The translations under genes and the position numbers were made by a program. Below, piece by piece: positions 1 to 64,000 of a stretch of 64,000 nt of DNA. The notes beneath the pieces are model-generated. The model was not told where the DNA came from. It was given only the letters and a program-made list of their open reading frames with translations, and made no database searches. Source of the stretch: Chlorella sorokiniana (taxonomy: Eukaryota; Chlorophyta; Trebouxiophyceae; Chlorellales; Chlorellaceae); the NCBI GenBank assembly GCA_025917655.1, contig CP084618.1, positions 744,001-808,000 of the forward strand, read 5' to 3'. Position 1 is the stretch's first letter; every line of letters starts with the position of its first letter.

Positions 1-1734
1 TTGTCTGTTCCGATGACATGCGCATCCACCAGCGCAGAAGTGTCCCGCGGCAATCCCTGTAGGGGCGCAGGGAGCGGGGAGCAAACAGTGAGTGTGTGTG
101 TGTGTGGTGGTGGTGTGTGTGTGGGGGGGCGCGCATGCGCAGCGACTGCACCCGCACAGCCCCTGTGGCTTGCCGTGCAGCAGCGCGGCCGGCCTGCGGG
201 TCAGAACCAACGGTCGCTGCTGCACAGAGCCGACGCGTGCCCCCTGCTGCACTGCCCGTCTGCCTTTTGCCCTCCCAGGTGAAGGTGGAGAGTCGGGGCG
301 GGGTGGAAAGCGGGGCGGCGCACCAGCAGGGCGCGGTACTCGCGCAGGTAGAAGGAGAAGGTGGAGGAGCCGAAGCCGGCAAAGCGCTGCGAGCGGGCCA
401 GCACCAGGAAGTCCAGCAGCGCCTTCTGCTCGCTGTTCAGCGCTGCGGAGGAGAAAGAGGGGGGCTGGTTCAGAGGGGTGGGGGCGGGGGAGCCGAGGGC
501 GGGCCAGGCAGCGCTCAAACAAAGAGAGGTATCTGCAAGCAACCCGCCCCTGGCCTGCAGCAAGCCGCCGCGGCAGCCAGGGCCGCGGGGCTCAGCGAGC
601 GACGGCGCCTTGGCGCCACGCTGTACCGCTCACCCTCCAGCTCCTTCTGCGGGATGTACTGCTCCTTGTGGTGCACCCGGCTGCACACCCCGTGTGCATC
701 AGGTAGTTCTTGGTGCGCTCCATCTCCACTGCAGGGGGCAAGAAGAGGAGCAGTTACAAAATCAGGCATCGCCAGCAGGGGGTAGTGACCCGGCATGCTG
801 AACAATAGGCAGGGTCACTACATCAAGGCGCTCCGGCAACCTTGCGCTGCTTATCTGGCCGTCCAACTGCAGGCGCCGGCCTCATGTGCCCCCGGCTGCC
901 AACCCGCATGAGTCACCCGCGCTGCATCCTCACAGATCACCCACCCTCCGACGCACACCCAACGCGCACCCACATCCCCACCCACGCTGCCCACCTCTCA
1001 CCCACCCACACACCACACCACAACACCCACCCACCCACACCCACCGGATGCGCCGTATGTGAGCATGCCGGAGGCGACGTAGACACGCGTGGAGGCGTTG
1101 AAGCCCACCGACCGCATGGTGGAGATGTAGCCCTGCCACACCACCTGCGAGTGAAAAGAATCGAACCGGGGGAGAGGGCGGCAGCATGATTGCAGAGGAC
1201 TGGGCCCACAACCCGTAGGCATTGGCGGGGAGCGGGGAGTCCAGCCAGGTGGGGGCTGATGTGGCCTCGACCAACCACTTCGGGCCGGGACCTCCCACCA
1301 CCAGCCCGGGCCCCCACTCGGCTCCTAACGACATGTGGCGCATGGGGAACACCGGGCACTGCGCGTGTAAGCTGCGGCGCCTGCCCCGCCCCGCGCCTCA
1401 CCTGCTGGCCGCCCATGATGGTGGCCCAGTCGCGCGCGTCCTTCTCGATGCGCAGGTGCAGGCCGTTGAAGGGGCGGCGCCGCCCTCCGTCAGCTCACTA
1501 AGTATGCGGTCGGCCAGGGCGTGCAGCTCGGGGGCGAAGCGCAGGCTGCGGGCGACCTCCGTCACAACGGGGAGGTTGCTGCAGGGATGGATGAGGACCA
1601 CGAGGGAAGGGGGAGGGAGGGGCGATCGACTTGTGAGGAGGTTGGATGGGGCGCATGGGCCGCAGCTGTGGCGCCGGAGTGGCGTCCCCTAGGTGTACAA
1701 CTGCAAGCACATCGTCTGCATTTGCCTGGCAGCG

Positions 1735-1767
<33 letters not shown>

Positions 1768-3502
1768 CCCCAGGCCCACGCACCTCAGCGCGCGCAGCGA
1801 GAAGAAGCTGCAGGGCATGTCGAGCACTATGTACTGCAGGTCGGCGGCGGGGTCGTCCCGCAGCACCGCCGTCGCCTGGCCCACCACCGCCGCCCGCGCG
1901 CTCCATCAGCTCCGCCAGCGGCAGGTTCCTGAGGTACACGCCCTCCAGCCTGCGGTACGAGCGGAAGAGAGGGAGCGGCACAGTCGGCAGCGCGGGACGG
2001 CCCGGGTGAAGCAGCCGAGGTAGCCAGGGCGCATGGCAGGGGCTGGCCATGCATCAGACAGTGAGCGGCGGCTGCAACACCCTGGGACCCCCATTTCCCC
2101 ACCACACGAGATGGGACACCCTCTGACCGCCCACACCAGCAACACGAGACCAGAGTCATCCCCTCGACCATCCGCGTGGCCCTGCCCGCGCCGCCGCACC
2201 TGACCACCAGGTTGGGGTCCAGCTCGCCCAGGGGTAGAGCGGGAAGGCGGCCTCTGGCTGGGTGAGGTCGGGGAAGGGGTGGAGGCGGGGGTGCGGTGCA
2301 CCACCAGTCCGCGGGGCGCCAGTAGGCGACGATGGCCTCCACGTCCAACAGCGCCTCCAGCGGCACCGGCGACCATCGCACCTCGTTCTTCTCGCGGTTC
2401 ATGGAGAAGTAGTGGGCGAAGGAGTCGCGGCAGACGGCGGGCGGCAGCACCAGCTCCGCGCCCAGCGAGGCGGCCAGCGCAAAGGCGGCGACGTGGGAGT
2501 AGTGCTGGTTGATGAGGCCGGTGCAGGCGGTGTAGCGCAGCAGCACGCGCAGGCGCTTGCAGGGCCGCCCCTCCGCCCGCCCCTGCTGCAGGTAGTGCTG
2601 CTTGGCCTGGTCCTCGGTCGCGATGCCCAGCTGCCGCAGGTCTGGGTGGTACATCAGGTAGGCCTGCAGGCACGGGAAGCACCAACGATCAAAGCCAAAC
2701 AATCAAAGACTTGACCCTGCTGTACGGCATCAGGGGAATCTCAGAGCTATGACGAGCCACCAAGGATGGACACAAAAGGGTGGGCAGACAAAAACCGAAC
2801 AAGGAGGAGGAATCCAAAGGAAAAGGCGAGAACGTTCAAAGAAGAGGTGGGCGGGGCGGCTGCACAGTTTCAAGCAAAGTGGGGCATGCCAGCAGCCGCC
2901 CCCGTGCAGCCAAGAGGAAGGGCGCAGCGGGCGCCAGCGCAAGCGGCCGCAGGCAGCGTGAGAGCGAGGCAGGCAGCGGCGCCGCCCACCTCCGCATCAA
3001 AGTCTCGCGGCAGCCCTGGGTAGGCCTCCGGCTCGTCTGCATGCTGCTGCTGCTGTCGCTGCTGCCGCTGGCCTGCAGGCTGCGCATCGAGGGCTGCGGC
3101 TGCCCCAGCGCTCCGCTCCGCCGCCGCGCGCCGCAGCGCGCCGCTCGGCGGCCGTGCAGGCTGGCGCCACTGCCCAGCACGGTTATGGACATGCCGCGCT
3201 CGTCCTGGGTGACGGTGGTGGAATGGGTGCGGCCCTGGCGGTCAATCACCAGCTCCGTCACCACGTTGGGCCCCCGGGCGTTGCGCACCGTCGTCGACAC
3301 GATGGTGGCCCCGGCGGCGGCGCCGCCGCTGTGGCAGCGGCAGCAGGCCGCCGGTGAAGACCAGGCAGCGGTAGAGGAGGGTGACGGAGGCCAGCAGGCA
3401 GAGCGTGACCAGCAAGCGGTCCAGGTGGAGCCAGTGGCTGCCGCCCGCAGGGTGCCGGTGCACTGGCGGCTTGCGGGTGGAGGGCAGGGTGGTCGGCAGC
3501 AT
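1..3502 (-). CDS. O-fucosyltransferase-like type II membrane glycosyltransferase (3' end off window)
   Basis: Multi-exon gene read right to left: 3502-about 2990, 2663-2200, 1949-1784, 1578-1402, 1144-1045, 728-634, 442-324, and 56 to beyond base 1. The start is the ATG at 3502. It is followed after about 25 residues by a single hydrophobic stretch (LLVTLCLLASVTLLY), a Golgi-type signal anchor. Conserved blocks include AYLMYHPDLRQLG, HYSHVAAFALAASLGAELVLP, PFPDLTQPEAAFPLY, ADLQYIVLDMPCSFFSLRAL, FNGLHLRIEKDARDW, VVWQGYISTMRSVGFNAST and GFGSSTFSFYLREYRAL. I associate these with the algal/plant O-fucosyltransferase-like family (GDP-fucose donor, HLR motif). The family call is from memory; the fold and membrane anchor are clearer than the substrate. 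The frame must shift by one base at several places (near 3330, 2235, 1465, 690), each inside an otherwise conserved exon, so sequence errors are likelier than a pseudogene. Confidence 0.68.
88..128. repeat. GT-rich simple repeat
   Basis: (GT)n and (GTG)n tract in the last visible intron of the fucosyltransferase-like gene. Confidence 0.75.
1735..1768. repeat. Tandem 12-bp repeat (GGCCAGCCAGCC), about three copies
   Basis: Near-perfect copies follow each other in the intron between exons 3 and 4 of the fucosyltransferase-like gene. Confidence 0.75.
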
Positions 3503-4008
3503 GCTGTTTCCTCTTGTCACGGGACGCGAGCAGGAATTATCAAGGAAGCGCCAAGGGGCGCCACGTCCGGCCAAAGATGGCCATTGGAGATGCAAGGCTA
3601 ACCCTCAGTGGCCGACGGGGCTACAGTGAAAAGCAGATCAAACAGGATTTGCACGGTGAACTGGAGCCTCAAGAGTCGCGGCCAGGGCAGCCTCCAAACC
3701 CTGAGAAGGTGTGCCCGAAAACAAAAGGAAGGCGCAGCACGGCTGGTCCCAATCTTAAATGCAAATCAAACACTGACCTTGCATGGGCTGGCAGCGCCGC
3801 CGGCGGAGGCAGAGGGGCAAATGCAACCTGTACCGCCTGCGTTCTGCTGCTTTCAGCTTGTGACTCCCTGAAGCGAAGCCCAGTCGTACAGGTAGGTATC
3901 GATCCGATCAATTTATTGTTCCCTTGAATTTTGCTACAGTCAGCACTAAACGCTCGTCGCTCTCTCATCTTTGTTGCGAGCATCTCATTCTGGAGATTTA
4001 GGGGTCGT
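3503..4008. promoter_or_regulatory. Divergent intergenic region, shared upstream region of two genes
   Basis: This 506-bp stretch separates the start codons of the left-going fucosyltransferase-like gene and the right-going L21m gene. It must hold both promoters and 5' untranslated regions. It is less GC-rich than the flanking exons, especially at 3620-3990. I see no obvious TATA box with confidence and no further gene. Confidence 0.5.
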
Positions 4009-5047
4009 ATGGCGCTCAGGCGTAGTTTAACAGCGCTGAGCCGCATCGCTCCGGCAGCATGCGGCGAGGCAGCGCTAATGCCGCCCGCTTCAGCGGCCAC
4101 AGTGCAGCAGCCGCTCAGCCTGTGGAGCTGCCTGCCATGCCATGGGTTCGCGGCATCCGCTGCAGCCTTGCAATCATCTCCCGCAGCAGCCAGCGCCGCG
4201 AGCAGCTTGGCCGCCACACCAGGCGCTGCTGCTGCGGCCTTGTACTTTGGTGGCGGAGCCCCGCGGCAGCGGCCTTGCCTGAAGTGTATGAGCGGCTAGA
4301 CGAGCGTGTTGAAAAGCGGTACAGCGTGCTGCCCAAGCGCGTTTTTGCTGTGGTGGAGGTGGGCGGCACGCAGTACAAGGTCACGCCCAACGACGTCATC
4401 GTGGTGGAAAAGCTGGCTGGCGTGGATGTGAACGACAAGCTGCAGCTTCAGCGCGTGCTCTTGCTGGGATCCCAAGCTGAAACCATCATAGGGCGGCCGT
4501 ACGTGCCTGATGCGACGGTCACTGCAGCTGTGGAGGTGCGCCGGCAGCGCTGCACTGGTCACGCAGTTGTTTGCTCGCTGGATGCCTGTTAGAGTTTCAT
4601 GGTGATTCAACTTAGTCTTGATCCATTCCCAGCTGCTGCTTGCCTGCACCTTCGCTGTGCATGTCTTGTGTGCACAAATCCCTTCCTGGTGGCAACCGCC
4701 TCTTCGCCTGACTCCCTGCGGAGCCAACTCCTGCATGCCTGCTTGCCTGCAGGAGCAATTCTTGGATGGCAAGGTGCTCATCTTCCACAAGCGGCGCAGG
4801 AAGAACTCCCGACGCTTGAAGGGCCATCGCCAGGTGCGGTTGGTTGCAAGCTGGGCGCCAGAGCATGCACCTCAAGTTCCATTTTGGGCTACCCCTGCCT
4901 GTGTACGACATGCTTTAGCAACATCAGCACACCTATTACCTATGCACTCAACCTACCCGGTGCCATGTGCTGCAGCCGCTGACGACGCTGCGGATACTCG
5001 ATGTCAGCGGGATTGCGGAGGCAGCGCCAGTGAGCAACACGGACTGA
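4009..5047 (+). CDS. MRPL21: Mitochondrial large-subunit ribosomal protein bL21m
   Basis: Three exons: 4009-4535, 4753-4833 and 4976-5047 (stop TGA). The ATG at 4009 opens an Arg/Ser/Ala-rich leader (MALRRSLTALSRIA...) typical of a mitochondrial presequence. The mature part carries the L21 signatures FAVVEVGGTQYKVTPNDVIV and, in exon 2, LIFHKRRRKNSRRLKGHRQ. Exon 3 encodes the expected C-terminal TTLRILDVSGI segment. L21 binds 23S-type rRNA in the large subunit. The leader is in a different frame from the body; a one-base change around 4255-4275 in the run of GC-rich codons joins them. An alternative in-frame ATG at 4059 would give a different Arg-rich leader without any frameshift. Mitochondrial rather than plastid location is inferred from the leader. 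Confidence 0.92.
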
Positions 5048-5270
5048 TGTAGACAGATCCCTGCCCTGTCATGCCCTTGCTATTGCCGAAGCAACCTTGT
5101 GACATGCTGCAGTACCCACAGGCGCAAGCTAGACAGACAGTGCAGTGAAAACAGCAAGCGGCGCAGTTGTGGGCTCGCATGTACCTCCAATAGAGGCATT
5201 CATGGCCTGCATGCGCAATGAGACAGTTCATTTACTGCTTCTGGAACTAACGATCTTATCTTCAGCGAGC

Positions 5271-6506
5271 ATGGCTTGCCCGTTGCAACCGGTGGCCCGG
5301 CCAGCAAACTTTTGCGCGGGGGGGGGCTGCAGCGACCAGGGACCTCCAACTCAGCAGCATCGCCACTTACAACAGCATGCCGCGCCCCGCATTGGCAACG
5401 CGCCGGCTCCAGGCAGCGCTTGGCCGGCCGCCGCCCCCGCCCTCTTGCACAGGCGGCGTCCAACGACGACGCGGAAGTTGCGGTGTTCCGCTTCACCCTG
5501 GGCAACGACGACCTCGATGCGCTGGTTCCCAGGATAGTGGGCGTGGCTGGAGCCACGCTGCTGGTGCTCAACCACCTGCAGGGCGGGGAGCCCTCGGAGG
5601 CGCAGGCAAGGGGGCGGCAGGCTCTGATGGCGATTGCATGCATGCTCGCCGCTTCAGTCGCTCCCTGCCCAACCACGCAGCCCGCTGGAGGGAAACAGGC
5701 AGACATGCAATAACAAAAGCAGTTGCTTTTCCCGCGATGCAGCTGCGGGCGGAGGCGCTGGGGCTCTCCTGGCGGCGGCCGCCTGTGCCACCCCCACCAT
5801 TGAGCAGCGGCTGAAGGAGCTGCAGCCGGGCCGCGGGCGGCAGGCGGCGGCCACGCAGGTGGCGGGGGCCACCTCGGTCTTCGCGCTGCAGCCAGGCCTG
5901 CCGGAGGCGCAGCAGCAGGTGCGTGCGGCAGCGGTGCATGCGGGGCGGCGGACCCCTGCATGCCTGAGCGGCCGCTGGCGGGCTTCTCACTGCCCACCTT
6001 GCACCTGGAGTTTCATTGGTTCATGCGCCGCGCCGCTGTCATGCAGGAACTGGCCTGGGCTTCGTACGCCCTGCTGCTCAACACCAACATTTGCGGCCTG
6101 GCGGTGTTCTGGCGTGGGAGGCTGTGGCGGCGCGCGGCCTGCTGGGCCTGCCAGCGCAGCCTGCAGCGCTCACCGGGGACAAGCGCAGCATCGCTGCAGC
6201 GGCGCTGGCAGCGCTGAGCGGCACCCAGCTGGCGGCCGCCAGCAGCGCGTGGCGGCAGGGGGCGCTGTACTGCCCTGACAAGGCTGCCCTGGCAGGGGCA
6301 GGGGCAGCAGCCTGGGGCTGCGTCCCCGAGGGCGCCGAATCGCTGCTGGTGCAGCCGCTGCAGCCGCGACAGTGCAGGGGGCGGCGCAGGGCCAGGAGCA
6401 CCCAGGGGTGCTGCTGCTGCTGTCTGAGCGGCCGCGAGCTCTCAGCGCCAAGGAACGCGCCTGGGCAGCCGCGGTGGCTGCCAAGCTGCACACAGCCCTT
6501 CAGTGA
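5271..6506 (+). CDS. CCB2/CCB4-family cofactor assembly (cytochrome b6f heme ci) protein, plastid
   Basis: Exons 5271-5605, 5743-5918 and 6047-6506. The product begins with a Ser/Ala/Arg-rich plastid transit peptide. The conserved FRFTLGNDDLDALVPRIVG block and a hydrophobic VAGATLLVLNHL segment follow. Next come a second membrane segment before TIEQRLKELQPGRGR, ELAWASYALLLNTN, SLLVQPLQ and a closing ERAWAAAVAAKL. Order and spacing match the paired Arabidopsis proteins CCB2 and CCB4, which work in thylakoids to attach heme ci to cytochrome b6; I cannot decide which of the two this is. The first intron has a GC donor (CAG/GCAAGG at 5606). Frames change at a nine-G run (5318-5326) and near 5765, 6115 and 6360, each time between recognisable pieces of the same family, so I read one intact gene with base-calling errors. 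Confidence 0.8.
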
Positions 6507-6520
6507 CGGTGGCGGCCGCC

Positions 6521-6525
6521 TGTAA
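6521..6525 (+). terminator. Possible TGTAA poly(A) signal behind the CCB2/CCB4-type gene
   Basis: TGTAA, the usual green algal polyadenylation signal, lies 15 bases after the stop codon at 6504-6506. It is closer than usual, so the assignment is weak. Confidence 0.3.
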
Positions 6526-6748
6526 GGTGCTGGATAACGATGTGAAACAATGTGAAAGCTTCTGGAAAGCCTCGGCTCTGTGAGAGGGGTGGGCCATGTG
6601 GGTGGCGCCAACTGGGCGTCGCCGCGAGCAGTAGTGCTCGCACAGAGCCTGACGCTCGTCATACGATTGCGTTCTATATTGTGATCATTTCTCGTTGCTG
6701 CGGTTGATCGGCGAGGTTCAGGTGCAGAGAGCTGCTGTTGGAAGCAGC

Positions 6749-10499
<3,751 letters not shown>

Positions 10500-10998
10500 G
10501 CGGTACCATCCATCGTGTGTGGTGGAGCAGCACCGCCTCCACACCGTTCCTGGGGTGGGGCCTCACGCAACCCGCTGGCAGCGGGGCATCGTCCTCGCAG
10601 CAGCGCCTCGGCCGCAGGCGGGCGATTCAGTGGCACTCAGCGGGGCCGGGCATCCGCCAGCCAGTGGAAGCTTTGCACCTGTGGCTGGGCACTACATGTA
10701 CTCTTTTGTTCGAACAACACAACCCATGCACACATACACCCCGTTTCAGAGCCTGTCCGAGGTGAACTTGCAAGTGCGCAAGCAAAACGAGGATGCCTTG
10801 CTGCACCAAGCAGCACGCATGCGTCGGAAGTTACAGCAGTGAAAAGGAGCAGGAGAGGAAAGGTCGAGCAGGCTTGGGAGCATCCAGCCAAGCACGGTCT
10901 GCAGCATCACATCAATGGCGGCAATGTGGCAACACCAAAAACAGCAGCTCTTTAGCAGCGCTGCGGGGTCTTTGCACGCCACGGCTGCGCCGAGCGCT
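10500..10998. other. Tail-to-tail intergenic region between NFS1 and SUFD
   Basis: This 499-bp stretch holds only the facing 3' untranslated regions of NFS1 (+) and SUFD (-). A TTACA at 10831-10835 is a TGTAA signal on the minus strand, 165 bases beyond the SUFD stop. No gene seen. Confidence 0.55.
10831..10835 (-). terminator. TGTAA poly(A) signal of SUFD
   Basis: TTACA on the plus strand reads TGTAA on the minus strand, about 165 bases downstream of the SUFD stop codon. This is a typical spacing for chlorophyte polyadenylation. Confidence 0.5.
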
Positions 10999-13900
10999 TC
11001 ACGGCTCCATCGCGAAACCCGCCAGCGTCTGCTTCACCGCCGCCTCCACGCGTGCCTGCAGCGCGTCGTCGCGCAGCCCCTGCACCACCTCCCGCCCAAA
11101 GCTGTACACCAGCATCTGGCGGGCCACCTCGGTAGAGATGCCGCGGGCCCTGCAGGCACGCGTTGATGATTGTGTTGAGGATGAGGTTTACGAGGTTGAC
11201 CTTGGATGCCGTGGGATGCTGTGCGTGGAGCTGAATGCCATGGAATGCTGTGCGGGGACAGCACCGGGCAGGGCGCCAGCGGCTCCCCCTCCCGGTGCAG
11301 GCAGCCACCACACCACAGCCCGCCCCTTCTTCCAGCCACCGCCATCACTGAGGCCACTGGTGGGGGTGACGGGTGGCCAGGCCATCCACACCCTCCCCCT
11401 CACCCACAGCTTTCACCCCCACCCCAGTTGTCAGCCCCGCCCGCCCACCCACCTCAAGTAGAAGAGCTCCTCCTCCTCCAGGTCGCTCACGGTGCAGCCG
11501 TGGCTGCACTTGACGTCGTCCGCTATGATCTGTTTGTTTGTTTTGGGGGCGGGGGGTGGGGGGCTGGGTAGGTGTGTTGATGGACAGATGGTAAAGCCAG
11601 CTCCCGTGTGGGATGTGAGGGTGTTGGTGCATCATTTCGGGCGTTGTAAAGGCGGCACCAGTGTGCTGTTTGAGGTGAGAATGTTGGGGCGGCAGGACGG
11701 GGCTGTCGCCTTCCGCCCCTTCCCTTGGATGTGTCCCTGTGCGAGGCCGCGGCTCTGCTGATGCAACGGTTGTGCAGGCAGGCAAGCGGCGGCAGACAAG
11801 CAGACGCAAACCAGGCATGGGTGACCCCCTGGCCGCTTCTATGCCACGCTTTCATGCCCCGCCCCTGCCCCCCTTGCCTGAAGGTTGGGCTTGACGTTGA
11901 CGGTGGCGCGCGGCACCAGCAGCAGGTTGCGGCTCAGCTGCTGCGCGTCCGTCTTCTGCGCCAGGCGGCCCACGCGCACGTTGCCGTCAAACACGCCCCG
12001 CCCCGCTGGTGAAGCCACGATGCACCTGCGAAGGCGGTGTGTGTGTGGGGTGGTGGGGGGCCCGGCACACCAGGTCAGAAGGCGAGCAGAGAGCTCAGCT
12101 GGCGGCTGCTGCTTGCCAGGCGGCCGCTCCTCTCGGCACTGCCACCCCGCCTGAAGCACGCAGCCGGGCAGCCGGGCAGCCGGCCAGCGCCCCTCACTTG
12201 TGCAGCTGGGCGGCCTGCCCGTGCGGGTGCTGCAGCCGCAGCTTGGAGTGCAGGTCGTGGAGCTGGCGGTCGCCGCACAGCAGGAAGCTGCGCATCTGCG
12301 GGCAGCAGGAAGGAGGAAAGGAGAGTGATGGTCGCCAGAGCTTTGGTTTGGTGTGTGGTGGTGGGTGGGAGTGGGGTTTAGGCGGGGCCCGTGCCTGACG
12401 AAGGCCGCGGCCCCAAACAGGCCGAACCCGGGCCATGCACAGAAGCACAGCTTCTATAAGAGCTGCAGGCAAGCCTGTTCCTCTGCTCGCACCCGCGCCG
12501 CCCCTGCCCGCATGGCCTGCCCTCCAGGCCCAGCCCCCGCCCCCTCTACACACGCATGCACGCACCCAGCCACCCGGCCCCTGCTTGGCCTGACCACCCC
12601 GTCAAACCCAATACATGCACGGCATGCACGGCCCGCGTGAAACACACTCGCGGTTGTGTGCGCACCTGGCTCTGCGTGGCCTCCCCCAGCTGCTCGATGG
12701 ACAGGTCGTGGCGGGTGAGTCCGCCGCCCACGCACGCCTCCGTCAGGCGGTACGTACTGCCCCGCCCCTGGTTGACCAGCGTGGCCTTCCAGTGCGCCGC
12801 CCCCGCCCCCTCCAGCTGCACGTAGCCGTGGCTCAGGGCCGCGCCGTCGTCCAGCTCGATCTCGGTGACCGTTGGTGAGGTAGGCGGGGGCGGCGGCGGC
12901 GGCGGCGGCGGTGCCGTTGGCCGGGCGGCCGCGCTGCTGCCCTCGGGCCCCACAAACTCCTCCACCAGCTCGGCGGAGGCCCCCTCCTCCAGCACCACCA
13001 GCAGGCGCGCGCGGCGGGGGCGCGCGCGGCGGCGGCGCCGCCGCCGCCGCTGGCCAGGTACAGCACGTGGATGGGGGCGGGCAGGGCGGTGCCGGCGGGG
13101 ATGTGCACCACCACCGCGTCCCGCGCCGTCGCGCCGTTGAGCGTGGCAAAGGGGCCGCCGCGGCCGCGTGACTGCGCGCCCTGCGGCGGGCAGCGGGCGG
13201 CAAACAGGAAACCCTCTTGTGACAGCAAGAGCCAGGCAAGAGGCATACCAGGTGGTTGCCCAGGTTGGCAACGGATCAGTGCCAGTGAGTGATTAAGTGG
13301 ATGCAGGTGTGCCCTGCATGGTGCAAGGAAGGATGAATGAAATGGACGATGGCTGCCCACCCACCAGCGCAAAGGCGACGACGTCCTGCGGCGCTCCCCC
13401 AGCCCGCCGATGTACACGCCCGCTGGCAGGCCGTCCACGCTGCTGGCCTGCTCGTGCATCACCCCGTCTACCAGCACCACCGTGGCAGCCGCGGCCCGCT
13501 GCAGGGGGCGCCCGCGGCGAGAGCAGCGGCGGCGGCCGCGCCGTCGGCCGCGGTCGGCGGCGCCAGGCCCTGCTGCAGCAGCGGCGACACGTCGGTGAAG
13601 CGGTACTCCTCGTTGCGGGTGGTGGGCATGCGCAGCGTGCGTAGCGCTTCCAGGCAGGAGGACTGCAGGCTGGCCAGCCTGCGCGGTCAGAGGAGCAGGG
13701 GCAGCGGCAGGCGTGAGGAGCAGCAAGAGCAGGCCTGGAAGGCTACAAGGGGAGCGCGAACGTTCAAGAGCTCATCACTTCAAGCGATCTGGGCAGCAGC
13801 CTCACGGGCTGGGTAGGTTGGCACTGTTGGGTGCAATCGCCTCCAGCGTGCGCTCAATCCACTTGTCCTCCGCTGCAAAGCCTGCCGCGGCGCTGGCAGA

Positions 13901-14047
13901 GGGGGCGGGCGGCGCTGCCACTGCTGCCGCCCGTCCTGCTCTGTGACGCCGCCCCTTTTGCAAACTGTGGCATCTCCTTTGCTGCAAATGTGCTGTGTGT
14001 GCACGGCTGCCGGCGGTGGCAGAGGCCCTGGCAGCAGAGGCCTGCAT
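10999..14047 (-). CDS. SUFD: Plastid SUF Fe-S cluster scaffold subunit SufD
   Basis: Seven exons: 14047-13806, 13678-13365, 13180-12666, 12295-12198, 12025-11878, 11529-11453, 11149-10999. SufD works with SufB and SufC in the plastid scaffold complex. Family signs are RNEEYRFTDVSPLL near the N-terminus, VVVHIPAGTALPAPIHVLYL, TYRLTEACVGGGLTRHDLSI, VFDGNVRVGRLAQKTDAQQL, NLLLVPRATVNVKPNLQ, DVKCSHGCTVSDLEEEELFYL and the closing RQMLVYSFGREVV. The ATG at 14047 opens an Ala/Arg/Ser-rich stretch suited to plastid import. A (GGC)n tract at about 12886-12911 encodes a poly-proline insert. The intron after exon 5 has a GC donor (CAG/GCAAGG at 11877). Single-base frame changes near 13050 and 13390 are probably errors. 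The gene faces NFS1 tail to tail and is head to head with the next gene. Confidence 0.93.
12161..12183. repeat. Short tandem repeat, unit CAGCCGGG x3, in a SUFD intron
   Basis: Three consecutive copies of an 8-bp unit lie in the fourth SUFD intron, directly before the donor side of exon 4. Confidence 0.7.
12886..12911. repeat. (GGC)n trinucleotide run encoding poly-proline in SUFD
   Basis: An uninterrupted GGC tract, read on the minus strand as proline codons, forms a low-complexity insert just before the conserved TVTEIELDDGAAL block. Confidence 0.75.
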
Positions 14048-14289
14048 GGGGTGCAACTTCACTACCACGGCAAAACCTTGGTGCCTCGCGACAAACTGCC
14101 TGTTTGATTATCAAAATCTCTATTGACGTCGGCCAGCGACGCCCATTCCGAGTGTTGACATTTCCCATCCCAGTGTACTCCAGGTTGTACTGCATGCTGA
14201 TAGTGGATCTCGGGTTCTCCCGAGGTTGCCCCAAACTCGGCATTCGTTGTGACATCGCGCATCGATCGGGTGAAACTCCTTTCAACACA
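14048..14289. promoter_or_regulatory. Bidirectional promoter region, SUFD / small plastid membrane protein
   Basis: Only 242 bp separate the ATG of SUFD (minus) from the ATG of the small plastid membrane protein (plus). The stretch is clearly less GC-rich than both flanks, with AT-rich words such as ATTATCAAAATCTC near 14107. It most likely carries a shared upstream region for two plastid-targeted products. Confidence 0.5.
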
Positions 14290-15155
14290 ATGCAGCTCTC
14301 CTTGGCCCGCCCCTGTTTTCTTGCACGCCCAGCAAGGGCTGCTGGCGCCCTCCGGCAGCAGCCTAGGATCAGGTAGAACCCCTGGTTCCATGATGTTTCA
14401 TAATAGTCAACGGCTTGCTGGTTTTGCCCCAACTGGGCCGCGCCAGCCCCTGCGCCCGCAGCCGTGCCGCTGCTCTCGCTGCCAGTTTGTTCTTGCTGCA
14501 TGCTCTGCCAGAACTAGTCTTGTCTGGTAGGATTGTATCACCTGATCATGCCCATTGATCTTCCTCGCAGCTGCATCGTGCGTGCCGCTCACAGGGAGCA
14601 GCAGCAACAGCAACTCTGGGAAGCGCCGGCAGCGCTCGCGCTCAGCACGCTGCTGCTGGCACCGCCGGCTGTCGCGGAGGGGGTGGAGGCCGCTGCGGAG
14701 GCAGCAGCGGACAGCGCAGGCTCGGCGCCGCTGGGTGTCACGGCTGCAGGCTGGGCGCTGGTGCTGAGCCCCATCTTGTTTTACGGGCTCTTCAACTTGT
14801 ACCGCACCTTTGTGGACCCCAAAGCCAAGTTTGGGGTGAGTGGCCGGCTGGGATAATTCCTTGCGCGCTGCAGTACCACGTTGCCGTGCCCCCGCGCACC
14901 CTGGCCGGTCAACTAGCTAGGTTGCCTCACTCCCTCCCACTCCCATTCGCGCGTGCCCATGCAGGACGCAATCTTCATTTTCGCAGGCAAGCAGGCAGCT
15001 CTGGCTGGGAGCAGGGCAGGGTCTGCTGCTGCTGCACGGTGAGCTTACGCGTTGTACCGTCTATTGGACTGACACGATGCGGTGCCGTTCCTGCAGCACT
15101 CATCATCGCAGCAAACATCATCTCCATCACCGTGTTCAAGGTGCGGATCTACTGA
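14290..15155 (+). CDS. Small predicted thylakoid membrane protein of unknown function
   Basis: Four exons: 14290-14372, 14571-14835, 14965-14986 and 15097-15155, giving about 143 residues. The first about 45 residues look like a plastid transit peptide (Arg/Ala/Gln-rich). A hydrophobic segment ends in APPAVAEG, which resembles a lumen-targeting signal with an A-x-A cut site. After an acidic Ala-rich stretch there are two more hydrophobic segments, roughly ALVLSPILFYGLFNLY and ALIIAANIISITVF, and a short basic tail. I do not recognise the family. Exon 3 is only 22 bases and is followed by a GC donor (GCAG/GCAAGC at 14987). The context, head to head with SUFD, supports plastid expression. A TGTAA follows at 15320. 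Confidence 0.75.
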
Positions 15156-15536
15156 GCAGCAGCACCATGACGGGGAGCGCCCTGCTGCACGCCACCCCAT
15201 AGAGCGTTTGAGTTGAGTCTGCTGGCAGCAGCTGCTAAGCTTCCATCATGCCTTGGTGGCTTCCTCAATGTATGCCCGTCTGCACAAACTGCATGTCACC
15301 ATTGTGAGCGAGCTGAGTCTGTAACATTTGATGGCTGTCATTGATGGTGTTGTGGCCTGGCCCGGGGTGCATAAGAAAGCTCAGAGAGTAAGCAGCCAGG
15401 CTGTGGAAAGGTCAGTGGCAGCAGCAGCAAAAGGAACGCGCGTGATGAAGAGGCACAAAGTACAGCAAAAGCACAGATACAATGAGCGAAGCAAGTGAGC
15501 AAGTGCAGTGCGTCAACAGGTCACAGAAGGGAGCAG
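15156..15536. other. Tail-to-tail intergenic region
   Basis: These 381 bp hold the 3' untranslated regions of the small membrane protein gene (+) and the NPSN gene (-). No other gene is visible. Confidence 0.5.
15320..15324 (+). terminator. TGTAA poly(A) signal of the small plastid membrane protein gene
   Basis: TGTAA sits 165 bases after the stop codon at 15153-15155, at the usual chlorophyte position. Confidence 0.5.
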
Positions 15537-17134
15537 TCACCAGCCGCCATCAGGCTCCGGCTCCCACAGCAACCGCCGGCGGTTCTGAGGAGGAGGGCAG
15601 GAAGGGCAGGGGGCAGCCATGTTAAAGTGAATTGCAGCCCGAGCAGCATCCCTACATCAGCAGCACAACAACTGTTGCACTCACCCCGGGCAGGCTGACT
15701 CCTTGCGCCTGCAAACAAGCACAGCCGAGGGCAGGGAGTGAGCGGCCATGCCGCGCATGGACAAGTGAGCCGAGGAAGGCTGCCCACATGCATGCTCCCA
15801 AGCAAGCAAGCATGAGTGCGACGGGGGCAGGCTGCTGACCCTGCAGTTCACCTTGAGGATGTTCAGCACTATAATTGCAACGATGCCCAGCACCACCAGC
15901 AGTATGAGCAGCATGATCAACCTGGAAGGGCGGGGGCCAGGAAAGAGCTGGGTTCGAGCCGCTGCTCTGCTTGCACAGGTTTGTGGGGCGCCCGGCGGCT
16001 GACGCTTTGGCTGACGCTTGGCGCTGCAAGCCAGAGGCCCTCACTTGTCAGTCATCAGGCTGCGCGTCATGTCGCGGATGACCTGGCGAGCCTTCTTCAT
16101 GGTGAAGTGGATCTCGTCCAGGTCATCGATGACCTGGCGGGGAGAGAAGAAAGGAAGGGTTTCTTGAAGGTGATGAAAGCATCCCAGCTCACGGGAGGAT
16201 CCTCCTGCTGCCGGGAAGCGCAGCTGTCAAGGTGCGGCTGAGTGGCAGCCAGCCCGGATACCCGCCGGCGCCCCTCCAGCCGGGCAGGGCCCCAGCACCC
16301 ACCTTCTCCAGCTGCCGCGTCTGGCCCTGCAACGTCTCCGCCGTCTGGATGCCGATGGCCATCGTGTCGTTTACAATCTTTTCCGACCGCAGAAGCGATG
16401 CGTCGGTCTCCTTCATCTCCTTGCGCCCCATCTGCATCAGCTCGGTAGTGTTCATGCCTGCGGGGCAGAAGAAGCAGTCAAAAAAGCTGTCACGACAAAC
16501 ATGCTGCGAGGCACCAGAGAGCTATGCGCAAGAAGCGCAGCACAGGGCTTGAGCAGCACGCGGGCAGCAGCAATGCCAGCCGGAAAGCCACGGAGGCGAA
16601 AGCGGGGCAGCAGGGATGGGCAGCCGCAAAGCGCACTCGACAGCGTGTCTATTTCGCTCTTTGCGCCGTCCAGGAGCTCCCCCGCTGGCCCTGCGCGCTG
16701 CTGTAGGCCTTCTTCAGGCCGATGAAGCCGTTCAGCTCCTGCACGTACTGCTTCTTGCGGAAGTTGAGCTCGTTGACTGGCATGCCGTCGGTGCGCGCCT
16801 CGCGCTCAAACTCCCGTATCAAGCTGCAAGGCGGCGAGGGCTATCAGCGCAAAGGCAGCCTGTGGCGTGCACATAAAACACTTGCCCTGGCTGCGCACCG
16901 ACCCGACCGTAGCGCTGACCCCCGCCCCTTCCAGACGACACGGCCGGCTGCGTGGAGCTATGCCCACTCACGTTTTGGCCTCCTGCATGTCGGCTGTCAG
17001 CTCTTTCAGAAGGGCTTGCTGCTTGGCACCAGACAGCTTGTCCAAGCGCTGAAAGCCTTGGCTGAGCCCATGGAATATCTTCTCTAGCTGCAGCTCTTGC
17101 GGATAGGCCTCTGAACTGGGCCCAGCCCCGCCAT
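15537..17134 (-). CDS. NPSN: NPSN-type (novel plant SNARE) Qb-SNARE
   Basis: Exons about 17134-16972, 16823-about 16637, 16457-16303, 16133-16045, 15921-15852 and probably 15584-15537. The N-terminal helical part (GLSQGFQRLDKLSG, LIREFEREARTDGMPVNEL, NFRKKQYVQELNGFIGLKKAY) and the SNARE core (MKETDASLLRSEKIV, then GIQTAETLQGQTRQLEKV with the zero-layer Gln) match plant NPSN11-13. These act in membrane fusion at the cell plate or plasma membrane. A C-terminal anchor LIMLLILLVVLGIVAIIVL follows. The first ATG in the transcript is at 17134, but one extra G in the following GGGG run is needed to reach the SNARE frame; this fits the pattern of lost bases elsewhere. The end of exon 2 and the short last exon (basic tail ending PDGGW) are less certain. 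Confidence 0.86.
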
Positions 17135-17481
17135 CGTGGCTGCAAGGAGGTTGGGGCCCGGTGCGGGCTTGGCACGCGCTTGCAGGCGCTGCTGATGCCT
17201 GGGCCAATTGCAACAAGATCACGTCTATCGCGAGGACAGAGCTGCTCTTCACCCACTCGAAAGAGCGCAAGACCAGGCGTACTGCTCGTACAGCGAGTCG
17301 GCTGTGAATAGGTCCAATTTACAGCACCCCCGGAGAGTGTACTAATAAATCACGATCAAGTCATCGGTTGGCATCATGCTCAGCCAGTAAGCGCCACTCG
17401 GGAAGCACCTGCCCCGGCGGCGCAACCTCTTTTTGATCGAGTATATTGTTGTTAGGTTCCCGGAGCGGCAGAAACCTTGGT
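17135..17481. promoter_or_regulatory. Bidirectional promoter region, NPSN / TSR1
   Basis: A gap of 347 bp lies between the NPSN ATG (minus) and the TSR1 ATG (plus). Bases 17290-17450 are notably AT-richer than the flanks (for example ACTAATAAATCACGATC at 17341). Transcription must start in both directions from here. Confidence 0.5.
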
Positions 17482-20400
17482 ATGGCAGGTCCCGGGGCCC
17501 AACGCAACAAGGCAAGACATATTGCCATGCATGTTGCTACTTCGAGTTGCAGCGCCCCCTATTGCAGTGCATCTTCGCCAAACACGTCGGGAGACTGGCA
17601 TGTAGCTGTCGATTCCCCTTCGCTGTCGCGCTGCTGACTGCGCCGCCACTCGCCACCGCTCTGCCTGCAGGCGCACAAGGCCGGGCGCAAGGCTGGACTG
17701 AGCGCGCGAGAGAAGCATCGGGCCAGCAAAGGTGCGCCATAACTTCATACAAATACATTTCCGTAAGCCTATGTCCATGCTGCACCCTCCCCCCTGCTGG
17801 CTGCGGTCCGATGATGCTTTATTCACAGTTTGCCTGACATCCCTGATGCAAACTCCATTGCCCTGAGGACCCGCCGCCATGGCTTGCACGTCGCTTCGCC
17901 TGCATGTATCAGCGTCCATGGAATCTATCGCCCTCCTCCTCTGCGGCCATGTGCGTGACTGCGGCCGCCTGCGGGCGCTTTGGCTCTCCACCCAATCTGC
18001 AGACGCGGCTCCCGGCGCGGCGTAAAGGCCGCCCGCCCTGGCGCCCAATCCAAGGCCGAGCGGCTGAACGCGGCGCGGCAGCAGCGTGAGGCCAAGCGCG
18101 CGGCGGTGCTGGAGGCTCGGCGGGGCGGGCCCGCCCGGGTCGTCGCGCTGCTGCCGCTCTCGGCTGATGTGGACGTGCCCCGCCTCTGGGGCGGCCTGCT
18201 CGCCGCCTGCAGCGCGGCCTTCGACGACGGCGGCGACGCAGCAGCAGCAGCAGCGGCAGCCGGCGGCGGCATGGAGGTGGACGCGGCAGCGCCGCTGGCG
18301 CCCGCCACGCTGGCGCTGGCCGACCGCCGCCGCCTGCGCTTCACCTTCCTGCCGCCGCCCGCCCCCGCGACGACCCCTTGGCCATCGTTGAGCTGGCGAG
18401 GGCGGCAGAGTGCGTGCTGCTGGCCATGCCCGGCGACGTCGGCACCGACACGATCGACGAGGCGGGGAGCGGCGCGCTGGGCGTGCTGCGCACGCTGGGC
18501 CTGCCCAGCGTGCTGGCCCTCGTGCAGGCCCCCGCCGCCGCCGCCAGCAAGGCCGCGATGAAGGAGCGTGCGGCAGCCAAGAAGCACGCCACCGCCGCGC
18601 TGCAGGAACAGGTGGGTGGTGGGCAGCCGGCCGGGGCAGGCGGGCAGGGGGCACAGAACACACCACACTCATGTGAATGCCGGGGGCAGGCTTATAAAGC
18701 ATGCGTGTGGCATTTACGGGGCCACGGTCAGTGCGGAGGCCCCTTGCGGGTGGCCAGCCGCCCAGCCCACGCGCTTCGCCGAGCCAGCCATCTCCCGCCC
18801 ACCCCGCCCCTCTGCCTCGTGCCCTTTGTAATTGCTCATCCTGCTGCCTGCCCATGCTCAAGCGTCTGCTTTCACCTATCCGTTTTCCGTTGTTTTCTGC
18901 TGCAGCTGTCAGGCGACCACCGCCTTTGGCCGCCGACACCCCCGCCGACTTCCGACAGGTGCTACGCGCGCTGAGCGACACCCCGCTGGCGCCGCCGCAC
19001 TGGCGCCAGCACCGCCCCGCGCTGCTGGCCGAGGGTGCGGCGTTCGAGCCCGGCTCCGCCGGCGACGGCAGCGACGGCAGCGGCGGCGGCGGCGCAGTGG
19101 GCACGCTGCTGCTGAGAGGCTACGTGCGGGGGCTGGGGCTCTCGGCGAATCAGGCGGTACACATCCCGGGCGCCGGCGACTTCCAGCTGGCCGCCATCCA
19201 GGGCCCCCGGAGCCCCCAGCCGCCAACGAACCCTCGCCAGCAGCGCAGCAACCGGGCAAGGGCGGCAGCGGCGCCGTAGCCATGGACACGAGCGGCGGCG
19301 GCGGCGGCGGCAGCGACCTGCCGGTGCTGGCTGTGCCGGACCCAGCGCAGCAGGAGCCCCTGACGCGCGAGAACAATGTGGATCCTCTCGCCGGGGAGCA
19401 GACGTGGCCCACAGAGGAGGTGCGACGGTGTGGAGGGTGCTGGGCTGCCGGTTGCGCCGCCAGCCAGGCTGGCGGTTGGTGGGTGATGGGGTGTGGGGTG
19501 TGTGGTGGGGTCCAGCAGCGCCGTGGATCCTGCGGTGCTGTGATCCCGACTCGCGCTCTAAAACCGCACCGCCGCCCCCCTCCCCGCCCCCCGCAGGAGC
19601 TGATGGAGGCGGAGGCGGCGCCGCGGCGCAAGCGGCGCCTGCCCCGCGGCACGTCGGACTACCAGGCCGCCTGGATCCTGGACGACAGGTGGGGCTGCGG
19701 GTGGTGGGCGGCGCCGTGTGCCGGACTCGCATGCGTGTGCCGGCCTCTCATTTGCGTGGTCCCCTCCCATGTCCGTCCTCTTTTGCGCCCCCTCGACATT
19801 CCACCTAATCGTGCGCCTGCCCCTCCCCCTTCTCCACCTTAACCTGCGCCTGCCCCTCCCTCTCCCCTCCCGCAGCGACCTCGACGACACCGACCTGGAG
19901 AGCGACAGCGACAGCGGGGGAAGGCGGCGGTACCGCAAACGGTACCGCCGCCGCCCGGCGGCGACGACGAGTCCCTGCCCGACCTGGAGCCCAACAGCGG
20001 CCCCGCTGCCCCCAGCGTGCGCGACCTTGGCGACACCGGCACCGAGTTCGGCATGGATGTGAGGCGCCGCACGGCATGCATGCTGCGCTGCGCTTTGCCA
20101 TGCTGTGCCCATGCCGTGCCCAATGCCATGCCGCGCTGCGCTGTGCTCTGCCACGACGGATCAATTTCCCCCGGGGCCCGCAGTCAGGGCCCGTCGCCCA
20201 GCCCCTTGCCGCACCGCTGCCTCGCCCCATCCGGCGCTGCCCACCCCACCCCACCCCTGCCGCTGGCCCGCAGTACGAGGAGGGGGAGGAGGAGCGGCTG
20301 GCGGGCATGGCGGCGACGCTGAAGGAGCGGCGGCGGCAAGAGCAGGATGACCAGCAGTTCCCCGATGAGGCGAGCCGCAGCAGCGTTGGAGACCCTGTGT

Positions 20401-22721
20401 GGGGGATGGGGGCCTGGCCTGGCTGCCGTGCCGGTGTCGGCGTGCAGGCGCAAGTTGCGCCTGTCGCAGGGGCGGCGTGCTGGAGGTCTTGCTTGCAGCG
20501 TGATGTGTGTCGGGGGTGGAGCACAGTGGGAGGGGGAGGAAGGTGGAAACGCTTTGGTGGGTGGCCTTTCGCCCCGCTCCAGCATCCCGCTGCTCTCTGC
20601 TCCTCCAGTCACGGCTTCCTCTGCGCCACGCCCCCTTGCCCCGCCCCGCCCTCCACATTCCCCTTCCCTCTCGCACACACTCTGATTGCATGATCTCCTT
20701 GCGCGCCGCCTGCAGGTGGACACCCCAGAGGGTGTGGCCGCGCGCCAGCGCTTCCAGCGGTACCGCGGCCTCAAGAGCTTCCGTACCTCGGCCTGGGACC
20801 CCCGGGAGAGCCTGCCGCGCGACTACGCCCGCGTCTTTGCCTTTGAAAACTTCCACAGGTGGGCACACGTGCAGGGGCGGGCGTGGTTGCTGCGCATTTG
20901 CAGGCGGGCAGGCAGATGGGAATGGGTGTGTGTTTGAGGCAAGGGCACGGGGAGGGGAGTATGCCAAGAGCGGACGTGCGCTGAGTGTGGCTGCGCCCGC
21001 CCGCCTGGCTGGCTCCTGCACCAGCCAACCGCCCGTCTCGTCGCTCGCACGCAGGGCGCACAAGCGGGCGCGGGAGGCGGCGTTGCGGGCGGGCGGGGTC
21101 GGCGACGCGCACGGCGTGCCCGCCGGGACCTTCGTCCAGCTGCGTGTGGCGGGGGTGCCCGCCGAGGCGGCGGAGCGTGTGGTGCAGCGCGTGGCGGCCT
21201 CCGCCCGCGGCGAGGCGGTGCCGCTCGTCGCCTTTGGCCTGCTGCAGCACGAGTGCAAGCTGTCGGTGCAGGTGTGTGCGTGTGATGGCTGTATGGTGTA
21301 TGCGCCTCCACACCCTGTCTTCTCTCTCATGCCTCTGGACACAGGTTGTGGGCCATACCCCCTTCCCCTGTTGCCACCCCCTCTCCTCTCGATTAAGCTG
21401 CCCCCACCCCCACCCGCCCCCCCACCCCTCCCCGTACCGCAGCACTACGGCCTGCGCAAGGCCGCGGGGTACAGCGAGCCGCTGGCCAGCAAGGAGCCGC
21501 TGCTGCTGGTGACCGGCCTGCGCTCCTTTGTCGCGCGCCCCGTCTACTCCAGCGACGAGCACGGCGCGGACAAGCACAAGATGGAGCGCTTCCTGCACGG
21601 CGGCAGGTGGGCGTTTCTTGTGTGTGTGGGGTGGGATGCGGTGCGGTGGTGGTTGAAGGTTGAAGTGGGCAGGGTATGCAGTGGGTGGGGTGGTGGGGGT
21701 GGTGGCGGTGGTGGCGGGAGGAAAGGGAGGTGGGGGCACGGTGTGTACACATATGCCCATTGGATGTTTGTCAGGCAGGCCTCACCCTGACAACGTGCAC
21801 CGCCTCCCCGCTCTCCCCCGCGCAGGCCCAGCGTGGCCACCGTGTACGCGCCCATCGCCTACCCCCGCTGCCCCTGCTGGGCCTTCAAGCTGGACGGCGA
21901 CGGCGGGCGGGCGCGGCTGGCGGCCGCCGGCTCGCTGCGCTCCTGCGACCCCGACCGCATCGTGCTGAAGAAGATTGTGCTGAGCGGCTACCCCGTCAAG
22001 GCAAGCTGCACGTGCACCAGCTTGCCTTACCGGCTGAAGCTGTCAAGTTTCAGCTGAAGCTGGCGGGGAGGGGTGCTGCAGAGGGGGCATGGGACACGAG
22101 ACGGCAAACGCGGCGGCATGCAGTTTGCCTTTGTGACCAGGGCCCCGATGTTTCACACCCCGCTATCCCTGCGTCGTCTGGCCCTCCCCATCCGCTCCTC
22201 CCCCACCCTGTGACCCCCGCCGCCCTACCCGCCCACCCCCGCTCGTTCTTTCCACCCCCCGCCCGCAGGTGCACAAGACCAAGGCGGTGGTGCGCTTTAT
22301 GTTCCACAACCCCGACGACGTGCGCTGGTTCCGCCCCGTGGAGCTGTGGACGCGCGCGGCGGGCGGCGCGGCCGCATACGCGAGCCGGTGAGGGGGCGGC
22401 GGGCGGCCCGCGCCGCGCAGCGCGCTGACCTGGCGCCATCACCTCACACACGCGTGTGCCTCCTGGCGCCCGGCGCGGCCCCCAACCTTGTACCCTCCCC
22501 GGAATTGGCAACCCCCCACTCCCCCTTTTATTGCCACTTTCTCCCCCACCCCACCCAGTATTTTGGCCCCCTCTCCCCCCAACATGTCGCCGCAGATTGG
22601 CACCCACGGCTCCATGAAGTGCATCTTCGACGGCCACCTCAAGCAGCAGGACGCGGTGCTGATGAGCCTGTACAAGCGGGTGTACCCCAAGTGGCCCGAT
22701 AGCCTCGAGTTTGTCGCCTGA
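17482..22721 (+). CDS. TSR1: Ribosome biogenesis GTPase-like protein TSR1 (40S maturation)
   Basis: Thirteen exons: 17482-17511, 17671-17731, 18003-18611, 18906-19419, 19597-19688, 19876-20058, 20274-20369, 20716-20858, 21055-21271, 21443-21606, 21826-22000, 22268-22387, 22596-22721. TSR1 is a Bms1-like, catalytically inactive GTPase-fold protein needed for late 40S pre-subunit maturation. Signs are [16 protein letters not shown] near the start, [120 protein letters not shown] and YKRVYPKWP. An acidic central region (exons 5-7) is normal for the family. Introns 1, 7 and 11 have GC donors (17512, 20370, 22001). One-base frame changes near 18370, 18925, 19205, 19960 and 22355 split otherwise well-conserved blocks and look like sequence errors. 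Confidence 0.94.
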
Positions 22722-23453
22722 CGGCTGCAGCCAGCCGGCCGCCGCGTGACCGCGCGCGGCTCTCGTTTGCAGTGCGGCTGACGGAGGCCGCCCGCCCGCG
22801 CCCCCTGCTGCGCCCGCTTCTGTGCCATCCTGCTACCCTCTCCTGCTTGCCCTTCCCTTTTCCTGCTATCGCCTGACACCGCTTACGGTTTGTATCTTTG
22901 AACAGCTCTTGTTGCAAAGTGGTTGACGCAGTTGTCGTGAAAGGGTAGAAAGCCCCCTGCCAGAGCGAGGAAAGCGGCCAAGGCAGCAGCAGTCGTTCCC
23001 GCCAACTCAAGGCGGACAGCCAACTGCCAGCGGCGGCCACGATGATCGCCACCCGATTTCGTGCCGAAAATGAAATTGAAAGATGCCGGGCACGTAGGTA
23101 AAGGCAAAAACTGAAATGAAAAGCATCTGAAACCATGAGTAGCGATGCAGAGCCTTTGGGAGGATAGGACCAGCGCCATGCAGCCACTGAACTGGCAGCC
23201 CGGTGTCGACGGCATGTCCTGCACGCCCCATCAGCACACACCGCAGCTCGCGGGGCATGTCTCCCACATCGTCTCGCCGCTGCACCACACCGCAAGGGCA
23301 GGCCGCAGCGTCAGCTCGAGGGGCAAAGGGCAGAACTCTGGTGCGCACCACGCCGCTTGACAGCTGCAGGGCACATATGCGGCTGGCCACCGTCCGCCGG
23401 CTGCAGCGCAGGTGCATGCTAAGCAGGGCGGCGTGGCCCCCTGGACCCCCTCA
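22722..23453. other. Tail-to-tail intergenic region between TSR1 and the protease gene
   Basis: This 732-bp stretch has 3' untranslated sequence of TSR1 (+) and of the cysteine protease gene (-). Several short open frames on both strands show no family resemblance. No gene is supported. Confidence 0.5.
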
Positions 23454-26400
23454 CTAGTCCGGGTCTTCGCAGAAGCCGTAGGCCGCCCAGTCGGAGCAGT
23501 TTGCGTCGTAGTCTGCGCACTCGCCGCCTCCCCCGCCGTCACATGCGTTGCACGACGCCGGGCAGTTGAGCAGCATCCAGCCAGAGCTGAGAGCGGTAAG
23601 GGGGAGGGGGTTCAGAAAGAAGTGTCACAGCGCACGGGTGCATTTCCCTTCAACGGGTGCTTGGTCACCGTCACCGGCTCCATTTCAGCACAGCCGCCAC
23701 AGGCAACCATGCTCACTATTGAGAGCTGGGGTCGCAGAAGCCGGCGCTGGCCCAACCGGGGCAGTTCTCTGTGTCGGAGTCGGAGCAGCCGCCCGGGTCA
23801 GGCTGGCACAGCCCGCAGGACAGGGGGCAGTTTGAGGCCATGTACTCCGGGCTGCGGAAGGGAGGACGGCCGGAACACTTGCGTGATCAATTCAAATCTG
23901 CATCCCAGGCACTACACCATGAAACGCGTAATGTTGAGAGGCGTGCCCATGCCACCCCTTTCTGTCTACTTCCTTTTCCGCGCCAGCCGACAGCTCATGA
24001 CGCAACCCAGGGGTCGGGCGATCCAGATCGGGCAGCGGCAGCGAGCCTGGCGCAGGCGGCCGCTAGGTACGCGTGCCGCGGCGCACTCACTAGTTGTCGC
24101 ACTCGCCGGCAGCAGCCCAGGCTGAGCAGTACTGATTGGAGTCCACGCAGCCTTGCGTGCACAGCTCGCAGCTCTCTGGGCAGTTGCTTGTCATCCAGCC
24201 TTCGCTGCAAACAGGCAAGGCGGGAGGGCAGGCACAGACGTGGCGTCAGATGGAAGGTGCACCGGCAGCACTTGGCCCCCTGTTGCGGGCCTGCATCAGG
24301 GGAGCTGGCCCCGTCCATGACGATTGAGCTGCGGCGCCAAACGCAGCAAAGCCAGCCAGCCTCACTATTGCCCGACGCAGTAGCCTTCCCCGGCAAACCA
24401 GGCGCAGTCCTGGTTGGCGTCGAAGCACTGACCCTCGCCGTCGTCGATGATCACGTCCTCTGCGGCAGGCATGCCAGCGATGGCGCAGGTGGGGCGTGCG
24501 AGGAAGCAGTAGCAGCTGCTAAGGCCAGACAGACCGAAGGAGGGACCGCGTAACGTGCCTGTCCAGCAAGGGCCACTGCCACGCAGCTCCCTGCGGTACA
24601 GCAGGCTGCAAGGCAGCCCGCGTGCCTCTCGTCCCATCCCCCAGCGACAATGCCACAGGCGGCGCCTTTTTCACACCGCCATACCGTCCGCGCCACCGTC
24701 ACCCCCTTTGTCGTCCCGCCCCGGGCGGTGGAAACAGCAGCAGGTCGCAGCGGTCGTGCCCTCACCGCACAGTTGGCAGGAGCTGGGGCAGTAGGCCTCC
24801 ATGAAGGCCCCGTATGTCGAGCTGCGGGGGTGGGTGGGGCGAGGGCGGCACACCGCGTGAGGAGCGCTCGGGTTCTGGGCCTTGCCAGCGCCCTCGAGGC
24901 ACGCTGGCCCGGGGTCTGCCCAGGGGGTGAGGGTTCTCGCTGCAGCGTGCGGGCGTACAAGCTGCACAGCGGCAGACCAGCTCACTCTGTGCAGAGCCGT
25001 GCTTGCGCCCAATACGCGCAGTCGTCGTACCAGTCGCTGCACGCGCTCTGCTTGCAAGGGGCGACGCAGTGGGGCACGACACTGGTGGAGGGTGCGTTGC
25101 GTGTGCTGCCAGGCTGGCAGGCTCCTGCCGCCGGGCCTGCAAGCTCCGTCCATGCAGTCCGTCTTTGTTATGAGCCCGATCCGTGCTATTGGTACACAGC
25201 AGCGGTTCTGGCCAGGCCAAGCGGGCAAGCGCCAGCCGTGTGCTGCCCATGCAATCTGCTCTCAGGGCCTCACCGGATCCTCCTCCCCACCATCGCACAG
25301 CCCACATGACGCCAAGCAGATGCCCAGCTGCTTGTCAGTTCCCTGCATGAAGTTCTGATTGCTGTCGCAGAGCCCAGTGGAGGCCCAGTAGCTGCGGGAA
25401 GGCATGGAATGGGGGCGATCAGTCGCAACATCGACATGCTGGGTTGCCCTGTGGAGGGCCCAGCAGGCCTGACCCTTCAATTGGGGCACGGCGCCGCAAA
25501 GCCGGCGGCGCCGTTCAAAACAGCCGTCGATGGAAGACAAAGCCGGGCTGGGGTGCCCATGGCTGTGCCGCGAACCGCCCACGTGTGTGGTGTGCGGCTG
25601 CCACTCACGGGCAGTTGGGGTTGAAATCGGAGCACTCCAGCTCCGAGTTTGTGTCCGTGCACAGGCCGCAGGAGCGCACGCATGCGCCGGGGCTGGTTGG
25701 GGTGCCCACCATCCAATCAGCGCTGCAGGGATGTGGTGGTAGGGCGGGATCGCGTGAGTGGCTGGCTTGCTAGCCCAAGGCTGCTCCTTGTGAGCCCAAG
25801 GCCCCTTCCACGAATATGCATGAAGCCATGCATGGCTTTGCATGCATGTAAGAGGCCGGAGGGTCTGTCCTGTGGGTCTCACTTGGAAGTGCACAAACCC
25901 TGTTGAGCCCAGCCTCGGCAGCCGTTGTCCAGGTCTGCGCAGCCTCGGGGGCGAGGTGGCGGCGGGGAGGGCTTGGGTTTGGGGCCAGGGCCCGGGCTGG
26001 GGCCAGGCTTCGAGCCTGGGTACGACACCACCTTGGTTGGGATGTAGCCCTGACAAAGGGAGAGCGACAGCATTTTTAGGGGGCGGGGGGGGCGCGTGAA
26101 GTGACGCATATGTGGGAGGCAATGACATGGCTCATTCCAAGCCAGCAGCCGTGTGCTGTTTTGGCAAGCCATACAGTCTGACAGTTGGGCCACCGTCATG
26201 GCGCCAACGTTGCAGAGGCAATGCCTCAATGAAAGTCCCGCGCCTCACCCCCATTCGTACATGCGGCAGTATCCTGTGGATTGGGCAGAGGGATTGACAG
26301 CTCACTACAAGCGGAAAGCATCATGTCTTCAATTTATGCAGCACGTTCAACGTCTCTCTGCCGCATTCTGTGTCAAGCTTCAGCTGGTGTGGGACAGGAC

Positions 26401-29400
26401 ATCACCTAGAGTGCCGTCTGCCTGCATGGGAACCTTTACAAAGCCCTGGTCCATCCAGCTGCAGTGGTGAGTGGGTAAATGATGCAGGCATTGGGAGGGG
26501 GACGGGGGAGGGGGCTGCAGTCGTGAGGGGAGCAGCAAGCAAACCAGGGCGGGTGCTGACGACGCCTCAACAACCCGTGCATGCGCTGGGGCAGCCCTGC
26601 ACAGTGCTGAACTCACCCTGCGCCCCAGGAGTTCTTGATGATCCAGTACGCGTCTGCGCTGCCAGGTCCACCGCCCATATTGTAACCTTGCAAGGTCACA
26701 ATTGTGAGGTAAATGAAAGGGTCTCAATGGTAAACACGGTGAATAATACGGTGATAACAGAATGGGCACATACTTTAAGCACTCGTCTGCTTTGCTCACC
26801 GACAATCGTCATGGCATGATTCACTTTGTAAAAGCAATCACCCCTGCAAGAGAGAGCGCAGGGGTAAGCTTTGGCTCCCACCACATATACGCATGCTATG
26901 CAAGCATGCCGATGGCAGTTTCAGCTGCAATCCAGGACGGCGGCTGGAGCTCACACCCACTCATCACACTGTTGCCCACACAGAAGGACGTGTGGCAAGG
27001 TAGATCAGCAAGAGCTCGCCTGTATATGCCAGTATCACGGCCTGTTTGGAAACTTTCAGCAACAGCAAAGCCAAATGCCACCGGCGCCTCGGCCACTGCC
27101 TGCATCCGTGACAATGACACAGGCAGTACAACAATGACAGTCATGACCTGGTATCTCTGATGCAATTTCTCACACTAGCAACGGTCTCATCATTTGCGCC
27201 ATTTTTATTGCAGTTGCAAACCAGACAGCACACGTACATACACCTTGCACCATTCCCACATCATACATACACAAGCACTACCCGGTTCCAAAGGCCTCCA
27301 GAAGCCTGCCCCACCTGCATCATCGCGGTGGCAGATTTGGGTGCGACGCTGCGGTAGCCTGCCCCGTCTAACTTTGTCCACTCGGCTTTTGGCACGCTGG
27401 CTGTCGAGCGACATGAGCCTTGGACACCGTTGATGGCCTGCAAGGGGCGTTCAAGCCTTTGCTGCCAGTCTCCCTAAAGTGATCATAGTTGCTTATGAGG
27501 AGCCAGTAGAAGTTATCGACACCACTCCCAGTACTGCCACTACTACATGCCGCTACTGCAGGCTACGCTCACATTTCCGTACGGATAGCGCTGCTCAGTG
27601 ACCACTCCTTTACGGGCCATGGCCTCGAACACCTCCTCTTCATGTCCACCATCGCATGCCTTGGCCTTTAAGCAGTCAACCTGCATGTACCCAGGATGAA
27701 TTTATGGTGGAATGGACCGGAGAGGGATGATTGCAGGCTTGCAATGATGCGTTTGTGGGATTACTTCAATAAAAAATGTCATTGTGAGGCTTGACTAGGA
27801 CGAATCCTAACACCTCAACCCCTTGCTTGCGCTAACACACTTGACCCTCACCAGTTGCCCCTCAGACAGGTCAATGCGCAGCTGTTGAGCGGTCTTCCCA
27901 CTCTGTATCAACACCTTGCTTTCCACAGCGTGCGTGGCAGCCCAAATGTAGCAGGACCCGCACTGAAGCAATGCAAGGGTGGCAAGTCGGTATGTGAGTT
28001 TGGGAATTACGATGGGTTTAAGGTTGAGGGCCGCAGCTGTCCTATGACTGACAGCGCAGGTCAACAATGTACCAACAGCAAGCGAAGGGCAACTTGAGTT
28101 AAGTTGCTTCTCACCACTCCCTGGTCACCAACGGGAGAAACCTTCCCCCTTGTCCTCCAATCCACAGAGCGAGGCAGTGATGCGGCGGCAGCTGCATTTG
28201 CAGTAATTGTGGTGTTGCTGCACGCAGGATGAGCAAGCAGCACTCATGGTCAGTATTTTGTGAAAATGCTGCCACTTGAACCAGTGCAAGTTTCCAAGCT
28301 GGACATTTGCTTGGATCCAGAGCAGAGTTAAACGCGCGTAGCCTGGTCAAGGGGACTACCACCATGGCTCTCTGCATTCATGTCATCGACTCACCCTGCA
28401 GCCGCACCAAGCCGTCCTTTCTTTTTGGGTTTAAAGACAAGCACCTTGCGTTGCATGTCTGTCGACGATAGGTCGCTGTACTGGTTTAGCGCCTGCAGCC
28501 ATTCGCACAACAAAAGCGTTTCTCTCAGCTGTAACGGGGTCGGCTTGTGCACTAGTCATGTCTTGCCATGGCCATTTGCATTGGCAAATCAAGTATCAAG
28601 AGATGCAATCACCGCTGCAAGAATACCTGAAAGTAGTTAGGATTCTTCAGGTTTGCTTTGGCGATGGCCTTCACATTGGCGGTGAACTTGGCAAAGGCTT
28701 GCTTATCCTGCAAATGCGAGACAAGTGTACGCGTGTGAATTGCAGCTGTGCGAATCCCTTGGCAAGCAAGGCTCACCAGCTGCGGCGTCTTGTAAGTCTT
28801 CTTGTAACGTATTTTCCAATCGTTGAACAACAGGCGCATGGCGGCCGGGTCCTGCATGACCATCGGGCAGAGGGGAGTGCAGCCTGATCCTCTAGCTCTG
28901 CTGCATGCGCGCAACTGCAGCTGTGCTGTTTCAGCGCGTATATGGTTGCCAACAATAGTGATGCTTGATTATCATGCCAGTGCACCTTGGCGACACCCCA
29001 AGACAGCGTCCTTTCAAACTCACATTGGCCAGCTGCTGCAACAGCTTGGACACGCTCTTGCTTTTGGTCTTCTGGTAGAGGTCGTTGAACTTGGGGACAG
29101 CTGTTGCTGTTTTTGGCTTACGAGTGGACGATATGGCGGCCATGGCGGCAGATCCAGCGGCTTGCTGTGGACGATCCTCCGTCTGGGGCCGTCCAGGGAG
29201 GTAGGGCGGTTTGATGGGCTTTGACGTGCCACGCAAGTGGCGCCTGCGGTCGGCGGGCTTGGCACCTCCAACCCTGCGTCGCTGCACGGCGGCCAGCTGG
29301 GCACGCATGCGCTCCTTGCCGTCCTGCGGCCTCGGCGGCGCATCCTCGTCGGTGGTAGGGCCGACGCGGCTGGAACCCGGGCTTGCGCTGCCAGAGCGGG

Positions 29401-29529
29401 ATTGCCAGATCCTCCTCCGGCGGGCCGCTCGGGCCGGGCCCTGGTGACCCCCTGTGCCGCGGCACCGCTTGCGACTGCCAGCAGCAGGGTTAACACAGCG
29501 GCAGCGGAACCAGCTGTCCAGCACCGCAT
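23454..29529 (-). CDS. Secreted papain-family (C1A) cysteine protease with C-terminal ShKT module array
   Basis: About 22 exons. The ATG at 29529 begins a signal peptide (RCWTAGSAAAVLTLLLAVASG). A basic spacer leads to an I29-type propeptide (MRLLFNDWKIRYKKTYKT, then FAKFTANVKAIAKANLKNP, then ALNQYSDLSSTDMQ). The mature peptidase starts at LPRSVDWRTRGKVSPVGDQG. The catalytic Cys is in CGSCYIWAATHAVESK (about 27920-27962), the catalytic His in YKVNHAMTIVG (about 26805-26830) and the Asn in YWIIKNSWGAQ (about 26620-26650). After GYCRMYEWG (a 25-base exon, 26273-26249) comes a Pro/Gly/Lys linker (26049-25950). Six complete ShKT-like six-Cys modules and a seventh half module ending CEDPD at the stop (23454) follow. 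Such modules mediate protein or surface binding; here they are probably substrate or wall targeting. The intron at 27019 has a GC donor. Exon 1 has one frame change near 29400. Introns are AT-richer than the rest of the window. Confidence 0.88.
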
Positions 29530-30563
29530 TGCGTGTACCTGAAAGGGAAAGTGGGACAAGCTTGGATGCGTCAGCTAGAGGCGGTGGTTTGCGGTCATGC
29601 AACCTGCGCTCCTGCGCCAGGCTTGGCGGCACCGCAGCCAGCACCCTCAGACAAGGTCGCGGACCGCTGGTGCTGGCACGCCCTGGGCAATTTTAGCGTC
29701 AATTCGGCGATGTTACTGCTTGCTGCTGCTCAGTTGCATTGTTCCTGCGCTTCCGAGGCGGCAACAAGCGTGCGGCCTGAAACCTACCGGTTTCTGCAAT
29801 CGGGGAGTCACAGCGGGCGCTGAATTGTTATGAAGGTCCTAAAGGGGTTTGAAGCGCGGCCAGCAGAGCCACGAGAGAGCCAGGAGCGCCACGACTACGA
29901 CAGGCCTCCCTCAGCAAAGCCTCGCGAACAACGCTCGTGAGGCTTGTGCTTGACGATTCTTTAAATTGCAGACTGACCCGCATGGACAAGGGAAGGGCCG
30001 ATGACAGGGGCAGGAAGGAGGCGGCACGGTGGCAGCATGGATCTGCGAGTGATCTGGTCGCCACAGATGTTGCAGAGGAGAGGCATTCCGTGTCCCGCTG
30101 AGCAGTCGAGCGAGCGGTGCCGCCAGGCTACCGGAATACTAGTCGCTGCCCTCGCCGCCGCCCAAGGCTGTGTCTTTCGTTGCCGTCACTGCTCTGCGGC
30201 AGCAACCCCAGCTGTTGGCGCAACTCTCGCCACAGACCTGCTCAGCAAGTTGGCCCGTTCGACAGGATGCTATGCATGCACAGCCAACTGCCGCTCATGC
30301 CGGGGCTCACCCCACCTCCCTGGCCCGGCCGGCCGCAAGGCAAGCTGGTCGCCACGCTGCGATCTGCTCGGGCACCAGAGTGTGTGCCGCTCGCGGCTCT
30401 CACATGACGATTCAGATGTGCGGGGAGGAAACAGCCAGCATTGGATCGTGCAGGCGATCGGTCCGTGCAGGCAATGCAATCATGCAATGGGGACAGGAGG
30501 TTGGGCCAGGCTTGCTGCTCACCGCCCTGCCCAGGCTGGGCATGCCCCTGGTGCCTCCCCTGG
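29530..30563. other. Intergenic region between WDR4 and the protease gene
   Basis: About 1.03 kb lies between the WDR4 stop (30564) and the protease start (29529), both on the minus strand. It must contain the WDR4 3' end and the protease promoter. Bases 29680-29990 are relatively AT-rich and nearest the protease start. I see no further gene. Confidence 0.5.
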
Positions 30564-33374
30564 CTACTCCGCCTCTGCCGCCTCTGCCGGCCCTGCCGCC
30601 GCCTTGTCCCGCCGCCGCCGCTTGCGCCCCTCCAGCTGCGCCAGGTTGTACCGCCGCTTCTGCAGCAGCTGGCTGGCCAGGCGGCGCCGCTCCGCCGCCG
30701 CCGCCAGCGCCGCCGCCTCGTCCCCCGCTTCGCCTCCAGCTGCGCGGCCGCCGTGGAGGGCAGCCAGTCCGAAACGGCGCGCCCTCCAGCCGTGCGGACT
30801 CCCCACTCTCGCCGTCCTTCTCGTTGGCCGCAGCGGCGGCGACGATGGTGGCGCAGGCGAGGAAGGCGGCGGGGAGTCGTCTGCGATGGGGCCGCCGGCG
30901 GCCACAGCCGGCCTGCTGCGTCGAATGCCAGCGAGGCCGGGAGGTGCAAGCCGGGCAGCGCACACCAGCCGGCCTGGCGCAGCTGCCGCGCCGACCAGTC
31001 CACGCGCAGCAGGCACAGCGCGTCGCGCCCGTCCACCGCCGCCACCAGGTGCTCGCCGTCCCGGGCCGCCGCCAGCGCCAGCGGCACCGCAGCGCCGTCC
31101 GCCGCCGCGGCCGCCGCCCCGCCGCCGGGCCGCTCGTCGCCCTCAGGCCCCGCCTCAGCTGCCTCCGCCTCCGCCTCTGCCTCTCCTTCTGCATTGTCCG
31201 CAGCAGCCTCCGCCTCTGCCTCTGCGTCTGCAACCGCAGCCTCTGCCTCAGCCTCTTGCTCTGCCGCCGCCTCGGCCACCGCCTGCTCGCCGCCGCCGCC
31301 CCCTGCCCCTCCTGCTGGTCGCTCGGCAGATGCAACGTGTGCAGCAGGCGGCCGCTCAGATGATCCCACAGGCGCAGCGTGCCGTCGCCGCCGCCCGTCA
31401 CAAGCAGCTCCTGCAAAGCGGGGGACAGCAGCAGTGGTTTGGGTGGGTGTGGCGCAAGCTGATCCGGTGTGCGTGTGAGCACGTGTGTTTGCTGTTGTTG
31501 GTGGGGAAGCGGTGTGAAGAGGCCCAGCACCCCAGCAGGAACGTGGCCTGAAGGCACACAACAGTTGTTGCAAGGAGGGGCTGGCAAGGCGTGGGTTCGG
31601 CAGCGGCGGCAGCCGGTTGAAAAGCGCGGGCTGCATCGGGCCCAGCCCCGCGGGTGTCCGCCCCCAAAGGACATGGCAGCACGAGGGAGCCTGCCGCCGC
31701 GCGCCGCCGCTCCTGCCTGCTCGCCGCGCTGCACAAAGGCGGAGGCGGTGGCATAGGCGGTGTGGCCCAGGCAGAAGCTCTGGATCTCATGGGCCCCTTC
31801 CAGCGGCTGCCGCGGCATCACGCTCACTCGCACGCGGTGGTCCCTGCAGCGCCGCGCCGCACGCACACATGGGGGAGAGAGAGGGGCAGTGAGCTTTGTG
31901 TGAGAGCACACGTGTGTGGGTGCCTCATTCTTGTTTTTGGAGCGCTGACGAGGGGAGCTGGCGCGGGGCGCAGTGCAGTGCAGGGAAGGGGGTGGAGGTT
32001 GCTGGGCCGGCAAGCGGCGGGCGGCAGCGGCCATCGGCACATGGTGAGCAACCTCCAGCCCAACCAAGCGCCCCTCCCCACTCTCTGCTCCCCTCACTCC
32101 CGCCTCCCCCAGCAACAACACCCGCTTCCAACACCACAGGCTGCTGCAAGCCACACCTGTCTGTGGTGGCTAGGAAGCGGCCGCCGGCGGAGAGGGAGAG
32201 GGAGGTGAGGATGGCGCAAAAGTGGCCCAGCAGCAGCTGCGGCTCCTGCGACTGCTCCGAGGCCAGGCCTGCACGCGTCCGCGGTGGGGTGCAAGCGCTT
32301 GGACAGGCAAGCTCACGCGTGCTTTGAATGCACCTTGTGTGTGTGTGTGCGTGTGTGTGCGTGCATGTGTGCACGAGCGTGCACTGGCAGTTAGGCAGCA
32401 AGGCATGCGGCAGCGCTGCGCCAGCAGAGCAGGGAGGGCAGGGCGGGGGCGCACCCGCTGGGGCAGCGTGGCGGCCGCCAGCACGTCGCCAAACTTGTCG
32501 GCGGCCAGCACGTGGGCGCCATCGGGGTGAAGGTGCAGGTGGTCACTTTCTTGGGCACCTTGCTGCGGCACGGCGGCGGGCGGGGGCAGGCGAGGGCGAG
32601 GGGGTGTCGTGAGGCCGAGGGGGATGGAGAAGGGTGCAGCAGGATCGCACTGAAAAAGGCGGTCTGGACTGCTGAGCGGAAGCACCACTTTGCGCAGGGC
32701 GGTTTGTGCGCGGAGCCCACTGTGTACCGCTGCGGAAAGCAGCGGTGACGAGGGCAACTGCAACAGGCGATTCCAGCGCGCTTCCAGCGCTGCCGGCCGG
32801 CATGCGGCAGCGCCACCCTGCGGCTCCTCTCGCTGCTGCTCACATGGCCTGAAGCAGCTGCCAGGTGGCGCAGTCCCACACGCGCAGCCCCGCCGTCTTG
32901 TCCTCGCCGCCGGCCAGCAGGTAGCGGCCGCTGGCGTCAAACGCGACGCCCGAACGTACGGCGGCGAGCCCTTAGAGCCACCTTTGAGCTGCTGCTGCGC
33001 TGTGGGATCCTCCGCAGCATCGACCAGCACTTTGAACTGTTGGTTCCTGCAGCGGTGGGCGGATGGGGAGGTCGGATGGAGAAGGCGGCGGCAGCGGCAG
33101 CATGCATTAATCGCAGCAGCGTCGCAGCGATGAAAGAAGACGCTTCCCGCACTGTGTATTGCAACTTTGCAACCCCTATAACATACCTGGCGTCATACAC
33201 GCGCAGCTGCAAGCCGCAAGCCACTGCAATGGCGGCGCCACTGGGGTGCACGGCAACCGCGGCTCGAGGGGGATCGACGGGTTGCACATAATCAGGCTGT
33301 GGCTTTTGCTGTCCCTCTGCCGTCGTCCCCTCCCCACCCTCCTTCTTTGTCTTGGGCTTGTGCCTGCGTCCCAT
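30564..33374 (-). CDS. WDR4: tRNA (guanine-N7) methyltransferase non-catalytic WD40 subunit (WDR4/Trm82)
   Basis: Six exons: 33374-33187, 33046-32844, 32562-32455, 32268-32157, 31843-31717 and 31410-30564. The protein partners with METTL1/Trm8 to form m7G46 in tRNA. WD40 pieces are AAVAVHPSGAAIAVACGLQL, AFDASGRYLLAGGEDKTAGL, TTCTFTPDGAHVLAADKFGD, LLLGHFCAILTSLSLS with GRFLATTDRDHRVRVSVMP, IQSFCLGHTAYA and LLVTGGGDGTLRLWD. The combination KVTTCTF...ADKFGDV with DHRVRVS is typical of Trm82/WDR4. The last exon holds a long Glu/Ala low-complexity insert (about 31140-31290) and ends in a basic KKRRY-like tail (LLQKRRYNLAQLEGRKRRRR). The intron after exon 5 has a GC donor (CAG/GCAGGA at 31716). Frame changes near 32950, 31300 and 30880 fall in GC-rich runs. 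Confidence 0.85.
32336..32372. repeat. GT-rich microsatellite in a WDR4 intron
   Basis: An almost pure (GT)n tract interrupted by GC and CA dinucleotides lies in the intron between exons 3 and 4 of the WDR4 gene. Confidence 0.8.
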
Positions 33375-33605
33375 GATCAGCACGAGATACAGGTGCAGGA
33401 AAGAAGCAAATTATGGGAAATGTGCTTGCACAGGGATGTGTTGCAACTCAAAAGAACCCTGCAGTACTCCGGCCCACCGACATGCGCCGCATGACAGAGG
33501 CTCTACTGTCTTCGAGCACCCCGCAATGTTCTGATATGCAGGAATAGTCAACTTCGCGCGTGGTTTCCAGCAAAGCCTTCTGCTCGGGCGTCGCGAGCTT
33601 GCTCC
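33375..33605. promoter_or_regulatory. Bidirectional promoter region, WDR4 / BSD protein
   Basis: This gap of 231 bp lies between the ATG of WDR4 (minus) and the ATG of the BSD-domain gene (plus). It contains several short AT-rich words (ACAGGTGCAGGAAAG, AAATTATGGGAAATG near 33400) in a GC-rich setting. Both transcripts must start here. Confidence 0.5.
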
Positions 33606-36600
33606 ATGTTTTCTTTGAAGAGCCTTGCTGAAGTTCTGCAGGGAGGGCCAGAAGAAGAGGTGAGGATTGGGCCTGCTGCGACCTACGGCGCGCGTTTGTG
33701 ATCCTTGAGCGCCTCACAGCTGTGTGCAAGCGGTGAAAGCTACCTCCTGCCCATCCCAAGCAGGAGGATGACTATGATGAGGCGGACGAGGAGGGAGAGG
33801 AGGAGGGCGAGGGGGCTGAAGGGTGAGCCGCCCAGCCGCCGACATTCTCACTCCGCCCGTTTGTTTCCCTGTGGAAAGCCGGGCCAGGCCGGGGTGTCTT
33901 GGCTATGAGATGCTCCCGCATGTGAAGCTCTGCGTGTCATTGCAGAGGGGATGAAGGCGGGGAGGAGGGGGAGGAGGAGCAGGCGGGGGCGGGTGGCGAC
34001 GGCGGCCCCTGAAGAGCTTCTGGGGGTGGCCTCCGCACTGACCGCCACCGTCAAGGCCAGGACGACAGAGGTGCTGAAGACGGTGCAGGAGGTGGACTGG
34101 AGGGAGGAGCTGGAGGCCTTCCAGCAGGTGGGCTGGCGGCCCCAGGGGGACGGGCTGGGGGACACAGGAGGGTGGGCTCCCCCCGCCTTTCCACAACCCT
34201 CCGGCATGAGGCGCTCCCTTAGGCCAGACCAGACTGTCACTGGCTCCTCATTGTCAACCGTCGCAGGGCGCCAAGGACGACGCCGAGGTTGTGAGCAAGG
34301 GCGCCGACGCGGTGGTGCACCGCGCGAGGGAAGCCGCGGAGCAGCTGCCCGCCTCCCTGGAGGGCCTGCCCGGCGGCGCCGCCGCGCTGCAGGCGCGCGC
34401 GGAGGCGGCGGCGGTGGCGGCGCGCGCGAGGGCGGGGCGGGGGCTGGCCAACCTGGCGGGCCTGGGCAGCAGGCTGGTGCTCACCACGCACGACCTCTTT
34501 GAGCAGATCAGGTGGGCGGCGGCGCAACGCTGAACAGGCGGTGATGGGTGGCGGTCACGGCAGGGCGCGCGGGCCTGATCGGCACGCTGCCATTCCCGCT
34601 CGAACAGCTAGTGGGGGTGGGAGGGAAGCGGAGAGCTGTGAGCAGGAGGAGCCGTCCTGTTCTGGAAGCCGGGGGCATGGGCACCGACCGCCGCCTTTTG
34701 TTTTGGAGCAGCAGCCTGGTTAGGGCCCCGGATTATAATAGTGAAGGGGTTTTGTGACGTCACGACAGGTCAGCATGCACCTCGCTGACCGGCTTGTGCA
34801 CGCGATAACAGCGTTTAGCAGCGACAGCTGCTGGAAGTTCCGTCAGTGCACGCGCCGAGCAACGTAAAAATTTAGGTGAAGCAGAAAATCGCGATGGACG
34901 GCTTGGGTGGTGCGTGCGTTGACCGCTGCCTTGGTCGCGCCGAGGCGGTACGGTACTTCGGAAGCAATCGCGGTGCCAGGCGGCTACCTACAAAAGAGCG
35001 TTGTTTTGTGGATTCTATGCGCCAAATATGCATTCTCTGGCTCTTGTCTTTCTGACCAGTCGCAAAACGATCAGTGCGTTTGGTGGGTTTCTGTTCGTTT
35101 TTCATATCCATCAATGTCGCATCTCGACGAACTTCCGACTGACCACTTACGAATGGGCAGCGGGCAATACCTGCAGCGTTGTGACTTGCCGCTGCCGCTG
35201 TTGCGGAGCAGCGAGCTACGCTGCTGCCCGCCGTGAGACTCCAGCATGCACATCCCGCCCGTTGCGTGATTCACACTGACACAGGCGGGTGTCCTTGAGC
35301 TGCAAGCGGCACGCCTGCGCCCAACACCTACGTGCACGCAGGCGCATGGGTGTTGGGTAAGCAGCTCGCATGGCTAACCTGCCTGCAACCACTTAAGAGT
35401 GGGTGGGTGTGGCGCGCAGTTGGCTCACTCTCTCGATGCGTTTCATACCAGTGGTCTTTCCCAAGTGCTCCCACTCCGCAATACACCCACGCACATCCCA
35501 CTTGCATGCTCATACCATGCTGCATGCTTAGTGCTGGCCAACTGCACTCCTGATGTCATGCCGCCTTTCATGCCGCAAGGAGCCCAGCTGCTGCCCCAAC
35601 CTGCCACTGTGCGACAGCTGTGAACAGCAAAATAGCAGCCATGCATCGTCAAGGGCGGCTATGTACGATTAGGATGCATGCTTACATAGCCGCCCTTCAC
35701 GGCGGCAGCCCGCGTCTGTCCGTGCACACTATACTTCACGCACATTGTAGCAAGTCCTTGCACAGCTTGGGTGTGGCGCAGGTTCACCTATGCCCAGCAG
35801 CTCACGCATCCTACCTCCGAGCATTGTTTAATGTTCACATTGTCCCCACCTCGTCATCCACAACGTCATCACTTGCAGACCAATGGTCTGGCGGTAACTG
35901 GCAACTCCACTCAACCCCCTGAAGCCCGGAGGGCGTCCTCAGACGGGGCCCCAAACCTCCTCAGGGCATTATCATTGTCCAGCCAGCAGCCCTGGGCTGG
36001 CGCGTCCCCTTAGGCAGCAGCCTGCCGGCCAGCCTGGGCACCCCTGCCGCAAGCTTGGAAAGAGCCTAGGCCAGTCCTGCGTCTTGCCCCTCTCGCCCAT
36101 GCCTGAGCTGGCGCTCTGCACCCTGCCCGTACCGCAGCCATGCGGTACAGCACGAGATGGCGCTGGTGGACGAAGGGGCGGGGAGCGGCTCGCGCCGCGG
36201 GTCGTCTCAGGCGCTGGCGGGACAGGCGCGGTACAGCAGGTGGGCGGTCCGCCTCTCCATCGCGTGCGCTGCGACGGCGCCAGCCTTTTCAGAGCATGCC
36301 GCGCATGCGTCTGCCCTGCTGTCGGACCTCCGTTTGCAGCCTTGTCCACTCTCCGCCGATCGCCGTCTGCCGCTCTGCCTGCCTCCTCGCTTCCTGGCCG
36401 CTTTCTTCCTGCTCCCCGCACCGAACACCCTACCACACCCCACCACACACACGCACACTCTCCTATCTCCTCGCTTCCTGGCCGCTTTCCTGCTGCTCCC
36501 CGTTCTGTGCCCCCCCCGCCCCCACCACCACCCCCCCCACACACACCCCTGCACACACACTCGACTGTGCGCGCTGCGCCCAGGTTTGAGGCTGACGTGG

Positions 36601-38551
36601 CGGCGATGCAGCGGGACAGCTCCACGTACTGCGACGAGCCCGAGGATGGCGGTGACTACGAGGCCTGGCTGGCCGGCTTCGACCTGGCGGCGCGCCGCCC
36701 CGACGTGGAGCGCCTCATCGCCGACAACACCTTCATGTCGGAGCTGCAGGTGGCCCGCCCGCTGCGCGCGCTGTGTGTTGTCGCGTTTTGTGTGGCCCCT
36801 GATGGGCAGCTGGTTGTGTGCGGGTCGTTGTGGTTGGTGGGCGGTTGGTTGAGTGTCGGGGGAGAGCGGGAGAGGAGCATTGAAAATGGGGGGGGCCGGA
36901 CTGGGTGCTGCGCTGGGCGAGCACATTGGAGGGGCAGGCATGCCGGTGCGGGCTGCCGCATGGCGGCCTGCTGTAGGTGCTCTGTTTGCTGGCTAAGCGA
37001 GTGGGTGAGCCGCCATCGGGCGCATTCAGGCTGGCTGGCACCTGCCGCCCCAGAACCCTGCCCGCTGCGCTGCCGCCGCGCCGCCGCCCACCCGCCCGCT
37101 GCCCGCTGCGCTCGCTGTGCAGGCGCGCATCGTGCCGCTGATTGTGGAGTACGACGCCTTCTGGACGCGCTACTTCTACCGCCTGCACCGGCTGGAGCAG
37201 AAGCACCAGGCGTTCCAGGCGCTGGCGCAGCGCGCGCAGCAGGGGGGCGAGGAGGAGGTGAGCGCTTGTGCGAGCGTGTGGGGTCGGGGGATTGGGAAGG
37301 GGGTCAGCGAGGCGGGTCGCTATGTGTTTGAGTGTGTGTGCGGTTTTGCGAGCGGGAGTGTTTGCGGGATGCGTGGGGGCTGGGAAGGGATGGGTGGATT
37401 TGGGGGGGGGAATAAAGAGGCGGGGTGACTGTGTGCATGTGGGCACAAATGGAGGTTGGGGACAGATTCGTGTGCTTGTGCTGAAAGGCCAAGCAGGCAC
37501 ATCATGGCCGGCGGCTGTTCTTTTGGTTCGGGCCTACGTGCTCAGCCTCCATCCAGCCTGCACCAGCGCCCGGAAACCCAGATCCGCTGGCTGCGATGAT
37601 TGGCGGATGCCTGCCGTGCAGGTGGGCTGGAGCTCGGAGGAGGAAAGCGAGGAGGGGCAGCAGGCGCAGCAGCAGGCCGCGCCCGGCAGCAGCGGCGGTG
37701 GCGCGCATGCACCCAGCGCGGCAGCGGGCGCGGCCAGCGCTGCCGCGGCAGCGGGCGCAGCTGCCGGCGACGCAGCAGCAGCAACCGTCGAGGAGGAGGA
37801 GGCGGCGGGGGAGGATGCGGGGGTCTGCACGCCGCTGCTGCGGCCATGCACTCGCTGGCGAGCGGCAGCAGCGAGGGGGTCCCTGAAGGTGGGGCCGCGC
37901 TCACTTTGGGGGCAACTACGCGTGACACTTTGATGCTGTTGTCGCGCACGCAGCATGGTGCTGTCTTGGCCAGCGCAAGGAACGTGCTGCATGCGGGTCT
38001 CCGTCCAGAGCACTCCCCCTCCCCTTCTCTTCTTTCCCCCATTCCGCAGCGCTCCCAGCCGGCACTCCAGGCTCGCCCAGCAGCGCCCAAGCCACACACG
38101 AGGCGGCGGCGCCCTCCGCCTCGGGCACCGGCTCTCCGTCGGAGGAGGGCGCCACTGCGAGCTCAGACAGCGACCACTGGCAGGTGGTGCGCAGCCCGCG
38201 GCAGGGCCAGGCGGCGGCAGGCGGCGACACGGCGGGCTCGGCCGCCGCAAAGCTAGCCGAGGAGCCTGCCGCGCCAGACGATGAACCTGCAGCAGCAGTG
38301 GAAGAGCTGGCAGCAGCGGCTGAGGAGCCAGCAGTGGCTGGTGCTGGGGATGCGCAGCCGGCTGGCGGGCCCCCGCACCGCTTTTGGAGACAGCGGGGGC
38401 GGCGAGAAGCGCAGCTGGTGCATCGGACGGCGGCGACGACGGCGAGCTGTCTGACTGGGGGGATGATGACGAAGCTGCGCTTGCTGCGGCCACGGCGGGC
38501 GGCGGCGAGGAGGGGGCGGACGACGGCGGCTGGGGCAGCGACTGGGAGTGA
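33606..38551 (+). CDS. BSD-domain protein
   Basis: Nine exons: 33606-33659, 33764-33822, 33946-34127, 34267-34511, 36138-36239, 36584-36749, 37123-37257, 37622-37888 and 38050-38551. The start MFSLKSLAEVLQ leads into an acidic stretch (EDDYDEADEEGEEE). A helical region follows (ELLGVASALTATVKARTTEV, WREELEAFQQ, LGSRLVLTTHDLFEQIR) like that of plant BSD proteins and animal BSDC1. The BSD domain itself is in exons 6-7: FEADVAAMQRDSSTYCDEPE, FDLAARRPDVERLIADN, then ARIVPLIVEYDAFWTRYFYR with the domain's diagnostic FW pair. The C-terminal half is acidic and Ala-rich and ends DDGGWGSDWE. Function is unsettled; BSD domains occur in TFIIH p62 and synapse-associated proteins. Intron 4 is 1.6 kb, far longer than the others. 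Frame changes near 34010 and 38390 are one-base. TGTAA lies at 38871 and 38891. Confidence 0.84.
34755..34762. promoter_or_regulatory. Palindromic TGACGTCA (bZIP/CRE-type site)
   Basis: A full 8-bp cAMP-response/bZIP-type palindrome lies inside the long BSD intron, 25 bp after an AT-rich ATTATAATAG. It may mark an internal regulatory element or promoter. A chance occurrence cannot be excluded. Confidence 0.3.
35651..35697. repeat. Perfect 15-bp inverted repeat with 17-nt loop
   Basis: AAGGGCGGCTATGTA at 35651-35665 and its exact reverse complement at 35683-35697 enclose a 17-base loop. One mismatch outside the stem is followed by two more complementary pairs. The structure lies in the long intron of the BSD gene and would fold stably in RNA. 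Confidence 0.85.
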
Positions 38552-39398
38552 CGACCGCCTTCCGCTCGCCCTCCCACGCTGCGCTTGTATTTCTGTATCA
38601 TTGTGATCATTGTACCAAACTGGCGAACTGCACTCTGCAAGGTTGCAGTTGTTGCCGAGATGTGGTGCTTGCCTGCTCAGGGCAGGCTTGCCGTTGCGGA
38701 GCATTGCCAATGCCGTGGTGCAGCTCCTTGCTGGCCAGCTTTGTGAGTGATGCATGCCTGTTGCCCACTCTTCACAAGCTCACCAGGGCATGTCGGGGCC
38801 GGGGCAAAACAGCGTCCCGCCGGCGCCTAGCTAGCTGCCTGATGACTGAATGCTGCAGAGCCAGACTCCCTGTAACACGCCTTGATGTCGTGTAACGAGA
38901 ATTTCTATTGCACATTGCCCCCAAAGCGCCGTGTGAAGGCCAAACCGTCTCCACCACAACAACCCTCCACTTGGCAGTGGGGCTGCCCCGGAGACAGGAA
39001 GGCGACTCGCGACAGCATCCAACAGGCTGTTGCGGTTCCATACGCCGTTGCGTGCAGTGTTCCACATTATGCCGGCGTTGGCGTTGTGGTGAACAGCACA
39101 TCCCCAAGCCTCGCCTCTGGGGAGGCTGCCAGTCCAGCTCCGCGGCTCAGTCTGCCACATCAAGGCTACAATTCTTCACTGCAAGTCCCGGGGAGGCTTT
39201 AAGAGCCTTTCGCATATCATCTCGCGACTCGCTGCACAGCCCCTGTGACTGCTGCGCCACCTGCTTGCGGGCACCCACCCTGAACGTCGGCATTCGCTGC
39301 GGTTGGTCAGAAGGGGCGGCGCAAGGACCGGCGTTTCAGTTGGCGCCGCCTGCCGCCACCCCTGCATCCACTCCACCCCTTGCTCGCCTGCGCTGACG
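38552..39398. other. Intergenic region between the BSD and ACT-repeat genes
   Basis: In 847 bp between two plus-strand genes, TGTAA occurs at 38871-38875 and 38891-38895. These are likely poly(A) signals of the BSD gene about 320-340 bases after its stop. The rest, 38900-39398, should hold the promoter of the ACT-repeat gene. No gene seen. Confidence 0.5.
38871..38895 (+). terminator. Paired TGTAA poly(A) signals behind the BSD gene
   Basis: Two TGTAA motifs lie 15 bases apart, 320 and 340 bases after the BSD stop codon. They are the first such motifs on the strand after the gene. Confidence 0.45.
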
Positions 39399-42300
39399 AT
39401 GCTGCGCCGCAACCAGCTGCGCTCGCCATCGCTGCTGGCGCTGTCCAGTGGCAGGAGAAGGAGGCCCGGAACCAGCTGCAGGTCCGCGCAGCACCCGTTG
39501 CCCCGCCCACCGCGTGCCACGCGGTTGCCCGCCGCCGCTCTTGCGCGCCGGCCGCCCAGCACCCACCAACCGCCGCCGCCGCCGCCTGCCTCGCCTGGGC
39601 GCAGTCGGCTGTGGATGAGGACGGCTCCCTGCTGGACAACCTGACACTGGAGCTGCGCGTTCACCCACCTAGCATCGAAATCGACAACAGCGCCCACGAC
39701 AGGTGGACCACCGTCACCATCGACTCTGCCAATCGCCCGGGCAGCCTCATCTATGTGAGCTTCGCTCTCTTTTGCCCCCGCAAGCAGACGTTTGATATCA
39801 TATGACTGCTAGGCATAGCGCAGCAGCAGCGCCGCTGCTGGGCCGCCACGGCAGCATGCCACCCACGGCAGGGCTGCGGCGGCCGCTAAGCCAGCGCTGG
39901 CGCGGTGCGTCGGCTGTTGGGCGGGCGGCATCCCGGGGCCAGCGGCGCACCCTTCCCTGGCCGCCGCCCGGCCCGCGCCTTCACTCCGTCTTGCGCGTGT
40001 TCCTCCTTTCTTTCTCGCAGATTGTGCAGCACTTCACCGAGCTGGACCTGCGCATCACCTCCGCACGCATCTCCAGCGACGGCGGCTGGTTTGTGGATGG
40101 TGAGCTCCCCTTCCGCTTCCCTGCAGCCCATTCTGCCTGTCCTTCCATAGCTGCGTGTGGAGGGGGGATTCAGCCGGGTGTGTGTGAGGGGGGACGGTTG
40201 GTTGTGCGCGGCCTCGGCGGGTGTGCAGCAGCGCGGGTGCAGCGCGTCATGGCTTTGAGCCTGGCGAGCCGCGCCGCCACGGCCGGCCGGCTTGGGCCAC
40301 ACAGCAGCATTGTGCGGCGACGAGCCGATCAATGGTTGCGGCCATGGTAGCTTCGCCGCTGCAGGGAGCGCCTCGGCTCTGTGTCGACCGCAGCAGCCAC
40401 CCTGCCCGCAGTGCTCACCCCAACGAGCAAAGACTGGCTCGGTTCTGCTCTTACATCTGACCTGCGCTGACCCCACCCCTCGCTGCAGTGTTTCACCTGA
40501 CTGAAGCAAACGGAGAGAAAGTGCGCAACCCGAAGAAGCTGCAAAGCATCAAGCAGGTGCGGCGCGGGCGGTACCGCAGGTGCCCGCCGCTGCACGGGCC
40601 TGGACCGACCTGCCCCCGCTGCGCAGCGCACCTGTCGCCGCGTGCTGCTCACCTGTCCCGCGCTTGTACCGCCCCGCAGATGCTCAACGTGTACATGCAG
40701 CAGGAGGAGGACCTGGTGCTCAACGGGGTGAGCACTTTTTTTGTTTTTGTGTCGTGGGGGAAGCGGGAGGGCGCCCTGTAGAAAGGGGGTTGGGCGATAC
40801 CCCTCTCGAGCCGCTCCCCGCCTCCCAGCTGCTACCGTGTCTGCCTTACCACCGCCACCCCACGCCCTTCCTTTCCGATTCTTCCTCGTCTTTCCCAGCG
40901 CTATGCTCCCCCTCCTCCTAAACACCCGTGCAACAGACGAAACGGACGACATGAACCGCGTGGAGACGACGGTGTTTGAGCTGGCGGGGCCCGACCGCGC
41001 AGGGCTGCTGGCCGAGGTGACCCACCTGCTGACCCACAACGGCTGCAACGTGCGATCCGCAGCGGTGAGCGCCCGAGGGCCCAGGCGGGGCGTTCTGTGC
41101 CTGCCGCCCGCGCGTTGCATCGTGCCGGCTGCTGCGGGGGAGCGCCCGGCCCTCAGCAGCCGCCCAAGGCGGTAGCCGCGCTCGACGCCGGGGAGCGCCC
41201 GTCGCGGGCACGGCTTTGCGACCAGCCACGGCTGCCCCGCGCTGCCTGCTTGCCATGTGGTACATGTGTGGGGCCGCCGCGTGGCGCGTGAACCTGCTGG
41301 GCGCCACATCGGCAGGCCTCCAGGCCGCCTGCGCTTGGGCTGTTGCCAGCCGAGCGGATGCATCGAGCAAGGCGGCTCCTCCGCTCCCTGCCCGCCAGGT
41401 GTGGACGTACAAGGGGCGCGTCGCCTTTGTGCTGTCGGTCACCGAGAAGGGCATGCCGGTGGTGGACGGCATCAAGCTCCAGCGACTGCGCCAGCTGGTG
41501 CTGGGCATCATGACGCGGCGGGCCCCCGCCTCCCACGCTTCCAGCGGCGGCGGCAGCAGAGGGACGGATGATAGCAGCAGCAGCAATGGCGGCGCGCTGG
41601 CGCTGCCCGGCGACGGCGCGGGCGGGGCGGCGGGCGGCGGCTTGCTGGGCGTCAGCTCAGGGGTCATTGTGAACATCCGCAAGGTAGGGCCAGCGGGAGG
41701 CGCGAAACGCGTCTTTCTGTTCATGTCATTTGTTCTGAGCACGTTTTGAGCGGTGCATGTCGATGGCTGAGCCCTGTGGCCCGCCTTCTTGCGCACCGTG
41801 TGCTTGTGTTCGTCTCATCTCTACTCCAGCGCCCCCTCCCCCACCCATCCCCCGCCCACACCTCCCTCACCTGTGCCAGGTGCGTGGCGAGGTGCACCAC
41901 GACCGCCGCCTGCATCAGCTGATGCTGCAAGAGGAGCTGAACCAGGTGTGTGTGTGTGTGTGTGGGGGGGAGAGAGCGCGCGCGGGCGGTGGCGAGGCTG
42001 TGAGAGGGCGCGCAGAATGCACCGTTGCACCCCCGCCGCCGGTGCCCCGCCTGCGAATCCGGCTCACGTGCATGCAGCACAAGCAGCCGCGCTGGCAGTG
42101 CCAGGCCCGGGAGTGGGCACGTCGGGAGCTGTGTTTCCACTTCTATGCCGCTGTGCTGCCCTGTGCAGTGGTCGCTCGGCATCCGCCTTCAGTCCGTGGA
42201 GGAGGAGGCTGGCAGCGCCCCTGCAGCCCGCAGCACGCAGAGCAGGCAGCGGCCGAGCAGCCGCCGCCGCCGCTGCAGGGAGGGGAGGAGGAGGGGCAGC

Positions 42301-44826
42301 AGGGGGCGGCGCGCCGCCCGCGCAGGCCCCGAGCGGCCACTCGGGCAGCGGCGACGACGGCTGCGGCGGCGGTTCGGGGGCAGCGACGGCTGGCAGGCAG
42401 CTGAGGCGACCAGCAGCGGCGAGATCACCGCCACGATCAAGGTGCGTGAGGGGGCGGTGGATGCGGCGCAGGTGCATGCGGGCAGCGCTGCGGGCGGGCA
42501 GGGTTGGCGGGCTTGCCGTCGCTGCTTGCGCCCTGGGCGCGCGCCTGCTTTCCTCCTGCCTCCCTCCTGCCCCGGGGCTTGCTGAGCTCATGGCGCAACC
42601 CGCTCCGCTGCTGCTGCTCCCTCACCTGCACGCTCACACACCCCCACCGTCTTGTGCGCCCGCTGTACCGCAGCCCCGGCCTACACGTATCGCTCCCCCA
42701 AGCACGACCGCCCCGCCATAGACATTGACTACGCATCCGACTGCCGCTACTGGACCATCTCCATCCGCTGTCGCGACCGCACCAAGCTGCTGTTTGATAC
42801 GGGTGCGGCCTGGCATCCAGTCCTGCCTTTGATCCTCTCGTTTTGGTGCAAGTTTACAAGGGATCAATTGTACAGATGCGTAGAGTATCCTGCGACCGCA
42901 CCACCGTGTGCTGCTTGTCAGGGGAGCGCGTGAACTTGCACGGCCTTACCGGCCCTGCACCTGTCCCAACTGTGCCGCCCCGTACCGCCCTGTACCGCAG
43001 TGTGCACCCTCGCTGACCTGTCCTACGACATCTACCACGCAACCATAGACATCAGCGAGGCAGAGGGCACCGCGCAGCAGGAGTTTTACATACGGTGGGC
43101 GCGCAGCACGCGTGCATGCACCGTGCTTTGGGTGTGCTGGGGGGTGGGGGGGTGGGGGGGGTGCAGCGCTGGTGTGTGCTGCCAGGAGGTGCTGTGTGGG
43201 TGCTGCGCTGGGGAGTGTCTTGTGCATGGAGTGGAGGCTGATGGCTGGGGTCACAGCGGCTGGCCTGCCCCGGCAAGCTCCGCCAGTGCCTGCCTCGGCT
43301 GCTGGGCCGCCTGTTGGTGGCTTGCACGCGTGCCTCCCACCCTCCCCATCCTCGCCCGCCCGCCTTCTCCTAGGCAGCGCTGCTTGATGTCCCTGCATGA
43401 AGTGCCGCGCGGCCCCCCTTCCCTTCCAGGCCTCGCACCGGCGACACCGCATTTGACCGGCCGCAGGCGGAGATGCTGCGAGCCATGCTGGAGAGTAGCA
43501 TCCAGGTGGGGGACACAGCTTCACACTGCAGGACCATCAGTCGTTGTGAGGGTCACTGTGGAGTGTTTGATGTGGGGTGGTGGGCTGGACAGCAAGGCGG
43601 GGCGGGGCGAGGCGGCACGAGCGGGCAGGCGCCGCTGTCTGCCGCAGCATCTGTGAGGTCTCGGGGCAGAGCCTTTCTCCGTGGCTCGGTGGCTGCCCGC
43701 CCGCCCCATCAGCTGGTGGCCAGCAAGCCCCGCAGCCGCGCCGCCGCTGCCCGCCTGCCACCGCACGCCTGCCCACCAGCTGCCTGTACTGCCCCCTGCG
43801 CTGCTGATTGCTCCTCTACCGCCTCCCTGTACCGCAGCGCCGCTTTCCCAAGGGCCTCAAGGTGCACGTGCACTCGCTACCGCTTCGGCTGCCTGGCGGC
43901 CCTCACCCGAGTGCTGAACCAGGTGAGCGAGCCGCCGCCGCAGCGCCCGCCCAGGGGTCACCCGTGCCTGTCGCCGCCTCTTGCGCTCGTGCCCATGCTG
44001 TGCGTCCCTGTGCCCCCTCCCCTCCCTCTTCCTCTGCATGCGGTAGCCCTTGCCTGTGTTGGGTGCCTGCCTGCTCTCCTCTCCCCACCCCCACCACACA
44101 CACTCACACGCTGTCTCACACACTCCTGCAGACCGGGCTGAGCGTGACGCGCGCCAAGGTGCGCACCTACGCCTCCTCCAAGTCCTCGGGGCACACCTTC
44201 TACGTCATGGACGCGCGGGGGGCCGCCCGACAAGTGCGCTGGGGCACAAGGGGTTGCTTGCGCATGAGTGGTGATGGTTGCGTGCGCGTGCAAGTGTTGT
44301 GTGTCTGTGTGTCTGTGCGCCTGTAAAGGGCTGTCAGAAGTCTGTTACGAGCCTGCCCCGGCGCGCCACCAGCTGTTTTCTGCATGGTGAAACTTTTGTG
44401 CTCTCCGCAAGCAGCGCCGCATGCCCCCTCCCCCATGGCCGCAGGGGGCGCGTGGAGGCTGCCTGCCGGGAGATTGGCGGGCACCTTGTGGAGGCGGGGC
44501 AGGAGGCACGCTCCTCCTCCCTGGGCTCCCACAGATTCTCCTTCTCCTTCCTGGCCCGCAACTGGAACAGCGCCTGGGGTGAGAGCTGGCTGTGTGTGTG
44601 GGCTTTGCGGGTGTGTGTACAAGGGAGGGTTGTGAGGGGGGCATCGAATTCGCTCTGTCCTCTACAGCCTGGCCCATGTGCTGTGGCCGCAATTTTTCTG
44701 TCAGACGAGCCAGCCGCTGCGGCACATAGTATTGTGTGCTTTGCTGGCGGCAAATGCCTTCGCTGTTGACCTGGCGACACCCGTGCAGGTGGCTCGCCCA
44801 ACCAGTCCAGCGCCGGCAGCCTGTGA
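39399..44826 (+). CDS. ACT-domain repeat protein (ACR type)
   Basis: About fifteen exons from 39399 (or an alternative frame) to 39754, 40021-40099, 40489-40556, 40680-40727, 40937-41064, 41399-41683, 41880-41945, 42169-42441, 42674-42802, 43001-43094, 43430-43505, 43838-43922, 44132-44233, 44445-44578 and 44789-44826. ACR proteins carry several ACT domains and are thought to sense amino acids; plants use them in growth and stress control. Recognisable units are WTTVTIDSANRPGSLIYIVQ with DGGWFVDVFHLTEANGEKV, TTVFELAGPDRAGLLAEVTH with CNVRSAAVWTYKGRVAFVLS, YWTISIRCRDRTKLLFDTVC with IYHATIDISEAEGTAQQEFY, and a C-terminal GLSVTRAKVRTYASSKSSGH unit. Low-complexity Gly/Ala/Ser inserts lie in exons 6 and 8. 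The N-terminal leader (MLRRNQLRSPSLLAL) looks like an organelle transit peptide but is out of frame with the first ACT unit, so a one-base error near 39560 is likely. Another frame change lies near 43875. Confidence 0.82.
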
Positions 44827-45632
44827 AGGGGCTGGCTCTGCGCCACCTTGCTGCAAGCTGCGGCAGAACTCGTGCTGCGACGGGCTCTATGCCGACGACG
44901 GACAGACAGATACAGAATTGCTTTGAGCGGCCGAGCTGCTGCCGCCACGCGTGTATGATACCCCTTCCGACCCGCACTGTGCTGAACCTTCACCGCCCCC
45001 ATGCGTTTGTGTGCTGTGTCTGCTTTTTATACATGTCTCGTACCTCTGTTCCATTTCTTGCATTGCCGTTGGAACTCCCATCACTGCATGCAGCCCAGCG
45101 AGCTCGGGATGGAGGCTGCAAGGGCGGGAAGGGGTGGCGAGGGCGGCCACGCACAGCTTGCAGGAGCGGGTGGGGGCGTCCTGCTCCCTTCGCCGACCTC
45201 CAACTGTGCACTCAAATTTGATAGGTTGACGAGTGAGCCCGCAGCAGTCGGACGAGATACATATGACAAAGGGGGCGTGACCGCCCCCACCGGATGCGAT
45301 GGCAGAAGGCGAGAAATGAAACTTGCAGTTACCACACGGGTTGTCCTCTCCACAGGCATCCGGCCGACACCATCACAAAAGGTGCAGGTGCTGCCCTGTT
45401 ACCTGTACCTGCCAGGGGAGCCAGGTGGACGTTTGCTGTGCTTTGCATTGATTTTCCTCACCCTGACCGCTTTCCGTACTATTGTCCCTATCTTTCACTC
45501 CTCAAAAACACTGTGCTTGGCATAAACCCACTTGGGCTGCTCGTTTCTTTTTTGGCCAAAGCTGCCGGCCAAGCCCCTCTTCGGGCGGGAAGCCTTTCTC
45601 GCATCCCCTCTTCCTGCTGTGTATTCTGCCAC
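44827..45632. other. Intergenic region before the FkbM-type gene
   Basis: These 806 bp lie between two plus-strand genes. They contain the 3' end of the ACT-repeat transcript and the promoter of the methyltransferase gene; 45430-45560 is AT-richer. Short open frames here lack any recognisable domain. Confidence 0.45.
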
Positions 45633-47875
45633 ATGGCGCAGACTGCGCGGACCTGGCGGACCGCCCTTTCCGAGCATTTGCGTCCCGGCGTCTTCAAGTC
45701 GGTCACTTGGAAGTCCATTTGGATCGGACTCGCTGCTTTTATAGCACTGCTTTTGGTCACGCGTGATGTGAACTGGTGAGACGCAGCTACACAGAAATTG
45801 CAAGCTCTCGTCCCTCAGCCTCCCGTTCAGGCTGAGTTTTAGGCTGAGAACTGGTGATCATTAGTTTCATGTTGTTTTGCAGGCGAGTGACGGTCTCAAC
45901 GGTAACAAGCCCAGCAGCGGTGGGTCTGCCTGCCCTCATCCGCCTGCTGGTCCTTTGCGGCTGAATGCTCCGCTGCTGGCACCCTTGCGGTGGAAACGAG
46001 ACAGCTGTCCATGCTGCTGACACCACGTGCCTGTGGTGCAACACCTCCTGTCCTGCATGATCAGCTGCAGGGAGAGGGCAAATCCACCCTTGCAGCCTTG
46101 CGGTCGCCAGCGCACAGCTCTGACGCAGCAGCGGCGGCGCTGGCAGGCCTGGTGCAGCGCTTCCAAGCGGAGCAGCAGCAGTTCTGCAGCGAGCTGGCGG
46201 CCGGCACCCCGCAGCCGGGGGCACGCCGCCAAACGACACCTACTTTGTGCACACCGTCGCGATGGAGCACGGCGGCGTGCAGAGCAGCGTGGCCATGTAT
46301 GCGCTGAGTGGGGAGGACATTGTGAGCCACGACATCCAGACCAAGGGCTCTTGGGAGCTGGCCGAGACCCGGGAGGTCCTGACAGGCTGCAAGAGTGGCG
46401 AGAGATGAGAGCCCGGGCCGGCTGGGTGTCGCACCCAGCTTTGAGCATCCCGCTTGAAGTTTCAAGAGCGCTCCGCCCCCACACACACACACACACACCC
46501 CACGACGCACCCACGCGCCCCATTCACTAGCAACGCGAGCATACAAACAGAGCACCCGCCGCTTTCACCAAGTCGCCTGACCGCGCCCACTGCAGATGCA
46601 TGTCATGGACAGCAGCGACGTGGTGTTTGTGGATGTCGGCGCCAACATCGGCTGGCACTCGATCTATGCCGCAGCGGTGGGCTACACCGTCCTGGCCTTC
46701 GAGCCGATGCTGAAGAACATCGGCGCCGTGCGGCGCACGCTGTGCGAAAACTCTGAGCTGCAGCAGCGCCTGACGCTCGTCAGCAAGGTTGGAAGCCTCG
46801 CGCGCGGGGCGGGGTGGGGTGGGGGTGGGGTGGGGGGCAGGGGGCGGGGGCCTCTTCACAAGCCTGCACACGGGCTCCCCTGTGTGCTACAGCGCTGTGC
46901 TTGCTGCCGTGCAGGGCCTGAGCCACAAGCCCGCCTCGTGCAAGTTCCTGGTCAGAACCAACAACCGGGGCAACGGCGTCGCGGTGTGCGGCGCCGCCGA
47001 GGTGAGCAAGTGGCTGGCGCCGGGAGCGCGTATGAGGAGGCGGGCGAGTTCGAGCTGACCACCCTGGACGAGGTGTTGGAGGGCTCCATGGGCGCGCTGG
47101 AGGGGCGGGTGGCCGCCATGAAGGTGGACGTCGAGGTGCGCCCGCCCCTGGTCCCTGCCAACAGCGGCACCGACGGCTCTCCTCGCTGCCTCTGCCTCTG
47201 CCTGTTGCAGCGCCACCTGGCTTGCATGGGTGGGCGTGGAGCTGCACGGAGCTATCGCATGCACAGCGCCCCTGAGCAGTTCCCCACGTGTCGCGTGCTG
47301 TGCAGGGATTTGAGCCGCATGTGAGCGACGGTGGTGAAGCACGTGGCCGGCCTGCAGGCTGGCTCCTGCCGCCATCCTGCCCTGCCCGCGCTCACGCGGC
47401 TGCTGTGCTCTGCAGGTGTATGCGGGCGGCCGGCGTTTCTTTGACGTGGTGAAACCGCAGTACATGATGGCGGAGGTGAGGGCGTGACGGCGGTCGGGCA
47501 CGCAGCTCAGTTGGCAGCCTTCTTGCTGGCCCTCAAGAGCGCCCGGCCTGCCGACTGCCTGGTGTGCTCGGTGTGCAGGTGAACCAGGAGTACCCGGGCA
47601 GGGTGGTGCCGCTCACAACCCTCAAACTGGTGAGCAGGCGGGGCTGGGGGTGCCGGCCTGCAGCCGCAGCGATCCTGCTGGTCCGACCCTCCTGCGGCTC
47701 ACAGCGCCGTGATCGCACCATGCTGCAGTATGACGAGCTGGGCTACCGCGTGCACATGGACAACTTCCACGGCCACTACGTCAGCCCGCTTGAGTTCAAG
47801 CAGTACACAGTGGAGAACATGAAGGCGGGCTCCCTGCTCAACATCTACCTTACACGCAAATCGAGAAGCAGATGA
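45633..47875 (+). CDS. FkbM-family methyltransferase with N-terminal membrane anchor
   Basis: Exons 45633-45775, 45883-45901, 46071-46375, 46596-46787, 46915-47134, 47307-47321, 47416-47475, 47579-47629 and 47705-47875. The N-terminus has a basic cytosolic tail and one membrane segment (WIGLAAFIALLLV), a type II layout usual for Golgi enzymes. The SAM-binding core DVVFVDVGANIGWHSIYAAA with VLAFEPML is diagnostic of FkbM-like O-methyltransferases. It is followed by FELTTLDEVLEG, MKVDVEGFEPHV (the conserved D-x-EG-x-E motif) and a C-terminal LGYRVHMDNFHGHYVSP. By analogy it would methylate a sugar or glycan in the secretory pathway; the acceptor is unknown. The DVEGFEP motif is assembled through a 15-base exon (47307-47321). 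One-base frame changes occur near 46215 and 47025. Its stop lies only 69 bp from the stop of the facing Cys-rich gene. Confidence 0.85.
46482..46499. repeat. (CA)n microsatellite in the FkbM-type gene intron
   Basis: About eight consecutive AC units lie inside the intron before the SAM-binding exon. Confidence 0.8.
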
Positions 47876-47944
47876 TGTAAGGCATCGCGTTCATTGCGCT
47901 CGAAGCACTACTGAGGTCAATTTCTGCTCGTGCAATATACCTCA

Positions 47945-49845
47945 TCAGGCATGGCGCGTGCCTGCCAGCTGCTCCAACAGGCCGCGATTTGGGGCCGCGA
48001 AGCGAGGCTGCACCGGGGTGCCCCGCCGCGCACCGGCTGCCCCCAGCCGGCCCGCCTGCGCTGCGGCTGCCACCAGCGCGGCGGCAGCCGCGGTGCGGCC
48101 AGCAGCGGCGGCGGAGCGCGCGCCGACGCTGTACCCGCAGCGCTGCAGCGCGTTGTAGTAGGCCTGCTTCTGTGCGGGATCGGTGTATGAGTCGGCGACC
48201 ATCTGCTTGCACGCCGGCGAGGTGGTGGCGAGCATGGCGCAGCAGGTGCTGCTGCCCACGGCGGCGGCGGCGCCCAGGCAGAACGGCTCGGTGGTGACGC
48301 GGTACGTGTCCAGGCACAGCGCGCTGTCGGGCCGCGGCACCTCCTGCGCAGGGTCCAGCGCGGGCAGCGAGATGCCGCACTCGGCAGCCTTGGACGCGCG
48401 CTGCAGCGGGGCGGGGAGGGCGGCGGGCAGCCGCGGGCAGCCTCAGGCCCGGCTCATGCGTGCCATAGCGGGGGTGCAGGCGTGGCAGCGGCAGCCGCAA
48501 AATGGACCGCTGGCATGTGGGCTGCCTGGCAAGGGCGACGGCCATTCGAAGCTGCCGGCGCATTCAACACACATGCGCACTCCTCCCACCAACCACCGCC
48601 ACCGCCACTCACATCCATTCTGCCATTTCTGCACTGTCCGGGTCGGCGGTGTCGGACGCATAGCTGGCCGCCAGCACCGCCAGGCACTCGCCGCCCAGGC
48701 CCTCCAGGCTGGGGCAGCACACGGCGTCGTCGGCGCACAGCGGCAGCACCGTCCACGTGAAGTCGCTCACGCACTTCTCGGGGTGTGCTGATGCCGCTGC
48801 CGCCGCTGCCGGCAGGTGGGGGAGGCGGCCGGCAGAACAGAAGCCGATGCGGGCGAGGCGACCGGGGGCTGGGGGCGGAGGGCGGTCGGGGCAGAGGGCA
48901 TGGCTGGCGCCGCGGGGGTGGAGGGGGTGGTGGCTGCTGGCAGGGGGATGCCGCAGCTGGTGAGGGTCGACGTGCTGCAAGGGCGGCATGGGGGGCAAGC
49001 AGGGTGAGTGCTGGCTCTTGGCATGGAGGGCATGGGGCCATTCGGGGCCAGCGGTGCAGGCCAAGAAAAGAGCAACAATTCTGCCAACAAGGAACAGCAC
49101 GTCGAACCCCCAATCCACTCCTCCCCGCAGCCACTCACAAGGCGGTGTACAGCTGTGCGTACTGCGGGTCAGCCGCCATGCCTGCCGCCAGGTAGGCCAG
49201 GCACTGGCTGCCCAGGTCGGCGTGGGCGGCGCAGCAGTCCTGGGAGCCGGCCTGGCAGGTGGGGATGACAACCTGGTTGAAGGCGTCGATGCACTGCTGC
49301 TCGGGGTGCTCGCAGGCACAGTGCTGCCGCCGGTGCTGCCGCCGGTGCTGCTGCCAGTGCTGCCGCCAGAGGTGCTGGGGGAAGGTGAAGCCGCAGCTCT
49401 CAAACACTTGGATGCTGCAGGCGCAAGGCAGGGCAGGCAGCATGCTCAAGTTGATAACCAAAATCCAGGACCCTGTAACACAGCAGTGACACACATGAAG
49501 CATGCCAATCAACGCGCACAAGCCAACCCCTCAACCCACTCAACAGCTCCAACCAACAACAACTCACGCTGAGTTCACGGTCTGCTGGTCGGCGGTGGCA
49601 TACGCGGCGTCCATCACCTCGCGCCAGCAGGGGTCGCCCAGCACATGCAGGCCCGTGCAGCACGTCTGGGTGCTGCCGGCGCAGGTGGAGGCAGACTGCA
49701 GCCAGGCGTTGAAGCCGTCCAGGCACGAGACGGCGCTGGTGCCACCGCTGCCAAACTGACGCAGATGGCGGGCGTGCGCGGGGCTGGTGACCGCAAGCAG
49801 CGCCAGCAGCGCCGCCAAGAACAGGCGAGGGGAGCAGGAGGGCAT
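47945..49845 (-). CDS. Secreted modular Cys-rich protein, tandem copy A (four six-Cys modules)
   Basis: Four exons: 49845-49568, 49414-49139, 48974-48613 and 48400-47945, about 456 residues. The start MPSCSPRLFLAALLALLAV is a signal peptide cut near AHA. Four modules share the pattern C-x(11-13)-C-x(5-11)-CC-x(9)-C-x(about 26-30)-CG, for example CIDAFNQVVIPTC then CC then LGSQC and SCGIPLP. Modules are joined by Ser/Gly/Thr- or Pro/Ala/Thr-rich linkers like those of wall glycoproteins. Introns fall between the fifth cysteine and the final CG of a module. I do not recognise the family; the layout suggests an extracellular or wall protein. In the linker after module 1 the frame is shifted by an extra base (49378 region) and restored by a missing one (49310 region), compared with copy B. 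The last intron joins in a frame that needs one base adjustment. Confidence 0.78.
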
Positions 49846-50934
49846 GGCGGGGTGTGCAGCAAGGCGGGGCAGAAGGGGGACTCTCCTTGAGGAGTGCCGG
49901 GGAAGCGTCGGTGGGCGGCAGGCAGGGGAGGCTTGCAGGTGTGGAGGCAATGTGTGCTGAATAAGGACTGGCATGGCCGGTCATCGTCTTAAGTACCCGA
50001 TGGCACCGCGGTGCTGCAAGGACTTCCCCAGCGCTTCGCCCAGGCAAAGCTGCCGCACAGCTTCCGAGCGCTCCGCCTTTCCGCCAAGCGCCCTGTACCG
50101 CGTTACCGGACTCCACATGAGTCCCTGGGGCTTAGGGCAGCTCCAGCAGGGCTGGCCGCCCGTGCAGGTCGCCGAACAAGCGGTGTTGTTGGGGCCGAGC
50201 AGGCTGGGAGGCCTGTCACTCTTTTCTCACGAATGTTTTGATATGCACGGTGGCACCAGGTGCTGACCATGCCGCGAACGGGCTGCCATCATGCGGGACA
50301 TGTGCCGCCAGTCTGCTGCCGCCTGCTCTACCAACTTGCCATTCAGGCGCCCACCGACCAGCAACAACTTGACATTCAGTCAGAGTCTCTCGGCAGCAGG
50401 CGGGTGAATGTTTCTTGTCTCAAGACCCTGCACGACACTTGGGGGTTTAGTCCTGCAACCTTTGCAGTCTGCTGTAGCTGGCGTTAGAGAGGTGCGGGGC
50501 AGTGCCAGCAAGATTCAGCTCTGGCACTTCAAGGAGCCCCCGGCTACTCTGGCAGTCCGCATCGTTCGCATGATGTGGGTGTTCCTAGAAGTCAAAAATC
50601 ATGCCAGACCTGCTTTAAAAGCTGCCGGCAAGGTTGGTGCCACTCCTGCTGAAAGGCAAGCACATCTCGCCACAAAAGCTTGATGGCATTGTTAGGGTAG
50701 CATTTGCCTGTGTGCAGTCCGATTTGTGGAATGTTACACAGCAGTAGGCAAGGCAGTGATTATGAAGCTGCATATATGCATTGGTTAAGTTGAAGGTTGG
50801 AATGGTCACATGTGCATCAGCTTGGCGGTTGGCTTATCAAGTAGAGAATCAGGGAGAATCAAGAAAAGAGCATTGCTTTGAAGCTGGGTCGTCAAAGGTA
50901 TTAGGGTACAAGCACATCCAGGCACAGTCAGCCC
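49846..50934 (-). promoter_or_regulatory. Conserved upstream region of copy A / spacer to copy B
   Basis: This 1,089-bp spacer starts with a block nearly identical upstream of all three copies. CTTAAGTACCCGATGGCACC lies 143 bp before the ATG in copies A and B and 144 bp before it in copy C. Such constant spacing fits a core promoter. The distal part (50490-50740) holds 3' sequence of copy B with a minus-strand TGTAA at 50734-50738. Confidence 0.55.
50734..50738 (-). terminator. TGTAA poly(A) signal of copy B
   Basis: TTACA on the plus strand lies about 197 bases beyond the copy B stop. Copy C has the same motif at the same distance (53277-53281). Confidence 0.5.
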
Positions 50935-52408
50935 TCAGGCATGGTGCGTGCCCGCCAGCTGCTCCAGCAGGCCGCGATCCGGGGCCGCAAAGCGAGGCTG
51001 CACCGGGCTGCCCCGCCGCGGGCTGGCTCCCCCAGCTGGCCCGCCTGCGCCGCGGCTGCCACCAGCGCGGCGGCGGCCCCGTCGGCGGAGGGCCTCGCCA
51101 CAGCGGAGCGGCCAGCAGCGGCGGCGGAGCCGGGAGTGAGGGTGTAGCCGCACCGCTGCAGCGCGCCCGCAAACTCAGCGTGCTGAGCGGGGTCGGTGTA
51201 CGAGTCGGCGATGCTGCCCAGGCACTCGGCGTCGGTGGCGGCCAGCATGGAGCAGCAGAGGGAGCCCATGGCGGCGGCGGTGGGCCCCACGCAGAACGAC
51301 TCGGTGCTGGCGCGGTACAGGTCCAGGCACGAGTCAAACTCGCCCGCGCCGCCAGCCACGGTGGAACCGCCAGCCGATGGGGGTGCGGGGACGCTGGCGG
51401 GCGTGGGCGGGGCCGTGGCGGCGACGGGGCTGGTGGGCAGGGCGGGCGCGGCGACGCCTCCAACGCCGACGGGCATGCTGGGGGTGGAGGGGGTGGTGGC
51501 TGCCGGCAGCGGGATGCCGCAGCTGGTGAGGGTCGACGTGCTGCAGGGGCGGCATGGGGGCAAGCAGGGTGAGGGCTGGCTCTTGGCATGGAGGGCATGG
51601 GGCCATTCGGGGCCAGCGGTGCAGGCCAAGAAAAGAGCAACAATTCTGCCAACAAGGAACAGCACGTCGAACCCCCAATCCACTCCTCCCCGCAGCCACT
51701 CACAAGGCGGTGTACAGCTGTGCGTACTGCGGGTCAGCCGCCATGCCTGCCGCCAGGTAGGCCAGGCACTGGCTGCCCAGGTTGGCGTGGGCGGCGCAGC
51801 AGTCCTGGGAGCCGGCCTGGCAGGTGGGGATGACAGCTTGGTTGAACGCATCGATGCACTGCTGCTCGGGGGTGCTCGCAGGCACAGTGCTGCCGCCGGT
51901 GCTGCCGCTGGTGCTGCTGCCAGTGCTGCCGCCAGAGGTGCTGGGGAAGGTGAAGCCGCAGCTCTCAAACACTTGGATGCTGCAGGCGCAAGGCAGGGCA
52001 GGCAGCATGCTCAAGTTGAACCAAAATCCAGGACCCTGTAACACAGCAGTGACACACATGAAGCATGCCAATCAACGCGCACAAGCCAACCCCTCAACCA
52101 ACTCAACAGCTCCAACCAACAACAACTCACGCTGAGTTCACGGTCTGCTGGTCGGCGGTGGCATACGCGGCGTCCATCACCTCGCGCCAGCAGGGGTCGC
52201 CCAGCGCATGCAGGCCCGCGCAGCACGTCTGGGTGGTGCCGGCGCAGGTCGAGGCGGACTGCAGCCAGGCGTTGAAGCCGTCCAGGCACGAGGCAGAGCC
52301 GGTGCCACTGCTGCCAAACTGACGCAGATGGCGGGCGTGCGCGGGGCTGGTGACCGCAAGCAGCGCCAGCAGCGCCGCCAAGAGCAGGCGAGGGGAGCAG
52401 GAGGGCAT
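50935..52408 (-). CDS. Secreted modular Cys-rich protein, tandem copy B (three six-Cys modules)
   Basis: Three exons: 52408-52131, 51979-51704 and 51540-50935, about 386 residues. Signal peptide and first two modules match copy A closely. Exon 3 encodes a long Pro/Ala/Thr/Val linker and a last module (CLDLYRASTESFC, LCC, AEC, RCGYTL) equivalent to module 4 of copy A, so module 3 and its intron are absent. The C-terminal tail, Ala-rich and ending LLEQLAGTHHA, is reached only after a one-base shift near 51030, where B reads GGGGGAGCC and A reads GGGGGCAGCC. If the base is truly missing, the protein runs on in another frame past this stop. The linker reading frame (SGGSTGSSTSGSTGGST) is intact here, unlike in A and C. 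Confidence 0.77.
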
Positions 52409-53476
52409 GGCGGGGTGTGCAGCAAGGCGGGGCAGAAAGGGGGACTCTCCTTGAGGAGTGCCGGGAAGCGTCGGTGGGCGGCAGGCAGGGGAGGCTTGCA
52501 GGTGTGGAGGCAATGTGTGCTGAATAAGGACTGGCATGGCCGCTCATCGTCTTAAGTACCCGATGGCACCGCGGTGCTGCAAGGACTTCCCCAGCGCTTC
52601 GCCCAGGCAAAGCTGCCGCACAGCTTCCGAGCGCTCCGCCCTTCCGCCAAGCGCCCTGTACCGCGTTACCGGACTCCACATGAGTCCCTGGGGCTCTAGG
52701 TCAGCTCAGACAGGGCTGGCCGCCCGTGCAGGTCGCCGAACAAGCGGTGTTGTTGGGGCCGAGCAGGCTGGGAGGCCTGTCACTCTTTTTTTCACGAATG
52801 CTTTGATGCGGTTGGTGACAGCAGGTGCTGACCAGGCCGCAAACGGGCTGCCTTCATGCGGGACATGGCCGCCAGCACCGTGCCGCCTGCACCAGCAACT
52901 TGACATGCAGTCAAAGTCTCTCGGCAGCAGGCGGGTGAAAGCTGGCAATGTGTCCTGTCTCAAGACCCCCTGCGCGACACTTGTGGGTTCAGTCCTGTAA
53001 CCTTTGCAGGCTGCTGTAGCTGGCGTTAGAGAGGTGCGGGGCAGTGCCAGCTGCAAGATTCAGCTCTGGCACTTCTAGCAGCCCCGGCTACTCTGGCAGT
53101 CCGCATCATTTGCCTGATGTGGGGTGTTCTTACAAAGTGATGCCAGACCCGCATAAAGAGCTGCCGGCAAGGTTGTCGCCACTCCTACTGCTGACAGGCC
53201 AGCATATCTCGCCACAGCAGCTTTGATGGCATTGTTAGGGTAGCGTTTGCGTATGTGCAGTCTGCTTTGTAGTATGTTACACATCCGTAGGGAAGCAGTG
53301 ATTGTGAGGCTGCATGTACAGACAGGGTGAATCGAATGCTGGAATGGTCAACATGTGCATCAGCTTGGCGGTTGGCTTATCAAGAGAGAATCAGGGAGAA
53401 TCAAGAAAAGAGCATTGCTTTAAAGCTGGGTCGTCAAAGGTATCAGGGTACAAGCACATCCAGGTACAGTCAGCCC
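52409..53476 (-). promoter_or_regulatory. Conserved upstream region of copy B / spacer to copy C
   Basis: This 1,068-bp spacer is homologous to the spacer above copy A. The CTTAAGTACCC block begins at 52551. The distal part holds the 3' region of copy C with a minus-strand TGTAA at 53277-53281, about 196 bases beyond that gene's stop. Confidence 0.55.
53277..53281 (-). terminator. TGTAA poly(A) signal of copy C
   Basis: TTACA on the plus strand lies about 196 bases beyond the copy C stop, matching the position of the same motif behind copy B. Confidence 0.5.
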
Positions 53477-54951
53477 TCAGGCATGGTGCGTGCCCGCCAG
53501 CTGCTCCAAAAGGCCGCGATCGGGGCCGCAAAGCGGGGTTGCACCGGCGTGCCCCGCCGCGCGCCGGCTGCCCCCAGCTGGCCCGCCTGCGCCGCGGCTG
53601 CCACCAGCGCGGCGGCGGCCTCGTAGGCGGAGGGCCTCGCCACAGCGGAGCGGCCAGCAGCGGCGGCGGAGCCGGGGGTGAGGGTGTAGCCGCACCGCTG
53701 CAGCGCGCCCGCAAACTCAGCGTGCTGAGCGGGGTCGGTGTACGAGTCGGCGATGCTGCCCAGGCACTCGGCGTCGGTGGCGGCCAGCATGGAGCAGCAG
53801 AGGGAGCCCATGGCGGCGGCGGTGGGCCCCACGCAGAACGACTCGGTGCTGGCGCGGTACAGGTCCAGGCACGAGTCAAACTCGCCCGCGCCGCCAGCCA
53901 CGGTGGAACCGCCAGCCGATGGGGGTGCGGGGACGCTGGCGGGCGTGGGCGGGGCCGTGGCGGCGACGGGGCTGGTGGGCAGGGCGGGCACGGCGACGCC
54001 TCCAACGCCGACGGGCATGCTGGGGGTGGAGGGGGTGGTGGCTGCTGGCAGCGGGATGCCGCAGCTGGTGAGGGTCGACGTGCTGCAGGGGCGGCATGGG
54101 GGCAAGCAGGGTGAGGGCTGGCTCTTGGCATGGAGGGCATGGGGCCATTCGGGGCCAGCGGTGCAGGCCAAGAAAAGAGCAACAATTCTGCCAACAAGGA
54201 ACAGCACGTCGAACCCCCAATCCACTCCTCCCCGCAGCCACTCACAAGGCGGTGTACAGCTGTGCGTACTGCGGGTCAGCCGCCATGCCTGCCGCCAGGT
54301 AGGCCAGGCACTGGCTGCCCAGGTTGGCGTGGGCGGCGCAGCAGTCCTGGGAGCCGGCCTGGCAGGTGGGGATGACAGCTTGGTTGAACGCATCGATGCA
54401 CTGCTGCTCGGGGTGCCTGCAGGCACACTGCTGCCGCTGGTGCTGCCGCTGGTGCTGCTGCCAGCGCTGCCGCCAGAGGTGCTGGGGAAGGTGAAGCCGC
54501 AGCTCTCAAACACTTGGATGCTGCAGGCGCAAGGCAGGGCAGGCAGCATGCTCAAGTTGATAACCAAAATCCAGGACCCTGTAACACAGCAGTGACACAC
54601 ATGAAGCATGCCAATCAACGCGCACAAGCCAACCCCTCAACCAACTCAACAGCTCCAACCAACAACAACTCACGCTGAGTTCACGGTCTGCTGGTCGGCG
54701 GTGGCATACGCGGCGTCCATCACCTCGCGCCAGCAGGGGTCGCCCAGCGCATGCAGGCCCGCGCAGCACGTCTGGGTGGTGCCGGCGCAGGTCGAGGCGG
54801 ACTGCAGCCAGGCATTGAAGCCGTCCAGGCACGAGGCAGAGCCGGTGCCAGCGCTGCCAAACTGACGCAGATGGCGGGCGTGCGCGGGGCTGGTGACCGC
54901 ACACAGCGCCAGCAGCGCCGCCAAGAACAGGCGAGGGGAGCAGGAGGGCAT
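53477..54951 (-). CDS. Secreted modular Cys-rich protein, tandem copy C (three six-Cys modules)
   Basis: Three exons: 54951-54674, 54520-54246 and 54082-53477. Nearly identical to copy B in coding, intron and flanking sequence. Exon 2 is one base shorter than in B: the run before the second module has four C where B has five (minus strand, near 54410). The frame is therefore lost in the Ser/Gly linker and module 2 would not be made as the sequence stands. Exon 3 again encodes the Pro/Ala linker and the last module. A second one-base loss near 53520 (GATCGGGG against GATCCGGGG in B) shifts the tail. Either copy C is a young pseudogene or these are sequence errors like those elsewhere. Signal peptide and first module are intact. 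Confidence 0.72.
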
Positions 54952-55420
54952 GGTGGGGTGTGCAGGAAGGCGGGGCAGAAAGGGGGACTCTCCTTGAGGA
55001 GTGCCGGGGAAGCGTCGGTGGGCGGCAGGCAGGGGAGGCTTGCAGGTGCGGAGGCAATGTGTGCTGAATAATGACTGGCATGGCCGCTCATCGTCTTAAG
55101 TACCCGATGGCACCGCGGTGCTGCAAGGACTTCCCCAGCGCTTCGCCCAGGCAAAGCTGCCGCACAGCTTCCGAGCGCTCCGCCCTTCCGCCAAGCGCCC
55201 TGTACCGCGTTACCGGACCCCACATGAGTCCCCGGGGCTCTGGGGCAGCTCAGACAGGGCTGGCCGCCCGTGCAGGTCGCGAACAAGCGGTGTTGTTGGG
55301 GCCGAGCAGGCTGGGAGGCCTGTCACTCTTTTCACGAATGCTTTAATATGCATGGTGGCACCAGGTGCCGACCAGGCCGCGAACGGGCTGCCTTCATGCG
55401 GGACGTGTGCCCCCAGGCCG
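53477..55420 (-). repeat. Tandem duplication unit C
   Basis: The unit comprises gene C and its upstream block. Similarity to units A and B extends through the 450 bp before the ATG and fades near 55400-55420, which marks the end of the array. Confidence 0.82.
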
Positions 55421-55879
55421 CCGTTGCCGCCGCTGCAAATGCTAGTAAACTTCATTCACGTTTATCATGTTCACCAACGTGACACGCTCAGTTGTCGCTG
55501 CATGACCCTGGCTGAGCTAACATTTGATGCGCCAGGCCCTGCAACAAATCAAAGTCTCTCAGACGTCTCCTGCCTGAACGCAGCTCTGTTGACCTCAACG
55601 ATAGCCCCCATGTCACAGCAGTGCCTGCCGCTGTCACAACCTAGAGGCACCCAGGAAGGGATGAGAAGAGAGATGAGGGGGTTGGTTTCTGCAGCGCATG
55701 CTAGCCTGCAGGGAAATGGTACTTTGCTAGCTTGCATCAGCTGAGGTGTGATGTGGCGGGTGCCAAAACAATGCAAGGTCAGGCTTGAAACAGTCGTGTA
55801 AAACCAAATGTAACTGAATAAGTGATTGAAGGTATCGGCAAAAATTGTTCAAAATGGTCGCAGGATATCGGGTTCGCTC
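54952..55879. other. Upstream region of copy C and 3' flank of the receptor kinase gene
   Basis: The first about 450 bp repeat the conserved promoter block (CTTAAGTACCC from 55095). From about 55420 the sequence is unique, less GC-rich, and must hold the receptor kinase 3' end. No gene is supported in 55420-55879. Confidence 0.55.
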
Positions 55880-58800
55880 CTATGTCAGCAACTTAAACCC
55901 ATTCCTGCTACCGTCGTCATCAGGCCAGTCTTGGTTGTCAAGTGACCCAAGCAGGGCCCTGAGCCGCCGCACAACATCTGCAAAGCCAGGCCGCGCCGCC
56001 TCATCCTGGGCCCAACAATCCCTGCAAAGGGCGAGCCAGCAATCATCACAGGTTATCCGGACAATGAAGTGATGCTCCCTAACACGTACAACTGAACCAT
56101 GCTGCCAGCACACTACTTCCTATGCTCAGAACATAAATCACTAGCGGCGTGACGAACCTCATCAGCACGCAATAGAGAGCCAAAGCTTCATCAGGCAGGT
56201 TGTAAGGCCCCGGCGGCAGAGCAGGTACCTCCAGCCGTTTGCCTCGCTGAACCTCAGCGGCAATCTGCACGTTGGGGATCGCGTTGGGAATCATGAAATC
56301 AGGTAAACTATCAAAAACCAAACCTATGCACATCAGCAAGTGTAATGCGCTTCAGCCTGGGCCCGAAGGCCTAAACACTACCTACCATGGTGGGCGACTG
56401 GCGGCCCCAGGGCAGCTCCCAGGCCAGCAGCTCCCACAGCACGCAGCCAAAGGCAAAGACGTCGCTGGCGGCGGTGGTGCGCCCGCCCCGCAGCACCTCG
56501 GGAGCCTGAAAAGAGGTGGGGTTTGAGCAGCATGACAAGGGTGTAAATGGGTGAGATTGGTCAACGCAGCTCTACGGCTTGGAGTCAGCGCTCGCATGCC
56601 AGTCTCACCAGCCAGCGCGGGTTGGCCGCCCCAACGGAGGACATGTCGTCGGCAGGCTGCTGCACACCCTCCAGGATCTTGGACAGGTTGAAGTCTGATA
56701 CCTGTCGCAAGCAATGCGGCACAACAATCACAACGCTGCTGCAGGTCACATGCTCATGTTGCCCGCTGCACGACAAGCATTGACAGTTCCCCACAGCGTT
56801 CCACCCACCTTCACGTGCCAGTCCTTGTCCACCAGCAGGTTGGGGCTCTTCACGTCGCGATGGATGATGGGCGGCGAGCGGCGGTGCAGGTACAGCAGGC
56901 CGGTGGCGGCGTCCAGCGCCTGCGAGCAAATGCATGGCCACTCAAGAGTTGGCAACTTTGCATTGAGGATTTGCAAAGAGAGATACAGAATGTATCAGAA
57001 AGAGTGTCACTCACCCAGAGGAGGCGCCTTTCCCAGGTCACGCGCGCCGCCACCTCAGGCTGCTGGCGGGCCAGGCGTAGCACATCATACAGCGAACCGA
57101 TGCCGCAGTACTCTGCAGAACGGGAGCACTGTCAACTGCCGACCATTAATGACCTTGGCTGCTCCCTTCTTCAACCCACCCTTGCTTGCCTGTTAGGATG
57201 CAAGGCGGCCTTATGCACAGGCCCATGAAAGTCACCACGTTGGGGTGGCGCAAACCAGAGAGCAACGCAGCCTCCTGCACTTAGTCGGGTGGAGCACAAT
57301 GCAAAGAAATGCACATGAATGTCGGCGCAGAAGTGGCACAAAGGCTGTGTGCAGCCACCAAAGGGGGCAAAGTTATAGTGGGTTTCTTGTGACCGTACCT
57401 CCTGCAGAGCTTGCATGGTTTCTGCAGGCAGCTCAATGTTACCCTCCGCCACCGCCTCTGCACAGCACGTTGGTGACACCAGCTTGAACAACAGTTGGAT
57501 GCTTATGTACTGCAAGCAGCTGTTGGCTAAGCGCGTGCAACCTAAATCGATTGCGCATCCTGGCATGCAGCTTGGCTTTGCAATTAATGCTTGCCTACGC
57601 TTGGAAGAATTTTGACCGCCACTGGCGTCTCGTTCCACATAGCAAGATAAACCTGCTCGGGAGGACATTGGAACAGTTGCGTACATCAATATACACGCAA
57701 AAGAAATCAAATCAGTAAATCAGCAAACAAACCCTCAGCCGCCCTCACCTTGCCAAAGGAGCCCTTGCCGATCAGCCGCTGCAGCTGCAAATCGTCCCAT
57801 TCCACCTGCCACCGCTGCACTTCTGGATGCAGAGCGCCAGAGCTGCGTGCATCGATGGGATCACTCGTTGCCCCGATGCCTCTGACTGGTCGCCTGTGCT
57901 GGGCTGGCGTGGTGGACGGGCCCTTGCCGACGTGGCCATTTGCGTTGAGATGGAGAGGACGTACGGGTCGCTCTCAAGGTGATGATCACTGCACGTCGCA
58001 TGCACAAACAAACCAACTGTGTCATTGCGGGAAGAACGTGAACATGCAGGCAGGATGGCTCGCACCTGGTGGAGGCGGCAGGCCAAGATCCAACTTTGAA
58101 GAGTGCCCCGGAGCCTGACGCTGGGGGAATGAGGAAGCTGTCCACGTCCTTAGAGCTGGCTTTGCCCAGGCTGCAGGACTCTGGGCACATCGGTTGCTTG
58201 CTGAACAACGGTTGCTGCTTGTCAGGCTTGGCCCGGCGCCTCCTCCTCAGCAACACAAGGCCAAGCAGCAGCGCCATGAAGACTGCGAAAACCAACACAC
58301 GCCGACTGTGAGATCATTGGGAACAACAACAGTCAGCCACTCCCCAGGAATCACTCACCAAGGCCGCCCAGAACGCCGCCCACCACAGCGCCAATCGGCA
58401 CGGCGGAGCTCTCGTCGACAGGTGGCGGCGGCATTGGCGCCACACCCGGCACCACCGGCAGCACATTGGCCTGCCCGCTGCCGTTTGCGCTGTGCAGAAA
58501 GCCAAAGGTGCTGTCTTCAGAAGCAATCACTCGAGTGAAGTTCCAAACCCCTGACACAGGGCCTGGCCCAACAAGTTCGTTTATGGCCGCTCTGCCGAGC
58601 TGCTGGGAGCTGTTGTCGCCCCAGCAATAGGTTGTGCTATTCTGCGTGGCGTTGGGCTGCGATACGCCGCAAGTGTGGCTGGACCCGCTGCTGATGCTGG
58701 CAAAGGCAATGCCGCCTGCCACGGGCAATGCATCCCGACTGCGCTCCAATTCGCTGGCGTTGCGCCACGATCCTAGTTGATTGTTGTAGTTTGAGCCCCA

Positions 58801-61757
58801 GCAGTACGCCAGCGACGAGTTGAGCTCCAAGCCACAGGTGAAGAACTCGCCTGCTGTCAGCTGGCGCCACTTGTAGCCACCTGCCACAACCATGGGCGTC
58901 GACACAGCATACAAAGTGCTATTCACACCCAGCTGACCGTCCTCATTAAGCCTGCAAGCAGCTCACACGACCTTTAAGACATAGGGAACACCGCCTGCCG
59001 GCACGCTGGAAACAAGTGCATGCAAAAAGCCGGCAAAGCTCTCCATCATATGGCCAGGTCAAATCTCACCCCCAGCACCAAGCTTCGTACTGATCATCCA
59101 AGCCACAGGCATGGTAGTCGCCGGCTGCCAGCTGGATGAAACGATGGCCGCCAACCACTGGAGCTTCTTCCAGAACTTGGATGGACTGGTCCGCCTCGTC
59201 CCACGAACTTGGAACTTCCGATGCATTCCCAAGTTGGCCCATCCAATTCGCTCTGTAGGCAGGCAGGGGCGCACAAGCACTTTAGGATATGCGACCATGG
59301 CAGCTGCTGCTCAATTTGCTGGCGTTATCATGAAGAGAGCGCACCCGCAGCAGTATGCTGACAAAGTCTCGTTCTCAAGTCCACAAATGAAAAACGAACC
59401 CACAACAACCTGCCGCAGCGTTTTGGTGGGCATGCTTGGCACTGGGATGAAAGAATCGTTGTCATTACCATTGCACAAAGGTCCAATCCCCTGTAACAAA
59501 AGGAGGGGTATCAGTTGGCTTGCGCAATGGATGCGACTTCAACGCCTATGCCATCTGCGCCGCCTGCTGATGCGGCTCACCCAGCACTGAAGCGATCCAT
59601 CCTCCAGCAAACCGCAGACGGTGCCAAAGCGAGAAGCCACAGACATATACAGGGAATCGCCCGCCACAGGCACAGGCTCAACCGCGAAATCGACGGCTGG
59701 CCCAGCACCAAGCGAGCCAGAGAAGTCCTCACCAAAGCAGGTGACGGTCCCGTTCGAATGCACGCCACAAACGCTGGTGTCTCCTGCTGCAATGTCTGCG
59801 AATAGGGTGCTGCCTGGCACACTAACAGGCAGCGCCGAAGTTTGATCAAGTGGCCTGCCAAGAATCTTCCCCCAAAAGACTGCGCCAGTGGTAGGGTATG
59901 AATCTGCAAGCATTCCTGAAAACTGTTGGTTGTGAATCCACAGCACGAGCTGTAAAACCTTGGTCTTGGTCAGCAAGCGTGACCAAAGAGCCGCTCATGA
60001 GCGGTGATCACCATTTGTTGCACTGGGAGGCGGTGGTGAAGGGGTAGGCAGCGCCAACTCCGTGCGGTTGAGCAGTGCATACGTGTTGAAGGGCGCAGCT
60101 ACCAGGCTGCTGAAACTGTGATTGCCTGCAACTTTGCGAAGGTTGGGTGCCGAATACTCTTCAAATGTGCCATTCCCAAGTTCGCCATTTCCATTGAATC
60201 TGCGAACCACATTGCAGTCGGGCCGTCATGAGCTGACACAGGAGCGTATTTCATACATGATATACAAACGCCTCACCCCCAGCAGTACGCAGGTCCGCCG
60301 CCGCCATCATCAGCCTTTTCGATTCCGCAGACATGAAATGCTCCTGCTGAAACTGCCGCAAACTGCTTGTCGCTTGCTTGCACAGGCACACGGCTGGCAT
60401 TGTACTGGCCCACAAGGCTGGTAGGCAACCCCAACTCGCCATTCCCATTGAACTGCAATAACATCAAAGAGGAATCAACAGGTGCAAGTGCATGCTGCGA
60501 CAAGTAGTATTGTCTTGCAACCTCACCCCCAGCAAAATGCCAAACCCGTGCCTCGCTCCAGTCCGCAAGTGAACTGGTTATAGCTGCTCAACTGGGACCA
60601 TTTGATCCCTCCTGCCACTTTGACAGGGTATGCAACCGTGGCATTGGCTAGCCCGTTGCCGCACTGCCCCACATCATTCTTTCTGCATAACGAGGCAGGT
60701 TAGATTCTTTCCCGGATGCCAGTTTGCTAACACAGCTTTGAGACCTCACCCCCAGCACCACGCGTCGCCATCCTCATCAATAGCGCAGCAATGCTCGTAG
60801 CCAGGCGCAAGCTGGGCAAACTTATGGTTGCCGACCACCCTCACCACCGGCTGGTCAATCTTTGCGTCCAAATCACGAGCAGTGTCGTTGTTACCGAGCT
60901 GGCCTTGAAACTCATCGCCACAGCAGTAAGTGTCGCGAGTTGTTTGTTCGGTGGCGCAAAGAAAATTTCCACCAACAGCAACTTGCTGAAAAGTTCGGTT
61001 GGGCATGAACGGCTTGGGAACGTTGGCGCTTGCTTCAAAGCAACTTGAGGTGCCCTGCAAGCAACTTGGGCGTGGTCATGCATTGGATGTCGTACATAAT
61101 CCTGCCGATTGACGCGTTGGACTCACCCAGCAATGCGCAGAACCATTGGCGAGCAAAGCGCACGTGCCGTTGGCTTGCGCACTCAATGCCACATAGGCGC
61201 CCTCGCCATACACTGGGGAGGGCGTGGCTGTCCAAGGTGGGTCGCTTTTGGGCCAGGGCGAAAGTGTGCCCAGCTGGCCTGAAGTGTTGTCCCCTAGACA
61301 CACAACAGTCCCGTTGGATAGCAGCCCGCACACATGCACCATGCCCGCTGCCAGGGCAACATAAGGTTGCTCGCCCGGCAGAGGGATGGGTTGTGCTGTA
61401 AAGTTGTCTGAGATAAAGGGCAGCGTCCAGCCTGCACGCACTCCAAGCACAGTGCTGAATAAAGTTTTGGGAGGAAGGCCAATCACCTCCACACGAACAC
61501 GGCTCATGTTGCCCAGACTCCCAGACACCATCTGGCACACTCACCCCAATATAATGATCCGCTAGCAGGCACATCTGCACAGAGAAAACTGTCCTTTCAG
61601 TGGCCATCAGGAAGCAATGTAATGCGCCAATTTGAAGCATGCTCGCCGACGCCCGCTCACCTGCTGCCGCTGCCGCCTGTGCCACAACCGTGACGAGTAG
61701 CTGCCATACAGCGAGCCGCCCACCGCAACCCCTAAACTGCGCCGTGCTACCCCTCAT
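55880..61757 (-). CDS. Receptor-like Ser/Thr kinase with RCC1-like (CRINKLY4-type) ectodomain
   Basis: Some twenty exons. The ATG at 61757 opens a signal peptide ([18 protein letters not shown]). The extracellular part has about twelve RCC1-like half-motifs of the type C-W-G-x-N-x-x-G-Q-L-G (for example [39 protein letters not shown]) with many N-x-S/T sites. A membrane segment ([14 protein letters not shown], about 58240-58290) is followed by an RRRRR stop-transfer. The kinase domain has the Gly loop IGKGSFGK (about 57750-57770), the Lys in PVAVKILP, the catalytic loop HRDVKSPN (about 56839-56862), DFN in place of DFG (about 56690), APEV (56500) and a C-lobe [15 protein letters not shown]. 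It resembles plant CRINKLY4/ACR4 in plan, but orthology is not shown. One intron has a GC donor (AACAG/GCAAGC at 57189). The whole gene is AT-richer than the left half of the window. Confidence 0.87.
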
Positions 61758-62160
61758 GCCGACGGTTTTGCAAGCACAGTCCCGTGTCACCGGCGCACAT
61801 GAGTTTTCAGGGTGTCGCGGAGTACGAAGAGCGCTGGGTTTGACATGCAGATTATTCAAAGGAAAGTCTGCTTGACGAGAGACGTCCACAGGCAAAGGGC
61901 GGTAACCTTTGATGAAGTGGTCCGGCACTACAAGTGAAGACCAAGTACCTGTACCGTAAACCGACACAGGTGGGTTGGTAGTGTTCACAATTTTGAGTAA
62001 GGGAAAGAAAAAACTTTTGGTTTTCATTATGCGAATAGACCTCAAACAGTAAACTTTAATATTTGTTTCAAAAATATTTGTTTCAAAAATAAGACTCTTC
62101 TGGATAAAACCTCTTCTCATTGCAGCAGGGTGTCTAGCATTGCACAATCTGCGCAACAAT
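61758..62160. other. Intergenic region upstream of the receptor kinase
   Basis: These 403 bp lie between the receptor kinase start and the 3' end of the next minus-strand gene. The part at 61975-62110 is strongly AT-rich, with an imperfect direct repeat of ATATTTGTTTCAAAAAT (62060-62090). No gene seen. Confidence 0.5.
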
Positions 62161-64000
62161 TCAGTACATGAACTTCAGCAAGCCCATGGGCTTCTTGCCA
62201 TCCTTCTGCATGCAGCGCCACTGCTCTGGCACCGTGAAAATCTTGGCTGTGGGGCGCACGCTGCCCTGCTCGTTAAGCCTGAACTCGTTGTCCATCACTT
62301 TTTGCTGATCCATGTTAGCAGCTTGTTGCAGTCTGCAAAAAGCGTTGTTGTTGTCTATGTTGTTGTCAACATGGTCGGCACAGAACATCAAACAAACAGC
62401 TGACGCTGCATACCCACCCTGCCAGCGATTAGTGTCCTGGCCTTCGCGTCATGCTGGCACCACCCTGCCCTGCCTCATGCCCTCCTGCGAAACAAGACGC
62501 AACAACAAGAAGTGATTGTAGAGGCCAGCAGGGAGGTCAAGGAAGGGCAGCCAAGTGACCGTCGAGGGCTGCGATCGCTACCATTGCCAGCTGCAACATG
62601 GGCAACATGGCGGGTGGGGCAGGCTGCCAAGCCCGCTCAGGGCATCAATCGGCACGGGGCCGCCGCCGCCAGGGGTCCCGCTGGGGGTGCGGGTGCCACA
62701 CCTGAATGCTGCTGCCGCACCCAGCTGCCGTACATTGCCGACGCTGCTGCCGATGAAGGCCCCATCGCGTGGGTGAGGTGCGGCTGGTATTGCTGCGCAG
62801 AGGGCCCTTGCGGGTATCTCAAACCCAACAAGTGCGCAAAAGGGCGTCATAGCCGAGGGATTGCTCGAACAGGAACTGCGGGGGAGCAGTGCAGCGAGCC
62901 CTAGCGGCTGCAATGGAAGGAACGGCTGGCTGGACAGCACGTGATGTGTCAAGGCCTGCGCAGCGGAGTGCTGCGCCACGCTGATAGCTGCCTGCTGAGA
63001 CCAAGCGGCTGAATGCTGCACGAGCTGCGGCTGCTGCAAAAGCTGGGGATGGGGCAGCCGCCGCGAGGCCAGGGCCTGGACGGGCCCGCCAGGTGCTTGC
63101 TGCTGCTGCAGCGCCGCTGAATTCATGTGTAGACCTGCAGGGCTGCCTGCAGGCAGGCCGGACGCCTGCCGACTGGCGGGCAGGCAGGAGTACGGGACAG
63201 CCAGCAACCCCTCGTTGTTACGTAAAGGCACCAAGAAAGTGGTGTCCTCCAGCTCAGGTTCGCAGGCCGGCTGGGGGCAGCCAACAGCTGCTGCAACACT
63301 CGCCGATGCTCCTCCTCCAGCTGCTGCATGTCCACGGCGGGCTTGGCCACCAGCCGGTTGAGCAGCTGCGAGGTGAGGGTTGCCCAGCAGGAACTGCGCC
63401 AATGGGTTGCCCTGCATGCAGCACAGCTGCAGGTCCAGCAGATGCTCCCCGATGCTCTTGGGCTTCTGTCCACGCCAGTACTGCATAAAGGGTTACGTTG
63501 CAATGGTGAGCTTCTCATACTGCATGTAAGTATGAAGGGAGGCGCTGGCGTCCGTTGATGGAAAGGCCCACCTGGCTTTGACGGGCCAGCTTGACTTGCT
63601 CCAGTTGCTGCTTGAAGAGCGGGTGGCGAAGCATGTGCTGCACCACCGGAATCTCCTTGAAGTCCTGCACACAAGGACACATGAGTGTGGAGACCGGTCA
63701 AGCTCCACGTACCACGTGCCAGGTACCTGGAAATCGGTCACGCAAAGGAGCGGTTGAAATGCGCGGACACAAGCATGCGATTGGGCGGGGGCAGCCAGCG
63801 CGCACGCTGGCACAAGCAACCCTGGCACCCTGCAGGCTCACCGCGTTGGCATTATCAGATGCCAGCCACAAGGCATCCTGCACGGCGACCATGCCCAGCA
63901 GCTTGACAGCCTCACGCAGGCTTCTGACAGACACGTTGTTGCGCCTGTCTTTGGGCGTCATCTGAAGCAGGGAAGGGCTGGTTAGAACCAAAGAGGGGGC
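62161..64000 (-). CDS. Unrecognised Gln-rich protein, 5' part off window
   Basis: The gene enters from the right edge. Supported exon pieces are 63962-about 63842 (TPKDRRNNVSVRSLREAVKL then AVQDALWLASDNANA), about 63664-63574 (DFKEIPVVQHMLRHPLFKQQ then LEQVKLARQSQ), 63481 leftward (YWRGQKPKSIGEHLLDLQLC, NPLAQFLLGNPHLA, LLNRLVAKPAVDMQQLEEEH), a long Gln/Ala/Ser-rich stretch to about 62590, and the last exon 62332-62161 ending LLKFMY. The first three pieces are well defined by splice sites and read like a conserved helical domain, but I do not know the family. The Gln-rich part suggests a nuclear or transcription-related protein; this is a guess. Frame changes near 63380 and 63290 interrupt the middle. 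Confidence 0.6.

Follow-up and report, generated by a model that had tools for sequence, protein, structure and literature searches.

A tandem of genes in the green alga Chlorella sorokiniana, each encoding several cysteine-rich modules, raises the questions to which known family such modules belong, how they were multiplied within a gene and what the encoded proteins may do for the cell. Helical cysteine-rich modules of the plant prolamin superfamily, which includes lipid-transfer proteins, 2S albumins and EC1, are mostly familiar as the only domain of small land-plant proteins. The window that we analysed is a stretch of 64,000 nucleotides (contig CP084618.1, positions 744,001 to 808,000), and all coordinates below are positions within it.

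Three head-to-tail units and their reading frames

The minus strand carries three head-to-tail units, A (49845 to 47945), B (52408 to 50928) and C (54951 to 53470), with four, three and three six-cysteine modules respectively (10 in total), in all of which the cysteines follow the order C..C..CC..C..C. In all but the last module of each unit, the sixth cysteine (Cys6) is encoded by the exon that follows. The features are as follows:

49568..49845, minus strand: unit A exon 1; signal-like N-terminus and module 1 without Cys6
49139..49414, minus strand: unit A exon 2; Cys6 of module 1, linker (frame changes, then returns), module 2
48613..48974, minus strand: unit A exon 3; Cys6 of module 2, linker (frame change), module 3, i.e. 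the extra module (48615-48776)
47945..48400, minus strand: unit A exon 4; Cys6 of module 3, linker, intronless module 4 (48125-48319), C-terminal tail; junction as in P0004
48090..48912, minus strand: unit A block diverging from B and C between near-identical flanks (alignment per 100 columns)
52131..52408, minus strand: unit B exon 1; signal-like N-terminus and module 1
51704..51979, minus strand: unit B exon 2; Cys6 of module 1, Ser/Gly/Thr linker, module 2 (51706-51867)
50928..51540, minus strand: unit B exon 3; Cys6 of module 2, Pro/Ala/Thr linker, intronless module 3 (51138-51332), tail
54674..54951, minus strand: unit C exon 1; signal-like N-terminus and module 1
54246..54520, minus strand: unit C exon 2; Cys6 of module 1, linker (frame change in this assembly), module 2 (54248-54409); open in P0009
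53470..54082, minus strand: unit C exon 3; Cys6 of module 2, linker, intronless module 3 (53680-53874), tail

This layout agrees with the initial annotation of the locus, which had described three head-to-tail genes with three or four modules each, Ser/Gly/Thr or Pro/Ala/Thr linkers (low-complexity linkers are indeed present), one extra module in unit A and N-terminal signal peptides, the latter being signal-like as assessed by eye only. The open frames that flank the three units are without a Pfam match, and a sigma-70 promoter scan was discarded because the host is a eukaryote.

In this assembly an uninterrupted reading frame is present only in unit B (388 aa, start to stop), whose last ~35 residues are read in a frame that differs from that of the tail common to A and the relatives. 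Unit C changes frame within the exon-2 linker; in unit A the frame is lost and regained in the exon-2 linker and changed again in the exon-3 linker, nor is the exon 3/4 junction open. Predicted proteins of another collection give an open reading for C exon 2 (P0009), for the tail of B (P0003) and for the junction of exons 3 and 4 in A (P0004), and no open-reading counterpart of the A exon-2 and exon-3 linkers was found among them. Because some of the frame changes are thus absent from that collection, we do not accept the death of genes A and C.

Placement of the module in the prolamin superfamily

Protein B matches the profiles Prolamin_like (PF05617; 30.2 bits, E 4.9e-7, curated cut-off 22) and Tryp_alpha_amyl (PF00234; 26.4 bits, E 8.5e-6, curated cut-off 21.7) by short stretches around CC...C. 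The module sets of three further paralogues likewise exceed the PF05617 cut-off (35.3, 34.7 and 28.0 bits), and one such set reaches 38.2 bits against PF00234 (E 1.8e-9), the other two staying under the cut-off. Single modules fall mostly below the Pfam cut-offs, and none of eight shuffles of protein B that kept the cysteines fixed matched either family. Within the 14 aligned modules C1, CC, C5 and C6 are kept throughout, and C2 is present at a shifting position. No NCBIfam match was obtained; the LTP_2 profile (PF14368) found nothing in the genome, but matched no control either and is hence uninformative. On the strength of these profile matches the modules very probably belong to the prolamin superfamily (PF05617 / PF00234). 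The initial annotation had regarded the module as unplaceable in a known family and had itself held that this would be refuted if the module significantly matched an established family in Pfam; two such matches, both above curated cut-offs, overturn that view.

Structure prediction of one module yielded four main helices (pLDDT 82), with weak and tied structural match scores. A second look with VIA placed the 2S albumin Ara h 2 at the top for this model, again with weak scores, and Ara h 6 at the top for the second model; among the best 50 VIA rows listed, 13 can plainly be assigned to 2S albumins, soybean hydrophobic protein, DIR1 or nsLTPs, and the 50 Foldseek rows listed contain no prolamin-superfamily entry. 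The best solved structure by an early profile is a 2S albumin (E 0.0085). In PDB profile searches the neurotoxin MeuNaTx-5 (E 0.11 and 0.079; match without the CC pair) and hydrophobins (E 0.68 and 2.2; matches spanning ~15 positions) were taken as chance. With this weak support, each module may be a bundle of four main helices like those of 2S albumins and lipid-transfer proteins.

2S albumins have eight cysteines and are cleaved into two chains. With these and the alpha-amylase/trypsin inhibitors the modules have in common that protein B and one paralogue set pass the PF00234 cut-off, and that Mo-CBP4 joins Ara h 2 and Ara h 6 among the top VIA rows; that group is characterized by eight cysteines with CXC, whereas six cysteines per module occur here. 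Hybrid proline-rich proteins (HyPRPs), which have a single C-terminal domain, are similar in placing a Pro-rich low-complexity stretch beside an LTP-like domain. They differ in being a family with the eight-cysteine domain, 8CM (PMC9832785). Green-algal nsLTPs (AI/AII; CrLTP1, CrLTP2), first reported in 2023 as single eight-cysteine domains, are described with a signal peptide, a CC pair, a helical Cys-rich domain, introns within the domain and, in Chlamydomonas, a head-to-tail gene pair, all of which is reminiscent of the locus studied here (PMC9832785). Nevertheless, they have one 8CM domain with CXC and one or two genes in most genomes (PMC9832785), whereas we find three or four modules per protein and at least seven genes, and in the 14 aligned modules the eight-cysteine motif with CXC is absent, six cysteines being present with a single Cys at the CXC place.

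Module introns, mosaic structure and spread of the family

The genes contain two or three introns for three or four modules. All 17 introns inside modules are in phase 2, and for 16 of them there is an acceptor with which the split codon is separated from Cys6 by exactly six residues. At the sequence level the module introns occupy one fixed place, in phase 2, and this place differs from that described for land-plant nsLTPs, i.e. after the last Cys (PMC9832785). From the common phase and the six-residue spacing we infer that the number of modules would have grown as phase 2-2 exons were duplicated.

The B/C repeat has a period of ~2542 bp, and when the two 2542-bp units are aligned globally, 2399 positions are identical (95.2% of aligned bases), 122 are mismatched and 42 are gaps. 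The initial annotation considered B and C near-identical over 2.54 kb including promoters, which is correct overall and within the gene (94-100% per 100 columns from about the transcribed start to the gene end), with lower identity upstream. It also considered unit A to be older. This agrees with the block from ~48912 to 48090, which holds the extra exon and the last module and is 50-73% identical to B and C where alignable, but not with the stretch from ~50182 to 48912, which covers the promoter, exons 1-2, introns 1-2 and early exon 3 and is 92-100% identical per 100 columns; the 3' end stands at 86-94%. Judged by these alignments, unit A is a mosaic, with some stretches near-identical to B and C and others divergent. 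Between A and B the last modules differ by dN 0.394 and dS 0.368, and modules 1-2 have changed little (dN 0.016-0.025, dS 0.054-0.086). Gene conversion may have partly homogenised the tandem units.

At least seven such genes reside on three contigs of the genome, which extends the proposed tandem family of secreted-looking multi-module proteins beyond the window; their products consist of three or four modules with Ser/Gly/Thr- or Pro/Ala-rich linkers between them. The count excludes weak matches on contig 5, on contig 3 and on contigs 1 and 3; the contig 5 site and the first contig 3 site contained no convincing module on reading. A full-length protein search, swamped by low-complexity words, gave one match among 7994 candidates scored, and profile searches matched 5 of 7995 and 12 of 2258 candidates, 17 distinct proteins in all, two being the window's own (P0014, P0017). 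Among the matches listed, no account of such a family was found by title or abstract in the literature searched, which has most subscription journals outside it.

Possible roles of the proteins

The proteins would be secreted and located in the cell wall or zygote wall, with glycosylated linkers; each module would bind either a hydrophobic ligand (a lipid of the wall or a precursor of algaenan) or a partner in the wall, and several modules per protein would give avidity or cross-linking. The green-algal nsLTP CrLTP2, for instance, is described as binding long-chain fatty acids and as present in late zygotes (PMC9832785). The proteins of the locus would be wall-associated, hydrophobic-ligand or scaffold proteins, possibly of a dosage- or diversity-driven surface or wall family. 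This wall/lipid role is plausible at slightly below even chance, and the whole explanation, i.e. a prolamin-superfamily module family, phase 2-2 exon duplication and a wall/lipid role, is the best available at about an even chance of being right.

Alternatively, the modules could be disulfide-held spacers and binding knobs of a structural wall glycoprotein that acts via glycosylated linkers, without a lipid ligand. The Ser/Gly/Thr and Pro-rich linkers, and the Asp-rich linker with Pro/Glu repeats of the contig-7 gene, are in line with this, but lipid binding is frequent in the superfamily (PMC9832785), and we regard this alternative as unlikely.

EC1 is marked by egg-cell expression and two EC1 signature motifs. 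PF05617, the best-matching family, comprises the EC1/ECA1 gametogenesis-related proteins, and EC1 likewise has six cysteines (PMC8702097) with a central CC pair; a Trp after Cys5 is shared by 4 of 14 modules, namely the module-1 rows, and the genome contains HAP2/GCS1, the fusogen mobilised by EC1 in Arabidopsis (PMC12069490). By analogy, gametes or zygotes could secrete the proteins, which would then serve recognition or fusion during mating. Yet none of the 14 modules has a Trp after Cys1, the three or four modules with internal introns are unlike EC1, described as an intronless gene with mostly one domain (PMC8702097), and EC1 is called flowering-plant specific (PMC12069490), whereas our host is an alga. 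Such a role is improbable, as is the extended form in which a six-cysteine EC1-type module predates land plants and was here strung, by phase 2-2 exon duplication, into multi-module surface proteins for gamete recognition or zygote-wall formation beside HAP2/GCS1.

Equally improbable is a role in defence or enzyme inhibition, in which the modules, like some PF00234 proteins, would be protease/amylase inhibitors or antimicrobials, the near-identical copies giving dosage and the A block variety: the PF00234 match and the similar dN and dS of the last modules fit, but no inhibitory loop was identified in the modules, and modules 1-2 are little changed. That an unrelated small helical six-cysteine module merely resembles the superfamily by convergence would agree with the weak, tied structural scores, the short Pfam stretches and the intron place, but is likewise improbable given the shuffles and the four diverged paralogue groups that exceed the PF05617 cut-off.

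If the modules are of the prolamin superfamily, as preferred here, this six-cysteine multi-module algal family with its fixed phase-2 intron provides an outgroup for the superfamily, and concrete genes with which to explore at what point its roles in wall lipids and fertilisation originated.

Organisation of the genes and their modules

Genome searches (38.8 Mb, 15 contigs) recovered a family of at least seven genes with 22 modules on contigs 7, 12 and 13, the last of which carries the window (744001-808000). The three head-to-tail units of the initial annotation were borne out, all of them on the minus strand.

Genes of the family
Contig 13, window 49845-47945, minus strand: unit A
Contig 13, window 52408-50928, minus strand: unit B
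Contig 13, window 54951-53470, minus strand: unit C
Contig 12, near 96.4-97.5 kb: gene
Contig 12, near 116.5-117.6 kb: gene
Contig 12, near 119.5-120.7 kb: gene
Contig 7, near 629.9-632.4 kb: gene

By eye, a neighbouring gene (46581-47875, plus strand) is FkbM-type methyltransferase-like and a stretch at 56382-56753 (minus strand) resembles a portion of a protein kinase gene; the raw frames of the former and the single frame run of the latter had no Pfam match. Elsewhere, the genome yields 41 exon-level matches to chlorophyll a/b-binding protein, and on contig 4 a HAP2/GCS1 gamete-fusogen gene (347544-350307; L044-L046, 4 matches), so that a sexual cycle is possible. The genome is probably that of a green alga.

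In the three units, exon 1 encodes module 1 after an N-terminus judged by eye to be signal-like, exon 2 completes module 1 with its final cysteine and continues through a linker into module 2, and the exon thereafter repeats this layout (i.e. last cysteine of the previous module, linker, new module). In units B and C, module 3 is the last and is followed by a tail; unit A has one more exon and module. The ten modules share the cysteine order C..C..CC..C..C; in the family, identity to the first module falls as low as 18%. A tail motif, F-x-AP-x-[RK]-x-L-x-x-QLA, was found in unit A, one contig-12 gene and the relatives P0002 and P0005; that of B is readable in relative P0003 and out of frame in the present assembly. 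In the contig-7 gene, modules 1 and 2 are linked by an Asp-rich repeat stretch and a 36-bp repeat array that encodes a Pro/Glu-rich peptide (L033:2954-3188, 3420-3588).

Intron position and reading frames

An intron interrupts 17 of the 22 modules; five have none, namely the module that closes A, B, C and each of two contig-12 genes. Every one of the 17 introns starts with GTGAG and splits a codon after its second base, and 16 have an AG acceptor with an open junction that leaves exactly six residues from the split codon to the sixth cysteine; 11 of the 16 have alternative open acceptors upstream or nearby, and the one preceding the conserved stretch was taken. For the 17th, in module 3 of A, no open junction was found in the present assembly; relative P0004 has the six-residue spacing there. 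Because the introns share this position, the exons are phase 2-2 units, each running from the end of one module across a linker and through most of the following module, which makes in-frame duplication possible; duplication of such an exon may have given A its additional module.

In the present assembly the frame shifts within linkers of A and C, and also in the contig-12 and contig-7 genes; the changes lie in C-rich linker stretches of several genes (A, C and paralogue stretches L031, L032, L033). The predicted jgi proteins P0003, P0004, P0007, P0009, P0011 and P0013 are open across such places; none was found to read through the exon-2 and exon-3 linkers of A. We take most linker frame changes to be assembly slips or strain differences, and gene models built on this assembly should be handled with care.

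Mosaic structure of unit A

The initial annotation held A to be older, with one more module. The extra module stands, and a uniform age does not, as from the promoter to early exon 3 A matches B and C at 92-100% identity (per 100 alignment columns). Beyond this point identity is 50-73% where alignable, and 86-94% at the 3' end; the sharply divergent block (48090-48912, minus strand) has near-identical flanks. Between A and B, identity is 94% for module 1 and 96% for module 2 (dS 0.054-0.086, dN 0.016-0.025, on few changes); against P0016 and P0012, two of the relatives, it is 76-80% and 89%. Their last modules share 55% between A and B (dS 0.368, dN 0.394, i.e. equal rates; 14 and 45 changes), and that of B shares 83% with P0002. 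The contig-12 pair has dS 0.041 and dN 0.014 (5 changes each). Provided that the relatives are orthologues from one lineage, these identities suggest that the last modules of A and B predate a split, after which the 5' portions of the two units became homogenised or were duplicated again.

Relation to the prolamin superfamily

In the case of B (open protein), the initial annotation's view that the module could not be placed gave way in Pfam-A, where the curated cut-offs of both Prolamin_like (PF05617; 30.2 bits, cut-off 22, E 4.9e-7, three stretches) and Tryp_alpha_amyl (PF00234; 26.4 bits, cut-off 21.7, E 8.5e-6, two stretches) were exceeded. The module sets of three other genes gave 35.3, 34.7 and 28.0 bits for Prolamin_like and, for Tryp_alpha_amyl, no entry, 38.2 (E 1.8e-9) and 13.5 (under cut-off), respectively. 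Single modules matched more weakly than whole proteins or sets, Prolamin_like in 7 and Tryp_alpha_amyl in 3 of 14 (E<=1), 8 and 1 of 12 in an earlier, mostly incomplete set (E<=10), and one each of four last modules with tails; module 3 of A by itself had no Pfam-A match. Ten of the 17 relatives were run against Pfam, giving Prolamin_like in four and Tryp_alpha_amyl in one, all under cut-off, and neither in five. Of eight versions of B with the module cysteines fixed and the remaining module residues shuffled, none matched either family (one had a DUF2650 match below cut-off), so that cysteine spacing and composition do not by themselves account for the match.

What counts against this placement is that PF05617, run over all six frames of the genome, gave three matches (one above cut-off, none inside the window) and sub-cut-off matches in two of 14 prokaryote controls; PF00234 gave two, neither above cut-off. 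Short single exons may explain this poor yield. Among solved structures, the first module profile found a 2S albumin best (E 0.0085), and the profile from 14 complete modules ranked 2S-type albumins (E 0.12-0.13) below an unrelated toxin (0.079). Judged on sequence, we consider placement in the prolamin superfamily firm at the whole-protein level; a prolamin-type fold of the module is weakly suggested, and the function of the family we can infer at most.

Green-algal nsLTPs are reported as single-domain, eight-cysteine proteins in 13 green algae, encoded by one or two genes per alga and eight in Coccomyxa (PMC9832785). In the literature searched, we found no description of an algal six-cysteine multi-module family. 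The present gene family is real and well-organised, and represents a new algal variant of the prolamin superfamily in which several six-cysteine modules are joined in one protein.
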